Below, piece after piece: positions 1 through 64,000 of a stretch of DNA of 64,000 bases. Within the stretch, counting starts at the first letter, position 1, and every line of letters starts with the position of its first letter. Source of the stretch: Sphingobacteriaceae bacterium (lineage in GTDB: Bacteria; Bacteroidota; Bacteroidia; B-17B0; Aurantibacillaceae). The stretch lies in NCBI GenBank assembly GCA_002319075.1, contig NVQB01000001.1, positions 682,001 through 746,000 of the forward strand, in the 5' to 3' direction. The translations under genes and the position numbers were made by a program. The notes under the pieces were generated by a model. It made no database searches and was not told the DNA's origin. It saw nothing but the letters and a program-made list of their open reading frames with translations.

Positions 1-1
1 C

Positions 2-523
2 GATATATCTGTTATTTTAGATGAGAACAGTGCAAAACCAATAGTGCTCAATGACTACTACGAAGCCAATCTGAATAGTTACCAGAGTGGCCGCGTAAGA
101 TATCCATACAGCGATCTGGCAGACGGAAACCATACACTTACATTTAAAGTCTGGGACATTCAAAATAATTCAAGTACTGTAACTTCTGATTTTATTGTGG
201 CAAAAAGTGCTGAGTTAGCCCTTCAACATGTATTAAATTACCCGAATCCTTTTACAACCCGAACGAAGTTTATGTTTCAACATAACCAGGCCTGCAATCC
301 CTTAAAAGTAACGGTTCAAATTTATACGGTGACCGGAAAAATAGTTAAAACAATACAAAAATCAACCAGCTGTGAAGGCTCAGCCCCCGAGGGTATTGAC
401 TGGGATGGCAGAGACGATTACGGCGATAAACTCGCGCGTGGTGTTTATATTTATAAATTAGCTATCTTAGACGTAGATAATAAAAAAGCAGAAAAAATAG
501 AAAAATTGGTTATACTAAATTAG
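2..523 (+). CDS. porU: Type IX secretion sortase PorU, C-terminal part (cut by window edge)
   Basis: The reading frame is open from base 2 to the stop at 523, so this is the 3' end of a longer gene. The visible 173 residues resemble the C-terminus of PorU, the gingipain-family sortase that removes the C-terminal signal of T9SS cargo at the outer membrane and links it to the cell surface. A beta-sandwich segment (LNDYYEANLNSYQSG, then DGNHTLTFKVWD) is followed by a C-terminal signal-like fold starting at LNYPNPF and ending in EKLVILN, as PorU itself has. The catalytic Cys and His lie outside the window. Directly downstream is porV, the usual neighbour, which supports the call. Confidence 0.85.
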   Translation, partial: DISVILDENSAKPIVLNDYYEANLNSYQSGRVRYPYSDLADGNHTLTFKVWDIQNNSSTVTSDFIVAKSAELALQHVLNYPNPFTTRTKFMFQHNQACNPLKVTVQIYTVTGKIVKTIQKSTSCEGSAPEGIDWDGRDDYGDKLARGVYIYKLAILDVDNKKAEKIEKLVILN

Positions 524-572
524 TATTTTAGTAGCCCGAAATTTGCGTACCATTTTAGAGTAAAATATATTA

Positions 573-1784
573 ATGAAAAAACAGTTTTTAATTGCATTAA
601 GTTTAATCGGATCAAAAACATTTATCGGACAAATTAGTTCCCAACAATTGGCAGGAACTACCATTAATCCAATAACTACTGCTGTTCCCTTCCTTTTAAT
701 CGGTCCAGATAGTAAACAAGGTGCAATGGGTGACGTTGGCGCAGCCACAGATCCTGATGTAAATTCAATTCATTGGAATGGAAGTAAATTAGCTTTTGCC
801 GATAAAAAATTCGGCGTGGGATGCACTGTTACACCATGGCTGAGACAATTAGTTCCGGACATTAACATGTATTATTTATCGGGTTATGGTAAGATAAATG
901 ATAAGCAAACTGTTGGAGCTTCCTTACGTTATTTTAGTTTAGGAAACATAGAGCTTACAGATGCTACAGGCACAAATATTGGAAGCTTTAAACCTAACGA
1001 ATTTGCAATAGATCTTGCTTTCTCTCAAAAACTTTCCAAAAATTTCGCTTTAGGAGTTGCCGCTCGTTTAATTAATTCGAGTATCAGCAGGGTGTATTTT
1101 AACGGAAGTTCTGGTAACGCTGCGAGCACCGGTGCTGTTGATTTGAGCATGTACTATAAAAGCAATAAATTTAAGTTGAGCGGTAAAAACTCTGTTGCAA
1201 CAGCAGGATTAGCGTTTACAAATATTGGAGCGAAAATCAAGTACTCAAACGACCAAAACTTTATTCCAATGAATATGCGTTTGGGCGGAGGGTTAAAAGT
1301 TGATATTGACGATTACAATACTTTTGGTGTGTATGTGGATTTTAATAAACTTTTGGTTCCTACTCCACCCGTATACAGGTACGACAGCCTCAATAACGTT
1401 GTAATTGATCCAGCTACAGGTAAAAAAGACATTGTTAGCGGAAAGGATCCTAATGTGGACGTACCTACAGGTATTCTTCAATCCTTTGGTGATGCACCGG
1501 GCGGATTGAAGGAAGAACTGCAGGAAATTAACCAAAGCGTTGGTGTAGAATATTGCTACGACAAAATTTTCTCAGTAAGAGCAGGTTATTTTCACGAGGC
1601 TAAAAATAAAGGTGCCCGTCAGTTTTTCACTGTTGGTGCTGGTTTCAGATTTAATGTAATTGCGGTAGATATTTCTTATCTCATTCCAACAGCTTTGCAG
1701 AATCCTTTACAAAGAACATGGCGCGTAACGCTGAGTTTCAATTTTGACGGAGCCAGCAAAACCGACGCCCCTAAAGAAAATTAG
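573..1784 (+). CDS. porV: Type IX secretion outer-membrane protein PorV (LptO)
   Basis: A 403-residue outer-membrane beta-barrel. PorV binds the C-terminal signal of cargo leaving the SprA translocon and delivers it to the PorU sortase. The N-terminus is a signal peptide ending near residue 20. The family opening PFLLIGPDSKQGAMGDVGAA lies at about residues 40-60, and alternating beta-strand patterns continue to a C-terminus rich in aromatic and hydrophobic strands (WRVTLSFNF). Length is normal for PorV. It sits 49 bp after porU and is probably co-transcribed with it. It would serve the four T9SS cargo proteins encoded between 36 and 61.4 kb. Confidence 0.93.
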   Translation: MKKQFLIALSLIGSKTFIGQISSQQLAGTTINPITTAVPFLLIGPDSKQGAMGDVGAATDPDVNSIHWNGSKLAFADKKFGVGCTVTPWLRQLVPDINMYYLSGYGKINDKQTVGASLRYFSLGNIELTDATGTNIGSFKPNEFAIDLAFSQKLSKNFALGVAARLINSSISRVYFNGSSGNAASTGAVDLSMYYKSNKFKLSGKNSVATAGLAFTNIGAKIKYSNDQNFIPMNMRLGGGLKVDIDDYNTFGVYVDFNKLLVPTPPVYRYDSLNNVVIDPATGKKDIVSGKDPNVDVPTGILQSFGDAPGGLKEELQEINQSVGVEYCYDKIFSVRAGYFHEAKNKGARQFFTVGAGFRFNVIAVDISYLIPTALQNPLQRTWRVTLSFNFDGASKTDAPKEN

Positions 1785-1792
1785 AGACTCTT

Positions 1793-1806
1793 CACAAACG
1801 TTTGTG
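1793..1806. promoter_or_regulatory. Perfect 14-bp palindrome CACAAACGTTTGTG
   Basis: A perfect palindrome lies just after the porV stop and 56 bp before the lipoprotein gene at 1862. It is not followed by a T-run, so it does not look like a terminator. Its symmetry and size would suit a dimeric regulator. No matching regulator gene is recognisable nearby. Confidence 0.3.
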
Positions 1807-1861
1807 CATAATTGCATCCTTTACTATTTCCTTAAGCGGGATGTAAAAAGGATATTTGTGA

Positions 1862-3517
1862 ATGTTCAAATCCCTTCTTCCACTTTGTTTTTTTATTTGC
1901 TTATTTACCAGTTGTAAAGAGTCTTCAAAAGAGGGAGATTCGCGCACTGTTTTTAATTACAACGAGATGAACGGGATAACGTCTCTTGATCCTGCTGCTG
2001 CAAGTAATTTTGAAAATATTGGAGCCGTAAATCAGATTTTTAATGGTTTAGTGCAGATGGACGACCGTTTGAATGTGCTTCCCTGCATTGCAAAAACTTA
2101 TGATATAAGTGCAGATGGTTTATGCTATACCTTTCATCTGAGAACTGACGTTTATTTTCATGACAATGCCTGTTTTGAACATGGAAAAGGAAGGAAAGTA
2201 ACTTCTGGCGACTTCGCTTACAGCTTTAATCGTTTGTTTGATAGTAAGGTGAGTAGCGCCATTACGCTACTTGATAAAATTGATCGTACTGAGAAAACAA
2301 ATTTTAAAGGATTTATTGCCGTTAACGATTCACTATTTAAAATCTATCTCACACAACCTTTTAGTGCCTTTATAAATATTTTAACTATGAAATATTTTAG
2401 TGTTATACCTTATGAAGCCATTGAACATTACAAATTTGATTTTAGAAGAAACCCGGTTGGCACGGGTCCATTCGCTTTTAAAATATGGGAAGAAGGCACC
2501 AAACTCATTCTGGTTAAAAATCAAAATTACTTTGAAAAGGACAGCAATAACAAACCACTCCCCTATCTTGACGCTGTGACGTTTTCGTTTATTAAAGACC
2601 GGGAAACCGCCTTTATGGAACTTTTGAATGAAAAATTTGATATGCTTAGTGGTGCCGATGCTTTTAATACTAATGAAGTGCTTGACAAGGAAGCTAACTT
2701 GAGAGATCTTTACCGTAAAAAATTTTATTTGCAGAAAGAAACGTATTTAAAAACGGACTACATCGGAATTCTTGTAGATCCTGATCTGGCTCTGGTAAAA
2801 AACTCTCCTCTTAAAATGAAGGCTATACGACAAGCCATAAACTATTCATTCGATCGTGATAAACTCATTAAATATTTAAGGAACAATCTTGGTAAAGCTG
2901 CTCATTCAGGATTTATACCTCCGGGTATGAAGAGTTACGATCCTGAGAAGGTTAAAGGTTACTCTTATAGTCCCGAAAAAGCAAGTCAATTATTAAAGGA
3001 AGCGGGGTTTCCGGGTGGCAAAGGTCTGCCGGAGCTAACCCTGCATGTTACCAACGATTACAAGGAGCAGGTAGAGTTTATTCAATCTCAGTTAGCCGAA
3101 AACAATATTAAAATTAATATTAGTGTGGAAAAAGCATCGGTATTGCGGCAGGCTGTTAACAGTTGTGAATACACTTTATTTAAAAAATCGTGGCTTGCGG
3201 ATTATGCAGACGAAGAGAATTTCATGAGTTTATTTTACAGCAAAAACTTCTCGCCCCAGGGTGTAAACTTTTTTCATTTTAAAAACACTGAATTCGACAA
3301 AGCTTATGAAGAGGTGCAGACGTTAAATGACCCTTTAAAAAAAACCAAGCTTTATCAAAAAATGGATAGTTTAGTATTAGATGAAGCTCCCGTGATTCCA
3401 CTGTTTTACGACGAGGTTGTGCGTATTGTTAATCGTAAAATTGAGGGTTTGAACAGTAATCCTCTCAATCTTTTAAATTTAAAATACGTTACTAAAAAGG
3501 GAAAAGAAAAGAAATAA
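1862..3517 (+). CDS. ABC-type peptide-binding lipoprotein (SBP family 5, DppA/OppA-like)
   Basis: A 551-residue extracytoplasmic solute-binding protein. The N-terminus is a lipoprotein signal with lipobox LFTSC (Cys18), so it is a lipid-anchored envelope protein. The family-5 hallmarks are visible: an early LDPAAASN segment, NQIFNGLV, FHLRTDVYFHD, a central VGTGPF motif with KNQNYFE, and the C-terminal KAYEEVQTLNDPLKKTKLYQKMD region. The family binds di- or oligopeptides, nickel or similar ligands for an ABC importer. No permease or ATPase gene lies beside it, so its transporter partner must be elsewhere. Its stop overlaps a bidirectional terminator shared with the convergent response regulator gene. 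Confidence 0.85.
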   Translation: MFKSLLPLCFFICLFTSCKESSKEGDSRTVFNYNEMNGITSLDPAAASNFENIGAVNQIFNGLVQMDDRLNVLPCIAKTYDISADGLCYTFHLRTDVYFHDNACFEHGKGRKVTSGDFAYSFNRLFDSKVSSAITLLDKIDRTEKTNFKGFIAVNDSLFKIYLTQPFSAFINILTMKYFSVIPYEAIEHYKFDFRRNPVGTGPFAFKIWEEGTKLILVKNQNYFEKDSNNKPLPYLDAVTFSFIKDRETAFMELLNEKFDMLSGADAFNTNEVLDKEANLRDLYRKKFYLQKETYLKTDYIGILVDPDLALVKNSPLKMKAIRQAINYSFDRDKLIKYLRNNLGKAAHSGFIPPGMKSYDPEKVKGYSYSPEKASQLLKEAGFPGGKGLPELTLHVTNDYKEQVEFIQSQLAENNIKINISVEKASVLRQAVNSCEYTLFKKSWLADYADEENFMSLFYSKNFSPQGVNFFHFKNTEFDKAYEEVQTLNDPLKKTKLYQKMDSLVLDEAPVIPLFYDEVVRIVNRKIEGLNSNPLNLLNLKYVTKKGKEKK

Positions 3518-3538
3518 AAGATCAGATTCCGATCTTTT
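3516..3538. terminator. Bidirectional hairpin terminator between convergent genes
   Basis: AAAAGATC, a 7-base loop, then GATCTTTT and further T. The hairpin overlaps the stop codons of the lipoprotein gene (+) and the response regulator gene (-). A A/T tracts on both sides let it act in both directions. Confidence 0.75.
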
Positions 3539-4244
3539 TTAATTTCTGTAAAAACGCATCCTTGTTTCTTCTTGCAATTTCAATGGTTGATCCGTTAGAA
3601 AGTTCTGCGAAGTATCCGTTATTATGTACGAATTTAATAACCGTTTTAAGATTAACGATGTGAGAATTATGACATCTGTAAAACACAGAAGGATCAAGTT
3701 GGGACTCATACTCTTTCATACTTTTGGAAACCATGTGCTTTACATTATTTTCAAGATAAAAGGTGGTATAACTCCCAGAAGCTTCGAGCCGGATAATCTG
3801 TTCCTGTTTTACAAAGATAATTCCATCCTTTACTGATAGCTCAATGATGTTTGGAGAAGAGGACTGCATTATTCCGCGCTCTTTTCTAATTTTTTCCTGA
3901 GCTCTCTCGATGCATGACTTTAATTCCTCGCTATCGATGGGTTTGAGCAAATAATCAAAAGCCCCTTTCCGTAATGCATTTATGGCGTAGTCTTTATGGG
4001 CCGTAGTAAAAATAACAGTAACAGGTGTGTTTTTAATTTGTTCTAAAACGTCAAAACCATTGTAACCCGGCATTTGAACGTCGAGAAAAACAAGATCTGG
4101 CTTTTCGTTCATTATTTCCTTTACCGCCTCAAGTGCATTAGACGCGGTACTAATAATTTTTATGTTCGGACAATGATCCGTTATCAGAATACTTAAATTT
4201 TTCAGAGATTTTTCTTCATCATCTACTAAGATCACGCTCATCAT
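3522..4244 (-). CDS. LytTR-family response regulator
   Basis: A 240-residue two-component regulator. The receiver domain covers about residues 1-120, with acidic DDE at 8-10, phospho-acceptor Asp55 in LVFLDVQMPG, and a conserved Lys in FDYLLKP. A LytTR DNA-binding domain fills about 135-240 (IIRLEASGSYTTFYL, then FYRCHNSHIVNLKTV). Members bind paired direct repeats near target promoters. It lies 6 bp downstream of the sensor kinase on the same strand, so the two form a kinase-regulator operon. Targets cannot be read from the sequence. Confidence 0.92.
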   Translation of the reverse strand: MMSVILVDDEEKSLKNLSILITDHCPNIKIISTASNALEAVKEIMNEKPDLVFLDVQMPGYNGFDVLEQIKNTPVTVIFTTAHKDYAINALRKGAFDYLLKPIDSEELKSCIERAQEKIRKERGIMQSSSPNIIELSVKDGIIFVKQEQIIRLEASGSYTTFYLENNVKHMVSKSMKEYESQLDPSVFYRCHNSHIVNLKTVIKFVHNNGYFAELSNGSTIEIARRNKDAFLQKLKKIGI

Positions 4245-4250
4245 AATGCA

Positions 4251-5804
4251 CTATAATTTTATATTAATAAAAACTGTTGTTCCAAGGGCTTGACCTGTAT
4301 CGTCTTTCTTATCATAAACGTCGAACGAAATTGAGATTCCGAACACTTTTTCCAGAACACTTAAGCGATCCTGAGTAATGTCCATTCCAAACGATCTCCG
4401 TTTTAATTCTTTGTTGTTGAATTTTTGTGAAACCTCTCTGCCAATTCCATTGTCGTCAATTTCGATTATCAGATTATTTTCTCTTTTAAAAACTCTGATA
4501 TCAAGCTTTTTATTGCCCTCCTTGAGTAATAATCCGTGCCAGATAGCATTTTCAACAAAAGGCTGGATGAGTAAAGGCGGCAGGCGAATTTCGCTTGTGG
4601 AGACATCATCGGAAATAGTTATGGCGAAGCTAAACGCATTATTGAACCGAAGCGATTCAATATCCAGATATAACTTCACTGTTTCGAGCTCGTCTTTAAG
4701 GCTTATTAATTCCTGTTTACTCAAATCAAGAATATTTCTCATAAGCTGAGAAAACTTTACAAGATATTTATTCGCAAGTTCTTTTTCGTTAGTGAGTACA
4801 TAGTGTTGAATCGAATTAATAGCATTAAAAATAAAATGGGGATTCATCTGACTTCTTAAGGCTTTCATCTCCATTTGTGCGAATTTTTGTTGCAGGTCAT
4901 TTCGTTCCTTTTCCTTTCTTCTGAAATAATTAATTCTCCAACGTATTACAACTATGACCAGTAGAATAATTACCACCATGACAACAGGTATGTACCAGAA
5001 CCGTCTTATTAAAGGCACCACACTTTCTATGTTAGTTTCCTCAACTTCACCACTAATTTTGGGATCCGGTTCGTTATAAAGGTCTTTCACCTCTGCAGGA
5101 CTTAAAATTTTGTTATAAATTTTAATGTCGTCGAGGCACCCGTTAAGCCACGAGAAATTTCTGTACTTAAATGTATCCGGCATATTATTGCCCGAGTGTC
5201 CAAGAAGAACAGAGTCTGTCACCAAATAATTTGTGAGAAAATGTTTCAGATTTTTTTGTTCAAGTTTACCGTTTACATATAAATAGGTAGTATCTGTATC
5301 AAAGCCATAAACCACGTGATACCATTTCTTCAGGTCTGCTCTAGTTTGCGAGATGTTTACAACCTGTTCCTGTATAGGAGAATTAGTGGCGCCATAAAAT
5401 CTGTGATTTTTGTAATTTAAACAAACCAGATAAGCTTCATTATACTCGACATAAGGTCCGACCCTTGTGACTATAAAAGGAATTCCTGTTTGGTTGTAGC
5501 TATTTCTCTCATAGTCTGTAATTTTTACCCAAAGAGAAATACACATCGTTTCCTGTTTCAAATCGGAATTTGTTCCGAGTGTTATGTAGTCATTAACACC
5601 ATCGAAAGAATAAGCAGCATCGGAATTTCCAAATCTGTCGGGTACCAAGGTTGCCCCTACAACTTTTCCGTCGTAATTATGTTCACGGTCTTTAGCGTCA
5701 CCCGAAAAATAATAAGAGGCTACAAGATTTTTATCCAATTGAGCATGAGACAAAAAATTGCAAAGAAGTAAAAGCAGAAAAACCGAAAAATTCTTTACTT
5801 TCAT
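4251..5804 (-). CDS. LytS-type sensor histidine kinase with LamG-like periplasmic domain
   Basis: A 517-residue membrane kinase. A signal peptide (1-22) leads into a LamG/concanavalin-like domain at about 25-245 (AAYSFDGVNDYITLG, then WYHVVYGFD and LYVNGKLE), which may sense or bind glycan or another extracellular ligand. One membrane helix lies at about 270-288 and is followed by a short coiled coil. The cytoplasmic kinase is the His_kinase/LytS type, with phospho-acceptor His323 in MNPHFIFNAINSIQ, the N box in PFVENAIWHGL, and the G box IDDNGIG. It is the first gene of the pair with the LytTR regulator. The LamG input domain is common in Bacteroidota; the ligand is unknown. Confidence 0.9.
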   Translation of the reverse strand: MKVKNFSVFLLLLLCNFLSHAQLDKNLVASYYFSGDAKDREHNYDGKVVGATLVPDRFGNSDAAYSFDGVNDYITLGTNSDLKQETMCISLWVKITDYERNSYNQTGIPFIVTRVGPYVEYNEAYLVCLNYKNHRFYGATNSPIQEQVVNISQTRADLKKWYHVVYGFDTDTTYLYVNGKLEQKNLKHFLTNYLVTDSVLLGHSGNNMPDTFKYRNFSWLNGCLDDIKIYNKILSPAEVKDLYNEPDPKISGEVEETNIESVVPLIRRFWYIPVVMVVIILLVIVVIRWRINYFRRKEKERNDLQQKFAQMEMKALRSQMNPHFIFNAINSIQHYVLTNEKELANKYLVKFSQLMRNILDLSKQELISLKDELETVKLYLDIESLRFNNAFSFAITISDDVSTSEIRLPPLLIQPFVENAIWHGLLLKEGNKKLDIRVFKRENNLIIEIDDNGIGREVSQKFNNKELKRRSFGMDITQDRLSVLEKVFGISISFDVYDKKDDTGQALGTTVFINIKL

Positions 5805-5950
5805 GCTTTAGTAGGGCTTTTGATAACAGTCTGCTTATAGTTCATTCAGGCCTTAAATTAATAAAAAATCTCCGTCGAAAATTTAAGTTTGGTCTTAAAA
5901 TATTTAATTTTTGACAAATAATTGACCCGTTGGCCGTACAACCGTTCTTA

Positions 5951-7195
5951 TTACTTGCCATGAATAAGTACCTTTAAAAAAGTATAATCCTCTCTGACAG
6001 AAAAGAAACGTTTTAAAGTTAATTTATTGGTTTTCATAAAGACAAAGCATATACCACAGGTTACAAGGAAATACGAAAAAGTTGCGCCATATGCGGCACC
6101 CTTCGTGCCGCTAGTAGCTATTAAAAATGGAGTGAGCACTAATGCAGATAAAAATCCTGCCAAATAACAAAGCAGAAGAAGTTTTGGTTTACCAATAGCA
6201 GAAAAATAATAGCTTATTGCCCCAGACAAACTTAACATTAGAATACCCGGAGCATAAAGCAACATAAGCTCCTTTATGCCTTCAAAACCGGGGCCTAAAA
6301 CGAAGACAAAAAAAGAACCGGGGAGAGAAAAAATCAGTGCCACACTAAGAGCGGAAAAGATAAAACTAGCTTTGCTGAGCATAAGCGTCATTTCAACGCT
6401 TTTAAAAGTATTATCCTGATTGGCGACGCGCGCCAGCAATACAGGCGACACCGCATTTACTATAATCAAAAGAGATTCCATAAAAGAGGATGCAGAAGAA
6501 TAAAGTCCTACGTTTTGAAGTTGTGGAAGCAGATAATAGCTATAACGGTTAATAAAAATATGGAGAAGGCTTGTGAGTTGAAAAACGGAACCATTTACCA
6601 AAATAGATTTTAATCTAAATTCGTTAGAAGAAATCTTCTCTGACAAAATGCGGGTTACTGTAATAGTTGAGATGCTGAACGCTATGAGAAACGAAAATAA
6701 CAAAGGATAAACGTAAGCCCGGAATGTGAATACCTTCAGAACAAATATATATACAACAATTCCAAGCAGAACCAGAATAGGCTGGGTAAAGCTTAGAAAA
6801 TTATACATTTTCAATTTTTCTTTTCCCAGAATAATCACACAGTTAAAAGAATTAAGTATAACCAGTAAGGTTACCGGGTAGCCAAGGTAGTCGTATCCTG
6901 GCACCTGTTTTTTAAAAAAAACAACTATCAAACTACTTAAGGAACAAAATAGTAAAGAGTAAAATACTCCATGGACAATGATTTTTTTCAAATCGAATCT
7001 TGGAATAAAATGCACTAAACTGTATCCGGTATAAATTTCATTTATTAACTGGATGATGGTAATATTGAGAATAAAGATGGTGATCTCACCTCGCGACGCT
7101 ACACCGAGATAACGGGAGGTGATAACGAGAATAAGTAAATTGATCAGAGCAACACTCCCCTTGGTAATCAGGCTATAAAAAAGATTTTTAAACAT
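5951..7195 (-). CDS. Polysaccharide/oligosaccharide flippase-like membrane protein (MOP superfamily)
   Basis: A 414-residue, highly hydrophobic protein with about 12 predicted membrane helices and few charged loops. The N-terminus (LITKGSVALINLLILVITSRYLG) is the pattern of Wzx-type and related polysaccharide transport proteins, which move lipid-linked sugars across the inner membrane. The family is called from this N-terminal motif and the overall helix pattern, since sequence conservation is low. No glycosyltransferase or polymerase genes flank it, so it is an isolated flippase gene here and its substrate is unknown. It lies 49 bp after osmC on the same strand and could be co-transcribed with it. 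Confidence 0.75.
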   Translation of the reverse strand: MFKNLFYSLITKGSVALINLLILVITSRYLGVASRGEITIFILNITIIQLINEIYTGYSLVHFIPRFDLKKIIVHGVFYSLLFCSLSSLIVVFFKKQVPGYDYLGYPVTLLVILNSFNCVIILGKEKLKMYNFLSFTQPILVLLGIVVYIFVLKVFTFRAYVYPLLFSFLIAFSISTITVTRILSEKISSNEFRLKSILVNGSVFQLTSLLHIFINRYSYYLLPQLQNVGLYSSASSFMESLLIIVNAVSPVLLARVANQDNTFKSVEMTLMLSKASFIFSALSVALIFSLPGSFFVFVLGPGFEGIKELMLLYAPGILMLSLSGAISYYFSAIGKPKLLLLCYLAGFLSALVLTPFLIATSGTKGAAYGATFSYFLVTCGICFVFMKTNKLTLKRFFSVREDYTFLKVLIHGK

Positions 7196-7244
7196 CTGCG
7201 TCTGATTTTTTACCCTGTAGCGAAAAGATAAACCGGCGCACCAA

Positions 7245-7649
7245 TTACCAGATAAATTCGATCATTTGTTTGAGATCGGGATGAAGACTTTTTGCAACAG
7301 GGCATGTATGAGCAGCGTGCTCGTAAATCTTTTTTTCTTTGTCGGAATAATTATTTTCCGGAAAAGTAAGACGTATGTGGATCTCCCCAATTCTGCGGGG
7401 TTCCTGATACATCACTTTTGTAACCTCTGCCTTTGCGCCTATAATGGGTGTAATTCCTTCTTTCAAGGCAACAATTCCCATAATGGACAACATACAACTG
7501 GCAAGCGCAGTTGCTACAAGATCGGTTGGTGAAAAAGCCTCTCCTTTTCCATGATTATCCTTTGGCGCGTCGGTGTGTATAATATTTCGCGATTGAAGGT
7601 GAATGCCTTCTGTTCGCAGCTCTCCGAGATATTCTACCGTACTTGTCAT
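7245..7649 (-). CDS. OsmC/Ohr-family protein
   Basis: The protein is 134 residues with the start at 7649 (MTSTVEYLGELRTEG). The OsmC/Ohr family are small thiol peroxidases that reduce organic hydroperoxides with two cysteines. Both are visible: one in ALASCMLSIMG and one in HTCPVAKSLHPD. A longer frame opens at 7733 but runs into the divergent gene at 7708 and past the candidate -7 element at 7666-7673, so the shorter start is preferred. Length is typical of OsmC. The divergent promoter arrangement separates it from the gene at 7708. Confidence 0.88.
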   Translation of the reverse strand: MTSTVEYLGELRTEGIHLQSRNIIHTDAPKDNHGKGEAFSPTDLVATALASCMLSIMGIVALKEGITPIIGAKAEVTKVMYQEPRRIGEIHIRLTFPENNYSDKEKKIYEHAAHTCPVAKSLHPDLKQMIEFIW

Positions 7650-7665
7650 AGGCGTTAATTTTTTA

Positions 7666-7673
7666 CAAAAATA
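7666..7673 (-). promoter_or_regulatory. Candidate -7 element TATTTTTG for the OsmC gene
   Basis: Read on the minus strand this matches the Bacteroidota TAnnTTTG element. It lies 16 bases before the start codon at 7649 and supports that start. No convincing TTTG -33 box is seen. Confidence 0.5.
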
Positions 7674-7694
7674 GGATAATACCCTGTAAATTCT

Positions 7695-7702
7695 TAATTT
7701 TG
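7695..7702 (+). promoter_or_regulatory. Candidate -7 element TAATTTTG for the gene at 7708
   Basis: This matches TAnnTTTG and ends 5 bases before the ATG at 7708. Transcription would start at or next to the start codon, which suggests a leaderless message. Confidence 0.5.
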
Positions 7703-7707
7703 TTAGA

Positions 7708-8463
7708 ATGTTTCGTAGATACGTTTTATCCATAATTTGTCTTTATTTACTAAGTACAAGCTTGATTGGACAAACTGATGGCTATGAAAACGGCACCACA
7801 CTCAATGTACTATACAGAAGTGATATAAGTGGGAAAATTTACGCGAACACCCGTGGTTTTGGTGTTTTGTTTCGCCAGGGAAAACATATCACTGCAAAAA
7901 CAAGAAGCTTTTACGAAATAGATCTCCAAACTTTAAAATACCCTAAGGAAGTTAAAAGTCAGGGAGAAGCTCCGGATAAAAGGCGTTATGTTTATGGCAA
8001 ATTAAATTCCGTTTTTTTATTACGTGGCGGAATAGGCCTGCAAAATATTCTTTTTGAAAAAGCGGACAATAAAGCGGTTGAGGTTCGTTATTCTTACTCG
8101 CTGGGACCAATTTTTTCTTTTGCAAAGCCGTATTACTATCAAATTTACAAAGGCACCAGCGGTCAAAAGATAGATTATATTAAGTTTAATTCAAATGACG
8201 TGAGTGCTGATAGTAGCGGGCAGATCATTGGTCGCGGGGGTTACCTCAAGGGCATTAATGAAATGAAAATTTATCCTGGTATTAGCGGGAAGTTTAATTT
8301 AAGTTTTGAATATGCGCCTTATACAAATCTTATCCGCGCTATTGAAACCGGCGTGAGTGTGGATTATTTCCCTAAAGCATTGCCACTTATGGCACTTAAT
8401 CCAGCTGAGAACATAATTATAACTTTACATGTAGGATTTGTGTTTGGCAGAAAATGGTATTGA
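7708..8463 (+). CDS. Conserved hypothetical exported protein, probable outer-membrane beta-barrel
   Basis: A 251-residue protein with a clear signal peptide ([22 protein letters not shown]). The rest shows alternating polar and hydrophobic strands, a repeated aromatic/glycine pattern ([27 protein letters not shown]) and a C-terminal strand ending in an aromatic residue ([10 protein letters not shown]), which suits an outer-membrane barrel. I do not recognise a named family. It precedes lipA with 1 bp between its stop and the lipA ATG, so the two are translationally close and probably co-transcribed. A link to lipoylation is not implied by anything in the protein. Confidence 0.7.
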
Positions 8464-8464
8464 T

Positions 8465-9328
8465 ATGGAGTTGACAGAAGAAGTTCAAAGAGTAAAAAAA
8501 CCAGATTGGTTACGCGTTAAATTACCAACCGGCGACGAATACGTTAAGGTTAGAGGTATTGTTAGCCAGCATAAATTACACACCATTTGTGAGAGCGGAA
8601 ATTGTCCGAATATGGGCGAATGCTGGGGAGCAGGAACGGCTACCTTTATGATTCTTGGCAATATTTGTACGCGTAGTTGCGGATTTTGTGCAGTTGCCAC
8701 AGGTAAACCAAAACCTGCAGATTGGGATGAGCCCAAGCGTATTGCCAATTCAGTAAAATTAATGGGGGTTAAACATTGCGTAATTACCAGTGTTGATAGA
8801 GACGACTTAAAAGATGGAGGTTCTATTATCTGGGCCGCTACTATTAATGAGATCAGAGCCATTAGCCCTGAAACAAAATTTGAGTGCCTGATTCCTGACT
8901 TTGCAGGGAAATGGGAAAATCTTCAAAGAATTATTGACGTTAACCCTGATATCGTTTCGCACAATATTGAGACCGTTAGGAGATTAACTGCGGAAGTGCG
9001 CATACAAGCTAAATACGACAGAAGTCTTGAAGTTTTAAAACGCCTGGATGAAGCTGGTGTAAAAACTAAAAGTGGCATCATGCTTGGCCTTGGCGAAACA
9101 GACGAAGAAATTTATGCAGCTTTGGATGATCTTGCTTCAGTAAACTGTGATGTTGTAACTATGGGGCAATATCTGCAACCTACTCCTAAACATCTTCCTG
9201 TTGCTCGTTTTGTGCATCCTGATGACTTTAAAAAATACAAAGAGTATGCTTTAAATAAAGGTTTCAGATTTGTAGAAAGTGGTCCGCTCGTGCGTTCTTC
9301 GTACCATGCCGAAAAACATATTTTCTAA
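8465..9328 (+). CDS. lipA: Lipoyl synthase LipA
   Basis: A 287-residue radical SAM enzyme that inserts two sulfur atoms into protein-bound octanoyl groups to make lipoate for pyruvate and 2-oxoglutarate dehydrogenases. Both cluster motifs are intact: the auxiliary cluster CX4CX5C (Cys42, Cys47, Cys53, in [12 protein letters not shown]) and the radical SAM CX3CX2C (Cys68, Cys72, Cys75). The C-terminal [13 protein letters not shown] and [15 protein letters not shown] motifs are also present. The ATG at 8465 is chosen over an upstream GTG that would overlap the preceding gene. Length is normal for the family. Confidence 0.97.
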
Positions 9329-9375
9329 GCCTTAAGAATTTTTCGTAAAACTAAATTGAAGTTTGATCAGGTATC

Positions 9376-10125
9376 TTATATGATACCTACATCTTCTACT
9401 TTTACCCAACCTTCATTTCCATTGTCGAGTTTGATGAGTAGCCAGTTTCCGTTATTTTCTACTACCCTGATTTTTGTGCCCTCATGGAGATTAAACTTCA
9501 CTTTCGCCATAGCTGTTGGCTCATTCATAATTCTAATCTCCCGGGTTAAAATAATGGCAAATTTATTTTCGTAACGGGCCTTCACGGCGGAGTATCCCAG
9601 AAAATAAGTTATCGCAAAGGTGATAAATAAAAGACAGCTTAGTAAAAAGCTAACCCGTTTTATAATAAGGGTATTAGCATTAATGAAGATAAAAAACAAA
9701 ATGCATCCTAACACACAACTTGCAACCGTTATCCAAGCCCAGGTTGTGGTAGTGAAGGACGAAAGTAAATTTGTTTTAACAGCTGTAATAAAGAAATTTT
9801 CTTTAGAATCAATTTTATCAATCGTTTTTCCAGATGCAATTGCCAGGTTGATACGAACATCTTCATCGTTTGGCTCAATCTTCCGCGCCAGTTCATAATA
9901 ATAAATTGCTTTCCCCAACTCATTGTTACGGTAGTAAGAGTTTCCAAGATTAAAGTACAATTGATAGGATTTATATCCTTCCTTAATGAGTTTTTCATAG
10001 CTCTCAATAGCTACTTTGTATTTTTTGTTATCGTAAGCCTTTTCAGCTTTTTCTAAAAAATGATTACTGTATGCTGGTGAAGCAAAGAAGAAAACACAAA
10101 GTATTACATAGAGAACATTTTTCAT
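9376..10125 (-). CDS. batE: BatE: TPR protein with C-terminal SH3-like domain
   Basis: A 249-residue exported membrane protein, last gene of the Bat operon. A signal peptide (to about residue 20) is followed by tandem TPR motifs at about 22-100 (YKSYQLYFNLGNSYYRNNELGKA), two membrane helices at about 130-150 and 160-180, and a C-terminal bacterial SH3 domain (LHEGTKIRVVENNGNWLLIKLDNGNEGWV). BatE is part of the Bacteroides aerotolerance set. The TPR and SH3 parts suggest protein and cell-wall binding. Its start overlaps the batD stop by one base. It converges on lipA. Confidence 0.88.
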   Translation of the reverse strand: MKNVLYVILCVFFFASPAYSNHFLEKAEKAYDNKKYKVAIESYEKLIKEGYKSYQLYFNLGNSYYRNNELGKAIYYYELARKIEPNDEDVRINLAIASGKTIDKIDSKENFFITAVKTNLLSSFTTTTWAWITVASCVLGCILFFIFINANTLIIKRVSFLLSCLLFITFAITYFLGYSAVKARYENKFAIILTREIRIMNEPTAMAKVKFNLHEGTKIRVVENNGNWLLIKLDNGNEGWVKVEDVGII

Positions 10126-11900
10126 TATGCTTTTCGGGATAAGTGTTGTTCAATGTCAGTAACCAGATCAACGGTGTCTTTATAAACTGTTTGAAGATCG
10201 CCGCTTACCGCTCCTGGTGCGTATTTGGCATATTCGCTGGTATCTAAAGTGGTGAAAAGCTTAGCAAGCGTTGCTTCGTGAACATGTTTTGTTTTTAAAA
10301 CTTCATCCATTTTTTGACGCGATAGATCCGCTACAGGGATATTTAATTTATGACTGAGATAATTATTTATTGCTGTAAGTATTTCTGTATAAAATTCATC
10401 CTTCTTATTTTCTTTCATCAATCTTTCTGCATTCATTAACTGTTTTTTAGCCAGTTTAGCGGCCTTGCGTTCTTTCACCAGAACCTGATTGCTGTTATTC
10501 TTAAGATGCGTTCTTCTGAAAAACAGAACACCTAGCAGGGCTACTACCGGACTCAACAGCAAAAAGAAGTGAGAAAAAGAATTAAAGAACTCTGTTTCTG
10601 TTTTTTGAAGCAGGAAGTCTCCCTTTTTAATATAACGAATATCATTCTCTACATCTTTTACCTGGCTCTGGGATGTATAAACCTGTGCTCCGGCGCTATT
10701 TGGATCGGGAGGAAGTACTTTAATCCTGATCTCTCCAGCGGGGATAGTTATGTATTTTTTCGATTCAAGACTGAAGTAACTAAAATCTAAGCCAGTTAAT
10801 GAAAACTCTCCTTCATTCCTCGGAATAATCAGGTAATCAAAAGTTTTAGAATTTCCATTATCAGAAACTTTTGGCTCGTAGGTTTCAAATCCTTCCGGAA
10901 GCTCTAGTTTTGGAGCTGCCAGTAACTTTAAATTCCCTTTTCCACTTACCGTCATTTTCAAATTAAAAGCTTCATTCGCTTTTAATTCGTTACGTGTAGT
11001 TGAAATCTTATACTGAAAATTTCCTACAGCCCCGTTAAAATTTTCGGGCTTTCCCTGCTCAGGAAGTGGTAAAACGTCGAGAACTACAGGCTTGCTGTAG
11101 GCGTTTACATTTATATCTTCATAAGCATTCGCTCCAAAAAATTGTTCAAAGACATTTCTGGGCTTATTGTTGTTCTGCCTGCGAATTACAAGTCCTTGTT
11201 CAATTGGTGTTAAAGTTATCTTACCAGATTTATTTGCAATTGCTTCGGTTCGGTATAATTCGTAAGTATTATAATTAATACCATCAACGTTCTCTGTACT
11301 TACAATTCCTTTACTGGTTGATTCCTGCGCTTGCGAATAAAAGCCATCATAGGAAGGTTGCATAAACTTCTGAAGACCTACAATTTGAAGACGGCAATAT
11401 ACTTTTTGTGTGATGGTAATTTGTTCACCGATATAACATTTGCTTTTACTTACACCAGTGCGAATAAACAAATCGCCTCCACCTAATTTCGAACTGGCCG
11501 GTGGATCTTGTTGATTAGCTGCAGCAGCGCTTTTAACTGCCTCTATAGTTATGGGCGGTGATTCCAGTTTTTGTCCGTTAGATATAATACTTGCAGGACC
11601 AATTACTAATTTTCCTTCACGTTTAGCCTGGAGTCCGTAAGAAAGAAGAATTTGCTGACTCACAACACCATTAATATTTTGAGTGCTATTACTTTGGTAT
11701 GGACCTGCTACAACGTCAAAATCTTTAAACGCCGGTGGAACGTAATTACTAGCGTTAACCATAATAACGATCTGAAAATCGAAGGGAACACCAACCTGAA
11801 CTTTTTTAGAACTTACCTGCCCATAAAAACTCTGCGCTTTATTATTTAGAAATAATAAAAAAGAGAATGAGAACAGTATCCAAAATTTAATTCCTTTCAT
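10125..11900 (-). CDS. batD: BatD (aerotolerance) protein
   Basis: A 591-residue protein. The signal peptide ends near AQSFYGQVSSKKV. Two or more BatD beta-sandwich domains follow (VGVPFDFQIVIMVNASNYVPPAFKDF, split motifs such as GPASIISNGQKLESPPITIEA). A single membrane helix lies at about 445-465 and is followed by a cytoplasmic KKAKL-rich helical tail. BatD proteins are large single-pass envelope proteins whose extracytoplasmic beta domains probably bind partners of the BatA/BatB vWA proteins. Length is typical. It follows batC after 76 bp and overlaps batE by one base, so it belongs to one transcript. Confidence 0.9.
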   Translation of the reverse strand: MKGIKFWILFSFSFLLFLNNKAQSFYGQVSSKKVQVGVPFDFQIVIMVNASNYVPPAFKDFDVVAGPYQSNSTQNINGVVSQQILLSYGLQAKREGKLVIGPASIISNGQKLESPPITIEAVKSAAAANQQDPPASSKLGGGDLFIRTGVSKSKCYIGEQITITQKVYCRLQIVGLQKFMQPSYDGFYSQAQESTSKGIVSTENVDGINYNTYELYRTEAIANKSGKITLTPIEQGLVIRRQNNNKPRNVFEQFFGANAYEDINVNAYSKPVVLDVLPLPEQGKPENFNGAVGNFQYKISTTRNELKANEAFNLKMTVSGKGNLKLLAAPKLELPEGFETYEPKVSDNGNSKTFDYLIIPRNEGEFSLTGLDFSYFSLESKKYITIPAGEIRIKVLPPDPNSAGAQVYTSQSQVKDVENDIRYIKKGDFLLQKTETEFFNSFSHFFLLLSPVVALLGVLFFRRTHLKNNSNQVLVKERKAAKLAKKQLMNAERLMKENKKDEFYTEILTAINNYLSHKLNIPVADLSRQKMDEVLKTKHVHEATLAKLFTTLDTSEYAKYAPGAVSGDLQTVYKDTVDLVTDIEQHLSRKA

Positions 11901-11976
11901 TTTTATGCAAGTTACTCCATTATTTAAGGAGCTGAATCTTATTAATTTATTTTAACTATACAGTGCGTACAGTGAT

Positions 11977-12708
11977 TTACCAATCTTTGTCTGTTTTGCT
12001 ATTAGCGGCGTCTTCTTGTTTTTGTTTTCGCTTGTCCTGCAATTTTTTTTCAGAATCCATTAACGCTTTAAGAAGTTGTTCGGCCTGATCTTTACTCATT
12101 TGGGGTTGTTCCTGCTGTGGTTGTTTTTTATCCCCTTCTTTTTTCTCTTGTTTTTGCTGCTGACTTTGACCTCCGCCGCCTCCCTTTTTCTCTTTAGGTA
12201 AATTTTTTAAAGCGTAGGCTAAGTTATAGCGGGTTTCTTCATCTTTGGGATCGTACTTGAGTGCTTTTTTATACGCGTCTACCGCCTGCTGATATCCTTT
12301 TTTCTGCAAATAACAATTCCCGATGTTGTGCCACGCCTGGTGCAGCGTATCTTTATCAGAAACGGAATTTGCTACAACAGCAAAATTTTCGGCGGCCTTG
12401 TCGAAGATAAGTCCCGCTAAAGAGTCGGGTTTCATCTTGGTGCTTTGTGGCATGGTAAGCGCTCCACTTTTTACCAGAAGTGCATTTTTATACAAAGAAT
12501 TTCCCAGGTTAAAGTTTGCTTTCCTATTATTGGGATTTAACTCTAACGCTCTTGCGTATTTGGCGGACGACTCAGGAATTTTACCGGTACGGTACAAGTC
12601 ATTGCCGTCATATAAATACTGAGCATCTTTTTGGGCAGTAGAAATTCCAGCTACAAGAAGTAGCGAAACAAAACAGCTTTTGTGTAATTTACTTAACTGC
12701 ATTTCCAA
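11977..12708 (-). CDS. batC: BatC: TPR protein
   Basis: A 243-residue exported TPR protein. The signal sequence is followed by a TPR pair at about 30-65 (YDGNDLYRTGKIPESSAKYARALELNPNN) and another at about 115-165 (AWHNIGNCYLQKKGYQQAVDAYKKALKYDPKDEE, given here in parts). The C-terminal 75 residues are low-complexity, rich in Gln, Lys and Gly. The start at 12708 overlaps the batB stop by 20 bases, which suggests translational coupling; a second Met two codons later is equally possible. BatC is thought to scaffold the vWA proteins in the Bat complex. Confidence 0.85.
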   Translation of the reverse strand: MEMQLSKLHKSCFVSLLLVAGISTAQKDAQYLYDGNDLYRTGKIPESSAKYARALELNPNNRKANFNLGNSLYKNALLVKSGALTMPQSTKMKPDSLAGLIFDKAAENFAVVANSVSDKDTLHQAWHNIGNCYLQKKGYQQAVDAYKKALKYDPKDEETRYNLAYALKNLPKEKKGGGGGQSQQQKQEKKEGDKKQPQQEQPQMSKDQAEQLLKALMDSEKKLQDKRKQKQEDAANSKTDKDW

Positions 12709-13729
12709 ATAAATTAATTTTTTTAAACCATTCGCTCACACGTTCTGTTAGCAGGAATTCTATAAAAAATAAAATGAGGGCTATTGCGATGAACCATTGA
12801 AACTGATCTTCGTAATCGGTGTACATTTTGCTTTCAAGTTTTGATTTATCTAATTCTCCTATTTTGTCGAGAACGGCATTAAGACCAATGTCGGCCTGAC
12901 TTGCCTGAACGAAAACACCATTTGCTTTTCCCGCAATCGTTTTGAGTAACTCAGAATTTAGCTTTGTAACAACAGTCTGTCCATCTTTATCTTTTCGATA
13001 GCCTTTTACCACGCCGTTTTCAACCAAAGGAATAGGAACACCATTTTGAGAACCTATGCCAATAGTATTGATCATAATATCTTTTTTAGCAGCCTCCTCG
13101 GCAGCCTCAATCGCAGCAGATTCGTGATTTTCACCATCGGTAATCAAGATAATCGCTCTGTTTTTTCCTTCGTCGGTACTAAAAGATTCGGAGGCTTTTT
13201 TTATAGCATCGGCAATTTTTGTTCCCTGCACTGGAACCATACCCGGGCCAACGGATTCCAAAAACATTTTAGCTGCGTTATAATCTGTTGTAATAGGAAG
13301 TTGTACATATGCTTCGCCGGCAAAAATTACCAGGCCCAGACGGTCACCTTCTAAAAGATCGATCATTTTTTCGAGAGCATACTTAGCGCGGGTTAAACGA
13401 TCAGGACTAAGATCCTGGGCGAGCATACTGTTACTAACGTCGAGACAAACGATAATATCCGCTCCCTCACGTTTTACTTCTGTTAACTTACTTCCTGTTT
13501 GAAGATTGCAAAGCGCTAAAATCACAGAGGCGAATCCCACGAGAAATAAAATTGCCTTAACAAGTCTTTTACGACGGCTTGAATACGGCACCAGTTGCGC
13601 GACTAATTCAGGATCGCCGATACGTTTTAGTTTTCTACGACGCGATGCAAAATACAAGACAAGTAATAATAGCATTACTGGTATGGCAGCAAACGCATAG
13701 AAATAAATTGTATGTTCAAATTTAAACAT
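12689..13729 (-). CDS. batB: BatB: membrane-anchored vWA domain protein
   Basis: A 346-residue protein with two N-terminal membrane helices (about 8-28 and 58-75), a vWA domain at about 90-290, and one C-terminal helix. The metal-ion-dependent adhesion site is intact: DVSNS at 97-101, and the ILITDGENH segment supplies a further MIDAS ligand. vWA domains of this type bind partners in a Mg-dependent way. It overlaps batA by one base and batC by 20, so translation is coupled. Confidence 0.92.
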   Translation of the reverse strand: MFKFEHTIYFYAFAAIPVMLLLLVLYFASRRRKLKRIGDPELVAQLVPYSSRRKRLVKAILFLVGFASVILALCNLQTGSKLTEVKREGADIIVCLDVSNSMLAQDLSPDRLTRAKYALEKMIDLLEGDRLGLVIFAGEAYVQLPITTDYNAAKMFLESVGPGMVPVQGTKIADAIKKASESFSTDEGKNRAIILITDGENHESAAIEAAEEAAKKDIMINTIGIGSQNGVPIPLVENGVVKGYRKDKDGQTVVTKLNSELLKTIAGKANGVFVQASQADIGLNAVLDKIGELDKSKLESKMYTDYEDQFQWFIAIALILFFIEFLLTERVSEWFKKINLFGNAVK

Positions 13730-14739
13730 TAAGGTATGGCTCTAAACACAGTGTAACGCAGTATAAACTCCAGTAATAATAAAAAAGCTGCCAATAAAAC
13801 AAATGGAAGAAAATGTTCCGCTTTATTGCTGAAGCTTTTTTCGCTGATGATTGTTTTTTCCATTTTATCAATTTCCTGATAAATGTTTTTTAAGCTTTCT
13901 TTATTTGTAGCTCTGAAATATTTACCGCCTGACATATCGGAAATATCCGTCATCACTTTTTCATCAATCTCTACATCCACGTAATCGTATTCATATTGAC
14001 CTTGTGCATAAATTCCAACAGGTTGTAATGCCTTACCTTTAGAACCAACGCCGATGCAATATACACGGATGCCATAAGTTTTTGCAAGTTCGCCGGCAGT
14101 TAAGGGAGAAATTTCGCCAACGTTGTTTACACCATCGCTCACCATAATGATAACTTTGCTTTTTGCCTTACTGTCTTTAATTCGCGCTACTGCTCCGGCC
14201 AGGCCGAGGCCTATAGCGGTTCCCTGATCAAGCATACCTGCCTTAATTTGCGGGAACATATTTTTTAAAACTTTGTGATCATTTGTAAGAGGACATTGCG
14301 TAAACACCTCGCCACCAAAAATTACGAGGCCAATTCTGTCATTTGGTCTTGCATCAATAAAATCAGTAATAACCTCTTTGGCAACTTCAATACGATTTGG
14401 TTTAAAGTCTTTTGCCAACATAGAGAGCGAAACGTCGAGGCTGATTACTATATCGATCCCTTCTGTCTTGGTGTCCTTCCAGCTACTTCGCGATTGCGGT
14501 CTTGCCAGAGCTGTTATTAATAAAGCAAACGAGGCCAGTTTTAGTACCAACAAACTATGTCTGGTTTTTGACTTTATAGAAGGTTTGATTCCTTTTAAAA
14601 GTGTAAATGACGAATAATTGAATTCACCTTCTTGTTTTTTCAGGCGCCAGATGTACCAAATTACCATGAGTGGCAATACCAGCATTAACCAGAACCAATG
14701 CTTTTCAGCGAACTGTATATCGTTAAAATAATTTATCAC
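13729..14739 (-). CDS. batA: BatA: membrane-anchored vWA domain protein
   Basis: A 336-residue paralogue of BatB with the same layout: two N-terminal helices (about 15-31 and 62-79), a vWA domain, and a C-terminal helix. The MIDAS motif is DVSLS at 102-106, with VIIMVSDGVNN and the TNDHK threonine site further on. BatA and BatB are adjacent in Bacteroidota and in spirochaetes. Here BatA is translated in a chain with the upstream 334-residue protein (4-base overlap) and with BatB (1-base overlap). Confidence 0.92.
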   Translation of the reverse strand: MINYFNDIQFAEKHWFWLMLVLPLMVIWYIWRLKKQEGEFNYSSFTLLKGIKPSIKSKTRHSLLVLKLASFALLITALARPQSRSSWKDTKTEGIDIVISLDVSLSMLAKDFKPNRIEVAKEVITDFIDARPNDRIGLVIFGGEVFTQCPLTNDHKVLKNMFPQIKAGMLDQGTAIGLGLAGAVARIKDSKAKSKVIIMVSDGVNNVGEISPLTAGELAKTYGIRVYCIGVGSKGKALQPVGIYAQGQYEYDYVDVEIDEKVMTDISDMSGGKYFRATNKESLKNIYQEIDKMEKTIISEKSFSNKAEHFLPFVLLAAFLLLLEFILRYTVFRAIP

Positions 14740-15740
14740 GCTTTCGGTTCAGTATTAGTTGGTTCTTGTTCCGTTGATATCTTTACTTCTTCTTCACGTT
14801 TTGTGCCGTTTACAAAGTCAAAAGCATTTTGCAGCGTAAAATTATTTTCTTCTTCAATAGGCGCCATTTTTGCGAATTTAACAAGGTCACTCAGCGTTAG
14901 TAATTGTTGTAGTTTTTCCTTGCTCTCTTTATCTACAACCTGTGAACGGAAGGCTGTCATAATTTCGTCGGTAGTGCTCTCAAGAGCATGAACATTAAAG
15001 CGCTCTTCAATATAAGTACGAATGGTGTCAGAGATGGATGAGTAATATTCTTTTGCTTTTCCCTCGCGCCAAACTTGTTCGGTGCGAATGGTTTCTAGGG
15101 CAGCGAGTGCGGTTATATGTGCCGGAATTCTTGGTTTTTCAGGTTCTGCAGTTACCTGGTTATTTTTCCTGGTATAATAGCGGGTAATGAATATAACAGC
15201 TAAAAGAACTACCAATACTCCTACGCCCCAGTAAATATAATTAAGGTACCATTTCCAATTAAATTTCTCTTCAAAAGGAGGTTTAATATCTTTTAATTTT
15301 GTAGCACTACTGTCTGTTGGAACCGTATGTACTTCGAGGAAAAGCGGGTTTGTAAAAAGCGGATTTGCAGTATCGTTATTCAAGATGAATTTAAACCCAG
15401 GCATGGCATAATACCCACTATCGTAAACACTCACAATAATTTGTTGGTGCTGAAAAATCTTAGTTGAATTTGTCTTATCAGGAAAAGTAGTATCTATGGC
15501 ACTTACCGACACCACTTCAATTTTACCGGTAATGGTATCTCCAATTTCAGGCCATTGAATTCTAATATCTTTTTGGCGCGAACTGTACGTTACGTAAATA
15601 TCGATCTTAGCCTGTTCACCAATGCGCAGTTTAGAAGTATCGAGTACTGCGTCCAGTTGTATTTGTGGCTGTTGCGCATTTACCTGTATTACAGTAAAGA
15701 GCAAAATAACGAAGGCAAATATTTTTTTTAGTATCGTCAA
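14736..15740 (-). CDS. BatD-like exported membrane protein of the Bat operon
   Basis: A 334-residue protein with a signal peptide (to AQQPQI), an extracytoplasmic beta-sandwich at about 25-160 whose opening (VLDTSKLRIGEQAKIDIYV) resembles the BatD domain, one membrane helix at about 168-188, and a cytoplasmic helical tail (EYYSSISDTIRTYIEERFN). In this gene position Bacteroidota often carry a short conserved BatD-like or DUF4381-like protein between the DUF58 and BatA genes. The C-terminal tail resembles that of BatD, so it may be a second, shorter BatD partner. It is 17 bp after the DUF58 gene and overlaps batA by 4 bases. Confidence 0.75.
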   Translation of the reverse strand: MTILKKIFAFVILLFTVIQVNAQQPQIQLDAVLDTSKLRIGEQAKIDIYVTYSSRQKDIRIQWPEIGDTITGKIEVVSVSAIDTTFPDKTNSTKIFQHQQIIVSVYDSGYYAMPGFKFILNNDTANPLFTNPLFLEVHTVPTDSSATKLKDIKPPFEEKFNWKWYLNYIYWGVGVLVVLLAVIFITRYYTRKNNQVTAEPEKPRIPAHITALAALETIRTEQVWREGKAKEYYSSISDTIRTYIEERFNVHALESTTDEIMTAFRSQVVDKESKEKLQQLLTLSDLVKFAKMAPIEEENNFTLQNAFDFVNGTKREEEVKISTEQEPTNTEPKA

Positions 15741-15757
15741 AATTTGAAATTCTTCTA

Positions 15758-16624
15758 CTATCGGTTTTTAAATAAGTTCATTAATGGCTTCACATAATTT
15801 TCGTGTGTGAAAATTTTTGTCGCGTCAATTCCACTTCTGTTGAAAGTATCTTTTATATCTTCTTCAAATCTTTTTTGATTCACTGAAAATTGCTTTCTGA
15901 AGATCTTATCGCTGGTATCTACCCAGGCGATCTTACCACTTTCGTTATCTTTTAATTTTATCAAACCCACATCCGGAAGCTCAACTTCAGCTTTATCAAT
16001 GATGCGCAGCGCGACGATGTCATGTTTTTTATTCGCAATCTTTAAAGCATCCTTGTAATTATTTTCGGTCATAAAATCACTGATCACAAAAACAATACTT
16101 CTTTTTTTAATAATGCTTGAAAGATATTTTAATGCCAGTTCAATATTTGTTTGCTTATTCTCTGGTTTAAACTCCAGCAATTCACGAATAATACGGAGTA
16201 CATGGGTTTTTCCTTTTTTAGGCGGGATAAACTTTTCGATCTTATCGCTAAAAAAGATCACCCCTATTTTATCATTGTTTTGAGAAGCTGAAAAAGCAAC
16301 CACGGCGCAAAGTTCAGTTATCAATTCCTGCTTCAATTGTTTGTTAGTTCCGAAACTACCGCTCGCACTTACGTCCACAAGCAACACCACACTTAGCTCA
16401 CGTTCTTCTTCAAAAACTTTTACAAAAGGTGTATTAAATCTTGCGGTAACATTCCAGTCTATAGAGCGGATATCATCTCCCGGGGTATATTCACGCACTT
16501 CTGAAAACGCCATACCGCGGCCTTTAAAGGCACTATGATATTCGCCTGAGAAGATGTGACTGCTCAAACCGCGGGTTTTGATCTCGATCTTGCGAACTTT
16601 TTTTAAAAGATCAGCTGTTTCCAT
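15758..16624 (-). CDS. DUF58 domain protein of the MoxR/Bat operon
   Basis: A 288-residue soluble protein. The DUF58 signature is clear: GRGMAFSEVREYTPGDDIR, then IDWNVTARFNTPFVKVFEEE at about residues 36-75. It leads into a vWA-like fold with a partial MIDAS site DVSASGS at 84-90. DUF58 proteins are the usual partner of MoxR ATPases and may be a client or adaptor for them. No membrane helix is seen. It follows moxR after an 84-bp gap that carries an inverted repeat. Confidence 0.92.
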   Translation of the reverse strand: METADLLKKVRKIEIKTRGLSSHIFSGEYHSAFKGRGMAFSEVREYTPGDDIRSIDWNVTARFNTPFVKVFEEERELSVVLLVDVSASGSFGTNKQLKQELITELCAVVAFSASQNNDKIGVIFFSDKIEKFIPPKKGKTHVLRIIRELLEFKPENKQTNIELALKYLSSIIKKRSIVFVISDFMTENNYKDALKIANKKHDIVALRIIDKAEVELPDVGLIKLKDNESGKIAWVDTSDKIFRKQFSVNQKRFEEDIKDTFNRSGIDATKIFTHENYVKPLMNLFKNR

Positions 16625-16652
16625 TTGTAGTAGTTAATAGTTAAGAGTTGAT

Positions 16653-16705
16653 AGTCAATAGCAGGGCAAAAAAACTTTACCACTATAAACTATAGACTAT
16701 TGACT
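16653..16705. repeat. Inverted repeat in the moxR-DUF58 gap
   Basis: AGTCAATAG at 16653-16661 is perfectly inverted as CTATTGACT at 16697-16705, with a 35-base loop holding two further ACTAT copies. It lies between moxR and the DUF58 gene, within the operon. Without a GC-rich stem or T-run it is a poor intrinsic terminator. It could instead be an RNA processing or attenuation site, or an ordinary intergenic repeat. Confidence 0.5.
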
Positions 16706-16708
16706 TAT

Positions 16709-17698
16709 CTAAGGGACTTCAACTGCGTTAAGAATTTCAGTAATGATGTGCTCAGAAGTAATATTCTCTGCTTCCGCCTCGTAAGTAAGCCCTACACGGT
16801 GACGCATAACATCTGTGCATACAGCTCGTACATCTTCAGGTATTACATAGCCACGACGTTTTATAAACGCATAAGCTTTTGCAGCCAAAGCAAGATTAAT
16901 ACTTGCACGTGGAGAGCCGCCGTAAGAAATGAGACCTTCAAATTTACCAAGTTTGTACTCTTTAGGAAAACGTGAAGCAAACACGATATCTACAATGTAT
17001 CTTTCAATTTTTTCATCCATGTAAACATCCTTCACCACTGTGCGCGCCTTGATGATAGCATCCGTTGACATAACGCTTGAAGCCTGGGGCATACCAGAAG
17101 GCTGAATGTTTGCTGCGATAATTTTTTTCTCCTCTTCTTTAGTTGGATAACCAATTACAATCTTCAACATAAAACGGTCCATCTGAGCCTCCGGTAAAGG
17201 ATAAGTTCCCTCCTGCTCTATTGGATTTTGAGTTGCTAAAACCAGAAAAGGATTTGGTAATTTAAAAGTTTGATCACCAATAGTTACCTGTTTTTCCTGC
17301 ATGGCCTCAAGTAACGCAGATTGTACTTTTGCCGGAGCACGGTTAATCTCATCCGCTAACACGAAGTTTGCAAAAATAGGTCCTTTACGAATTGAAAATG
17401 ATTCTTGTTTCTGACTATAAATTTGAGTACCGATAACATCGGCAGGTAATAAATCGGGAGTAAACTGAATACGGCTGAATTGCCCGTCGACACATTTAGC
17501 CAGAGTGTTAATAGCCAAAGTTTTTGCGAGACCTGGAACCCCTTCCAATAAAATATGTCCGTTGCTAAGTAAGCCAATCAAGAGACGCTCTACCATTGAC
17601 TTTTGTCCAATGATAACTTTATCCATCTCTACAGTAAGCATATCTACAAAAGCACTTTCGCGCTGGATACGTTCGTTAATTTCTTTAATGTCAACCAT
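16709..17698 (-). CDS. moxR: MoxR-family AAA+ ATPase
   Basis: A 329-residue AAA+ ATPase, first gene of the Bat operon. Walker A is GVPGLAKT at 53-60, Walker B is VLADEINR at 113-120, and sensor and arginine-finger segments follow (FLVLATQNPIEQEGTYPLPEAQMDRF, given here to mark the region at about 150-175). The MoxR C-terminal lid is present. MoxR proteins act as chaperones for vWA and DUF58 proteins, which are exactly the downstream genes. Length is normal. A TATCTTTG -7 element lies 36 bases before the ATG. Confidence 0.95.
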   Translation of the reverse strand: MVDIKEINERIQRESAFVDMLTVEMDKVIIGQKSMVERLLIGLLSNGHILLEGVPGLAKTLAINTLAKCVDGQFSRIQFTPDLLPADVIGTQIYSQKQESFSIRKGPIFANFVLADEINRAPAKVQSALLEAMQEKQVTIGDQTFKLPNPFLVLATQNPIEQEGTYPLPEAQMDRFMLKIVIGYPTKEEEKKIIAANIQPSGMPQASSVMSTDAIIKARTVVKDVYMDEKIERYIVDIVFASRFPKEYKLGKFEGLISYGGSPRASINLALAAKAYAFIKRRGYVIPEDVRAVCTDVMRHRVGLTYEAEAENITSEHIITEILNAVEVP

Positions 17699-17733
17699 AG
17701 TTTTTAGGTGTTTGTGCGTGGTAATTTGAGTTC

Positions 17734-17741
17734 CAAAGATA
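17734..17741 (-). promoter_or_regulatory. Candidate -7 element TATCTTTG for the moxR-bat operon
   Basis: Minus-strand match to TAnnTTTG, 36 bases before the moxR start. No clear -33 TTTG is found at the expected spacing. Confidence 0.45.
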
Positions 17742-17832
17742 TCAATGGTGCGGGATTGAGACGATTTACCCCCCGTTAAAATTTGTTAAGTACATACTAA
17801 CGTTTCTTAAAGCGAAAATTAGTTGAAGATGA

Positions 17833-17857
17833 AAAAAAGAGCCTAACGCTCTTTTTT
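17833..17857 (-). terminator. Hairpin terminator at the pdxA stop
   Basis: AAAAAAGAGC, loop CTAAC, GCTCTTTTTT. The pdxA stop codon falls in the loop. On the minus strand the stem ends in a T-run, so it would end the amidohydrolase-pdxA transcript. Confidence 0.75.
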
Positions 17858-18895
17858 AATGTGTGTGATACTTAGTGGATTTTCGCTGATTTCTGAATAC
17901 AGACTTCTATTTTTATAAATGTCTATAGCCATATAAATTGCTTTTTTAAAAGATTGTTCGTTAGCACTATTTTTACCTGCGATGTCGTATGCAGTGCCAT
18001 GATCAGGACTGGTGCGTACTGCATTGAGTCCAGCGGTAAAATTCACCCCATCGTTAAATGCAATGCTTTTAAAAGGGATCAACCCCTGATCGTGGTACAT
18101 GGCTAAAACACCATCGAAATTTTTATAAGTTTCATTTCCAAAAAAACCATCTGCCGCGTATGGACCGTAAACGAGTCCTTTTAATTTCAAACTGTCGATG
18201 GCTGGCTTAATAATTTCTTTGTCTTCATTTCCAATTACGCCATTATCGCCCGCATGAGGATTTAAGCCAAGTACAGCGATCTTTGGTTTGCGAATTCCAA
18301 AATCTTTAATCAATGAATCGTGAAGTTGTTTTATTTTTTTGGAAACACTTTCTGTTGTAATTTTTGAGGCGATGTCTTTTATCGGTACATGTCCGGTAAC
18401 CAGAGCAACACGCAAACCACTTTCAGAACAAAGAAGCATCATTGGTTCTCCGCCAAGTTTCTCACCCAGATATTCGGTATGTCCAACAAATTTAAATGTC
18501 TCGCTTTGAATATTATCTTTATTGATAGGTGCAGTTACGAGTGCCTGAATATTTCCATCCACAAGAGCCTGAGTGGCTTTTTCAAGTGAAATAAATGCGT
18601 ATTTCCCTCCCGTTTCAGTTGACTTGCCAATATCAACCATTACTTCCTCTTCGTAACACATAAAAACATTTACTTTCTTATGATTGATCTGACTGAATTC
18701 GCGGATAGGATTAAAACTAAATTCGTCGAGTCCGAGCATTTTTCTATAATAAGTGATCGTTTTTTGCGAGCTGAATAGAACAGGCGTACATATTTCTGCA
18801 ATACCAGGTTCCATAAGCGTTTTAAGCACCACTTCCAATCCAATTCCATTTATATCTCCTTGCGAGATTCCTACAGTTATTTTAGTTTCGCTCAT
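17843..18895 (-). CDS. pdxA: 4-hydroxythreonine-4-phosphate dehydrogenase PdxA
   Basis: A 350-residue enzyme of pyridoxal 5'-phosphate synthesis. It oxidises 4-phosphohydroxy-L-threonine to a product that PdxJ condenses into pyridoxine phosphate. Family motifs are all present: GDINGIGLEVVLK at the N-terminus, VGHTEYLGEKLGGEP, NPHAGDNGVIGNEDKE, MYHDQGLIPFK with the metal-binding His, and TSPDHGTAYDIAG near the C-terminus. Length is normal. It starts 2 bp after the amidohydrolase gene, so it is co-transcribed with genes that have no known link to vitamin B6. Confidence 0.96.
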   Translation of the reverse strand: MSETKITVGISQGDINGIGLEVVLKTLMEPGIAEICTPVLFSSQKTITYYRKMLGLDEFSFNPIREFSQINHKKVNVFMCYEEEVMVDIGKSTETGGKYAFISLEKATQALVDGNIQALVTAPINKDNIQSETFKFVGHTEYLGEKLGGEPMMLLCSESGLRVALVTGHVPIKDIASKITTESVSKKIKQLHDSLIKDFGIRKPKIAVLGLNPHAGDNGVIGNEDKEIIKPAIDSLKLKGLVYGPYAADGFFGNETYKNFDGVLAMYHDQGLIPFKSIAFNDGVNFTAGLNAVRTSPDHGTAYDIAGKNSANEQSFKKAIYMAIDIYKNRSLYSEISENPLSITHIKKER

Positions 18896-18897
18896 AA

Positions 18898-20190
18898 TTA
18901 TTTAATGCCGTATTTGTTTTTATATTTTGAATAAAGTTCTGATTGCTGATTAGTGAGTTTCACCTTCTTACCTGCAATGTAGGCTAAGATGATGTTATTC
19001 GTGCGCATATCCAGAATATCTCCATCGCTTATAACCAGAGAAGCCAATTTACCTTCTTCGATAGTACCTACAGATCTTTCTATGCCCAAAATTTTAGCCA
19101 CATTAAAAGTTACCGATGCAAGTGCCTCTTCTTTCGACAATCCGTATGCTACAGTTTCTCCTGCATTGAAAGGAAGATTGCGACTTTGCATAGCTTCCAT
19201 ATCGCCTTCCAGCTGAAGACAAAATAAAACGCTGTCTTTCTGAAGAAGGTAAGGAAGGCTGTAAATAATATCCACATTATCGTCGGTATTATCAGGAAGG
19301 TCATTCACGCGGTTAAGCATGACAGGAATTTTATTTTTTCTCAAATCGGCGGTTATCTTATAACTCTCTTTTCCTCCAACAATTACAGGCTTTCTAATTA
19401 AAAACTTTTGCGAAAAATTTATCGCGCTCAAAATATCTTTCGCTTTATCTGCATGCAAATAAAGGTTAGCAGTTCCATTGAGAACGGACCGCATGGCTTC
19501 AAAACGGAGATTTTTCTCAGTATTGTTTGGTGTAGCGCAATAAGCAATAGCATCTGCAAAAAATTTGGAAAGGAATGCAATTTCTTCGTTGTATTTTTTA
19601 TTAGCCGATTTGGAAAGTCCTTCTTCTTCGCTCCATTTCATTGTTGTTAAGCGCGGAAAGTTTAAATGTATGCCATCATCGGCTTTTAAAACTGCATCTT
19701 CCCAGTTCCAACCTTCAAGCGCGAGGATGGACGAAGAACCACTGATAAGGCCACCGCGCGGAGTAGGCTGTGTGTATAAAATTCCGTTTGTCTTTACTGT
19801 GGGGATTATAATATTATCTGTGTTATAAGCAATTAATGAGCGCACGTGAGGATTAATATTCCCTACTTCCTGAAAATCAACCGTGGCGCGAACTGCTTCG
19901 GCATCATGCAATCCCAGTACGTTATTTGTATTTATTAAACCGGGATAAATGTGTTTTCCCGAAAGGTCTATCACTGTGTCAAATGATTTGTAATCTAAAC
20001 GCAAACCCTTGGTTTCAGAAACCGTTTCTATTTTATCGTTATTTATTACAACGAGACTTCCCTCAATGACTTGTCCATTGCCAACATGAGCTGTTGCATT
20101 GAGCAGCGCTATGTGCGTGTAATTTTTTTGCGCTTTGAAAGATCCAGCTAACAAAAAGATAAAACTAATTATGGATATAAAATTTTTCAT
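18898..20190 (-). CDS. Exported amidohydrolase-family protein lacking the HxH metal motif
   Basis: A 430-residue protein with a signal peptide (MKNFISIISFIFLLAGSFKAQ). The fold is that of the amidohydrolase superfamily: an N-terminal beta-sandwich (VVINNDKIETVSE), a TIM-barrel region, and the C-terminal GTIEEGKLASLVISDGDILD segment. At the position of the first metal motif (usually ID-x-H-x-H) the sequence reads LINTNNVLG, so both His are replaced. It may be non-catalytic or structural, probably pairing with the 1020-residue partner one base upstream. Both proteins are predicted periplasmic. Confidence 0.82.
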   Translation of the reverse strand: MKNFISIISFIFLLAGSFKAQKNYTHIALLNATAHVGNGQVIEGSLVVINNDKIETVSETKGLRLDYKSFDTVIDLSGKHIYPGLINTNNVLGLHDAEAVRATVDFQEVGNINPHVRSLIAYNTDNIIIPTVKTNGILYTQPTPRGGLISGSSSILALEGWNWEDAVLKADDGIHLNFPRLTTMKWSEEEGLSKSANKKYNEEIAFLSKFFADAIAYCATPNNTEKNLRFEAMRSVLNGTANLYLHADKAKDILSAINFSQKFLIRKPVIVGGKESYKITADLRKNKIPVMLNRVNDLPDNTDDNVDIIYSLPYLLQKDSVLFCLQLEGDMEAMQSRNLPFNAGETVAYGLSKEEALASVTFNVAKILGIERSVGTIEEGKLASLVISDGDILDMRTNNIILAYIAGKKVKLTNQQSELYSKYKNKYGIK

Positions 20191-20191
20191 G

Positions 20192-23100
20192 TTATCTCTG
20201 TCCCGTTTCTTCTTCTGAAATTCCTTCTAAAGTATTGCAGTGGTAAAGACGTTGCTGCTTAGGCTGTGGCTTCACAACTTTTGTTCCCTTATTTTTTTCT
20301 ACCAGTAGTTTTGCAACCAGTCTTGCTTTTTCTAGGCGAACATATTCCCTTAACTTTGCGTCTTCTTCCCGATCAAAATAAATTTGTCCGTCTACTAATG
20401 TTTTGTCAACCTTAGCGTAGATGCTTAAGGGGTTATCTGTCCATAAAACAAGATCAGCCACCTTACCTACTTTAATACTTCCTACCTTGTCATCAATGTG
20501 CAGCATCTTCGCTGGATTTAACGTCACTAGTTTTAAAGCCTCTGTTTCTGAGAGGCCGCCGTACTTTACACATTTACCCGCCTCCTGGTTTAAACGCCTG
20601 GCCATTTCGGCATCATCGCTATTTATAGCAACATTTACACCCATGCGCGTCATTAGAGCGGCATTGTAGGGAATAGCGTCTAACACTTCATTTTTATAAG
20701 CCCACCAATCTGAAAACGTAGAAGCATTCGCTCCATGCACTTTCATTTTATCTGCCACTTTATACCCTTCAAGAATGTGGGTGAAAGTATTCACTTTAAA
20801 GCCAAAGCTATCGGCCACGTGCATTAGCATGTTTACCTCGCTTTGTACATAACTGTGACAGGTAATGAATCTTTTTTTGTTTAGAATTTCTGCAAGCGCT
20901 TCCAGTTCCAGATCTCTTCTAAAAGGTATCAGTGTTCCATTTTTTACGGAAGTCTGCATTTGTTTATCATATTCTTTTGCTCTTGTAAAAAAATCGACGT
21001 AAACCTGTTCCACACCCATTCGTGTTTGTGGAAAACGTACACGCTGGAGATCGCCCCAATTACTTTGCTTTACGTTTTCGCCAAGCGCAAATTTTATGAA
21101 CTGATCTGCTTTTTCATATTTCAGATCTTCTGCGCTATGTCCCCACCGTAATTTTATTAATACGCTCTGACCACCAATAGGATTTGCCGAGCCATGTAAT
21201 AATTGAGCGCAGGTAACACCTCCTGAGAGTTGCCGGTAAATATTTATATCTTCCGGATTAATCACATCACCCATTCTTACCTCGGCGCTACTGGCTTGTG
21301 CTCCTTCGTTAACACCTGCGGTAAGTGCGATATGGCTATGCTCGTCAATGATTCCGGGCGTTAAATGTTTTCCTTTACCATCAATTACTTTTGCGTAAGC
21401 TAATTTGGGAACATCAATATTAGGCGCGATACGAACTACTTTCCCATCCACTACATATACGTCGTATTCCTTCAAAATAGTATCGCCACTATTGGTCCAT
21501 ACGGTTGCATCTTTTATCAACATTGCCGAATAACGACTCTTAAATTTATTCCAGGAATCTTTAAAAGTTCCGTTACTTTCCTGCATCTCCTCTCCATACG
21601 CACTAAAGGGATAAATGATCTTACCTAAATTTAATGAGGGCGTTGCAACGGGTGTTATGTTTTTTTTAACGGTATCAGCTGCTGAGAGATAAGTAATATC
21701 AAAAGCAAACCAATTGCCGTTTGCCAGTTGTCCGTTGCCATTAAAACTCTTTGAATCTTTGTTATAGTTAGCGGTTCCTCTAACGGCAGAAGTAGAATCA
21801 GTTGGAAAATTAAAGGTCAAAAAGTTATTAGTGAAACTATAATTAAAACTTTTCTTCGTTGTATCCATTTGGATCTGTGCCTTCGGTTTTGCAAGGTCAC
21901 CGGTAAATTTCACACTGTAGGTTTTGCCAGGAACACTTAGTATATAATTACCGCGAATATCGGGCGCATTGAGATCTGCATAAAGATTAGGCTCGCCATT
22001 CACCCAATGTTGAACAATGGACGCATCCTCTTCAAAAATGGATTTTGTACTAATGAAAAAATTGGCATAAAACCCTTTCTTTAAACTTCCGAGTTTATCA
22101 CCTGCATTTACAAAAGCTGCAGGATTAAATGTAAGAGCTTTTAAAGCTACTTTTTCTGAAAGTCCATACTGAACGGCCTTGCGAACATTTTTGAGAAAAA
22201 GATTTTTATCTTTCAAATCGGAGGCAGTAAAACAAAATTGAATATTGTTTTTTTCGAGAGTTGAAGGATTTGTCGGAGCAAGTTCCCAGTGTTTTAGCTC
22301 AGCAAGAGAAATTAATTCTGCATCATAAGGATCTTCCACATCGAATGCATCCGGAAAATTAACCGGGATAATAAATCTTGATGCAGTGGATTGAATTTCG
22401 CTAATCCGCTGATATTCATTTCCCCCTCCTTTGATAATATACTTTCCATTAAATTCCTTTGCCACTTTTGCTGCCCGCAGATCATTGTATTTATCGTTGG
22501 CTTCAAAGATGGATGGAAGTGTTTGTAGCTTATTAAAATCGTCGAGCGTGATATTAAATTCTGTTTTAGCTTTTGCCTGCGCGTACCAGGAAGCGTCGAG
22601 ATAAGTTTGGCGCAACAATGCAATGCCTCCTGTTAACGAACTAGGGTAATCCTGAGGCGAAGAACCTTTGCTAAAAGAGTAAAACCCGGCTGCTTTATCT
22701 AGTACAATACTTTCATTTTCGCGACCCGTGTTCAGGTTTACAAGCACTCCGCTACCCCTAACAATTCCGTCCTTCGGACAAGAAAGAACGGTTCCGAATC
22801 CCATTTTTTTTAGTTCCTCGGCCTTATCTACTGCGTGAGTGAAAAGTTTATACGACTCAATATTTGGGCGTATTGCCTGGTTCCAACCGAAAGCACCTTT
22901 GTAGTTACTTTCCATTTGAGGGCCCGCTTCCTTTTTTTGAAATCTATTTGGAGGCACACCATAATCGCTATATAAATCAATAAAAGACGGGTAAATAAAT
23001 TTTCCTTTGAGATCGTAAACGGTTGCATTTTTAGGAATTTCGAGCTTTTCGCCGCAATTCACCACTTTTCCATCCTGTATGAGCAAAACACTATTTTTTA

Positions 23101-23254
23101 AGACCGTTTCAAAATCGAGGTAAATAGTGGCATTGGTAAAGGCATAAAGCGTATGAGGATTGAAGGGGGCGCCATTACTGGGGAACGTGCTTTGGCCCGA
23201 CAAGCCGAAAGAAATCGTTAACCATGCAAGAATTTGTAAATAAATTTTCCTCAT
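20192..23254 (-). CDS. Exported double-domain amidohydrolase (degenerate N half, intact C half)
   Basis: A 1020-residue exported protein. Two amidohydrolase-like halves are visible. The N half (about 40-430) has IDLYSD at 92-97 where ID-x-H-x-H is expected, so it has lost the metal-binding His pair. After a beta-rich linker (about 430-570), the C half has an intact set: IDEHSH (His639 and His641), ITCHSY, TFTHILEG and NSDDAEMAR. The C half is therefore the likely metallohydrolase, acting on cyclic amides or dipeptides such as imidazolonepropionase- or prolidase-type substrates. The exact substrate is unknown. It is the first gene of the operon ending with pdxA, with a -7 element 7 bases before the ATG. 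Confidence 0.85.
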   Translation of the reverse strand: MRKIYLQILAWLTISFGLSGQSTFPSNGAPFNPHTLYAFTNATIYLDFETVLKNSVLLIQDGKVVNCGEKLEIPKNATVYDLKGKFIYPSFIDLYSDYGVPPNRFQKKEAGPQMESNYKGAFGWNQAIRPNIESYKLFTHAVDKAEELKKMGFGTVLSCPKDGIVRGSGVLVNLNTGRENESIVLDKAAGFYSFSKGSSPQDYPSSLTGGIALLRQTYLDASWYAQAKAKTEFNITLDDFNKLQTLPSIFEANDKYNDLRAAKVAKEFNGKYIIKGGGNEYQRISEIQSTASRFIIPVNFPDAFDVEDPYDAELISLAELKHWELAPTNPSTLEKNNIQFCFTASDLKDKNLFLKNVRKAVQYGLSEKVALKALTFNPAAFVNAGDKLGSLKKGFYANFFISTKSIFEEDASIVQHWVNGEPNLYADLNAPDIRGNYILSVPGKTYSVKFTGDLAKPKAQIQMDTTKKSFNYSFTNNFLTFNFPTDSTSAVRGTANYNKDSKSFNGNGQLANGNWFAFDITYLSAADTVKKNITPVATPSLNLGKIIYPFSAYGEEMQESNGTFKDSWNKFKSRYSAMLIKDATVWTNSGDTILKEYDVYVVDGKVVRIAPNIDVPKLAYAKVIDGKGKHLTPGIIDEHSHIALTAGVNEGAQASSAEVRMGDVINPEDINIYRQLSGGVTCAQLLHGSANPIGGQSVLIKLRWGHSAEDLKYEKADQFIKFALGENVKQSNWGDLQRVRFPQTRMGVEQVYVDFFTRAKEYDKQMQTSVKNGTLIPFRRDLELEALAEILNKKRFITCHSYVQSEVNMLMHVADSFGFKVNTFTHILEGYKVADKMKVHGANASTFSDWWAYKNEVLDAIPYNAALMTRMGVNVAINSDDAEMARRLNQEAGKCVKYGGLSETEALKLVTLNPAKMLHIDDKVGSIKVGKVADLVLWTDNPLSIYAKVDKTLVDGQIYFDREEDAKLREYVRLEKARLVAKLLVEKNKGTKVVKPQPKQQRLYHCNTLEGISEEETGQR

Positions 23255-23261
23255 AAACCAC

Positions 23262-23269
23262 CAAATTTA
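23262..23269 (-). promoter_or_regulatory. Candidate -7 element TAAATTTG for the amidohydrolase-pdxA operon
   Basis: Minus-strand match to TAnnTTTG, ending 7 bases before the start codon at 23254. The implied leader is only a base or two. Confidence 0.5.
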
Positions 23270-23351
23270 ATGAGATTTACTAAAATAACTAATGGTAAAG
23301 CGGTTTTTATTGTTTGTATATATTGCTAATTTTACCGTTAAAATTTAAATT

Positions 23352-23993
23352 ATGTATAAAGGAATTTTACACACGCATTATTTAGTTGTTGTACTGTTTT
23401 TGTTGATCTACGTGATCAAAACTATTTTATTGTTAAGTAATAAAAATGATCTTCTGGCCACGTTCACAAAAAAAATAAAAGTGGTAGAAATGATCGTAAG
23501 TTTTCTATTTCTTATTACCGGAGTGTATTTAGCCACCCAGTTACCTTTTGGAGGGAAATACGACTATCTTTTCTATATTAAAATAATTCTGGTACTTGCC
23601 TCGATTCCTGTAGCGGTAATTGGCTTCAGAAAATCGAATAAAATTTTGGCTGCACTTAGTTTGTTGATGATTACTGGAAGTTTTGGCTTAGCAGAATCTT
23701 ATCATAAAAAGAAGGGTATACCAAAGGATGGCGGAGAAGTGATTGCTTCTAACGATGGAGAAAAACTTTTTAAAGCAAATTGCGTTGTTTGTCATGGTAA
23801 CGATGGAAAATTAGGAGCCAGTGGGGCAAAAGATTTAAGCGCAACCACAATGGAGGTTGCAGAAATGAAACAAATTATTCTTCATGGAAAAGGCCTGATG
23901 CCAGCCGCGTCACTTAACGAAAATCCTACCATAGCGGAGGAACAAGCTGCGGCCATTGCTGAGTATGTAAACAGCAATTTAAAAGGCCATTAA
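23352..23993 (+). CDS. SirB-like membrane domain fused to cytochrome c
   Basis: A 213-residue membrane protein. Four predicted helices fill residues 8-115 and resemble the SirB family (MYKGILHTHYLVVVLFLLIY, then LFLITGVYLA). A periplasmic class I cytochrome c domain follows: heme-binding CVVCH at 144-148 and a likely axial Met in GKGLMPAA. SirB proteins are usually stand-alone and of unknown function, so this is a domain fusion. It would place a c-type heme at the periplasmic face, which suits electron transfer. It starts 97 bp from the divergent amidohydrolase gene and ends 8 bp before hflX. Confidence 0.8.
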   Translation: MYKGILHTHYLVVVLFLLIYVIKTILLLSNKNDLLATFTKKIKVVEMIVSFLFLITGVYLATQLPFGGKYDYLFYIKIILVLASIPVAVIGFRKSNKILAALSLLMITGSFGLAESYHKKKGIPKDGGEVIASNDGEKLFKANCVVCHGNDGKLGASGAKDLSATTMEVAEMKQIILHGKGLMPAASLNENPTIAEEQAAAIAEYVNSNLKGH

Positions 23994-24001
23994 TTTTTTA
24001 G

Positions 24002-25201
24002 ATGAAACCAGAACCGATCTCCACTGCCATTCCTTCTCATTGCTGCATTTTAATAGGTGTTATTAATAAAATGCAGGATGACGGACTCTCAAAAGAATAT
24101 CTTGACGAACTTGCTTTTTTAGCAGAGACTTACGGTCTCAGTACCATAAAAACTTTCACTCAAAAATTAGAAAAGCCCGATAAGGCCACTTTTATCGGGA
24201 AAGGGAAATTACAAGAAGTAAAAGACTTTGTGCTGGCGAACGCTATCGATGTTGTTATTTTTGATGATGAACTATCACCTTCTCAACAAAGAAATCTCGA
24301 AAAAGAATTAGGAAAAAAAATTCTCGACCGTACAACTTTAATTCTTGAAATATTCGAACAACGCGCTCAGACGGCACATGCTAAAACACAAGTGCAACTT
24401 GCGCAGTACCAATACATGCTTCCCCGCTTAACCGGGATGTGGACTCACTTAGAGCGTCAACGTGGCGGAACGGGAACCCGTGGTGGTGCCGGCGAAAAAG
24501 AAATTGAAACAGACAGACGGATTGTGCGCGATAAAATAGCTTTGATGAAGGAACGTCTTCGCGACATTGACAAACAAATGGCTACTCAGCGTAAAAATCG
24601 CGGCGAATTAATTCGTGTGGCTTTGGTTGGGTATACCAATGTTGGAAAAAGCACCATCATGAATCTTTTAAGTAAAAGCAATGTTTTCGCGGAAAATAAG
24701 TTATTTGCAACACTTGATACAACGGTGCGAAAAGTTACACTTGATAACGTATTTTTTCTTTTAAGTGATACTGTTGGATTTATACGGAAGCTTCCTACAC
24801 AATTGGTAGAAAGTTTTAAATCTACGCTTGACGAAGTGCGGGAAGCAGATGTACTTATTCATGTAGTAGACATTTCGCATAAAAATTTTGAGGAGCACAT
24901 TAATGTGGTAAAACAAACTTTGCAGGATATTGGTGCAGGTGACAAACCAACAATTCTTGTGTTTAATAAAATTGACGCTTTTACTTACACCCACAAAGAA
25001 GAAGATGACCTGACGCCGGCTACCAGAGAAAATCTGACCCTGGAAGAAATTAAAAACACCTGGATGAAGAGTCTCAATAATCCCGTATTATTTATCAGCG
25101 CCGAAAATAAAGACGGTCTTGATGAGTTTAAAAAGACAGTGTACGAAATGGTTAAGACCTTACATTTAAAACGTTATCCTTATAACAATTTGCTTTATTA
25201 G
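24002..25201 (+). CDS. hflX: Ribosome-associated GTPase HflX
   Basis: A 399-residue GTPase that splits stalled or heat-stressed 70S ribosomes. The HflX N-terminal domain covers about 1-195 with FIGKGKL at 64-70 and the glycine-rich GGTGTRGGAGEKEIE stretch at about 155-170. The G domain has the P-loop GYTNVGKST at 210-218, G3 DTVGFIRKLP, G4 NKID, and SAENKDGL as G5. Length is normal. It lies 8 bp after the cytochrome c fusion gene, with which it may share a transcript. Confidence 0.95.
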   Translation: MKPEPISTAIPSHCCILIGVINKMQDDGLSKEYLDELAFLAETYGLSTIKTFTQKLEKPDKATFIGKGKLQEVKDFVLANAIDVVIFDDELSPSQQRNLEKELGKKILDRTTLILEIFEQRAQTAHAKTQVQLAQYQYMLPRLTGMWTHLERQRGGTGTRGGAGEKEIETDRRIVRDKIALMKERLRDIDKQMATQRKNRGELIRVALVGYTNVGKSTIMNLLSKSNVFAENKLFATLDTTVRKVTLDNVFFLLSDTVGFIRKLPTQLVESFKSTLDEVREADVLIHVVDISHKNFEEHINVVKQTLQDIGAGDKPTILVFNKIDAFTYTHKEEDDLTPATRENLTLEEIKNTWMKSLNNPVLFISAENKDGLDEFKKTVYEMVKTLHLKRYPYNNLLY

Positions 25202-25229
25202 AACCGAGAAGATACAAGACACGTAGACA

Positions 25230-25724
25230 TTGAACATAGAGTTTAAATACGCAGAGCAAAAAGATCTTGCAAAAATCGTAAAGACTTACAATTCGACAGT
25301 AGCTTCACGAATTGTTACAGCTGATCTTGAAGAAGTAAGTGTAGAAAGTAAACAGGCCTGGTTTGACTTGCATACTCCACAAAAAAGACCTTTATGGTTA
25401 GTTGTTTATAACGGCGATTATGCCGGCTGGATGAGCTTCAATTCCTTTTATGGCCGACCTGCTTACGATGGAACTGTTGAAGTAAGTATTTACCTGGAAG
25501 AAACACTCAGAGGAAAAGGTCTTGGAAAGGCTTGTCTGCAAAAGGCTATAGACACAGCTCCAAAATTAAATATTCATTCTCTTCTTGGATTTATCTTCGG
25601 CCATAACCAGGCCAGCCTTACTTTATTTTACGCTTTTGGTTTTGAAAAATGGGCACATTTTCCTGAAGTGGCAAACATGGATGGCACTATGCGCGACCTC
25701 CTGATTTTAGGAAAAAAAGTTTAA
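25230..25724 (+). CDS. GNAT-family N-acetyltransferase (phosphinothricin acetyltransferase-like), TTG start
   Basis: A 164-residue acetyl-CoA-dependent acetyltransferase. The motif A pyrophosphate loop is RGKGLGKA, preceded by the beta-strand VEVSIYLEETL and followed by GFIFGHNQASLTLFYAFGFEKW, which is the pattern of the Pat/Bar subgroup. That subgroup acetylates small amines and amino-acid analogues; the natural substrate here is unknown. The only sensible start is a TTG at 25230 (MNIEFKYAEQKDL); the next in-frame ATG would remove half the domain. It lies 28 bp after hflX. Confidence 0.85.
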   Translation: MNIEFKYAEQKDLAKIVKTYNSTVASRIVTADLEEVSVESKQAWFDLHTPQKRPLWLVVYNGDYAGWMSFNSFYGRPAYDGTVEVSIYLEETLRGKGLGKACLQKAIDTAPKLNIHSLLGFIFGHNQASLTLFYAFGFEKWAHFPEVANMDGTMRDLLILGKKV

Positions 25725-25790
25725 TTTTTATTTAACTTCCGATCACCAAAATCTTTAAATTTTATATCCTTCACATTCAAGAATTGTTAT

Positions 25791-25798
25791 TAGATTTG
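25791..25798 (+). promoter_or_regulatory. Candidate -7 element TAGATTTG for the aminotransferase gene
   Basis: Match to TAnnTTTG, 17 bases before the ATG at 25816. No good -33 box is seen. Confidence 0.45.
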
Positions 25799-25815
25799 TT
25801 GATTACAAAATTTCT

Positions 25816-27012
25816 ATGGGACAGCTATCAAATAGAGTAAATAAGATCTCCGAGTCACAAACCATTGCTATGGCGCGAAAAAGTCGTGAATTAAAAGCGA
25901 AGGGGATTGACATCATTAGTTTAAGTTTAGGCGAGCCGGATTTTGCAACACCTCAGATCATAAAAGACGCTGCAAAAAAAGCCATTGACGATAATTTCAG
26001 TTATTACACGCATGTTTCAGGTTACCTGGAATTACGTGAAGCCATTTGTGAAAAATTTAAACGCGATAACGGTTTACAGTATACCGCTGATGAAATTGTT
26101 GTTTCTACGGGTGCCAAACAAAGTATAGCAAACGCTGTTTTATGCTTGGTAAATCCTGGTGACGAAGTTATTATTCCAGGTCCTTTTTGGGTAAGCTATC
26201 TTGAAATTCTGAAACTCGCTGAAGGCACCCCAATTATTATCGACACTACTATTGAATCAGACTTTAAAATATCTGCCGAGCAATTAGAAAAAGCCATTAC
26301 GCCAAAAACAAAAATGCTCATGCTAAGCACTCCTTGTAATCCAACAGGAAGTGTATACAGTAAAGCAGAATTAAAAGCACTGGCGGAAGTTGTTGCAAAA
26401 CATCCTGAACTTTATATTTTGAGTGATGAAATTTATGAGCACATCAATTTTGTTGGTGGTCATGAAAGTTTTGCGCAGTTTGATTTTATTAAAGACCAGG
26501 TTATCACCATTAATGGTGTTTCTAAAGGCTTTGCGATGACAGGCTGGCGAGGTGGAATTATGGCTGCACCAAAATGGATTGCTCAAGCCTGCGATAAAAT
26601 GCAAGGCCAGTTTACTTCAGCTACTTCAAGCATCACCCAAAAAGCAATGCATAAAGCCATGGAACTCGATTACAAAACATACATCGAACCTATGCGTGAT
26701 GCATTTTTAAAACGCAGAGATCTTGTTCTGAAATTAATGAAAGATATTCCCGGGTTAAAAACCAATACACCGCAAGGCGCGTTTTATGTTTATCCTGAAA
26801 TTTCATACTATTTTGGAAAGAAATATAAAGATCACGTTATCAAAAACGGCACCGACCTTACTCTATTTTTACTAGATGAGGGCTTTCTCGCTCTGGTGCC
26901 AGGTGCGGCTTTCGGTGAAGATAACTATATCCGTTTCTCCTATGCCACGAGTGAAGAAAAATTAATAGAAGCTTTAAAACGCATGAAGGAAGCGCTCGCC
27001 AAACTTCAGTAA
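25816..27012 (+). CDS. Aspartate aminotransferase-type class I aminotransferase
   Basis: A 398-residue PLP enzyme. It carries the class I subgroup I signature: SLGEPDF at about 38-44, substrate-binding NPTGSVYS, the ILSDEIYEHI segment, PLP-binding Lys237 in NGVSKGFAMTGWRGG, and a C-terminal IRFSYATSEE with the substrate-carboxylate Arg. This is the thermostable-type aspartate aminotransferase family, which interconverts aspartate and oxaloacetate, though some members act on other amino acids. It precedes the heptose kinase gene by 16 bp and probably shares its transcript. Confidence 0.92.
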   Translation: MGQLSNRVNKISESQTIAMARKSRELKAKGIDIISLSLGEPDFATPQIIKDAAKKAIDDNFSYYTHVSGYLELREAICEKFKRDNGLQYTADEIVVSTGAKQSIANAVLCLVNPGDEVIIPGPFWVSYLEILKLAEGTPIIIDTTIESDFKISAEQLEKAITPKTKMLMLSTPCNPTGSVYSKAELKALAEVVAKHPELYILSDEIYEHINFVGGHESFAQFDFIKDQVITINGVSKGFAMTGWRGGIMAAPKWIAQACDKMQGQFTSATSSITQKAMHKAMELDYKTYIEPMRDAFLKRRDLVLKLMKDIPGLKTNTPQGAFYVYPEISYYFGKKYKDHVIKNGTDLTLFLLDEGFLALVPGAAFGEDNYIRFSYATSEEKLIEALKRMKEALAKLQ

Positions 27013-27028
27013 TTTCCGTATATAAAAA

Positions 27029-28045
27029 ATGAAAAAATTTTCAATTAAAAAAGAACGCGTTCGCGAAATTTTTAAAGACTTTAACGACCTAAACGTTTTA
27101 ATTATTGGAGACGTGATGATTGACAGTTATTTGTGGGGTAAGGTAAGCAGGATTTCTCCGGAAGCACCAGTTCCTATTGTAGCGGTTGGTAAAAAAGAAA
27201 GAAGGTTAGGAGGAGCGGCCAATGTAGCTTTAAATATTCAAGCGCTTGGTGCTAATCCGATTCTTTGTTCAGTAATTGGAGTAGACTATGAAGGACAAAC
27301 TTTTATGGATCTTTTGAAAACTCAGAAATTGAGTCAGAAAGGAATTCTTAAAAGCCGCGACCGTGTTACCACGGTTAAAACGCGCGTAATGGGCAATAAT
27401 TCTCAACTTTTACGTGTAGATGAGGAAGAAGAAGGAGATATCACTACTTCTGAAACGCAACAATTGCTTACTCTCATTTCTTACATTTTAACGCACGATA
27501 AAATTGATGTCGTGATTTTCGAAGACTACAATAAAGGATTAATTACTCCTAGATTAATTTCTAAAGTAGTTGAGCTCACGAAAAGTAAAGGCATTCCAAC
27601 TTGTGTGGATCCTAAGAAAAGAAACTTCAATTCTTACAAAGGTGTGAGTTTATTCAAGCCCAATTTAAAAGAATTGCGTGAAGGCGTTAAGCTTGATATT
27701 AGCGGAGATAACGTTAACGAATTACAAAGAGCAGTAAGCAGTTTTCGCGTAAAACAAAAAGTGGAAACAGTTTTAGTTACTCTTGCTGAAAAAGGTGTAA
27801 TTACAAATTCAAGAAAAGTAAAAGAACATATTCCTGCACACATTCGCAGCATTGCAGATGTGAGCGGCGCCGGCGATACTGTAATCAGCGTGGCTTCTTT
27901 ATGCAGAGCTTTAGACTGTAATGATATTTTAACCGCGGCCATCTCTAATCTTTCCGGTGGGCTTGTTTGCGAGCAGATAGGAGTTGTTCCTATAGACAAG
28001 GAGCAATTACTGGAAGAATCGCTGAAACTCGAATTTGTCCGGTAA
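27029..28045 (+). CDS. PfkB-family sugar kinase, HldE N-domain/RfaE type (heptose 7-phosphate kinase)
   Basis: A 338-residue PfkB sugar kinase. The N-terminus VLIIGDVMIDSYLWGKVSRISPEAP (split here: LIIGDVMIDSYLWG, SRISPEAPVPIV) and GGAANVALNIQALG match the kinase domain of HldE, which phosphorylates D-beta-D-heptose 7-phosphate at C1 on the way to ADP-heptose for LPS inner core. The catalytic DVSGAGDTVI is intact near residue 280. The C-terminal nucleotidyltransferase domain of bifunctional HldE is absent, so the second step needs a separate enzyme elsewhere. It is followed by the GxxExxY insert. Confidence 0.85.
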   Translation: MKKFSIKKERVREIFKDFNDLNVLIIGDVMIDSYLWGKVSRISPEAPVPIVAVGKKERRLGGAANVALNIQALGANPILCSVIGVDYEGQTFMDLLKTQKLSQKGILKSRDRVTTVKTRVMGNNSQLLRVDEEEEGDITTSETQQLLTLISYILTHDKIDVVIFEDYNKGLITPRLISKVVELTKSKGIPTCVDPKKRNFNSYKGVSLFKPNLKELREGVKLDISGDNVNELQRAVSSFRVKQKVETVLVTLAEKGVITNSRKVKEHIPAHIRSIADVSGAGDTVISVASLCRALDCNDILTAAISNLSGGLVCEQIGVVPIDKEQLLEESLKLEFVR

Positions 28046-28060
28046 CGGTCAACCCGGAGG

Positions 28061-28085
28061 CACTGAGAAAATGAGGACACAGAGA
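28061..28085. repeat. Left flank of the GxxExxY insert
   Basis: The left flank holds CACTGAG (28061-28067) and ACACAGAGA (28077-28085). Each word has its reverse complement in the right flank (CTCAGTG 28522-28528, TCTCTGTGT 28546-28554). Both flanks also carry ACCCGG (28052-28057 and 28538-28543). Such CTCTGTG/CTCAGTG words commonly surround GxxExxY genes. Confidence 0.6.
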
Positions 28086-28097
28086 TTTATAATCTAA

Positions 28098-28499
28098 ATG
28101 AAGTACACCGAAATAGAATATAACACTCTGACCGAATTAGCTATCAGATCTGCTATTGAAGTTCATAAGGAACCAGGTGCCGGTTTATTGGAAACGGTAA
28201 ACGAACATTGCTTAATTAAAGTACTAAGAGAAGAAGGTTTGAAGGTCGAAAGTCAGCTTAAAATTCCAGTTGTATTTAGAAACCACATTCTCGATAAGCA
28301 TTTTATGCTCGCCATTTTAATGAGTGAAGTTTTAGTTCCGGAAATTAAATCCTTTGAAAAAATTCTTCCAATTCATGAAGCTCAACTTGTAACTTATTTA
28401 AAACTCCACGCAAAAAAACCCGGCCTTTTAATTAATTTTAATGAAGATCTATTGAAAAACGGTGGAAGCAGGCGGATAAATGGTGATCTAAATAACTAA
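28098..28499 (+). CDS. Degenerate GxxExxY-family protein
   Basis: A 133-residue protein of the GxxExxY family, a group with a PD-(D/E)XK nuclease-like fold and unknown cellular role. The opening MKYTEIEYNTLTELAIRSAIEVHKE and PGAGLLE are typical (only parts quoted), and the C-terminal LPIHEAQLVTYLKLH and GLLINFNE are intact. Two key positions are not: the name-giving motif reads G29-L-L-E32-T-V-N35, with Asn in place of Tyr, and the Asp expected in the ADLLV strand is Ala (FMLAILM). The E-x-K pair remains (PEIKSF). It has probably lost its normal activity. It sits between the heptose kinase and menG, with repeat words on both sides. Confidence 0.8.
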   Translation: MKYTEIEYNTLTELAIRSAIEVHKEPGAGLLETVNEHCLIKVLREEGLKVESQLKIPVVFRNHILDKHFMLAILMSEVLVPEIKSFEKILPIHEAQLVTYLKLHAKKPGLLINFNEDLLKNGGSRRINGDLNN

Positions 28500-28521
28500 A
28501 TAAAGTAATAAATCTATAAAA

Positions 28522-28554
28522 CTCAGTGAACTCTCTCACCCGGTGTCTCTGTGT
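28522..28554. repeat. Right flank of the GxxExxY insert
   Basis: The right flank holds CTCAGTG and, 17 bases on, TCTCTGTGT, which are reverse complements of words in the left flank. Because the words keep the same order on both sides, the two flanks do not form one simple hairpin. Confidence 0.6.
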
Positions 28555-28568
28555 TAAAAACATAACAT

Positions 28569-29297
28569 ATGCAACACGATAACGTTACCCCTTACAATAC
28601 CCAGGAAGAAAAAAAAGAACAAGTTGCGCAAATGTTCGATAACATTGCAAAACGTTATGATCTTTTAAATAGTATTCTCTCTTTGGGAATTCACAAAGGC
28701 TGGAGAAAAAAATGCGTCAACCTCCTAAAAGCAAAACAACCGAAAAAAATACTGGATGTTGCTACCGGCACGGGAGACTTCGCAATTGAGTGCGCTAAAT
28801 TAAAGCCTGAATCCATTATAGGCATTGACATCAGCGATGGCATGATGAAGTACGGCAGAGAAAAACTTAAACAACTAAAATTAGATTCTATTATCTCTTT
28901 AAAAAATGGCAATGCAGAAACAGTAGCTTTTCCTGATAATAGTTTCGACGCCATTGTAGTTGGTTTTGGCGTTCGTAATTTTCAAAATTTAAATACCGGG
29001 TTAAGCAATCTTTACCGCATGCTTAAACCAGGTGGACAGCTTATTGTACTTGAATTTTCTTATCCGAAAAACGTTTTGATTAAGAATTTTTATAATTTCT
29101 ATTTTTCTAAAGTGACACCCTTTATTGGAAGAATTTTTTCTAAAGATACCCGTGCATACACATACCTTACCGAAAGCGTAAAAGCGTTTCCGCACAATGA
29201 AAAGTTTACAGACATTCTAAAAACAATAGGGTATAAAAACACCTCTTTTAAATCTCTGAGCTTTGGCATTGCCGCTATTTATGCCGGAGAAAAATAG
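28569..29297 (+). CDS. menG: Demethylmenaquinone methyltransferase (MenG/UbiE)
   Basis: A 242-residue SAM methyltransferase that makes the last step of menaquinone synthesis, methylating demethylmenaquinone. The UbiE signatures are clear: YDLLNSILSLGIHKGWRKK, the SAM-binding LDVATGTGDFAIE, GIDISDGMMKYGREK, and FGVRNFQNLNTGL with YRMLKPGGQL. Length is typical. It is most likely menaquinone-specific here, as Bacteroidota lack ubiquinone. The GxxExxY insert lies just upstream, so its promoter region is within or after that insert. Confidence 0.94.
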   Translation: MQHDNVTPYNTQEEKKEQVAQMFDNIAKRYDLLNSILSLGIHKGWRKKCVNLLKAKQPKKILDVATGTGDFAIECAKLKPESIIGIDISDGMMKYGREKLKQLKLDSIISLKNGNAETVAFPDNSFDAIVVGFGVRNFQNLNTGLSNLYRMLKPGGQLIVLEFSYPKNVLIKNFYNFYFSKVTPFIGRIFSKDTRAYTYLTESVKAFPHNEKFTDILKTIGYKNTSFKSLSFGIAAIYAGEK

Positions 29298-29421
29298 CTA
29301 TCTGTTTATAAGTAAAACCAGTTTTTTTAGATCCTTTTAACGCTTTTATTCGTAAGTTTAATTACAGCAATTTAAACTTAAAAGCTGGTACTTTGTTATA
29401 CAGAGGATTTAACTTTTTTAT

Positions 29422-30201
29422 ATGAGTCAGTATTTATTTATTCCTTTAATTTCGTGGGCGGCAGTTGCCAGTATCATGCTTATTGTGTGGCTATGGGCGC
29501 TAAAAATTAAGAATAACGGGATAGTAGATATTTTCTGGGCGTTTAATTTTTTGGTGATTGCCATAATTACCTGGCTTCTTGCCGATGGATTTACAGGGCG
29601 TAAAACACTTGTTTGTGGCCTGGCTGCGTTATGGAGTTTACGGTTGGGCATTTATCTTTTGATTCGCGTTGGATCTCACCTCGATGTGGAAGAAGGGCGG
29701 TATAAAAAACTAAGGGAAGAGTGGAACTCGACAAAATTCTTTTTCTTTTTTCAAATGCAGGCTTTTTCAAACGTTATGCTGGCTATTCCCTTTTTTATTA
29801 TCGCTCTAAATCCGAACACAGAAATTTCTGCAGTCGAATATTTTGGCGCTTCACTTTGGTTTTTATGTATCCTTGGTGAAGGTATTTCTGACTGGCAACT
29901 GCAGTACTTTAAAAAACAGCCGGAAAATAAAGGGAAGGTTTGTCAATATGGACTTTGGAATTACTCCAGACACCCCAACTACTTTTTCCAATTTTCGATT
30001 TGGGTTTCTGTACTGATTTTTGCTCTTCCGAGTCATTATGGATGGCTTGCTATTATCTGTCCGCTTTCCATCGGTTATCTTATTTTTAAAGTAACCGGAA
30101 TTCCTATGACAGAAGAACAAGCTGTCAGGAGCAAAGGCGAAGCCTATAAGGAATATCAAAGAACAACGAGTGTGTTCGTTCCCTGGCTTAAGAAAAAATA
30201 A
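29422..30201 (+). CDS. DUF1295 integral membrane protein (steroid 5-alpha-reductase fold)
   Basis: A 259-residue membrane protein with about 6 or 7 helices. The DUF1295 signature is present: ILGEGISDWQLQYFK and GLWNYSRHPNYFFQFSIWV, with the RHPNY motif of the isoprenylcysteine methyltransferase and steroid reductase superfamily. Members methylate or reduce lipid substrates at the membrane. In this gene cluster a role in fatty-acid or lipid modification is inferred. It is the first gene of a tightly packed run ending with the CFA synthase at 35734. Confidence 0.88.
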   Translation: MSQYLFIPLISWAAVASIMLIVWLWALKIKNNGIVDIFWAFNFLVIAIITWLLADGFTGRKTLVCGLAALWSLRLGIYLLIRVGSHLDVEEGRYKKLREEWNSTKFFFFFQMQAFSNVMLAIPFFIIALNPNTEISAVEYFGASLWFLCILGEGISDWQLQYFKKQPENKGKVCQYGLWNYSRHPNYFFQFSIWVSVLIFALPSHYGWLAIICPLSIGYLIFKVTGIPMTEEQAVRSKGEAYKEYQRTTSVFVPWLKKK

Positions 30202-30231
30202 TTCTATCAATAAAAATCATTCATTTTCTTT

Positions 30232-31263
30232 ATGTGGTATAATTCACTGTTAGAACAAAATAAAATTCCAGATTCTCTTATTCGTATTGGCATTCGTAAA
30301 CTTTTAAAACAGCGCTTAAAAGACGAAAATAAAGGGAGTACCGAAGCCAACCAGCTTCATCTGATGAACCTGATAGCCGAATTAAAAAGCTCTCCTATAG
30401 CCATCAACACCCAGGAAGCAAATGAACAGCATTATGAAGTTCCAACAGAATTTTACCGCTATTGTCTTGGCAAACATTTAAAGTACAGTAGTGGCTACTG
30501 GAAAGATGGTGTAAGCGACATTGACACGTCTGAAAAAGATATGTTAGAGCTAACCTGCGCACGCGCCGAATTATCCAATGGTCAAACTGTGCTGGAACTT
30601 GGCTGCGGATGGGGATCTTTATCTCTGTTTATGTCCGCCAAATTTCCACAAAGTAATTTTACGGTTGTGTCAAATTCGCGTACACAGAAAATATATATTG
30701 ACGAGCAAGCCAAACAAAGAGGTATTAAAAATTTGTTGGTTATCACCAGTAATATTAATGACTTCAAACCTGAAGAAGGAAAATTTGATCGCGTGGTTTC
30801 TGTTGAAATGTTTGAACACATGAGGAACTATGAAAAACTTATGGCCCTTGTTGCCTCAGCGCTGAAACCAGAAGGGAAACTTTTTGTGCATATTTTCACT
30901 CACAAAGAGTATGCTTACAAGTTTGAAGTGATTGATGAGACTGACTGGATGAGTAAATATTTTTTCACTGGAGGAATTATGCCAAGCGATGATCTTCTTT
31001 TATACTTTAATGAAAAATTAAGTATTGAAAAACACTGGCACGTTAACGGAATGAACTATAGCAAGACTTCTGAAGCCTGGTTGCAAAATATGGACAAGCA
31101 TCGTGAACAGATTATGCCTTTGTTTGAAACTACTTATGGCAAAGATCAGGCGGTTAAATGGTGGGTTTACTGGCGACTTTTTTATATGGCCTGCGCCGAA
31201 CTTTGGGGTTTTAACAAAGGAGAAGAATGGATTGTAAGTCATTATTTATTTAATAAAAAATAA
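30232..31263 (+). CDS. SAM methyltransferase of the CFA/coclaurine N-methyltransferase-like family
   Basis: A 343-residue class I methyltransferase. N-terminal helical part at about 1-60, then EQHYEVPTEFYRYCLGKHLKYSSGYW, which is the CFA-family substrate-lid motif (parts quoted), and SAM-binding VLELGCGWGSLSLFMS. It resembles the coclaurine N-methyltransferase-like branch of the cyclopropane synthase superfamily more than CfaA itself. Residues for full cyclopropanation are not all evident to me, so it may methylate rather than cyclopropanate its lipid. A second, more CFA-like paralogue follows at 34496. Confidence 0.85.
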   Translation: MWYNSLLEQNKIPDSLIRIGIRKLLKQRLKDENKGSTEANQLHLMNLIAELKSSPIAINTQEANEQHYEVPTEFYRYCLGKHLKYSSGYWKDGVSDIDTSEKDMLELTCARAELSNGQTVLELGCGWGSLSLFMSAKFPQSNFTVVSNSRTQKIYIDEQAKQRGIKNLLVITSNINDFKPEEGKFDRVVSVEMFEHMRNYEKLMALVASALKPEGKLFVHIFTHKEYAYKFEVIDETDWMSKYFFTGGIMPSDDLLLYFNEKLSIEKHWHVNGMNYSKTSEAWLQNMDKHREQIMPLFETTYGKDQAVKWWVYWRLFYMACAELWGFNKGEEWIVSHYLFNKK

Positions 31264-31264
31264 T

Positions 31265-32398
31265 ATGTGGCGACTCATTATTGCTGTTATTCTTTTGCTT
31301 CTTTCGCTGTTGGTACTTTTTAAGGCGCCAACAAATTTTTTCTGGCTGGTGCAAGTTGCCGTTACCGAATTTCCCTGGATCTCTACTTTAACTTCACTTG
31401 TATTTTTTGTTTCTTGCCTTTATGCAGATAAATTTAAAATCGCACTGTTAACGCTATCAGGACTTGCAACTTTTATTTATTTTTTACCAGTTATTGAAGT
31501 TTACTTCAGAGGAAAACATCTTGAACACGATCTTTCAAAGAACTTTCCTTTTAATCAAAACATTAAACATCTCGATTCTCCCTTTTCGTTTACAAAAATG
31601 TTCAGCGGTATTGGTATCAAAGAAGTTCAACCAGAAATTTTCACGTACAAAAAATTACCTGAACGCGAGTTGCATCTTGACTTTTATAAAGCTGCACTCA
31701 GCGGAAAACGTCCTTGTATCATAGTTATTCATGGCGGCTCGTGGGCCGGCGGTGACAGCAAACAGCTTCCGGCATTGAATAGTTACTTGTCGAATGTCGG
31801 ATACCATGTTGCAGCCATCAACTATAGACTAGCGCCAACATATAAATCACCGGCGCCAGTAGAAGACACCAAAGAAGCTATGCAGTATCTCATTAGTCAT
31901 GCTGAAAATTTAAATATCGATACAACAAATTTTGTTCTATTGGGAAGATCCGCGGGTGCGCAAATTGCCCTGGTGGCTGCTTACACGTTCCACGATCCAA
32001 ATGTTAAAGGTGTTGTATCCTTATATGGTCCCGCCGACATGGTTTGGGGCGCTCGCATTAAATCAAATAAACTTGTTTTAAATACCGACAAAGTCTTTAC
32101 CGATTATCTGGGAGCACTGATTGATGTGTTGCCGGAAAAATATCATGAAGCCAGCTCATTCGACTTTGCTGAACAGAATTCTCCCCCTACTCTTTTGATT
32201 CACGGCCCAAATGATGCGCTGGTTTCTTATTATCACAGTGTTCGTTTAAACGAAAAATTAGAAAGTAAGCATGTGCCTCATTATTTCTTAAATCTTCCCT
32301 GGGCAACGCATGGTTGCGATTACAACATTTGCGGACCAAGCGGACAAATAAGCACATATAGTATAGAACGTTTTATAAATTCAGTCACGAATCAGTAA
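31265..32398 (+). CDS. Alpha/beta hydrolase with N-terminal membrane region
   Basis: A 377-residue protein. Three hydrophobic helices fill about 1-85 and are followed by an alpha/beta hydrolase of the HSL/carboxylesterase-like type. The oxyanion motif is VIHGGSWAGG, the nucleophile elbow is GRSAG, and Asp (GPNDALVSY) and His (WATHGCDY) complete the triad. A lipid ester or thioester substrate is plausible in this cluster. It starts 1 bp after the methyltransferase stop and its own stop overlaps the next start (TAATG). Confidence 0.87.
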   Translation: MWRLIIAVILLLLSLLVLFKAPTNFFWLVQVAVTEFPWISTLTSLVFFVSCLYADKFKIALLTLSGLATFIYFLPVIEVYFRGKHLEHDLSKNFPFNQNIKHLDSPFSFTKMFSGIGIKEVQPEIFTYKKLPERELHLDFYKAALSGKRPCIIVIHGGSWAGGDSKQLPALNSYLSNVGYHVAAINYRLAPTYKSPAPVEDTKEAMQYLISHAENLNIDTTNFVLLGRSAGAQIALVAAYTFHDPNVKGVVSLYGPADMVWGARIKSNKLVLNTDKVFTDYLGALIDVLPEKYHEASSFDFAEQNSPPTLLIHGPNDALVSYYHSVRLNEKLESKHVPHYFLNLPWATHGCDYNICGPSGQISTYSIERFINSVTNQ

Positions 32399-33642
32399 TG
32401 CAGAAATTAGCAATTATAGGTACCGGTATTGCCGGCATGGGATGTGGTCACTTTCTAAATAAGAAGTATGATTTGACCCTTTTTGAGCAGAACGATTATA
32501 TAGGCGGTCATACGAATACGGTTAGTGTAGATGAAGGTGAAAAACCTGTTTTTATGGATACGGGCTTCATGGTTTTTAATTTCGAAACTTATCCAAACCT
32601 TGTAAAATTATTTAAAGAGATTGGTGCTCCAATAAAAAAAACGGATATGTCTTTTAGTGTGCAATATAGGCCAAGCGGTTTGGAATATTGTGGATCAGGC
32701 TTGAATGGTTTATTTGCGCAGCGAAAAAATATTTTTAATATTCCATATATTAAAATGTTGATGGAAATTTCGCGTTTCAATAAAATAAGCCAGGAAATTC
32801 TGGAGGATCAAAATTATACAAACCATTCGCTGCGGCACTTCATTAAAGAATTTAAATTCAGCGAAGACATGCTTTGGAAGTACCTCGTTCCAATGAGTTC
32901 AGCCGTGTGGAGCACGCCCATGGATAAGATGCTTGATTTTCCTGCATTAACTCTGATTCGTTTTTTTAAAAACCATGGATTTTTAGGGTTAAACACACAG
33001 CATCAATGGTATACCCTTGAAAATGGAAGTGAATCTTATAAAAAAATCCTTATTGCGCCGTTTAAAGACAAAATAAGAATAAATAACGCCGTTGTAAGAG
33101 TCATCAGAGAAAATGGAAAAGCAACCGTTCATTTAAAAGATGGTAGTTACCATGAATTTGATAAGGTTATTTTTGCTTCGCATGCCGATCAAACTTTAAA
33201 ACTGCTTGACCATCCAACGCCCGACGAGAAAAGACTCTTAAGCGCTTTTAAATATCAAAAAAATATTGCAACCGTTCATACAGATGAATCAGTGATGCCA
33301 AAAACAAAAAAGACCTGGAGCAGCTGGAATTACAGGATAGAGAATATCAATGGAGAATTACTTCCTACAACCATTTATTGGATGAACAGTTTACAGGGTG
33401 TAAGTAAAAAGAAAAACTATTTTGTTTCTATAGGTGCATTTGCAAATAGCATCGCGAAAGAAAAGCTGGTGAAGGAAATAATATACGAGCACCCACTATT
33501 TGATGTTCCTGCTGTTAGTGCACAAAAAGAGCTTTCTTCTTTAAATGACACCGGTCCGTTGTATTTTTGTGGTAGCTATTTCAACTATGGCTTTCATGAA
33601 GACGCTTTTGCGAGCGCGGTTAAACTTTGCGAAAAATTATAA
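32398..33642 (+). CDS. FAD/NAD-dependent amine oxidase-like oxidoreductase (COG2907 type)
   Basis: A 414-residue flavoprotein. The dinucleotide-binding motif is at the N-terminus (AIIGTGIAGMGCG, GxGxxG), and the FAD fold runs to the C-terminal GTYFNYGFHEDAF-like segment (here GSYFNYGFHEDAFASA). In Proteobacteria, COG2907 is commonly encoded beside DUF1365 and a CFA synthase, exactly as here. It probably oxidises or desaturates a lipid or fatty-acyl chain. Its start overlaps the hydrolase stop (TAATG), and its stop overlaps the DUF1365 start in the same way. Confidence 0.88.
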   Translation: MQKLAIIGTGIAGMGCGHFLNKKYDLTLFEQNDYIGGHTNTVSVDEGEKPVFMDTGFMVFNFETYPNLVKLFKEIGAPIKKTDMSFSVQYRPSGLEYCGSGLNGLFAQRKNIFNIPYIKMLMEISRFNKISQEILEDQNYTNHSLRHFIKEFKFSEDMLWKYLVPMSSAVWSTPMDKMLDFPALTLIRFFKNHGFLGLNTQHQWYTLENGSESYKKILIAPFKDKIRINNAVVRVIRENGKATVHLKDGSYHEFDKVIFASHADQTLKLLDHPTPDEKRLLSAFKYQKNIATVHTDESVMPKTKKTWSSWNYRIENINGELLPTTIYWMNSLQGVSKKKNYFVSIGAFANSIAKEKLVKEIIYEHPLFDVPAVSAQKELSSLNDTGPLYFCGSYFNYGFHEDAFASAVKLCEKL

Positions 33643-34433
33643 TGAACAGCAGTTTATATAGAGCCACAGTAATGCATAACCGTATTAAACCGAAATCTCA
33701 CCGGTTTCATTATAATGTGTTTATGTTTTACATCGACCTGGATGAATTAGATGTCATTACAAAAAAATTCTGGCTCCTTAGCCGCAATAAATTCAATTTC
33801 TTTTCCTTTCGCGACAAAGAACATTTGCAATTACCTCTCGAAAAACCTGATCCTTCTAAAAACACTAAAGAACACATTATTGATTATTTGAAACAAAACG
33901 GCTTCAATTATGTTGATCAAAAGATAATGTTACTGACGAATCTGAACATTCTTGGTTATAATTTTAACCCGGTGTCTTTTTACTTTATACTCGACAGAAA
34001 TACTACCGCTGAATGCGCAATAGCTGAAGTGAGCAATACATTTCGTGAAATGAAACCTTATTATCTCGGTGAAGAAACAAAAACCGGAGACAGCTTTCAT
34101 CTTCATACAACGAAGTACTTTTATGTTTCTCCGTTTATAGATCACGATACGAATTTTGATTTTACTATCAGCGCTCCAAAAGATAAACTCAATATCCGTA
34201 TTGATGATTATAAAGACGGACACCGTTTTTTTATAAGTACGCTTACCGGAACTAAAAAACAATTAACCAATGCTAACCTTCTTTTGTACAGTTTGCGCTT
34301 TCCTTTTTTAACTCTCAGGATTATTGCACTGATTCATTGGCAGGCACTGCTGCTCTATCTTAAAAAATTACCTTATCATAAAAAATCCAAAAACGCAGAT
34401 CTTCAAAGAGGTGTTTTTCGTAAATATGAGTAA
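33642..34433 (+). CDS. DUF1365 domain protein
   Basis: A 264-residue protein. The start is ATG at 33642, overlapping the upstream stop as TAATG. The family motif MHNRIKPKSHRFHYNVFMF is present at the N-terminus, and LTNLNILGYNFNPVSFYF with EVSNTFREMKPYY follows (partly quoted). DUF1365 is a conserved partner of COG2907 and CFA synthase genes; its chemistry is not known. It lies 62 bp before the CFA synthase, which may also have its own promoter. Confidence 0.9.
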   Translation: MNSSLYRATVMHNRIKPKSHRFHYNVFMFYIDLDELDVITKKFWLLSRNKFNFFSFRDKEHLQLPLEKPDPSKNTKEHIIDYLKQNGFNYVDQKIMLLTNLNILGYNFNPVSFYFILDRNTTAECAIAEVSNTFREMKPYYLGEETKTGDSFHLHTTKYFYVSPFIDHDTNFDFTISAPKDKLNIRIDDYKDGHRFFISTLTGTKKQLTNANLLLYSLRFPFLTLRIIALIHWQALLLYLKKLPYHKKSKNADLQRGVFRKYE

Positions 34434-34453
34434 AAAACACCCCAAATGAATTT

Positions 34454-34484
34454 TTTGTTTAACATGGGGAAATAGCTAAATTCG
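34454..34484 (+). promoter_or_regulatory. Candidate promoter for the CFA synthase gene
   Basis: A TTTG box at 34454-34457 is 19 bases from TAAATTCG at 34477-34484, close to the Bacteroidota TTTG/TAnnTTTG spacing. The -7 box has one mismatch. The gene may thus be transcribed alone as well as from the upstream run. Confidence 0.5.
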
Positions 34485-34495
34485 TAACAATAAGA

Positions 34496-35734
34496 ATGTC
34501 AACAACTATAAGTATAAGTACTAAACAAGGGTTCTACGAAAGAATTCTTGTTAATTTATTTTCAAAAATGCAACTTGGAACTCTTACGATGAGGCTTCCA
34601 GGTGGGCAAGAATTAGCTTTCGGGAATGGAGATGGAAACATTCACGCTAACATAGATATTAAAGATCACAATTTTTTCAAGCGGTGTGTTCTTTATGGTG
34701 ACATAGGCTTTGGAGAAGCATATGTAGAAGGTGAATGGGAAACCTCAAATATTCAAACAGTTATTAGATGGTTTCTTTTGAATATAGACAATGCGCCTAG
34801 TATTTCCGGAAGCAAGACCCAAAGCACTATTATTAATGCTCTGAAATTTTTTAATAAAATTTATCACTCCAAAAGAATAAATACGGTTGGTGGCTCCAAA
34901 AAAAATATAGCAGCGCATTACGATTTAAATAACGCATTTTTCTCGCTTTTTCTTGATCCTACAATGACCTATTCTTCTGCTTACTTTAAGGAAGAAGGTA
35001 TGACGCTTGAAGAAGCCCAGTTAGCGAAGTACGATCGTTTATGCCAGGAGCTTCATCTAAAGCCCAGCGACCATGTTCTTGAAATAGGAAGTGGTTGGGG
35101 CGGTAATGCGATCTACATTGCTAAAACGTATGGGTGCAAAGTAACGAGTTTAACAATCTCAGAAGAACAATTTAAATTAGCCAACGAACGTATTCAAAAA
35201 GAAAATCTGGGTGACAGAGTTTCGGTAATTTTAAAAGATTACCGTTTGATGGAAGGGAAATTTGACAAGCTCGTTTCCATCGAAATGTTAGAAGCTGTTG
35301 GAGCTGAATTCTATAATCAGTATTTTAAAAAATGTAGCGATCTTTTGAAAAAAGACGGAATTTTTGCGATCCAGGTAATTACGTGTCCGGATACCCGTTT
35401 CGAGAATTTAAAAAACGGCGTGGACTGGATTCAGAAGCATATTTTTCCTGGTTCGCTCTTGCCTTCTGTGGCCGCGATCAACAAATCTATAAATGAAGTG
35501 TGCGACCTCACTTTGGTCGATCTAAAAGATATTGGTTTAGATTACGCTCACACTTTAAAGATCTGGCAGCAAGAATTTCAAAAAAATATTGAGGGCGTAA
35601 AAAAATTAGGCTTCGACGATTATTTTGTGCGCAAATGGAATTACTATTTTGCTTATTGCGAAGCCGCTTTTGCCATGCGTAACATTCATGTGATGCAACT
35701 GGTTTATACGCGTCCAAATAATACAGGACGCTAA
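34496..35734 (+). CDS. cfa: Cyclopropane-fatty-acyl-phospholipid synthase
   Basis: A 412-residue member of the CFA synthase family, which adds a methylene bridge from SAM to unsaturated acyl chains in phospholipids. The N-terminal domain is present (GTLTMRLPGGQELAFG), then the substrate lid AAHYDLNNAFFSLFLDPTMTYSSAYF (part quoted), SAM-binding VLEIGSGWGGNAIYIA, and FDKLVSIEMLEAVG. The C-terminal segment reads DIGLDYAHTLKIWQQEF, the usual CFA ending. Length is normal. With COG2907 and DUF1365 it forms a cluster known from Proteobacteria and linked there to modified fatty acids. Confidence 0.93.
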   Translation: MSTTISISTKQGFYERILVNLFSKMQLGTLTMRLPGGQELAFGNGDGNIHANIDIKDHNFFKRCVLYGDIGFGEAYVEGEWETSNIQTVIRWFLLNIDNAPSISGSKTQSTIINALKFFNKIYHSKRINTVGGSKKNIAAHYDLNNAFFSLFLDPTMTYSSAYFKEEGMTLEEAQLAKYDRLCQELHLKPSDHVLEIGSGWGGNAIYIAKTYGCKVTSLTISEEQFKLANERIQKENLGDRVSVILKDYRLMEGKFDKLVSIEMLEAVGAEFYNQYFKKCSDLLKKDGIFAIQVITCPDTRFENLKNGVDWIQKHIFPGSLLPSVAAINKSINEVCDLTLVDLKDIGLDYAHTLKIWQQEFQKNIEGVKKLGFDDYFVRKWNYYFAYCEAAFAMRNIHVMQLVYTRPNNTGR

Positions 35735-36047
35735 TAAAAAAGCTTTCTTGTATTGGTTCTTCTGGCTAACAGCTTTAAACATTGAGTGCCCCTACTAAAT
35801 TCTCCCTGATAAATAGTCTCCAAAAGGATAGCCAGAATCTTATCTGACCTCGGAACTTATGAACTTCCCGGTTCAAAATGACCTATAAGTGTCCCATTAA
35901 TAATTTGACAAGAATTAATAAAAGAGACAAGTAGTAAATTTGGTTTAGGTTATCAAATTCTTATAAAACATATTATTACTGTGCTATTTTTACTATCTGT
36001 GCAGTTTTTAATTATCTTTGGCCTCGAAAAATTTTAACCCCAAACAA
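35735..36047 (+). promoter_or_regulatory. Intergenic region before the 871-aa T9SS cargo gene
   Basis: This 313-bp gap holds no gene. Near the end a TATCTTTG element at 36013-36020 matches TAnnTTTG, 27 bases before the ATG at 36048. No clear terminator for the CFA gene is seen. Confidence 0.5.
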
Positions 36048-38663
36048 ATGAAAAAACTTTTACTATTTCTTGCATTTGGCACTTATTTAAAGTGCGAAAG
36101 CCAAATTACAGCGAGCTCCACTTTAGTATGTGATGGACAAAGTGTAACTCTTGTGGCACCGCCCACCCGCCTAAACACAACATTGGCTGGCGGCAATAAC
36201 CACAGAGGTAACATGTTTAACCTCGTTGCAATTAATACCCTCACAATAACCAGTTTTGACGCGCATCCGCAAGGCAATACCACTATCGAAATATATTACA
36301 AAGCGGGAACTTACTCTGGTTTTGAAAATGCTTCAACGTCCTGGACATTAGTTGGAAGTGCGGCAGTTACAGCGCAACCTTTTGGGAATTTAACTCCCGT
36401 ACCTGTTGCTATAAACGTAGTAATACCTGCAGGTCAAACCTATGCGTTTTACGTTACTTCTAATAACACAGCGGTTGCGCTCAACTATAGTAATGGCACC
36501 ACGGCTGGTTCAGTTTATTCTTCAGATGCTAATCTTCAGTTCATAGAAGGTATAGGCCTTGAATATCCTTTCACCGGGTCACCATTTTCGCCGCGTGTGT
36601 GGAACGGCCGGATAAATTATAACGCTTCGTCTACCACTTATACATGGAGTAACGGTGCATCTACATATTCAACATCCGTGTCACCAAGTATTACTACAAC
36701 TTACTCGGTTGCTGTGAATAGCGCTACTAATACAAGTTCAATTTCTATTTCCGTGAATCCGTCGCCAACAGTCTCAATAAATAATGGAACAATTTGCAGT
36801 GGCAATTCATTTTCAATAATTCCGTCGGGAGCTGATACATACACGATTCAGGGAGGAAACTCAAATGTTAGTCCTCTATCTAACTCCACTTATACCGTGA
36901 AAGGAACGGCTAGCAACGGTTGTTTGAGTATAAATACCGCCACTCTTAATTTAACTGTTAACACAACGCCAACGGTAAGCGTGAATGATGGAACAATTTG
37001 TTCGGGCAACTCATTTTCTATAATTCCATCAGGCGCCAGTACTTATACGATTGAGGGGGGAAATACGAACGTGAGTCCATTAGTTAACTCGACTTTTACT
37101 GTGAATGGCACAGCTTCTAACGGTTGTGTGAGTGCAAATACTGCTACTTTAAATTTAACTGTTAATACAACTCCAACAGTTAGCGTTAATAACGGAACAA
37201 TTTGCTCAGGCAATTCTTTCTCTATAATTCCATCAGGTGCCAATACTTATACCATTGAAGGGGGAAATACAAACGTGAGCCCGTTAATTAGCTCAACTTA
37301 TACCGTTAGTGGAACAGCTGCAAACGGGTGTGTGAGTGCAAATACAGCCACCGCTAATTTAACCGTAAACACAACACCAACCGTTAGTGTTAATAGCGGA
37401 ACAATTTGCTCCGGCAACTCTTTCACTATACTTCCATCAGGTGCCAGTACGTATACTATAGATGGCGGAAGCACAACTGTAAGTCCGTTAATTAATTCAA
37501 GTTTCACTGTAAATGGTACCGCGTCTAACGGTTGTGTGAGTGCAAATACAGCTACTTCAAATGTAACTGTGAATACCACCCCTACTGTAAGTGTTACTGA
37601 TGGAACAATATGCTCTGGTAATTCTTTCTCAATAGTTCCATCAGGAGCCGATACGTATACCATTGAGGGAGGAAGTTCAACTGTTAGCCCGGTTATAAAT
37701 TCAACTTACACGGTGAATGGAACGGCTACTAATGGCTGCTTAAGTGCCAATGTAGCAACACTTTCATTAACTGTAAACACAACGCCAACCCTTACTGTAA
37801 ATAGTGGTTTAATCTGTACCGGTCAATCCTTCACAATCATAGCAAGCGGAGCAGACACTTTTACATTTAGCAGCGGATCAAACATTGTTTCTCCAGCTGT
37901 TACAAGTGTATTTTCTGTTACCGGAACAAGTTCTTTAGGTTGCATTGCAGCTAATACTGCCATTAGCACCGTAACTGTTGTGACAAACCCAACCATCACC
38001 GTAAATAGCGGTGCTATATGTGCAGGTGGCGTATTTGTGCTGATACCGGGAGGTGCTTCAACTTACACATTCAGCAGTGGTTCTGCGTCGGTATCACCAA
38101 CAAGTAATACAACTTACAGTGTTACCGGATCAGTAGGCCCGGGTTGTATTGGCACAAATACTGCCGTAGCTACAATTACAGTAAACCCGTTACCAACACT
38201 TTCCGCCAGTAGCACTTCATCTGTTATTTGCGCTACAGAATCTGTTATTGTAACTGCAAACGGAGCGTTAACTTACACCTGGAATGCTACTACTGCCTCG
38301 TCTGTAATAACCATCTCCCCGGCAGTTACCACCTCTTATACACTGGCTGCAACAGATGCTAATGGATGTCAAAACACTCTACTGTTTACACAAGATGTAA
38401 GCGAGTGTACAGGTGTTACACAACAAGCAAAAGCCCCTTTAACGATTAGTATTTTTCCTAATCCTGGTAACGGCATTTATTCTGTAAACTCAGAAACCAC
38501 ATTACTTGTTTCAGTTTATGACGCCCTGGGTAAAATGGTGTTGAGCGAAAAATTATCTGAAGGAAAACAACAAATAGATTTATCCGCCTTTAAGAATGGC
38601 TTTTACATTTTGAAAGCAGAAGCCGGCAATGGCTCGAAAACTTTTAAGTTAATTAAAGAATAA
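36048..38663 (+). CDS. T9SS type A sorting-domain surface protein with tandem Cys-paired repeats
   Basis: An 871-residue exported protein. The signal peptide ends at about residue 20. A beta-sandwich region at about 30-190 is followed by tandem 68-residue Ig-like repeats with two Cys each (TIC...NGC): seven units of exactly 204 bp and one diverged unit. After SECTG comes the T9SS C-terminal domain, starting at IFPNPGNG and ending in KLIKE. It would be secreted by T9SS and surface-anchored. The repeats suggest an adhesin or spacer. The ATG at 36048 is chosen over an upstream TTG because the signal peptide starts there. Confidence 0.88.
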   Translation: MKKLLLFLAFGTYLKCESQITASSTLVCDGQSVTLVAPPTRLNTTLAGGNNHRGNMFNLVAINTLTITSFDAHPQGNTTIEIYYKAGTYSGFENASTSWTLVGSAAVTAQPFGNLTPVPVAINVVIPAGQTYAFYVTSNNTAVALNYSNGTTAGSVYSSDANLQFIEGIGLEYPFTGSPFSPRVWNGRINYNASSTTYTWSNGASTYSTSVSPSITTTYSVAVNSATNTSSISISVNPSPTVSINNGTICSGNSFSIIPSGADTYTIQGGNSNVSPLSNSTYTVKGTASNGCLSINTATLNLTVNTTPTVSVNDGTICSGNSFSIIPSGASTYTIEGGNTNVSPLVNSTFTVNGTASNGCVSANTATLNLTVNTTPTVSVNNGTICSGNSFSIIPSGANTYTIEGGNTNVSPLISSTYTVSGTAANGCVSANTATANLTVNTTPTVSVNSGTICSGNSFTILPSGASTYTIDGGSTTVSPLINSSFTVNGTASNGCVSANTATSNVTVNTTPTVSVTDGTICSGNSFSIVPSGADTYTIEGGSSTVSPVINSTYTVNGTATNGCLSANVATLSLTVNTTPTLTVNSGLICTGQSFTIIASGADTFTFSSGSNIVSPAVTSVFSVTGTSSLGCIAANTAISTVTVVTNPTITVNSGAICAGGVFVLIPGGASTYTFSSGSASVSPTSNTTYSVTGSVGPGCIGTNTAVATITVNPLPTLSASSTSSVICATESVIVTANGALTYTWNATTASSVITISPAVTTSYTLAATDANGCQNTLLFTQDVSECTGVTQQAKAPLTISIFPNPGNGIYSVNSETTLLVSVYDALGKMVLSEKLSEGKQQIDLSAFKNGFYILKAEAGNGSKTFKLIKE
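36756..38183 (+). repeat. Seven in-frame 204-bp tandem repeats
   Basis: Each unit is exactly 204 bp (68 codons), starting with an N-T-T-P-T-like motif and containing TICSGNSF and NGC. Units 1-5 are close to identical in protein, units 6 and 7 more diverged. An eighth, diverged unit begins at 38184. The exact length with no indels points to recent unequal recombination or slippage. Confidence 0.9.
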
Positions 38664-38732
38664 AAGGTTTTATAAGTAGTGCCCATTAAAAGTTTAGAAT
38701 TTCAAAAAATTATTTCTGTCATCCATTAACTT

Positions 38733-38772
38733 AAAAAGAGTCTGTTTCAAAATTTTGAAACAGACTCTTTTT
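38733..38772. terminator. Perfect 40-bp palindromic terminator between convergent genes
   Basis: The 20-base arm AAAAAGAGTCTGTTTCAAAA is followed directly by its exact reverse complement, with no designed loop. A/T runs on both ends let it end both the T9SS cargo transcript (+) and the MFS transporter transcript (-). Confidence 0.85.
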
Positions 38773-38829
38773 TTATCATAAATTTTAAGTAGGATTCGTG
38801 ACAATCTTGCAGGTGGCCTATTTTTGCTG

Positions 38830-40170
38830 CTAAGTTAATTTTGTTTCTTTAAATCTGGTAAAGATAATTGCGGCCAGGCAACAAAGCACAAAGCCCATAA
38901 TTCCGTTTAGGCGAATACCAAAATCATTTCCTACATCTTTTCCATAAATTAAAAACATAGCGAATAATGCAATTCCAAAAGTTTGTGCAATCTTCACAAA
39001 GAAATAGCGCACAGCAAAATAGATTGCTTCTTTATTCTCTTTAGTTTCGAGACTATCCTTTTCAATAATTTCAGCAAGAATAGCATTTGGCAATATGTTT
39101 AAAGAGGCAAGTGGGATAGCTGCAAACGTAATGAGGGAGTAAATTTGAAGTAATGGAGAAATCTGCATTTTACCCAGAAAAAAAATTCCTAAAAAAACGA
39201 AGGACAATAAAGCCAAAGAAACTACTACAATAACTTTCTTACCGGTTTTTTTTGCGAGGTAATTCACGATAGGATAAAAAATAAAAGACACCAAAACCAT
39301 TGTTATCATTAATTTATTTCCAACGTTTTCTTTCAGAGGCAAAAGCACTGTAACAAAATACATAAGTCCGGAGGTGATAATAGTGACTGCAATAAAATAA
39401 GAGAAGTCTGCGACTATAAACAAAAGAAAATTTTTGTTTTTTAAGGTTTGAAAAAGCGCTTGTTTCAAAGGTACGGCGCTAGGAACACTTACCGAATACT
39501 TTTTTTCATCGATCGACAGCACCGTTACCAACATACAGATTGCGGCCAAAAGCACCATAAAAACAACGCTTAACTGCAAAGCAGAAATTCGTGAAGCAAC
39601 TGCAAAAGAACTCTGTAAAAAATCAGTGAGGTTAAAAACATTGGAGGACACCCCTATTCCCATTACATAACCAATAGACTGAAAAGTAGACATCCGCACT
39701 TTACTTTCGGCAGTGGGCGCCAGTTCAGGAAGCAACGCGTTGTACGGAATAATATATGTTGTAGAAGAAACATAAAAACCGATAAGACATATCACTAACC
39801 AGAAAATATTCAGACCACTTTCTTCTTGCTTTAAGGGATAAAAAATAAGAAAACAAAAAACCATAGAAGGAAGAATTGCTAATTTCATCATTGGGATTCT
39901 TCTTCCCTTTGGATTCTTACTACTGTCGCTCACCTGAGCGATAAAAGGATCGACAATGGCATCTACCAACCTTCCACTGGCTGTAATTAAGGCAATCACA
40001 TTAAAAAAGCCGAAAATTATTGCTTGCGTAATTAATTTTGGCAGTCCGCTTGTTTCGGGAGGAAGGTATAAATAAACAAGGATTACACTAATGAGATTGA
40101 TCATAATGCTCCAGCCCATCATGCCGAAACCATAGGAAATTTGTTTTTTAAAAGGAAGTGCTGCCTGCAT
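38830..40170 (-). CDS. MFS transporter of the GPH (MelB-like) sugar:cation symporter family
   Basis: A 446-residue membrane protein with about 12 helices. The N-terminus KKQISYGFGMMGWSIM, ASGRLVDAIVDPFIAQVSDSSKNPKGRR (parts quoted), and a central split match the GPH family, whose Asp in the ...DPFIA... segment helps bind the coupling cation. Sugar or glycoside import is the family role; the exact substrate is unknown. The start lies 1 bp from the stop of the SpoIIE fusion gene upstream, so the two are probably co-transcribed. Confidence 0.85.
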   Translation of the reverse strand: MQAALPFKKQISYGFGMMGWSIMINLISVILVYLYLPPETSGLPKLITQAIIFGFFNVIALITASGRLVDAIVDPFIAQVSDSSKNPKGRRIPMMKLAILPSMVFCFLIFYPLKQEESGLNIFWLVICLIGFYVSSTTYIIPYNALLPELAPTAESKVRMSTFQSIGYVMGIGVSSNVFNLTDFLQSSFAVASRISALQLSVVFMVLLAAICMLVTVLSIDEKKYSVSVPSAVPLKQALFQTLKNKNFLLFIVADFSYFIAVTIITSGLMYFVTVLLPLKENVGNKLMITMVLVSFIFYPIVNYLAKKTGKKVIVVVSLALLSFVFLGIFFLGKMQISPLLQIYSLITFAAIPLASLNILPNAILAEIIEKDSLETKENKEAIYFAVRYFFVKIAQTFGIALFAMFLIYGKDVGNDFGIRLNGIMGFVLCCLAAIIFTRFKETKLT

Positions 40171-40171
40171 A

Positions 40172-42487
40172 TTAAATCTCTATTCCTATTACTAAAACAT
40201 CGTCTATCTGCGCAGAACTACCTTTCCAGTCCTCAAAGGTTTTTTCAAGTATCCTTCCTTGTTCTTCCATAGAAGTTGATTTCATTGACAATAAAATTTC
40301 TTTAAAATTTTTATACATAAACTTCTTTTGATGCTCGCCTCCAAACTGATCAGCAAAGCCATCTGTAAATAAATAAATCTTATCCCCTTTTTTTATTTCG
40401 ATGCGCTGATTTGTAAAGGGTGCAAGTGCCGCTTCGGGAGAGGCTGTAATAGGTTGTTTATTGGCCTTCAGAATAATAATTTCTTCGCCCCTTATTATGT
40501 ATACCGGATTGTTTGCACCTGCATATTCCATCAACATTCCTTTCCTATCGATGCAGCACAAAGCAATGTCCATTCCGTCTCTGATCGGCGTATCTCCTTC
40601 ATTTTTATTAAACTTCTTTTTTAGTTCTGTATTTACATAATCTAATGCGTTTGCCGGAGTGGGAATTGAAACCTGTGTTAGCGTTTGATTTAATAAAGTA
40701 TTTGCAATAATACTCATAAAGGCTCCAGGCACTCCATGCCCGGTGCAATCTACCGCTGCTACCACCAGAATTTCTGTTCCTGCAATGTAATTATCTCCCG
40801 CTTCATTCTGATAGTCGTACTTAATAGTATAATTACTAAACCAATAAAAATCGCCACTTACAACATCCCGCGGTTTGAATAAAATAAAAGATTCCGGAGC
40901 GAGTATTTTCAATTTTTCCTTATCCACAAAAACAGAACGTTGAATTCTTTTAGAATATTCAATACTATCGCTGATGTCTTTACTCTTTTCGTCGATTAAT
41001 TTTCTTTGGTTTGTTATCTCCTGCTGGAGTTTTAACCGCTCGCGGATATCGCGCGCGTAAATAACAATGGCCGGTCGACCGGAGAAAGGAGCTACTTTGG
41101 CAGAACACTCTACCGGTATAATTTCCCTGGCTTTTGTAACAAAAGGAATATCGGTGTAAATTAAACCACCTTTTTCCCAAACGTCGGCTACTATTTGCGA
41201 ACTCTTATTCAAAAATTCTTGAGGATGAAGATCAAACAAAGAAAGCTGCAACAGTTCCGATGTCTCATAGCCAAGTAATTTAGCAGCACTAGGATTGGTT
41301 TGATGAATTTTTCCGTCTACAATATCAATTACGATCATGGCGTCGTTTGCCTGGTCGATAATGCTCTGATAATTATTTAGTTCTTTTTGCAAAGCTGCTA
41401 TTTTAATTTCCTGAGCATCTGACTTTTGTCCAGGTAAACTAGTTTTTAAAGCAGCGAAGCCCTCTTTTTCAAGTGGCATATTTTTTTTACTTTCTTCATA
41501 TAAACTATCAAGTTGATCGACCATTGGAAATATCAAAGACGGATTTAAAAACTCACCTACTTTATCAGGCCTTGATACATACCGCACAACTCCGCTTTTA
41601 TCAATGAGAAATGACGCCGGTAAAGGAATTCCCTCCTTGTAAGAATCTGCAAATTTATTATCGTATTCTTTTAATTGCACACCGTAAATCATAGCGGTGC
41701 GTTGACCTTCGTCGGAAAGAACTTTAAAATCGACCCCTAATTTTTCGACCATGGCCCGGTTCACTCCCACCGGATCAGGGCCAATGGCAATAACTAATAC
41801 GTTTTTACTTTTAAATTTATCATTGTTTTTTTCGTAGGTTCTGAGCATCATGTGACAACCCGGACACCAATCGCCACGTACAAAAATAAGGAGCACATGC
41901 CTCTCGTTTTTATAGTCTGAAAGTTTTGTAATAGTTCCATTTTGATCGGGTAGTTCAAAATCGTTGGCCAGTTTTCCAATTTGAATACGATAACCGAGAA
42001 GCGAATTTTTAAGAAGCTGGTTTTTATCTTTTAGCGTTCCCAAGCAAAAAACTGCGCCGAACACGTAAAGGGGCAAAGGCAGAAGATACGCTTGCCAATC
42101 GTGATGATAAAGAAGATTGGAACTCAGGAAAAGTAAAAATGATGTCAGCAAAAAAACCGGCTCAAACCACGAATACAGGGTGTATGAAAAAACCGGGAAG
42201 AATGCAATACGCGCAACAGTTACCGCCGCGAGCAATGCCATAGAGATAACCGTAAGCGGAAAATTTTGATTCGGAAAATCAATCGCCAATCCCAACAAAC
42301 AGCAAGCAATAAAAATTGTAATAAACTGAAATTTACTCGTGTGTGAGGATAACTCTTTAAGCGCCATAAAAAATGCACACACACAAAGAAGAGCGCTGAT
42401 TAAAAAGAATTCCAAAATAAGACTGAGAACAGCAAACAGGCAAAACAGTGCTGCAAGGCTGGTAGACTTATGAACTTTACCGGTCAT
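40172..42487 (-). CDS. Membrane-peroxiredoxin-PAS-SpoIIE phosphatase fusion protein
   Basis: A 771-residue multi-domain protein (ATG at 42487; a longer TTG start adds 8 residues). It begins with about six membrane helices (residues 10-155). An AhpC/TSA-type thioredoxin-fold domain follows at about 175-340 with intact CPGC (Cys208, Cys211). A PAS domain lies at about 370-490 (IIDQANDAMIVIDIVDG), then a short coiled coil, then a SpoIIE/PP2C phosphatase domain at about 545-771 with FKPRDVVSGDFYWF, DCTGHGVPGAF and FTDGFADQFGG. The phosphatase metal-binding Asp residues are present. It may couple redox or small-molecule sensing to dephosphorylation of an anti-sigma antagonist or similar target. 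No STAS or RsbW-type partner is encoded nearby. Confidence 0.85.
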   Translation of the reverse strand: MTGKVHKSTSLAALFCLFAVLSLILEFFLISALLCVCAFFMALKELSSHTSKFQFITIFIACCLLGLAIDFPNQNFPLTVISMALLAAVTVARIAFFPVFSYTLYSWFEPVFLLTSFLLFLSSNLLYHHDWQAYLLPLPLYVFGAVFCLGTLKDKNQLLKNSLLGYRIQIGKLANDFELPDQNGTITKLSDYKNERHVLLIFVRGDWCPGCHMMLRTYEKNNDKFKSKNVLVIAIGPDPVGVNRAMVEKLGVDFKVLSDEGQRTAMIYGVQLKEYDNKFADSYKEGIPLPASFLIDKSGVVRYVSRPDKVGEFLNPSLIFPMVDQLDSLYEESKKNMPLEKEGFAALKTSLPGQKSDAQEIKIAALQKELNNYQSIIDQANDAMIVIDIVDGKIHQTNPSAAKLLGYETSELLQLSLFDLHPQEFLNKSSQIVADVWEKGGLIYTDIPFVTKAREIIPVECSAKVAPFSGRPAIVIYARDIRERLKLQQEITNQRKLIDEKSKDISDSIEYSKRIQRSVFVDKEKLKILAPESFILFKPRDVVSGDFYWFSNYTIKYDYQNEAGDNYIAGTEILVVAAVDCTGHGVPGAFMSIIANTLLNQTLTQVSIPTPANALDYVNTELKKKFNKNEGDTPIRDGMDIALCCIDRKGMLMEYAGANNPVYIIRGEEIIILKANKQPITASPEAALAPFTNQRIEIKKGDKIYLFTDGFADQFGGEHQKKFMYKNFKEILLSMKSTSMEEQGRILEKTFEDWKGSSAQIDDVLVIGIEI

Positions 42488-42547
42488 TAAACCCAAATAT
42501 AAGAAAATCAAGTCAATTCGTATTTTCGAAAAACGTCATCCAATAAA

Positions 42548-42578
42548 TAACCCCGCTTCTTAAAAAGAAGCGGGGTTA
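42548..42578 (-). terminator. Strong hairpin terminator after the 604-aa T9SS cargo gene
   Basis: AACCCCGCTTCTT, a 3-base loop, AAGAAGCGGGGTT: a 13-bp GC-rich stem, extended by one T-A pair. On the minus strand it is followed by a T-rich tract. It separates the 604-aa gene from the SpoIIE fusion gene. Confidence 0.85.
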
Positions 42579-42597
42579 CCATCTAATTTTGTATTGC

Positions 42598-44412
42598 CTA
42601 GTGTTTAATTATGCGAACTGTTTTGGTGGTGTTATTTTGTTTGAGTGTAACAAAATAAATTCCCTGAGGCTGATCATTTAAAGAAATAGTATTTTTTCCG
42701 GCGGTTAAATTTTGGTTATAAACAATTTGTCCGATGGTATTAACAATACTTAAAATCATATCCTTTTCTGCATCCACAATTAGATCGCCGTTGGTTGGAT
42801 TCGGATATAGATTGAATTGTATGTCGGACGACGCTTTTTCAATGCTTGTGCAATCGCTAACATAAAGGAGAATACTTGCATAATCGGAACAGCCATTAAA
42901 CGAATCTGTTCCGGTAACGCCATAGAGCGCTGTAACTGTTGGTGTAATGGCAGCGGTTGAGCTTGTTGCTCCGGTACTCCATGAATAAGTGCCCGCACCA
43001 ATAGCGTTTAATACAATTGTTTGTCCCAAACAAACCAGATTACTTTGTAAGGGCGTGATAGATACTGTTGGCTTTACACCAGCAACAACAACAGTTGCTA
43101 CCAGTGTGTTTTGCGCTTTACATCCTTCTGCGCTGGCTCCCGTAACGGTATAACTTGTAGTAACAAGCGGTGATACGGTGGGACTACCACTTGAGAAGGT
43201 ATAAGAAAATGCACCTTGTGGTGAAAGAACATACGAATCTCCCCCACAAATACTGCCACTCGCAACAGATATTACAGGTAAAGAAACTACGTTGATTGTT
43301 ACCGTAGCAAAGCCAGGACAGCCTGTTAAGGGATCGGTTCCCCCCACAACTACCGTGGTGTTTGTTGCAGGTGCAATAGTGCTCGATCCGCTGGAATACG
43401 TGTAACTGGCTGCACCGGCAGGTTGAATATTAAATACACTTCCAGCGCATAAACTGCCCGAATTAACCGTGATAGTTGGAGATTGTGTAATACTAACTGT
43501 AACAATAACAGTATCTGAACAACCATCATTAGCTGCAGCACCCGTAACCGTATAGTTTGTGGTTGTAGTTGGAGTTACCACGTTTGAGCCACTTGAATAG
43601 GTATAAGAAACAGCGCCGCTTGGCACTATCGTGAAACTTTGTCCAGAACAAACACTTCCACTTGAAGCAGTTAAGGAAAGTACATTTACCGACAGTTGAA
43701 GAGAAACTGAATCTGAACATCCTGTGTTTGTATCTGTTCCACTCACCATGTAGGTCGTATTGATGGTGGGAGACACAACGGTTTGCCCCCCTTGAATGGT
43801 ATAAGTGGAAGCCCCTGATGGATTTATTGTAAACGATTGTCCCGCACAGATTGTGCCATTGCTCACGGTAATTGTTGGAAGCGGAAGTGTCGCAACAGCA
43901 ACAAAACTTGTATCCGAACAACCCGTTAGAGTGCTGGATCCAACTAAGGTATAGGTGGAATTAAGAGCAGGTGTGATGGTAACAGTACTCACAAACTGAC
44001 CAGAACTCCAGCTGTAAGTGTCCGCACCATTGGCACTGAGAGTGCTGGCGGCAGAAGTGCAAATCAAAGTATTTCCCGATACCGTTATTATAGGTAAAGC
44101 CTGCACTAAAAGTGTTTCAGTGTGAATAGCGCTTGTTCCGGAACCGTTAGTAGCTTCAAGATCGATAGAATAGGTACCTGCTGTCGGAAAAAACAATTCA
44201 GGTGCCTGAGAGTTTGATGCAAAAACTCCGTTAATGCTATATGACCAGGCCGTAGGCGCATTGGTTGAAATATCTGTTACCTGAACAGATTCCTTTGCGC
44301 AAATGGTATTCGAATTAATAGAAAAGCCAGCGACAGGCGCCTGCGCGTTTGCGCTCACACAGGTAAATAAACCTGCTAACGAAAGCAGTTTGGAAAGTAA
44401 TTTCAATTTCAT
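42598..44412 (-). CDS. T9SS type A sorting-domain protein with PKD-like and Ig-like repeats
   Basis: A 604-residue exported protein. A signal peptide ends at about residue 24 (VSANAQ). A PKD-like domain spans about 26-110 (GFSINSNTICAKESVQVTD). Six or so Ig-like units of 65-75 residues follow, each with a Cys pair (C in GTIC or SVC, and GC). A linker DCTSIEK precedes the C-terminal sorting domain (FNLYPNPTNGDL to RIIKH). It is a probable cell-surface adhesin or matrix protein. The same unit type builds the other three cargo genes in the window. Confidence 0.87.
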   Translation of the reverse strand: MKLKLLSKLLSLAGLFTCVSANAQAPVAGFSINSNTICAKESVQVTDISTNAPTAWSYSINGVFASNSQAPELFFPTAGTYSIDLEATNGSGTSAIHTETLLVQALPIITVSGNTLICTSAASTLSANGADTYSWSSGQFVSTVTITPALNSTYTLVGSSTLTGCSDTSFVAVATLPLPTITVSNGTICAGQSFTINPSGASTYTIQGGQTVVSPTINTTYMVSGTDTNTGCSDSVSLQLSVNVLSLTASSGSVCSGQSFTIVPSGAVSYTYSSGSNVVTPTTTTNYTVTGAAANDGCSDTVIVTVSITQSPTITVNSGSLCAGSVFNIQPAGAASYTYSSGSSTIAPATNTTVVVGGTDPLTGCPGFATVTINVVSLPVISVASGSICGGDSYVLSPQGAFSYTFSSGSPTVSPLVTTSYTVTGASAEGCKAQNTLVATVVVAGVKPTVSITPLQSNLVCLGQTIVLNAIGAGTYSWSTGATSSTAAITPTVTALYGVTGTDSFNGCSDYASILLYVSDCTSIEKASSDIQFNLYPNPTNGDLIVDAEKDMILSIVNTIGQIVYNQNLTAGKNTISLNDQPQGIYFVTLKQNNTTKTVRIIKH

Positions 44413-44827
44413 AAGGTAGTATTTAAGTTCGCATTGTAAGGACCAACACTATGCCAAATAATTGTTGCAGGTTTACCGTTTTAAAAAATCAAAAAACTGA
44501 TTTAACTTTTAGCACTTCGCTTTGGGGGTAAAATTTTTTCCGCTCATTATTTGAAAAAAAATCAGGGCCCATTCCTGGTTTTTCGCGATCAGAATTCGCT
44601 TCAAAACCTTTGAGAGCCTCTAAAATAAAGGACTGCAGCCAACAGAAGGGAATGCTGGATTTAGATGTTAATGAAAGATACTCCTTTCAAAAAAAAGGTT
44701 AAAAAATTAATGAGACTTTTTTGTGTTTTGGGGTAAAATTCAACAGTTGGGATTTTTTTACTCGCACTGGGGCATAAAAAAATCCTCCAGGTAAACCGGG
44801 AGGATTTTTTATTTAGAGTTTCAAAAA
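44413..44827 (-). other. Intergenic region between dnaK and the 604-aa T9SS gene
   Basis: No gene is seen in this 415-bp gap. It holds the dnaK terminator at 44776-44811 and, close to the T9SS gene, a minus-strand TTGGCATA motif at 44450-44457 that resembles the one before dnaK. No TAnnTTTG element is clear. Confidence 0.5.
44776..44811 (-). terminator. Hairpin terminator after dnaK
   Basis: AAAAAAATCCTCC pairs with GGAGGATTTTTT around a GGTAAACC-like loop. On the minus strand it ends in a T-run, 17 bases after the dnaK stop. Confidence 0.85.
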
Positions 44828-46744
44828 TTATTTCACCTCTTCAAAGTCAACATCTGTTACATTCTCAGCGTTACCGCCTTGTTTGCTTTGATCACCTGCA
44901 TTTTGGTTTGGATTTGCTCCACCATCCTGACCAGGTTGTTGTTGCTGTGCTTTGTACATATCTTCACTTGCTGCGCCCCAAGCTGCATTTAAAGCTTCAA
45001 GAGAAGAAGTTATTTTTGCTAGATCTTTTGCAGCATGAGCTGTTTTTAATTCTGCTAAAGCATTTTCAATAGTTGTTTTTTTCTCAGCAGGAATTTTATC
45101 ACCATATTCTTTCAATTGTTTTTCTGTTTGAAAGATATTGGTATCTGCTTCGTTCAACTTTTCAACTTCTTCTTTCGCTTTTTTATCAGCGTCTGCGTTA
45201 ATTTCTGCTTCACGTTTCATGCGATCGATCTCTTCCTGGCTTAAACCACTCTTAGCCTCGATACGAATGTTATGTGATTTGCCTGTTGCTTTATCTTTTG
45301 CGCTAACGTTTAAAATACCATTTGCATCAATGTCTAAAGTCACTTCAATTTGAGGGATACCACGTTGTGCTGGAGGAATTCCGTCTAAGTTAAATTCACC
45401 TAACTTACGGTTATCTTTTGCCATTGGACGCTCACCTTGATAAACAACGATTTGTACAGATGGTTGATTGTCTGCTGCTGTACTGAAATCCTGTGATTTT
45501 TTTGTAGGGATTGTTGTATTCGACTCAATTAATTTAGTGAATACGCCGCCCATTGTTTCGATACCTAAAGATAAAGGAGTAACATCTAACAACAACACAT
45601 CTTTTACTTCACCGGTTAATACACCACCTTGAATTGCTGCACCTAAAGCAACTACCTCATCAGGATTTACACTTTTGTTTGGCGCTTTTCCGAAGAATTT
45701 TTCAACCGCAGCTTGTATTGCAGGAATACGTGTTGATCCACCAACCAAAATAACTTCATTGATATCTTTTGTCTCTAAACCTGCATTTTTTAAAGCAGAA
45801 CGACAAGGAGCAATAGTACGTTGAATTAAGCTATCCGCTAGCTGTTCAAATTTTGCACGGGTTAAAGTTTTAACCAAGTGTTTTGGCATACCGTTAACCG
45901 GCATAATATAGGGTAAGTTGATTTCAGTAGAAGTTGTATTTGACAACTCAACTTTTGCTTTTTCAGCTCCTTCTTTTAAACGTTGCAATGCCATAGCATC
46001 TTTACGTAAATCTAATCCTTCCTCTTTCTGAAATTCGTCAGCCAACCAATCTATGATTACCTGGTCAAAGTCATCCCCACCTAAGTGCGTATCACCATCC
46101 GTAGATTTTACTTCAAACACACCATCACCTAATTCTAAAACTGAAACGTCATGCGTACCACCACCACAATCAAACACAACAATTTTCATGTCCTGATTCT
46201 TTTTGTCCATGCCATAAGCAAGAGCAGCAGCAGTTGGTTCGTTAATGATACGTTTTACTTTTAAACCGGCAATTTCACCTGCTTCTTTAGTAGCCTGACG
46301 TTGTGCGTCATTAAAGTAAGCAGGAACCGTAATAACAGCCTCTGTAACTTCCTGACCCAAATAGTCTTCAGCCGTTTTTTTCATTTTTTGTAAAATGATT
46401 GCCGAAACTTCTTGTGGTGTGTATTTGCGGTCATCAATCTGAACACGCGGAGTATTGTTATCACCTTTTACAACTGCATAAGGCACACGTTTAACTTCTT
46501 CTGTTACTTCATCGTAAGTATGTCCCATAAAACGTTTAATTGAATAAACTGTTTTAGTAGGATTTGTGATCGCCTGACGTTTTGCAGGATCACCAACTTT
46601 ACGTTCTCCACCTTCAACGAAAGCAACTACCGAAGGGGTAGTACGTTTTCCTTCATTGTTAGCTATAACCACAGGTTCGTTACCCTCCATAACTGAAACA
46701 CAGCTATTTGTGGTTCCCAAATCTATTCCTATTATTTTTCCCAT
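44828..46744 (-). CDS. dnaK: Molecular chaperone DnaK (Hsp70)
   Basis: A 638-residue Hsp70. The three family signatures are present: [18 protein letters not shown] at the N-terminus, [19 protein letters not shown], and [17 protein letters not shown], with [18 protein letters not shown] in the substrate domain. The C-terminus ends DVDFEEVK, as in other DnaK. It refolds proteins with DnaJ and GrpE, neither of which is beside it here, so dnaK is a single-gene unit with its own terminator. Its upstream region has a possible heat-shock control site. Confidence 0.98.
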
Positions 46745-46789
46745 TTTATTTATCTATTATGATTACTATTAATTTCTGCCTAGGGCTTT

Positions 46790-46838
46790 CAATAAATATG
46801 CCAAATGGATCATTTAACAAAATTCTGCCAGACTGTCA
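46790..46838 (-). promoter_or_regulatory. dnaK upstream control region
   Basis: On the minus strand TTGGCATATTTATTG (46790-46804) resembles a sigma-54 -24/-12 element, with GA rather than GC at -12. Upstream are direct hexamers CTGCCA and CTGTCA (plus strand, 46825-46838), 2 bases apart. A sigma-A reading (TTTTG, 19 bases, TATTTATT) is also possible, with two mismatches in the -7 box. No CIRCE element is seen. Confidence 0.35.
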
Positions 46839-46901
46839 TTTAGGCCGGAAAAGAAGAGATAATTTGGCTTGAAAAGGGCGCCGGAACGCTAATTCTGGCA
46901 G

Positions 46902-47975
46902 TTATTTACAGCCTAAAACAACGTTTTTATCATTGTAAAATTTATACTGGCAAGTATTCACGTTCCCTGAGAAGGAACTTATAAATACAGGGTCAAGTTC
47001 CTTCAAAACAGTAAGCGTACTTCTAAAAGTGAAAAGACCTAAGGCTGAATTATCCTTGAAATTAGAGTACAAAGGTTTATTCTGATTTATTCCGAATGAA
47101 GGCTTTATATACTCCATGTAATCAACGTATTCCTGGCTCGAGGCCCATACAAAAACTTCGATTAAATACATTTTTCTGCCCTGCACCGCGGGTAAATTCT
47201 TCTTCGAGAGAGATTGAGCAATTTGCGTAAAATAATCTCCCGATTTAAAATTTGTAAACATGTAGCTTGTTCCACTCAGCGAACGTGTCGTTTTAATATC
47301 GTTAAAATCAAAATCTACATAATCGTAACTACGATCCACTCCATTCAGATCATTATAAAAATGGCTGCGAATTGTCATCTGATAAATTTTAGCGTTTTGA
47401 ACGGGTAAAAAATAAGTACCTCCTACAGCAATTGTGGGATTTTGAGCGCTAAAATTTATACGCCCCGAGGTTACCGCAGGATCAAGAGGGTAATAAGGGG
47501 CGGCCAATATTCCAGAAGTTTCTCTGGCATTAATGCGAGGAATAACAGTGGCCGTTGCCGTAAAAACATTTCCGGTATGTGTATTTTTTATGGTTAGCGT
47601 ATAAAAGCCGGTGGTATCAAGCCTCTCATTGCTTACGTAAACGCGTTGATTGGTATTAAAAGCCCCTTCAGAAGTGGTAACCATAGAATCTCTGAAAAGA
47701 ATAACATGAGGATTGGAAGAATGCTTAATACTGACAGTAATCTCATCTTGTTTATAGTTTATAGAATCCGCCACTTTTGCCATTGTATTCGCATTCCCTT
47801 CGCCTAAAAACACCTTGTTTACACGGATCATCTGAATTTTTTCAAAGGGATTTAAAACTGCGTAAACACTTGGGTATTCTTTGTAAGGAGCATTTAGTTC
47901 AATGTCGTTTTTACAAGAAGATAGAAAAATCACTGCTAAGCAGATTAAACAGAGGCTATTTTTTAAGAAATTCAT
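46902..47975 (-). CDS. DUF4249-like lipoprotein
   Basis: A 357-residue lipoprotein: the lipobox is LSSC with Cys at about residue 21. The sequence begins NDIELNAPYKEYPSVYAVLNPFEKIQMIRVNKVFLG (parts), which resembles the DUF4249 family of Bacteroidota outer-membrane or surface lipoproteins. The rest is beta-rich with no further named domain that I recognise. The minus-strand element TATCTTTG at 47981-47988 lies 5 bases before the ATG, so the message may be leaderless. Its function is not known. Confidence 0.72.
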   Translation of the reverse strand: MNFLKNSLCLICLAVIFLSSCKNDIELNAPYKEYPSVYAVLNPFEKIQMIRVNKVFLGEGNANTMAKVADSINYKQDEITVSIKHSSNPHVILFRDSMVTTSEGAFNTNQRVYVSNERLDTTGFYTLTIKNTHTGNVFTATATVIPRINARETSGILAAPYYPLDPAVTSGRINFSAQNPTIAVGGTYFLPVQNAKIYQMTIRSHFYNDLNGVDRSYDYVDFDFNDIKTTRSLSGTSYMFTNFKSGDYFTQIAQSLSKKNLPAVQGRKMYLIEVFVWASSQEYVDYMEYIKPSFGINQNKPLYSNFKDNSALGLFTFRSTLTVLKELDPVFISSFSGNVNTCQYKFYNDKNVVLGCK

Positions 47976-47980
47976 GTAGC

Positions 47981-47988
47981 CAAAGATA
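47981..47988 (-). promoter_or_regulatory. Candidate -7 element TATCTTTG for the DUF4249-like gene
   Basis: Minus-strand match to TAnnTTTG, ending 5 bases before the ATG at 47975, in the 30-bp gap after the polysaccharide deacetylase-like gene. Transcription would start at or beside the start codon. Confidence 0.5.
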
Positions 47989-48005
47989 CTGCAATTTTCG
48001 GACCC

Positions 48006-49373
48006 TTAAAGGCCTTTTAAAGTGGAATGCAGGTTTTTATATAAAATGCCAAATCCTTCATATAAGTGGTCGGAAAAACTGCGCTCATGAAACACGCTTA
48101 TAAAAAATCCATTTACAGATTTAACTTCTTTTGCGAGCTGAAGCATTTGTTCATAAGCCACAAGCGGAGAAAGATCCTCGTAAACCGTATACACGCCATC
48201 CATAACGCAAAAAGGAACAAACAAAAGCTCCTCAGCTTTTTCAGAATTAAAATTGTAGTAATAAAAGGGATGTGAGGTACCGGCACGAAAGCCCGGTTCT
48301 GAAGCATAGCCCATGGTAAAATCTGCCTCTATGCCGTTTTCAAGTAATAATGCAGGCGTAGATTTTATGTCGAAACGCAAATAATGTTGCCGCGAAAGAG
48401 TAATCTCTTCTTTTGTCTTTAGCCTGAAATCTTTTATCTCCGCTTTCATTAGTCCTTCTTTTTCCGAAGATTCATAAGAAGGGTGGAGTCCGAATAGCGC
48501 ATGATTTTCTTTTAAAATTTTAAAAACAGGTTGATAGGCACCATAGGCGGGATCTACCGTTCTATCGTGGGGAGTACCCGTTCTGAACAGGAAAAAATAA
48601 ATGAGTGGAATTCTGGATTCGAAACAAAAGTCAGAAACTTCAGCATAGATATCAAAAGGATCGTTTTTCTTACCTGATAACACAAGCAAACGTTCCTTCA
48701 AATTTTTAAAGTCCAGTTTCAGAATATCTTTAGCCGTTGCACCGATCGTTCTTATAGCGCCTTTCGCTTTGTAAGCAAAAAGATTATCAACATCAATAGT
48801 ACTTATTACCTTGAATTTTTTTTCCGGAAATTTTAATTCAGGATAAAATTTAGTTAAGCACTCTGCAAATTCTTTTATCCAAAGATCTACAACGGGTTTT
48901 AAATGGAATTTTCCGGAATATAAAATAGAAGCCTTTGCTTCAAATCTTTTGTGTTTATCTTTTTCGAAGGTCTGCCATTCTTCGTAACGTGAGATAAAAT
49001 AAAAGACAGATGAAAAAATATCGTAATTAAGATCTTGATTTTCTTCAGATTCATAAAAATAAAGGAGTCCCTTTTTGATAAAAGGTAGTGGTCTTTTTTC
49101 TGAAACCATCTTTTGCTGAAGTAAACCGTTTGGCAGAACTTTAAATACTCCGGAAATCTCTGTAGAAGAATAGTTAATGCGTACAGCTTTCGAAGCTTTA
49201 AAAAAATCCGAATCTGAAGTGACCTTAAAGTTTACCCTGAGAGAATGTTTGAAAATGAAATCACAGGCATAAGTTAAACGTGTGGTGAGTTGTTCTGCAT
49301 AAATCAGCACTTCCGAAAACCCATGAGGAAGATCGAGATCTAATAAAGTATGCAAGGCCTGTTTGTTAAGCAT
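48006..49373 (-). CDS. DUF7033-type polysaccharide deacetylase-like protein
   Basis: A 455-residue protein without a signal peptide. An N-terminal region (about 1-190) precedes a polysaccharide deacetylase (NodB)-like fold from about 200 on: STIDVDNLFA with the Asp-Val-Asp motif, then FGLHPSYESSEKEG with the His of the second motif, and RQHYLRFD. The family hydrolyses acetyl groups from amino sugars, though members in this branch are little studied. The -7 element TATCTTTA (49378-49385) lies next to the ATG. Its cytoplasmic location would be unusual for a peptidoglycan deacetylase, so an intracellular sugar-lipid substrate is possible. Confidence 0.75.
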   Translation of the reverse strand: MLNKQALHTLLDLDLPHGFSEVLIYAEQLTTRLTYACDFIFKHSLRVNFKVTSDSDFFKASKAVRINYSSTEISGVFKVLPNGLLQQKMVSEKRPLPFIKKGLLYFYESEENQDLNYDIFSSVFYFISRYEEWQTFEKDKHKRFEAKASILYSGKFHLKPVVDLWIKEFAECLTKFYPELKFPEKKFKVISTIDVDNLFAYKAKGAIRTIGATAKDILKLDFKNLKERLLVLSGKKNDPFDIYAEVSDFCFESRIPLIYFFLFRTGTPHDRTVDPAYGAYQPVFKILKENHALFGLHPSYESSEKEGLMKAEIKDFRLKTKEEITLSRQHYLRFDIKSTPALLLENGIEADFTMGYASEPGFRAGTSHPFYYYNFNSEKAEELLFVPFCVMDGVYTVYEDLSPLVAYEQMLQLAKEVKSVNGFFISVFHERSFSDHLYEGFGILYKNLHSTLKGL

Positions 49374-49377
49374 TGGA

Positions 49378-49385
49378 TAAAGATA
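49378..49385 (-). promoter_or_regulatory. Candidate -7 element TATCTTTA for the deacetylase-like gene
   Basis: Minus-strand near-match to TAnnTTTG (one mismatch), 4 bases from the ATG at 49373. It lies between the terminator of the 2120-aa gene and this gene. Confidence 0.35.
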
Positions 49386-49412
49386 ATTTTTTTATGTGGT
49401 ATATAAAGTAAA

Positions 49413-49438
49413 AAAGGCTGCCCTAACGAGCAGCCTTT
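49413..49438 (-). terminator. Hairpin terminator after the 2120-aa T9SS gene
   Basis: AAAGGCTGC, an 8-base loop, GCAGCCTTT, then a T-run on the minus strand. The stem core AAAGGCTG is shared with the terminator at 56122-56154 after the paralogous gene. Confidence 0.85.
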
Positions 49439-49458
49439 CATTTCCAATCACTAAAAAT

Positions 49459-52400
49459 TTATTGAACAATAATTTTATAATTTGCTGAGGCAGATGAAGT
49501 TGTTACTTTAACAAAATAAACGCCTTTAGCCATTTCCGATAAATTAAAGCTTTCTGACCTGTTTTCGGTACTCATAACGGCAATCGTAGCACCTGTAGAA
49601 TTTGTAATAATAATATTTTTAGTACCATCGAAATCAAATTCAGCATTTAAAACTCCTGTTGAAGGATTCGGATACATACGCACAGCATTGTTGAGGGAAG
49701 AATTTTTAGCAATACCTGTGCATTTATCCACTACTACAGTTATAGAAGCTGTGTTACTACAGCCATTAACATCTACGCCCACGATGTTGTACTGGAAAGT
49801 ATTTGAAGCAGCGTTTGTTAATACAGATCCCGTAACATTAAATGGATACCAGGTATAAGTTGCAGCACCGGCAGCATTCAGCGTTACTGTTTCTTTAGCA
49901 CAAAGTGTCATAGAACTAGCTGTTAAATTAATAACTGGTGGCTGCCATACATGTAAACCTACAGTGGCGGAAGCGGTGCAACCTATGGCATTTTTTCCCG
50001 ACACCGTAAAAACTGTATTGGTAGTGGCCGTCAGAAAAATATCTGCAGCGTTACTTCCCGTATTCCAGGTGTAAGTGGCAGCACCGGCTGCGGTAAAAGA
50101 AGCCGGACTATTCAAACATACTGAAGCAGAGGCCGGGGTGATCGCGATTACAGGTACTGCTTTGGTTGTAATATTAACGGTTGCGGTTCCTGTGCACCCC
50201 CCGCCGTTTGCTCCAGTAACGGTGTAAATTCCGCTGGTAGACGGCGTAATGCTAGTGGTAGCTGTATTAGGACCATTGCTCCAGGTATAAGTAAGCGCTC
50301 CCTGAGCTGTAAAACTTTGCGCCGTATTCGGACAAACCGAAACCGAGGCCGGAGTTACATAAAGTGTTGGAGCAGGAGTAGTAAGTATAACTGCTGAACC
50401 CTGGCCTGTGCAACCGTTAGCGTCGGTACCCAGTACTGAGAAAGACGTTACGCCAGTTGGAGTAATTGCCACTGTGGTAGCAGTAGAATTATCCTGCCAA
50501 ACGTAAGTTGAAGCACCCGAAACAGTATATATTCCTGTAGACAATTCACATACAGTTACAAACGATGGAGTTACTGCAATTACAGGCAGTGGTAGCGCGA
50601 TAACAGCTACAGTTTGCGTAGCACCGCAGTTGCTAGCATTGTAACCTGTAACTGAGTAAACGGTACTGGCTGCTGAAATGGATGTAAAGGTTGACCCCAG
50701 AGTTGAACCGTTCCAAACATAAGAGTTAGCTCCAGATGCTGAGAAAGTAGCAGGGGAAAGAGAACATAGAGTTGCTGACGCCGGTGAGATACTGATAACA
50801 GGCAAAGTGTTTGTTGTTACAGATACTGTGCTGGTTCCAACACAACCTAAAGAATTAGTTCCTGATACAGAATACACGGTAGAAGATGCAGGTGTGTACG
50901 ACGCAGCGGAGTTTGAGCCACCTGAAGCACTCCAGGTAAAGCTGTTAGCTCCGTTTGCGGTAAGGTTAACTGCTGTTAAGGCACACACTGTTGCCGAGGC
51001 GGGCGCAACACTTAATACAGGTAAAGAATTAGAAGTAATACTTATTGTTTTTGACGACGCGCAATTCGCGGCGTTAGTTCCATTTACGGTATAGATTGTA
51101 GTTGCAATTGGAGATACCGATAATGCTGTTGTAGTTGGACTGCCGCTCGTTATCCATGTATAGGTATTCGCTCCACTGGCAGTTAAAGTAGCCGAAGAAT
51201 TTACACAAACAGCTGAAGCCGTTGAAGCTATCAAAATAACAGGAACGGAATTGGAAACGACCGCCACTGTTTGCACAACCGCACACCCTGCAGAACTATA
51301 TCCTGTGGCAGTGTAAGTTGTATTTGCTGTTGGCGATACTGCTGCTGTAGCTGTTGGAGCTCCCGTATTCCATGAGTAAGTTGCTGCTGTACCACTTGCG
51401 GTTAATGTGGTTGTGTTACCAGAACATATAGTTGTATTTCCTGTAATGGAAAAAGCAGGATTTGCATTTACTGTAACAGTAAGCATGGCTGTATTAGAAC
51501 AGGTACCTGACGAACCAATGACGCTGTACGTTGTATTTGTTGTAGGATTAATAGAGATACTAGCTGTTGTAGCGCCTCCATCCCATACATAGGTTACGCC
51601 ACCGTTACCCTGCAATACCGCAGTTTGACCGAGACAAATAGTAGATGGCCCTACAATGGAAATAGATAATGAAGCAGCCACTGTAACTAATTGTGTAGTG
51701 GTGGTTGAGCAACCTAAAGCATCTGTTCCTGTTACTGTGTAAGTTGTGTTAGCCGCAGGTGTATCGGTAATGTTATCACTCGTAGATCCCGTGTTCCACA
51801 GATATGTTAAGGCACCGCTAGCAGCTAAGCTGGCTGTTTGGCCGGTGCAAATTCCGGATGAACCGGAGATGTTTACTATTGGATTATTTGTAGCAGTGAT
51901 GCTAATATTAGCAGATCCTGTTATAGGACAAGGAGAGTTTGTTCCAACTATAGAATAAACACTATTAGTAGACGGGGCAATAACTATACTAGAACCGGTT
52001 GCTCCCGTGTTCCATAAATAAGAAGATGCACCACTAGCTGTTAGTGTTGCAGAAGCACCGCCACATAATACAGTATTTGTACTTGCGAGATTTACAGTGG
52101 GTGTATTCAGAACAGTTACTGATGCAACATTAGTTACGGAACAAGTCCCATAAGAAACCTCGACCGTGTAATTTGATGAAGCCGCTGGCGTTGACGTTAC
52201 AGAAGCTCCTGTGGCAGCTGATAAACCCGCAGACCAATTGTAAGTACCTTGAACTAACCCATATAATTTAAAATCAGGTCTTGAGTTATATGAACTACTA
52301 ACAGTAGAGGTCGTATAAAGTGTTGCCGCTGTAACATTATCAGCTCTGTAACTAATACTGCTCTGAAAAGAAGTTGCTGTTGTCGGAGTAAAAACTGCAT

Positions 52401-55400
52401 CTGCAGTAGCACCTGAAATATTATTAGAAAAAGCGGTTTCGATAACAATATTATCGGATCCATTCCAAACAAAAGAGGATGAAAAATTATGCAGGTTAGT
52501 GTAGCCTATTGTTGGCGAGTAATTAATTGGTCCATACACAGTGGTTAAAGTAGTGATGAACGCGCTTAGTGAAGTTGCAGTAGTTGCTCCAATACTAACC
52601 TTAAAATTTTGAGCATCAAATCGCGTTGATCCCCAGTTCGATCCAAATGAAGTTATTGGTAAATTTATTCCTGTTATAGCAGAATTGGCGGAAAATCCCG
52701 CAGCGGTCAATTCGCTAGCCAGCACCATAAATTGAAAACGCTGTCCTCCGAAATAGATAGAGTAAGGAGAAGGATATGTTGTAGAACTATTAACATTTGT
52801 ATTAGTGCTTACTCCGCTAGTTAAAAAAATTGGAATAAGACCACCTGTTACACCAATAGTCTGACTTGATCCTGAACAAATAGATGCACTCGCAGGTGTT
52901 ACCGTTAAGATAGACGGTCCCGATAAGATGGTCACATTCTGAGAAAAAACGGTTACCGAACAATTGCCTGCAGAGACAACCAACGTATAAATTCCTCCGG
53001 AAAATAAATTTAATGAAGAAACTACAGCATTTTGAGAAGTTGAAATAAAGGCGTTTGGTCCGGTCCACTTAAAGTTTGTTCCGACATCTGTAAGACCATT
53101 CAAGTTTAAATTACTACCAGCACAAACTGTATTGCTGCCTGCTATAGACGCGTTTGCAGTTGGAGTTGGACTCGCAAGAACAGTTACTTCATTTGATATA
53201 TTTGTTCCCGAAATTGCCGGACAAGTTGAAAGCAAAACAAAATAATGTGTTCCAGCTGTTAAACTGCCGGATGTTAATGCTGGTGAATTAAGCCCAGAAC
53301 CGCTGGCTACGTTTACATAAGGGCCACCGGAAGTTGTAGACTCCTGCCATTGAAAAGTAGTACCTCCACCCAATACAGTGCCAGCTGAATTTATAGCTAT
53401 GGTTTGTCCTGAACAACGAGTATAAGAGGTTACTCCAATAGTTCCTGCGTTTACAGAAGTACATGTAGGAAGATTTGGTTCATTTTCATCGGCACCAATA
53501 TCCGGAGCACTTCCTGTGCCCGAGTAGCCTGAATTACCTGCTCTGATTTGGGCGTCAAAATCGTCTGTGATGCCCGCAATGTTTGACCCGCCACTTTCAG
53601 CCACTGTAGTGAAAGTATTATTTATATGCAGAAAGTTTGCATTGGGTCCTGTAGTAAAAAAGAAAGCTGTATTTTCTGTTACTGAATTGGCATCCGAAGA
53701 ACCTACAGCGGTTTTAAAAGCAGCAAGCGTCTGATAACTATTTGTTCCGTCATACATAATGAGGTTACTTGTTCCTGTGGCGCCCGCATAAAGCAAATTA
53801 TTATTAGATGCAGACTGGTAGGATGTCAAAGTGGTTGAACTTCGCCTGTATGCAACGCTCAAACCCGTTCCAACAGGAGTAGAGAGATTTATGAGAATAT
53901 TATTTCTTAAAGTTTGATTTGGCGTCGTAGAAGAATAAAGCGCTGCGGAACCAAATAGCGTTCCAGTACTACTTGCATTTAAATGAACAGTGTTATAATA
54001 AATGTTTGACGTAGTACCACCGTTAACATAGATTCCTGCTACGGCTGTAGCAACATTACTAGCCGGAGCTCTCATATCTCCAACAAGATTATTATACACC
54101 GACACTAGAGCACCAGAACTCACATAGATACCATAAGTAACCCCCGCTGCTCCACCAGCACTGAAGTCATAAAATTTGTTCTTAAAAATATTTGTGGTGC
54201 CGGTGAGAGCGTGAAAAATTCCATAAATAGTTCCACCCGCTAATCCATTTGCGATTGAAAGTGAGCTTACTCTATTTGCACTGTATGTTTTTACAGAAGA
54301 ACCCGAAGTATTTGAATATAAACCGTAAATCACATGACCCGTAGCCGTCGAACCTCCTGAAATAGTGAGATTATCAATTAAATTATCCGTGTAGACTTCA
54401 TAAGTAGGACTGGAGATATCATAAAATCCGTACAGTGAACTGGAGCTGCTACCAGAGGTAGCATTGATCGCGTTATTGGTTACACTATTTCCACTCACCG
54501 TAACCGAGGCTGTGCCTGCTCTCATGCAATAAAACGTTGCGTTGCTTCCAGAATGAACATTTGCTGTAACCGTGTTTGTTAAAAGGTTCACCATAATTCC
54601 AGAAGCACCTCCGCCATCAATTCCTGTAAAAGTTCCTGTTCCGGTAAAAGTAGTATTAGTCAATATATTATTTGTGATATTGACCCTTGACGCCGTCCCT
54701 GAATTTATTATACCTCCTAGTGCACCACTGGTTGCGGTAGTATAAGAACAGTTAGTAACAAGGTTGCCGCTAATTGTTATGGTATTTGAAGCTGCGGTAG
54801 AACCCGACGCATTTTGTATTCCTGTAAGCAACGCGGTGGTTCCAATACTTTTTAGGGTAACGGTATTGCTTAAAATGGACGCATTTGCGCTAGTTGCCGT
54901 ATTGATGTAAATTCCTCTCAGATCACCCGCATGAGATAAACCTGCACCGTTGTTATTATTCACCGTATTGTATGCAACGTTTAAATTGTATTGAGCCAAT
55001 GTTCTAATACCCGCTGAAGCAGTTGTTCCGCCTCCACCATAATTGATAATTGTATTTCCTGTCGCAGCAGAGTTTCCTCCAATATCATTTCCTGTATCAG
55101 CAAGGGTGAACGGAGTCGAGGCTGCGAAACCTATCATGGCTATGCCAATATTGCAATTCTGAATGGTATTTCCATAAAACTTATTGTTGGAGTTAGATCC
55201 AGACGCGGATGTGATGGTTAAAACCGAAGTGTGAGCTGAGATAGTAGCGTTAACCACGTCAATTCCTCTTGATCCGTCTGTTGCGGGGGCTGTACCTGCA
55301 GCGTTGTTTACGCGGCTTAAAGAAATAACACAATTCCGTATCGTGTTATTCTGGCAACCATCTGTAACACTGGCCTTAAAAAAACCGTAACCAAATTCCA

Positions 55401-55821
55401 TGGTTCCGGGATTTGTTGTATTCAAGTCCGTAATATCCAAGCCGTCAATGGTTACATAATCTGATCCAGCAAAACGCCACACACCATCCTGTGCTGCAGA
55501 AGATGGAGTGGCCGTGCCTGTGTAGGCATAAACTAGAGGATTTGCACCGGCACCACTTTTTTGAAAAGTAATAGTATTAGCGGATGATGCGCCAGTAATG
55601 GCGTTTAAGGTGAAACCTCCTGTAACGACCGTTTCAGTATACCCTGCAGATATATTCATAATTACAGGTCCGCTAACTCCTAAAGAATTAAGATCACTTA
55701 TCGCTGCGGCGATACTGGTGTAAGTTCCAGGAATGGCGTAGGTTCCAGACAATTGAGAGTTCATTTTACGAGCAAAAAAAATAGCAAGTAAAACTACAAG
55801 AGTACGAGTAGTTTGTTTCAT
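49459..55821 (-). CDS. Giant T9SS surface protein: beta-helix, beta-sandwich, 11 Ig-like repeats
   Basis: A 2120-residue exported protein. After a signal peptide (to about residue 22, NSQ) a right-handed beta-helix region runs to about residue 790, with many short GN-I/V-x-N-x-like turns (NSVTNNAINATSGS, NTITISGNLVTNCSY). Ig-like domains and a beta-sandwich (YFGGQRFQFMVLASEL) follow to about 1240. Then come 11 Ig-like repeats of about 72 residues (each with C...TASGA-like...GC) to about 2033, a DKCTGI linker, and the type A sorting domain (YPNPSTGVL to KIIVQ). It is likely a surface adhesin or matrix protein secreted by T9SS. It is paralogous with the gene at 56176. Confidence 0.88.
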   Translation of the reverse strand: MKQTTRTLVVLLAIFFARKMNSQLSGTYAIPGTYTSIAAAISDLNSLGVSGPVIMNISAGYTETVVTGGFTLNAITGASSANTITFQKSGAGANPLVYAYTGTATPSSAAQDGVWRFAGSDYVTIDGLDITDLNTTNPGTMEFGYGFFKASVTDGCQNNTIRNCVISLSRVNNAAGTAPATDGSRGIDVVNATISAHTSVLTITSASGSNSNNKFYGNTIQNCNIGIAMIGFAASTPFTLADTGNDIGGNSAATGNTIINYGGGGTTASAGIRTLAQYNLNVAYNTVNNNNGAGLSHAGDLRGIYINTATSANASILSNTVTLKSIGTTALLTGIQNASGSTAASNTITISGNLVTNCSYTTATSGALGGIINSGTASRVNITNNILTNTTFTGTGTFTGIDGGGASGIMVNLLTNTVTANVHSGSNATFYCMRAGTASVTVSGNSVTNNAINATSGSSSSSLYGFYDISSPTYEVYTDNLIDNLTISGGSTATGHVIYGLYSNTSGSSVKTYSANRVSSLSIANGLAGGTIYGIFHALTGTTNIFKNKFYDFSAGGAAGVTYGIYVSSGALVSVYNNLVGDMRAPASNVATAVAGIYVNGGTTSNIYYNTVHLNASSTGTLFGSAALYSSTTPNQTLRNNILINLSTPVGTGLSVAYRRSSTTLTSYQSASNNNLLYAGATGTSNLIMYDGTNSYQTLAAFKTAVGSSDANSVTENTAFFFTTGPNANFLHINNTFTTVAESGGSNIAGITDDFDAQIRAGNSGYSGTGSAPDIGADENEPNLPTCTSVNAGTIGVTSYTRCSGQTIAINSAGTVLGGGTTFQWQESTTSGGPYVNVASGSGLNSPALTSGSLTAGTHYFVLLSTCPAISGTNISNEVTVLASPTPTANASIAGSNTVCAGSNLNLNGLTDVGTNFKWTGPNAFISTSQNAVVSSLNLFSGGIYTLVVSAGNCSVTVFSQNVTILSGPSILTVTPASASICSGSSQTIGVTGGLIPIFLTSGVSTNTNVNSSTTYPSPYSIYFGGQRFQFMVLASELTAAGFSANSAITGINLPITSFGSNWGSTRFDAQNFKVSIGATTATSLSAFITTLTTVYGPINYSPTIGYTNLHNFSSSFVWNGSDNIVIETAFSNNISGATADAVFTPTTATSFQSSISYRADNVTAATLYTTSTVSSSYNSRPDFKLYGLVQGTYNWSAGLSAATGASVTSTPAASSNYTVEVSYGTCSVTNVASVTVLNTPTVNLASTNTVLCGGASATLTASGASSYLWNTGATGSSIVIAPSTNSVYSIVGTNSPCPITGSANISITATNNPIVNISGSSGICTGQTASLAASGALTYLWNTGSTSDNITDTPAANTTYTVTGTDALGCSTTTTQLVTVAASLSISIVGPSTICLGQTAVLQGNGGVTYVWDGGATTASISINPTTNTTYSVIGSSGTCSNTAMLTVTVNANPAFSITGNTTICSGNTTTLTASGTAATYSWNTGAPTATAAVSPTANTTYTATGYSSAGCAVVQTVAVVSNSVPVILIASTASAVCVNSSATLTASGANTYTWITSGSPTTTALSVSPIATTIYTVNGTNAANCASSKTISITSNSLPVLSVAPASATVCALTAVNLTANGANSFTWSASGGSNSAASYTPASSTVYSVSGTNSLGCVGTSTVSVTTNTLPVISISPASATLCSLSPATFSASGANSYVWNGSTLGSTFTSISAASTVYSVTGYNASNCGATQTVAVIALPLPVIAVTPSFVTVCELSTGIYTVSGASTYVWQDNSTATTVAITPTGVTSFSVLGTDANGCTGQGSAVILTTPAPTLYVTPASVSVCPNTAQSFTAQGALTYTWSNGPNTATTSITPSTSGIYTVTGANGGGCTGTATVNITTKAVPVIAITPASASVCLNSPASFTAAGAATYTWNTGSNAADIFLTATTNTVFTVSGKNAIGCTASATVGLHVWQPPVINLTASSMTLCAKETVTLNAAGAATYTWYPFNVTGSVLTNAASNTFQYNIVGVDVNGCSNTASITVVVDKCTGIAKNSSLNNAVRMYPNPSTGVLNAEFDFDGTKNIIITNSTGATIAVMSTENRSESFNLSEMAKGVYFVKVTTSSASANYKIIVQ

Positions 55822-56175
55822 AGGGATTTATTTATTTTTGTTTTTGGGATATTAATTCGCTAACCTAATGTTACCGTTTTACTAAACTATGAAAATTTAA
55901 CTATTAAAGTAATTATTTAACATTTAAAGAAGAGAATTTGCATGTCAGAATTTCCTGGCCGACTCGCAAAGCAAAGCAACTAATTGATTTTAAGGTAGAT
56001 AGAATTTTCAGGATGAGTTGAGTTTCCCTGTTATAACAAGCGAGAAATTTGAAATTAATAGTTAAACATAACTAGCGCATTTTTTGATTAACTAATTTCT
56101 TTTTTTTAACTGACATCCAATAAAAAAGGCTGTCCCATTTGAACAGCCTTTTTTATCTAGAAGATTGGTTGATAA
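55822..56175 (-). other. Intergenic region between the two giant T9SS genes
   Basis: This 354-bp gap has no gene. It holds the terminator of the 56176-61368 gene at its right end and presumably the promoter of the 2120-aa gene, but I found no convincing -7 box. Confidence 0.5.
56122..56154 (-). terminator. Hairpin terminator after the 1730-aa T9SS gene
   Basis: AAAAAAGGCTGT, a 9-base loop, ACAGCCTTTTTT. It shares the AAAGGCTG stem core with the terminator at 49413-49438 after its paralogue. Confidence 0.85.
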
Positions 56176-59100
56176 TTATTGAATCACAATTTTGTAATTC
56201 GCAGCAGAGTTATTTGATTTTACACTAACAAAATAAACACCTTTTGCAAAACCTGAAAGATCGAAGTTTGTGCTTGTTTCGTTTGTAGAAGTTTCATAGA
56301 TTTTTGCTCCAACAGAGTTAAGAACAAGAATTTCTTTTGTGCCTTCAAAACCAAAGTTAGCTGTAATCAATCCTGTGGAAGGATTTGGAAACAAGCTTAC
56401 ATTTGCCAATACCTGGTTTTGTTTATCAATACCTGTACAAGCATCTACAATTACACTTACCACTTTTTTAGTGGAACAATTATTAGCATCTACCCCGGTA
56501 ACTGTGTAAGAAGTATTAGCCGTCGGGTTAACCGATAAGCTGGCGCCACCTGCACTTGCAGAAGTCCATGAGTAAGTTGCAGTTCCACCACTTGCAGTAA
56601 GTACTACTGAATTACCGGTACAAATAGTTGGAGAAGCGGGGCTTACATTTACTACTGGTAAAGCAAATGCAGTAACAGCTACTGTTTTACTGGTTGCACA
56701 GCCATTAGAGATACCTGTAACCGTATACACACCTGAAGCAGAAACCGTAACAGTTTCCATAGCGGTTGTAGCTCCTGTAGTCCACGAGTAAGTTGTGGCA
56801 CCTGCAGCGGTAAAACTTGCTGTTGCATTCATACACACACTTACAGTAGCCGGAGAAACGGTTACCGGAGGTCCTGAATTTACAGTAAGTGCTAAAGCAG
56901 CTTGAGCAATACATCCATCAGCACTCGTTCCTGTTACAGAATAAGTAGTATTTGAAGTCGGACTTACCACGTATGAATTGGTAGATGGGCCAGATACCCA
57001 TATATAGGTAGCAGCACCATTCGCTGTTAACGTGGCACTTTGCCCCGAGCAAATCACACTTGGAGTAGTAGCTGCTGTTACAACTGGCAGAGAGAAAGTT
57101 GAAATACTTATTGTTTCTGAAACAACAGCACAATTCTGATTTTGTCCCATTACAGTGTAAACCGTTGTAGAAGACGGGGTAACTGAAATGGTGTTGGTTG
57201 TAGTTGTTGGGTTCCAGGAGAATGAAGTAGCACCACTCACTGTTAAAGTAGAGGCGTCACCAGGACAAACCGCTGTAGAAGTAGCCGCTACTGTTAGAAC
57301 AGGCACAGGTAACACGGTTACTTCGATACTTGCTGTGGAAGCACAACCCCCTAAAGATGCAGTTAAAGAATAAACGGTTGTAGCAGCTGGACTTGCCACA
57401 ACACTATGATCAGTAATACCCGATAAACCTGTTAAAGGACTCCAAACCATAGATCCTACCGATGTTCCGTTTAATTTAAAATCAGGACGCGCATTAAAAG
57501 AACTATTTACATCGGTTGCTGAAGCCACTGCCAGGGCAGTCTCTCCATCTGCACGGTAAAGAATAGTACTTTGAAAACTTGTAGAAGTGTTATATTGAAT
57601 AACTGCGTCAGAAGAAGTACCGGTCATAAAATTAGAGAATGTAGTTTCGATAACCACATTTTCTGAGCCATTCCATAAAAAAGCGCTTGAAAAATTATGT
57701 GTATTGCCATAACCCACAGCAGGAGTAAAATTTGAAGGTGCTACAACAGTTGTAAGACCTGTCTCAAAATTTGTGAGGCTGCTATTTGTAGTAGTTCCAA
57801 TGCTTACCTGGAAGTTTTGATTTTCTGTTAAAGAACTTCCCCAGTTACTTTCGAGAGATACTACCGGAAATTGAATACTGGTTAGAGGGGACCCTGCTAC
57901 AAAACCAGCGGCATAAAGCTCACTGGCAAGTACCAACATTTGCATTTTTTGTCCACCATAATAAACACTGTAGGGAGCCGGGTAATCTGTATTACTGTTT
58001 TGAAATTCCTCTGTTCCAACAATCAGCGTTGCAGATGCAGAAACCACGCCGCTGGCAACTAAAGTGGTAGAACCAGCAGGACAGATAGAAGCTGAACCAG
58101 CCGTGATAGTTGGAGTTGCGGGATAAGGATAAACCTTCACAAAAACTGAAGCTGGAGCTGAAGAACAGAAAGCATTCAAAACATTCAACATATAGGTTCC
58201 TGAAATAGTTGCGTCTGCTGCAGCAAAAGAAGGACTTTGCGTCGTGCTGGTATACCCGTTAGGGCCAGACCACATATATGTACTTGCACTTCCCGAACCC
58301 GTTAAAGAGAAATTTTGTCCGGCACAAAGCGAAGACGTATTTACTGACGCAGTAGCTGTCGGCAACGCGTTAACCGTTAGTGTGCCTTCATTTGAAAGAG
58401 CGGTTAAACTTAAAGCAGGACAAGCTGTTTCAAGAACTACGTAATAAACACCGGCTCCCAGAGGATCGCTGGTGTAATTAGGCGTGTTTGAGCCCGTGCC
58501 ACCTGTAAGCGGAGCATAAGGTCCTCCTGCAGTTGCTCCTACCTTCCACTGATAGGTTGTACCGATGCCGAAACTCACATCGTTGGAAGTAGCAGTTATT
58601 GTTTGCCCGGCACAAATAGTAGCCGAAGAAGTAGCCAGAGTGCCACCAACAGCTGTTGTACAAACAAATGGTAGATAAGTTCCTTCCCATGCACCGATAT
58701 CCGGTGTAGTGGCGTTTCTTGTAGTTCCGCCAAAATCTGTTGTTATACCAGCAACTGGTAAAGCTGCCGATTCAGCTTGCGTAATAATTGAAGTGCTAAG
58801 ATCCAGGTAATTTGCGGTTGACCCTGTAATAGAGATAAATGGCGGATTCTCAGTAACAGATAAAGCTTCGCGCACACCCATTGCTATTTTGTAAGCATTT
58901 AAAGTTTGCACTGAACTCGTTCCATCGTAGTACATTAAATTTGCGGCAGAAGGCGTTCCTGCATAATATAAATTGTTGTTAGTAGTAAGAGCAAGGTTGG
59001 AAAGATCTGAAGATGGTCTTACATGTGCAAACACAGTTCCGGTACCCGTTGCTGTAGATGTGTTTACAACAATGTTGTTTCTCATGTCCAGTTTAGTATA

Positions 59101-61368
59101 GTCGGATGTATACAATGCGGTACTTCCAAAATCCAATCCTGAACTTGTTGCTGCGATGTTAATGGTATTGTAGTATAAGTTTGTATTATCAGCATCGCCT
59201 GCATAAATACCCCATAAATTGCCGAAGTCAGCCGTTGGCGCCTTTATATCGCCAACAAGATTATTAGCTACTGTTACAGTGCCGCCGTAAGAAATATACA
59301 TACCCGCAATATAATTGTCATTACCATTACCAATAATGTCGTATATTTTATTTTTAGTCACTACTACTTCATCGCCTGAAAACACGAATAAACCTATAGC
59401 TTCTCCGGCTGGGTCTGTAGTAGTAACAGAATGAATAAGATTATCACCTGCTGTAACCGAGTATGACCCCGAGTCGTAACCAACAAAAAGGCCGTATGCA
59501 TAATCAGCGCTGATCGCAGTCATCGTGTTTCCCGACACAGAACTTCCTGAATTACCATAAGAGTGTTGAATACCGACAGCCCTGCCGCTCGGAGCATTGA
59601 TATTGGAGATTGTGTTACCCGAAACGTTAGCAATCTGATCTATGCTTGCTGAATGATAAATACCCCAGAAGCTTCCTTGTCCTGAGTATGTCACATTTGA
59701 GAAGGAGTTTCCGATGGCATTCGCTGAACCAGAAATAGGTGAATTGTCAAAGAGATAACCAAAAACCCATCCGTCTGTGCTTGCTGAAAACCCAGTAACG
59801 ATTGCATTATTGTTAACATTCACATTCCTTGTTACACTGGCATTGTGAATAAGAGCAACATCACCCTCGCTGTTAACCGAAATGTTATTAAAGATATTTC
59901 CAGAAAAATTAAAGGCTCCTCTTCTTGAGGTGTTGGTTTTTATCAAATCTAGTTGTTGATCGGTACCAATAGCGCCTGTGAAGTTTACATTTTGAAGTGT
60001 GTTAGTTGTAATACTTATGGTAGATGTAGTACTTCCGCCGGCGTTATAAATACCAGAGGCAAAAATCGAGTTCCCTGATCCATTAAACGTTCCCACATCA
60101 ACAAGGTTATTGGCTATATCGACTGAAGTTGTTACAGCTCCTGAGTTGTAAATATCAAAGAATGTACCGTAACCTGTATCATCCGTCGAATTATTGAGCA
60201 GCTGATTGTTCGAAATACTTAAATAAGCTGCTGAAGCCGAATTCTGTATCCCGTAAAAAACGCCATCTACAGCACCAGTGAAAGTACAGCTGGTGATTAG
60301 GTTATTGGTGATAATGATGGAATTACTCGCCGCTGTTGAACCAGATGCATTTTGTATACCGATAAGAAGTTCACCACCGCTTGTAGCACCGCTGGACAAT
60401 GTAACGGTGTTGTTGGTGATGGAAGCATTAGCACTTTGTGCAGCAGCCACGTGAATTCCCCTTAGATCTATCTGATGATCTATTCCAGATCCATTATTAT
60501 TATTGATAACGTTGTAACTTACATTTAAGTTATACTGTCTTTCGGTTCGCACTGCTGCGGCCACGGCGTTTGATCCACCACCAAAATTGATAATTGTGTT
60601 TCCTGTAGCTGAAGTAGAACCGCCAATGTCATTTCCGGTGTCAGCATAAGAAAATGGAGTTGAGTCTGCATAACCCGTGATGGTGATCCCGAAATTACAA
60701 TTCTCAATAATATTAGAATAAAATTTATTGTTTGAATTGGCTCCTGCTGCAGAGCTTGGTGTTTCAGCGGTAGTGTGCGTCGTTACCTGTGCGTTAACCA
60801 TGTCGATGCCTCTCGACCCGTCCATTGCCGGGCTTGAACCAAAGTCGTTGTTTACACGATTGAGAGTGATGTGACAGTTCTTGATAGTGTTATTCTGACA
60901 CCCATTAGTAGCACTGGCTTTAAAGAAACCGAAACCAAACTCCATAGTTGCAGGGTTGCTTGTATTCGGATCGCTGATATCAATTCCATCAATAGTGATG
61001 TAATCTGATCCGACAAACTTCCAAACACCATCCTGGAGATCAGAAGAAGGAACTGCTGTTCCGCCTGTATAAGCAACCAACATTGGGTTTGCGCCTGAAC
61101 CACTTTTCATAAAAGTGATAGTGTTTGCAGAAGACGCTCCTGTAATGGTGTTTAAAGTAAAGCCACCTGCAGTTACAGTCTCTGTATATCCAGCAGTAAC
61201 TTCAATAGTTACAGCACCACTTACGCCTGCAACGTTTAAGCTGTTAATGGCAGCGGCTACGGAAGTGAAAGTGGAAGGCACATTGTAGGTGCCTGTTAAC
61301 TGGGCCCTTGCGCCCGTAATTAAAAATAATGCCACAATCAGGCATAACGATTTAATGGTTTTTTTCAT
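56176..61368 (-). CDS. Giant T9SS surface protein: beta-helix, beta-sandwich, 4 Ig-like repeats
   Basis: A 1730-residue exported protein. The ATG at 61368 opens a clear signal peptide (MKKTIKSLCLIVALFLITGARAQ); an upstream in-frame start would add 33 residues with no signal-peptide character. A beta-helix region follows (about 25-900), clearly related to the 2120-aa protein (shared TYTSIAAAIxxLN-like opening, GGFTLNxITGASSANTITF, DGSRGIDxVNA). After a beta-sandwich (YYGGQKMQMLVLASEL) come 4 Ig-like repeats of about 72 residues (about 1357-1645), the DACTGIDK linker, and the type A sorting domain (LFPNPSTGLI to KIVIQ). It is a probable surface adhesin or matrix protein. Confidence 0.88.
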   Translation of the reverse strand: MKKTIKSLCLIVALFLITGARAQLTGTYNVPSTFTSVAAAINSLNVAGVSGAVTIEVTAGYTETVTAGGFTLNTITGASSANTITFMKSGSGANPMLVAYTGGTAVPSSDLQDGVWKFVGSDYITIDGIDISDPNTSNPATMEFGFGFFKASATNGCQNNTIKNCHITLNRVNNDFGSSPAMDGSRGIDMVNAQVTTHTTAETPSSAAGANSNNKFYSNIIENCNFGITITGYADSTPFSYADTGNDIGGSTSATGNTIINFGGGSNAVAAAVRTERQYNLNVSYNVINNNNGSGIDHQIDLRGIHVAAAQSANASITNNTVTLSSGATSGGELLIGIQNASGSTAASNSIIITNNLITSCTFTGAVDGVFYGIQNSASAAYLSISNNQLLNNSTDDTGYGTFFDIYNSGAVTTSVDIANNLVDVGTFNGSGNSIFASGIYNAGGSTTSTISITTNTLQNVNFTGAIGTDQQLDLIKTNTSRRGAFNFSGNIFNNISVNSEGDVALIHNASVTRNVNVNNNAIVTGFSASTDGWVFGYLFDNSPISGSANAIGNSFSNVTYSGQGSFWGIYHSASIDQIANVSGNTISNINAPSGRAVGIQHSYGNSGSSVSGNTMTAISADYAYGLFVGYDSGSYSVTAGDNLIHSVTTTDPAGEAIGLFVFSGDEVVVTKNKIYDIIGNGNDNYIAGMYISYGGTVTVANNLVGDIKAPTADFGNLWGIYAGDADNTNLYYNTINIAATSSGLDFGSTALYTSDYTKLDMRNNIVVNTSTATGTGTVFAHVRPSSDLSNLALTTNNNLYYAGTPSAANLMYYDGTSSVQTLNAYKIAMGVREALSVTENPPFISITGSTANYLDLSTSIITQAESAALPVAGITTDFGGTTRNATTPDIGAWEGTYLPFVCTTAVGGTLATSSATICAGQTITATSNDVSFGIGTTYQWKVGATAGGPYAPLTGGTGSNTPNYTSDPLGAGVYYVVLETACPALSLTALSNEGTLTVNALPTATASVNTSSLCAGQNFSLTGSGSASTYMWSGPNGYTSTTQSPSFAAADATISGTYMLNVLNAFCSSAPASVFVKVYPYPATPTITAGSASICPAGSTTLVASGVVSASATLIVGTEEFQNSNTDYPAPYSVYYGGQKMQMLVLASELYAAGFVAGSPLTSIQFPVVSLESNWGSSLTENQNFQVSIGTTTNSSLTNFETGLTTVVAPSNFTPAVGYGNTHNFSSAFLWNGSENVVIETTFSNFMTGTSSDAVIQYNTSTSFQSTILYRADGETALAVASATDVNSSFNARPDFKLNGTSVGSMVWSPLTGLSGITDHSVVASPAATTVYSLTASLGGCASTASIEVTVLPVPVLTVAATSTAVCPGDASTLTVSGATSFSWNPTTTTNTISVTPSSTTVYTVMGQNQNCAVVSETISISTFSLPVVTAATTPSVICSGQSATLTANGAATYIWVSGPSTNSYVVSPTSNTTYSVTGTSADGCIAQAALALTVNSGPPVTVSPATVSVCMNATASFTAAGATTYSWTTGATTAMETVTVSASGVYTVTGISNGCATSKTVAVTAFALPVVNVSPASPTICTGNSVVLTASGGTATYSWTSASAGGASLSVNPTANTSYTVTGVDANNCSTKKVVSVIVDACTGIDKQNQVLANVSLFPNPSTGLITANFGFEGTKEILVLNSVGAKIYETSTNETSTNFDLSGFAKGVYFVSVKSNNSAANYKIVIQ

Positions 61369-61684
61369 GTTGGGGGGGTTTTGTTGGGTTAGAAATTTTG
61401 AGTTAGGGTTATTTTTCTCATCTAAAATACCATATAAATCAATAGCTACCACGGACTTATGCAGCAAATCTTCTAACCTAAAGTTTACTTCTGGTAAACA
61501 AAAATTAAGTTGTTCTGTAAACGCTGGACTATTTACAATTAACTATTAATCAATTGTAAAAAACACTCTTAAATTATTTTTTCAGGAAGTTGACTTTTAT
61601 CAATGAAATTAATTCGAGAAAAGTAGCAAAACAAAAAAGCTGCCGGTTTCGCCGGCAGCTTTTTACTCTTTAAAAAGAAAAGTG
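61369..61684 (-). other. Intergenic region between metK and the 1730-aa T9SS gene
   Basis: This 316-bp gap has no gene. It holds the metK terminator and, near the T9SS gene, a 7-base C-run on the minus strand and a weak TATTTTAG -7 candidate at 61422-61429. Nothing else is recognisable. Confidence 0.5.
61634..61664 (-). terminator. Hairpin terminator after metK
   Basis: AAAAAGCTGCCGG, loop TTTCG, CCGGCAGCTTTTT: a 13-bp stem with GC-rich core and a T-run on the minus strand, 21 bases after the metK stop. Confidence 0.9.
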
Positions 61685-62938
61685 TTATTTAATTTTGAAA
61701 GCAGCTTTTACTTTAGCTACATAATCTAATTTTTCCCATGTAAACAATTCTACCTTCATAGTTTTTGTTTTTCCATCAGGTGATTTAAATGTTTTTGTAA
61801 CAACTTCGTTTTTACGTCCCATGTGTCCATATGCAGCAGTTTCGCTGTACATTGGCGTACGCAGTTTAAAACGTTGTTCAATAAAGTAAGGACGCATGTC
61901 GAATACTTTTTCAACGATCTTAGCTATCTGTCCGTCTGTCATTTTTACTTTTGCAGTTCCATAAGTATCAATAAAGATACCCATTGGCTGAGCAACACCG
62001 ATTGCATAAGAAACCTGAACAAGTACTTCAGAACAAACACCTGCAGCTACGAGATTTTTAGCGATGTGACGTGTAGCATAAGCTGCTGAACGGTCCACTT
62101 TACTCGGATCTTTTCCTGAGAATGCGCCACCGCCGTGAGCACCTTTTCCACCGTAAGTATCTACAATTATTTTACGACCTGTTAAACCTGTATCTCCGTG
62201 TGGACCACCGATTACAAATTTCCCGGTTGGATTAATATGGTAACTGATTTTGTTATTGAATAAATGCGCGTATTTAGGATATTTCTTTTTAACACGTGGA
62301 ATTAAAATATCAACGATGTCTTTTTTAATTTTCGCTAACATTTTTGATTCTTCTGCAAAATCGTCGTGTTGTGTAGACACAACAATAGCATCGATACGAA
62401 CGGGAACATTATCATCACTGTACTCTAATGTTACCTGTGATTTTGCATCAGGACGTAAATATTTAATTTCTTTGTTTTCTCTGCGAAGCGCAGCTAATTC
62501 TATTAAGATACCATGAGCTAAATCTAAAGCCAAAGGCATGTAGTTGGCAGTTTCATTAGTAGCATACCCAAACATCATCCCTTGATCACCAGCACCTTGT
62601 TCTTCTTTTTTCTTTTTGTCAACGCCCTGATTGATATCAGCAGATTGCTCGTGAATAGCAGATAGAATACCGCAAGAGTTTGCTTCAAACATGTACTCTG
62701 ACTTTGTATACCCTATTTTACGAATGACTTCGCGGGCAATTTCCTGAACATCTAAATATGCTTTAGATTTAACTTCTCCGGCCAAAATAACCTGTCCTGT
62801 TGTAACAAGCGTTTCGCAAGCTACTTTACTGTTTGGATCAAAAGCTAAAAAGTTATCGATTAGAGCGTCTGAAATCTGATCTGCTACTTTGTCCGGATGT
62901 CCTTCTGACACGGATTCTGATGTGAATAAATATCCCAT
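61685..62938 (-). CDS. metK: S-adenosylmethionine synthetase MetK
   Basis: A 417-residue enzyme that makes SAM from methionine and ATP. Both family signatures are intact: [13 protein letters not shown] and [19 protein letters not shown]. The N-terminal [20 protein letters not shown] supplies ATP and metal ligands. Length is slightly above average (family about 380-420). It follows purS after 51 bp on the same strand and may share its transcript. SAM made here serves the methyltransferases at 30232 and 34496, though no regulatory link is visible. Confidence 0.98.
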
Positions 62939-62989
62939 TTTTAGGAGTTGAAGTTTGTTGAATTATAGATTTATTGAATTGTGTGATTA

Positions 62990-63247
62990 TTATTTAACGG
63001 CAGTCAATCTGAATTCGTAAGATTCCATGATTTGGTTACAAAGTAATTTTTTGCAGGCCTCGTCTACTTTCGCGCTTGCAGCAGCTTCACTGTCTGCACT
63101 CACTTCTAAAGTAATGTGTTTTCCAATACGCACATTTTCAATCTCTGAAAGATTTAAATTTTTCATTGAACCTGTAACCGCTTTTCCTTGTGGATCTAAT
63201 AATGCTTTCATCGGCATTACATCAATATCTGCAATAAACTTTGCCAT
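62990..63247 (-). CDS. purS: Phosphoribosylformylglycinamidine synthase subunit PurS
   Basis: An 85-residue protein. PurS is the small bridging subunit of the three-part FGAM synthase in purine synthesis, joining PurL and PurQ. Features match: MAKFIADIDVMPMKALLDPQGKA at the start (part quoted) and a ferredoxin-like alpha/beta pattern of the right length. PurL and PurQ are not encoded nearby. It lies between pssA and metK, all on the minus strand, with a TATTTTTG -7 element 22 bases before its ATG. Confidence 0.92.
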   Translation of the reverse strand: MAKFIADIDVMPMKALLDPQGKAVTGSMKNLNLSEIENVRIGKHITLEVSADSEAAASAKVDEACKKLLCNQIMESYEFRLTAVK

Positions 63248-63269
63248 GTGTTTTTTAAATTTTGAGCAA

Positions 63270-63277
63270 CAAAAATA
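63270..63277 (-). promoter_or_regulatory. Candidate -7 element TATTTTTG for purS-metK
   Basis: Minus-strand match to TAnnTTTG, 22 bases before the purS start and just after the pssA stop. Confidence 0.5.
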
Positions 63278-63280
63278 GAA

Positions 63281-64000
63281 TTAAACTTTATTCTTTAAAA
63301 ATATGTTATTCACAATACTTACTAAAATATAAAGGACAATTACCAGGGGAATAGCGACAAATTTCAGCAGCGCTACAAGTACTGCTGTTACTGCAAGAAA
63401 TGAATAAACTAATTTATTAGTAAGCCAGCTAAAGTTTTTGAATTTTAAAGCAAACAATGGAATCTCAGCAACAAGAAGAATACTAAAAACTACCGTAATG
63501 CCCACTAAAAACCAGGAAAGTACCGGAAGGAGGTCTTTATATTCCAGTAGATTTAATCCCTGGCTTTCGATCTGTGCCTGCGCAATTAATGGAAAAGAAC
63601 AGATTACCATGGTATTAGCAGGAGTTGGCAAGCCTATAAAGGAATCTGACTGACGTGTATCGTTATTAAACTTTGCGAGGCGAATGCAGGAAAAAACAGT
63701 AATAATAAAACCCAGGTAGGGAATGAGAGAATCTGTTTTTGCCTCTGTACCCGTAAAAATATCCGTTAAATAAAGAGGCGCAAGAGTAAAACTTAACATC
63801 TTAAACATAACTACACCTGGCACCACACCAAAAGTAACCATATCGGCCAGGCTATCGAGATCTTTCCCTATGGGAGAACTTACTTTTAAAGCGCGCGCTG
63901 CAAATCCATCAAAGAAGTCAAGCACTAAAGATATCCCTACAAAATATGCGGCCCAAACCAGGTTACCATTAAAGGCCTGTACCAATGCCAGACAACCGCA
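63281..64000 (-). CDS. pssA: CDP-diacylglycerol-serine O-phosphatidyltransferase PssA, 5' end cut by window edge
   Basis: The visible 239 residues start inside the protein; the frame is open to the window edge and reads CGCLA before VQAFNGNLVW, matching the usual NLFCGCLA stretch. PssA transfers a phosphatidyl group from CDP-diacylglycerol to serine, giving phosphatidylserine for phosphatidylethanolamine. The CDP-alcohol phosphotransferase signature is intact: DGFAARALKVSSPIGKDLDSLAD (DG..AR, G...D...D). Six or more membrane helices follow. It lies 34 bp upstream of purS on the same strand. Confidence 0.94.
   Translation of the reverse strand, partial: CGCLALVQAFNGNLVWAAYFVGISLVLDFFDGFAARALKVSSPIGKDLDSLADMVTFGVVPGVVMFKMLSFTLAPLYLTDIFTGTEAKTDSLIPYLGFIITVFSCIRLAKFNNDTRQSDSFIGLPTPANTMVICSFPLIAQAQIESQGLNLLEYKDLLPVLSWFLVGITVVFSILLVAEIPLFALKFKNFSWLTNKLVYSFLAVTAVLVALLKFVAIPLVIVLYILVSIVNNIFLKNKV

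Follow-up and report, generated by a model that had tools for sequence, protein, structure and literature searches.

What can a single bacterial protein accomplish that joins membrane helices, a peroxiredoxin-like domain with a CPGC motif, a PAS domain and a phosphatase of the SpoIIE (PP2C) type? PP2C partner-switch phosphatases govern stress responses, biofilms and development, and the signals that they receive are often unknown. Such a protein is encoded in the window, by which the whole stretch of 64,000 nucleotides of Bacteroidota DNA analysed here is meant, and the preliminary description, made from the letters alone, had read it as a redox- or membrane-state-controlled phosphatase.

The ATG at 42487 opens a minus-strand open reading frame of 771 residues (40172-42487), the start position of which is shared by most aligned homologues. 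The domain search that had been proposed for this protein returned three Pfam matches, all above the curated cut-offs: AhpC-TSA at residues 170-304 (1.6e-28), PAS at residues 372-426 (2.5e-9) and SpoIIE at residues 575-770 (2.5e-19). An AlphaFold2 model built on 42 rows has a mean pLDDT of 86 and a pTM of 0.48, and the placement of the domains is therefore uncertain. It contains six membrane helices (7-24, 28-47, 52-73, 78-95, 108-126 and 138-163), followed by the peroxiredoxin-fold domain, a helix (355-379), PAS (383-480), a long helix (482-519) and PP2C (533-770). The domain order first read from the letters, with about six membrane helices and the CPGC cysteines at positions 208 and 211, is thus confirmed within one chain, which consists of the following parts.

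40172-42487, minus strand: fused gene for 771 amino acids, with six-helix membrane domain, peroxiredoxin-fold CxxC domain, PAS and SiaA-like PP2C (open reading frame, Pfam, AlphaFold2).
41999-42469, minus strand: membrane domain, residues 7-163, six helices, predicted N-in/C-in, with near-invariant R93 and W107 (conservation, AlphaFold2).
41480-41986, minus strand: peroxiredoxin-fold (AhpC/TSA) domain, residues 168-336, predicted to be cytoplasmic (Pfam, AlphaFold2, fold comparison).
41855-41866, minus strand: CPGC active-site motif, C208-C211 (sequence, alignments).
41618-41620, minus strand: P290, the cis-proline position of the thioredoxin fold, Arg in peroxiredoxins (alignments, PDB profile match).
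41018-41383, minus strand: PAS domain, residues 369-490 (Pfam, conservation, AlphaFold2).
40931-41044, minus strand: long helix 482-519 linking PAS and PP2C (AlphaFold2).
40178-40891, minus strand: SiaA-like PP2C (SpoIIE) domain, residues 533-770, with D546, D580, D709, D763 and C581 (Pfam, alignments, fold comparison).

With L060 excluded, 15 fused relatives were compared with the window protein: mean identity is highest in the peroxiredoxin-fold domain (80%) and PAS (77%), followed by the helix (69%), PP2C (65%), the membrane part (40%) and the linker (15%).

The CPGC domain had been addressed as an AhpC/TSA domain that might reduce peroxides or act as a thiol switch, with the reservation that it could lack a folded TSA domain altogether. 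The latter is not the case, as this domain, modelled on its own, resembles Bcp1 (Z 18.4, rmsd 2.6 over 149) and AhpE (Z 17.0, rmsd 2.7 over 143); the Z-score comparisons of this domain and of PP2C re-examine the list returned by Foldseek, and their rankings hold among the structures on that list. Peroxiredoxins carry a cxxC motif whose first position is mostly Thr, and Arg where thioredoxins have the cis-Pro (available text of PMC2757866). In an alignment to the peroxiredoxin 2ywn, C211 falls on the peroxidatic Cys and C208 on the Thr, so that the Thr (or Ser) expected ahead of the peroxidatic Cys in a TxxC motif is replaced by Cys, and the position of the Arg is held by P290. The fold is that of a peroxiredoxin by both the Pfam match and the two structural matches, and the combination of CxxC with Pro at the cis-Pro position is that of thioredoxin and ResA; the best PDB match of the sequence profile of the domain is indeed ResA (4nmu, 3.3e-17), covering WCxxC and the PLPxSFLID loop. 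With Cys in the place of the catalytic Thr and Pro in that of the catalytic Arg on a peroxiredoxin fold, the domain is therefore, as judged from aligned residues, a peroxiredoxin fold with a thioredoxin/ResA-type active site, and the identity of a canonical, peroxide-reducing AhpC/TSA enzyme is rejected on the same two positions. The motif is strongly maintained: all 36 strong relatives that were retrieved without it carry CxxC (hand-picked at E <= 6e-38, the window's own copy coming on top; in one of them the contig stops beyond the motif and truncates the gene). C208, C211 and P290 each occur in 76 of 76 tree rows, from a set of 78 loci that a scan with two peptide patterns yielded; as each pattern contains one of the two cysteines, their conservation is partly imposed in this set. 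The two sets overlap in genomes.

On which side of the membrane would such an active site work? The mean number of Lys and Arg over 76 rows is 1.5, 1.13, 1.0 and 3.58 in the segments predicted to lie inside and 0.3 and 0.34 in two predicted to lie outside (the short first loop not counted), which is consistent with the predicted N-in/C-in orientation of the membrane domain. The CxxC domain is predicted to be cytoplasmic because the AlphaFold2 model has no membrane helix after residue 165 and PAS-PP2C needs the cytoplasm to act. Within the otherwise variable membrane domain, R93 is kept in 75 of 76 rows and W107 in 73 of 76, and these two residues speak for a reading in which the membrane part is the sensor, of quinone, lipid or membrane energy, and the CxxC domain a thiol relay to PAS-PP2C. 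We consider this unlikely, as the membrane domain has the lowest identity of all parts but the linker and holds, over the 76 rows, no conserved cysteine for electron exchange.

Whether the two halves of the protein belong together can be judged from their distribution. A search of 150 genomes with the front half (residues 1-365) gave a strong match (E <= 6e-38, the next best at 1e-18) in 31, the window's included, of which 18 encode the fused form and 11 a front half of about 325 amino acids next to a PAS-SpoIIE protein of about 440, on the same strand and within 11 nt or overlapping; the front half stands alone in one genome (G128), and the locus is cut by a contig end in another (G038). The pattern scan, with one genome per GTDB species, yielded the 78 loci mentioned above, 77 of them from records titled as metagenome-assembled genomes; all loci carry titles of Bacteroidota or of groups within, except L155 ('bacterium') and L190 (Roseivivax, a weak match). 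Open reading frames were taken from a simple script, which called 76 front-half genes and none in L155, L157, L187, L189 and L190 (a PAS-SpoIIE frame lies at the end of the match in L157). Seventeen of the 76 are fused, 48 lie beside a SpoIIE gene, ten do not and one is at a contig edge, where any gene on the same strand that BLAST matches to the window's SpoIIE domain counts as a neighbour, with or without PAS. The SpoIIE gene follows directly downstream in 44 of the 48, at gaps of 25 nt or less in 40 of these and often overlapping; it follows a tandem copy in two and is directly upstream in two. Five of the ten front-half genes without such a neighbour (L163, L166, L176, L177, L181) share an assembly prefix with a fused or paired locus. 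On a 76-row tree, made with a quick method whose output flags a junction of long branches where the second fused group lies, the fused label needs five changes, and strongly supported branches force at least two between fused and not fused; the short rows L174 and L188 are left out, and L168 and L178 are labelled as without neighbour though a PAS-SpoIIE gene is upstream. The domain order that was to be sought in other Bacteroidota thus recurs there, and the membrane-CxxC half and the PAS-phosphatase half are a conserved unit in fused and split forms.

Three loci of these sets deserve mention in their own right. A CAGC front-half gene at L153:3245-5323 is followed by a PP2C-like protein without DCTGHG, PAS or a Pfam match, a possible pseudophosphatase; at L176:5073-6972 a front-half gene without phosphatase neighbour lies 58 nt after a gene for a sigma-70-type factor (regions 1.2 to 4); and the front-half copy of L189 / L193 (KatS3mg026), with several in-frame stops, is probably decayed.

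The phosphatase is not the only output with which the front half is associated. In L155 (JAJYGY010000254.1, 4058-6962) two tandem front-half genes precede a gene for PAS, 54% identical to the window PAS, and, truncated where the contig stops, a domain of class III cyclases (PF00211, 8.8e-11). This is a single case: when 296 genomes from across the phylum were searched with PAS alone, the window's own was the only one retrieved at E <= 1e-20, without any further output, and among 78 relatives of the cyclase-bearing genome no front-half match was found at E <= 1e-25.

The same data bear on a second reading: the front half would act as a thiol oxidoreductase in its own right, on substrates in the cytoplasm, and would share its regulation with a PAS phosphatase that responds to a different signal. 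The active-site residues of thioredoxin type would suit an enzyme, as would the ten of 76 copies without phosphatase neighbour and the locus L063, where three tandem front-half genes precede one PAS-SpoIIE gene. Single-chain fusions at no fewer than two places of the tree, the position of the peroxiredoxin-fold and PAS domains as the best conserved of the protein and the occurrence of the module ahead of a cyclase argue against mere co-regulation, and we hold this reading to be distinctly unlikely.

As for the output of the window protein, D546, D580, D709 and D763, the metal ligands in this family, are present as previously stated and near-invariant (64/64, 63/64, 63/64 and 62/63 rows). Among the structures listed by Foldseek, the PP2C domain is closest to that of SiaA (6k4e, Z 31.7, rmsd 1.9 over 244 residues), followed by 3ke6, the RsbU domain of Rv1364c (Z 22.9). 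C581, counted by hand, is the equivalent of SiaA C475, which contacts a metal via its backbone carbonyl (available text of PMC7647112). The domain accordingly has the metal aspartates and the C475 position of SiaA, and scores 175.4 bits against the 700-bit cut-off of the NCBIfam SiaA equivalog. The window's genome holds SpoIIE-domain matches at 20 places (E <= 1.3e-22, the window gene included), eight matches to SiaC (PF09345), whose homologues there carry an NT(S/A)S stretch resembling the T68 site, and seven to DUF6272 (PF19788), presumably the SiaB family. The resemblance of the phosphatase to SiaA and the eight SiaC matches of the genome would make a SiaC-type protein the likeliest substrate.

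Neither siaB nor siaC was found near the window gene in the SiaC and DUF6272 profile searches of the genome, in which three other phosphatases (L010, L015, L016) are adjoined by such matches; in a PP2C tree, poorly resolved, the window gene does not group with the SiaBC-linked phosphatases. SiaC is present in all 31 genomes with a strong front-half match and in 95 of 119 others (Fisher p 0.004, confounded by shared ancestry). SiaB-SiaC genes occur in the neighbourhood of relatives' loci in three genomes (G057, G091, G137): in G057 upstream of the module with two metabolic genes in between, and in G137 directly downstream, with a SiaB-family kinase over its cut-off (172.8 bits) and a SiaC-like gene under the 150-bit equivalog cut-off (99.5 bits). 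As another SpoIIE gene is near in all three (L052_13, L065_11, L066_15), to which SiaBC may belong, this adjacency is only suggestive of a link to the module. In addition, three frames of 371-393 codons (L102, L103 and L105; G000:C1:4393002, 4357189 and 5337247) carry SiaC toward the C-terminus, after an N-terminal part without identity.

SpoIIE phosphatases act, as a general rule, on STAS proteins, and the preliminary description had expected an anti-sigma antagonist as the substrate. In line with this, the phosphatase could act on a STAS protein under an RsbW-like kinase, with a sigma factor as output in place of the SiaC pathway; the genome does encode an RsbW-like frame of 135 codons (3.5e-28, the one strong match among 17 to HATPase_c_2) as well as STAS matches in two frames, one of 116 codons (1.6e-9) and one of 360 (2.0e-4). 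The closer resemblance of PP2C to SiaA than to RsbU-type structures, and the ratio of 20 SpoIIE-type places and eight SiaC matches to one RsbW-like frame and two STAS matches, make a classical STAS/RsbV substrate improbable and a SiaC-type one the likelier choice.

Finally, a redox-inert spacer or dimerisation block, for which the missing peroxidase residues could be cited, is very improbable in a domain that keeps CxxC in every motif-free relative and is the best conserved of the fused set.

The genes around the module offer less. Two features were noted at its ends.

38830-40170, minus strand: GPH/MFS_2 transporter gene, neighbour of the 771-residue gene, conserved in one clade only (Pfam MFS_2).
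42494-42501, minus strand: TATATTTG, a Bacteroidota -7-like element 6 nt before the ATG (match to TAnnTTTG).

The transporter gene starts 1 nt after the stop codon of the module gene and had been suggested as a functional partner. It is the next gene in eight of 17 fused loci besides the window's and in one of 11 split loci, with some loci truncated where their contig stops, and its adjacency is one synteny block because the same eight loci also carry the window's dnaK gene; as a partner, the transporter was therefore dropped. TAnnTTTG is the -7 element of Bacteroidota, and TATATTTG at 6 nt from the ATG would leave at most a very short 5' leader. By eye, a GC-rich hairpin can be made out around 42549-42577 (within 42488-42577); the terminator scan does not list it, and Rfam gave no match at gathering score in the window. 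Module and transporter are flanked by two large repetitive genes (36018-38663 and 42598-44412), each encoding a C-terminal sorting domain of T9SS type A. In relatives, canonical TxxC peroxiredoxins, AhpC-type with a 1-cysPrx_C domain and/or of Bcp size, lie together with a methyltransferase within four genes of split loci in five genomes (L063, L064, L065, L066, L131; the set comprises 113 loci with duplicates counted), a hint of oxidative stress. The window's own genome has its equivalent pair elsewhere (L084). Near the Bcp-size peroxiredoxin and the triple front-half genes of L063, a protein with an aquaporin-like NPA stretch is encoded at 2362-2985.

Taken together, the reading that we favour, with chances that seem to us just short of even, is a fused two-part module in which a membrane-bound, cytoplasmic CxxC redox input with PAS drives a SiaA-like PP2C acting on a SiaC-type switch. 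In its first part, a thioredoxin-like domain with the fold of a peroxiredoxin would be anchored in the membrane and face the cytoplasm; its second part would be a PAS domain joined by a long helix to the phosphatase. Most likely, the CxxC pair would alternate between its dithiol and disulfide states by exchange with a redox partner in the cytoplasm or close to the membrane, and it would hand its redox state to the PAS dimer, whereupon the helix between PAS and PP2C would switch the phosphatase on or off; the output would most likely set the phosphorylation of a SiaC-type switch protein, which a SiaB-type kinase would phosphorylate. The CxxC protein would take the place of RsbQ as partner of PAS, to which it is fused in the window gene. 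The architecture, the residues of the active site, the predicted topology, the genetic linkage between the halves and the SiaB/SiaC matches of the genome are observed, whereas redox sensing as such, the activating redox state, direct contact between the halves, the route through PAS and helix, the substrate and the place of RsbQ are what we infer in this model. A relay of cysteines from CxxC to C461 of PAS or C581 of PP2C was considered and rejected, as no more than 53 of 65 rows have Cys at position 461 and C581 is common to most other SpoIIE-type phosphatases of the genome. A wider formulation is tenable, and somewhat more probably wrong than right: a bipartite membrane CxxC and PAS module could pass thiol-redox signals to exchangeable outputs, mostly SiaA-like PP2C with SiaB/SiaC and at least once a class III cyclase, with the window gene as the single-chain version. 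A redox- or membrane-controlled phosphatase, as originally proposed, is still the best inference, and the adjacency, the fused and split forms and the conserved cysteines lend it support; its peroxide-enzyme and GPH-partner components were given up, and a SiaC-type substrate is likelier than a STAS protein.

The input of the module is a textbook redox active site that is open to mutation, the existence of one-chain and two-gene forms makes binding of the halves testable, and candidate substrates of the phosphatase can be listed within the same genome.

How does this module compare with known systems? The preliminary description knew of no standard system with the same domain order. Fusions of Prx to PP2C_SIG with a conserved Cys, suggested to be redox-active, were however already reported in 2008 from Global Ocean Sampling data, along with 159 such phosphatase sequences of Microscilla marina (available text of PMC2398784). 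They share with the window protein a Prx domain and a PP2C with conserved Cys in one chain; compared by text description, no membrane helices, PAS, two-gene pairs or thioredoxin-type site are named there. If the Cys singled out then is that of DCTGHG, it is the equivalent of SiaA C475 with its backbone contact to the metal. In a literature search of titles and openings of abstracts, with subscription papers and preprints outside, only PMC2398784 bears on the architecture; the full membrane/PAS arrangement was not found described, and the membrane-anchored two-gene module with thioredoxin-type site and second output, for which no earlier description was found, seems little-described.

Thiol-disulfide oxidoreductases of the ResA/TlpA type share WCxxC and the PLPxSFLID loop with the window domain, which differs in its predicted cytoplasmic location and in a model fold closest, among the structures listed by Foldseek, to Bcp1 and AhpE; ResA faces outward from a single anchor. 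SiaA of Pseudomonas aeruginosa resembles the window PP2C in sequence, fold and the Cys beside the metal Asp, whereas, in the available text of PMC7647112, it crosses the membrane twice, carries HAMP and is part of siaABCD, and the window input consists of the Prx-fold domain and PAS without siaBC near.

Switching of PP2C by a helix has been proposed for RsbQ-RsbP and shown for RsbT-RsbU. In RsbU, and as a prediction also in other proteins, PP2C dimers receive their signals through helical linkers (available text of PMC12143880). In RsbQ-RsbP of Bacillus subtilis, a partner gene and PAS form a bipartite input for several outputs, and modules of this type are also coupled to a histidine kinase and a diguanylate cyclase (available text of PMC3183031). 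The window gene has the order PAS, helix, PP2C of RsbP; its neighbours are the GPH transporter and a T9SS-sorted protein and not an RsbQ alpha/beta hydrolase. The window family likewise pairs a PAS-coiled coil-PP2C gene with a partner that is encoded separately next to it, and it has more than one output, here a nucleotide cyclase once, but the partner is a six-helix membrane protein with a thioredoxin-type CxxC, often in one chain with PAS, and RsbQ is an alpha/beta hydrolase. By this analogy, RsbQ-RsbP is the closest working model for the module of the window.
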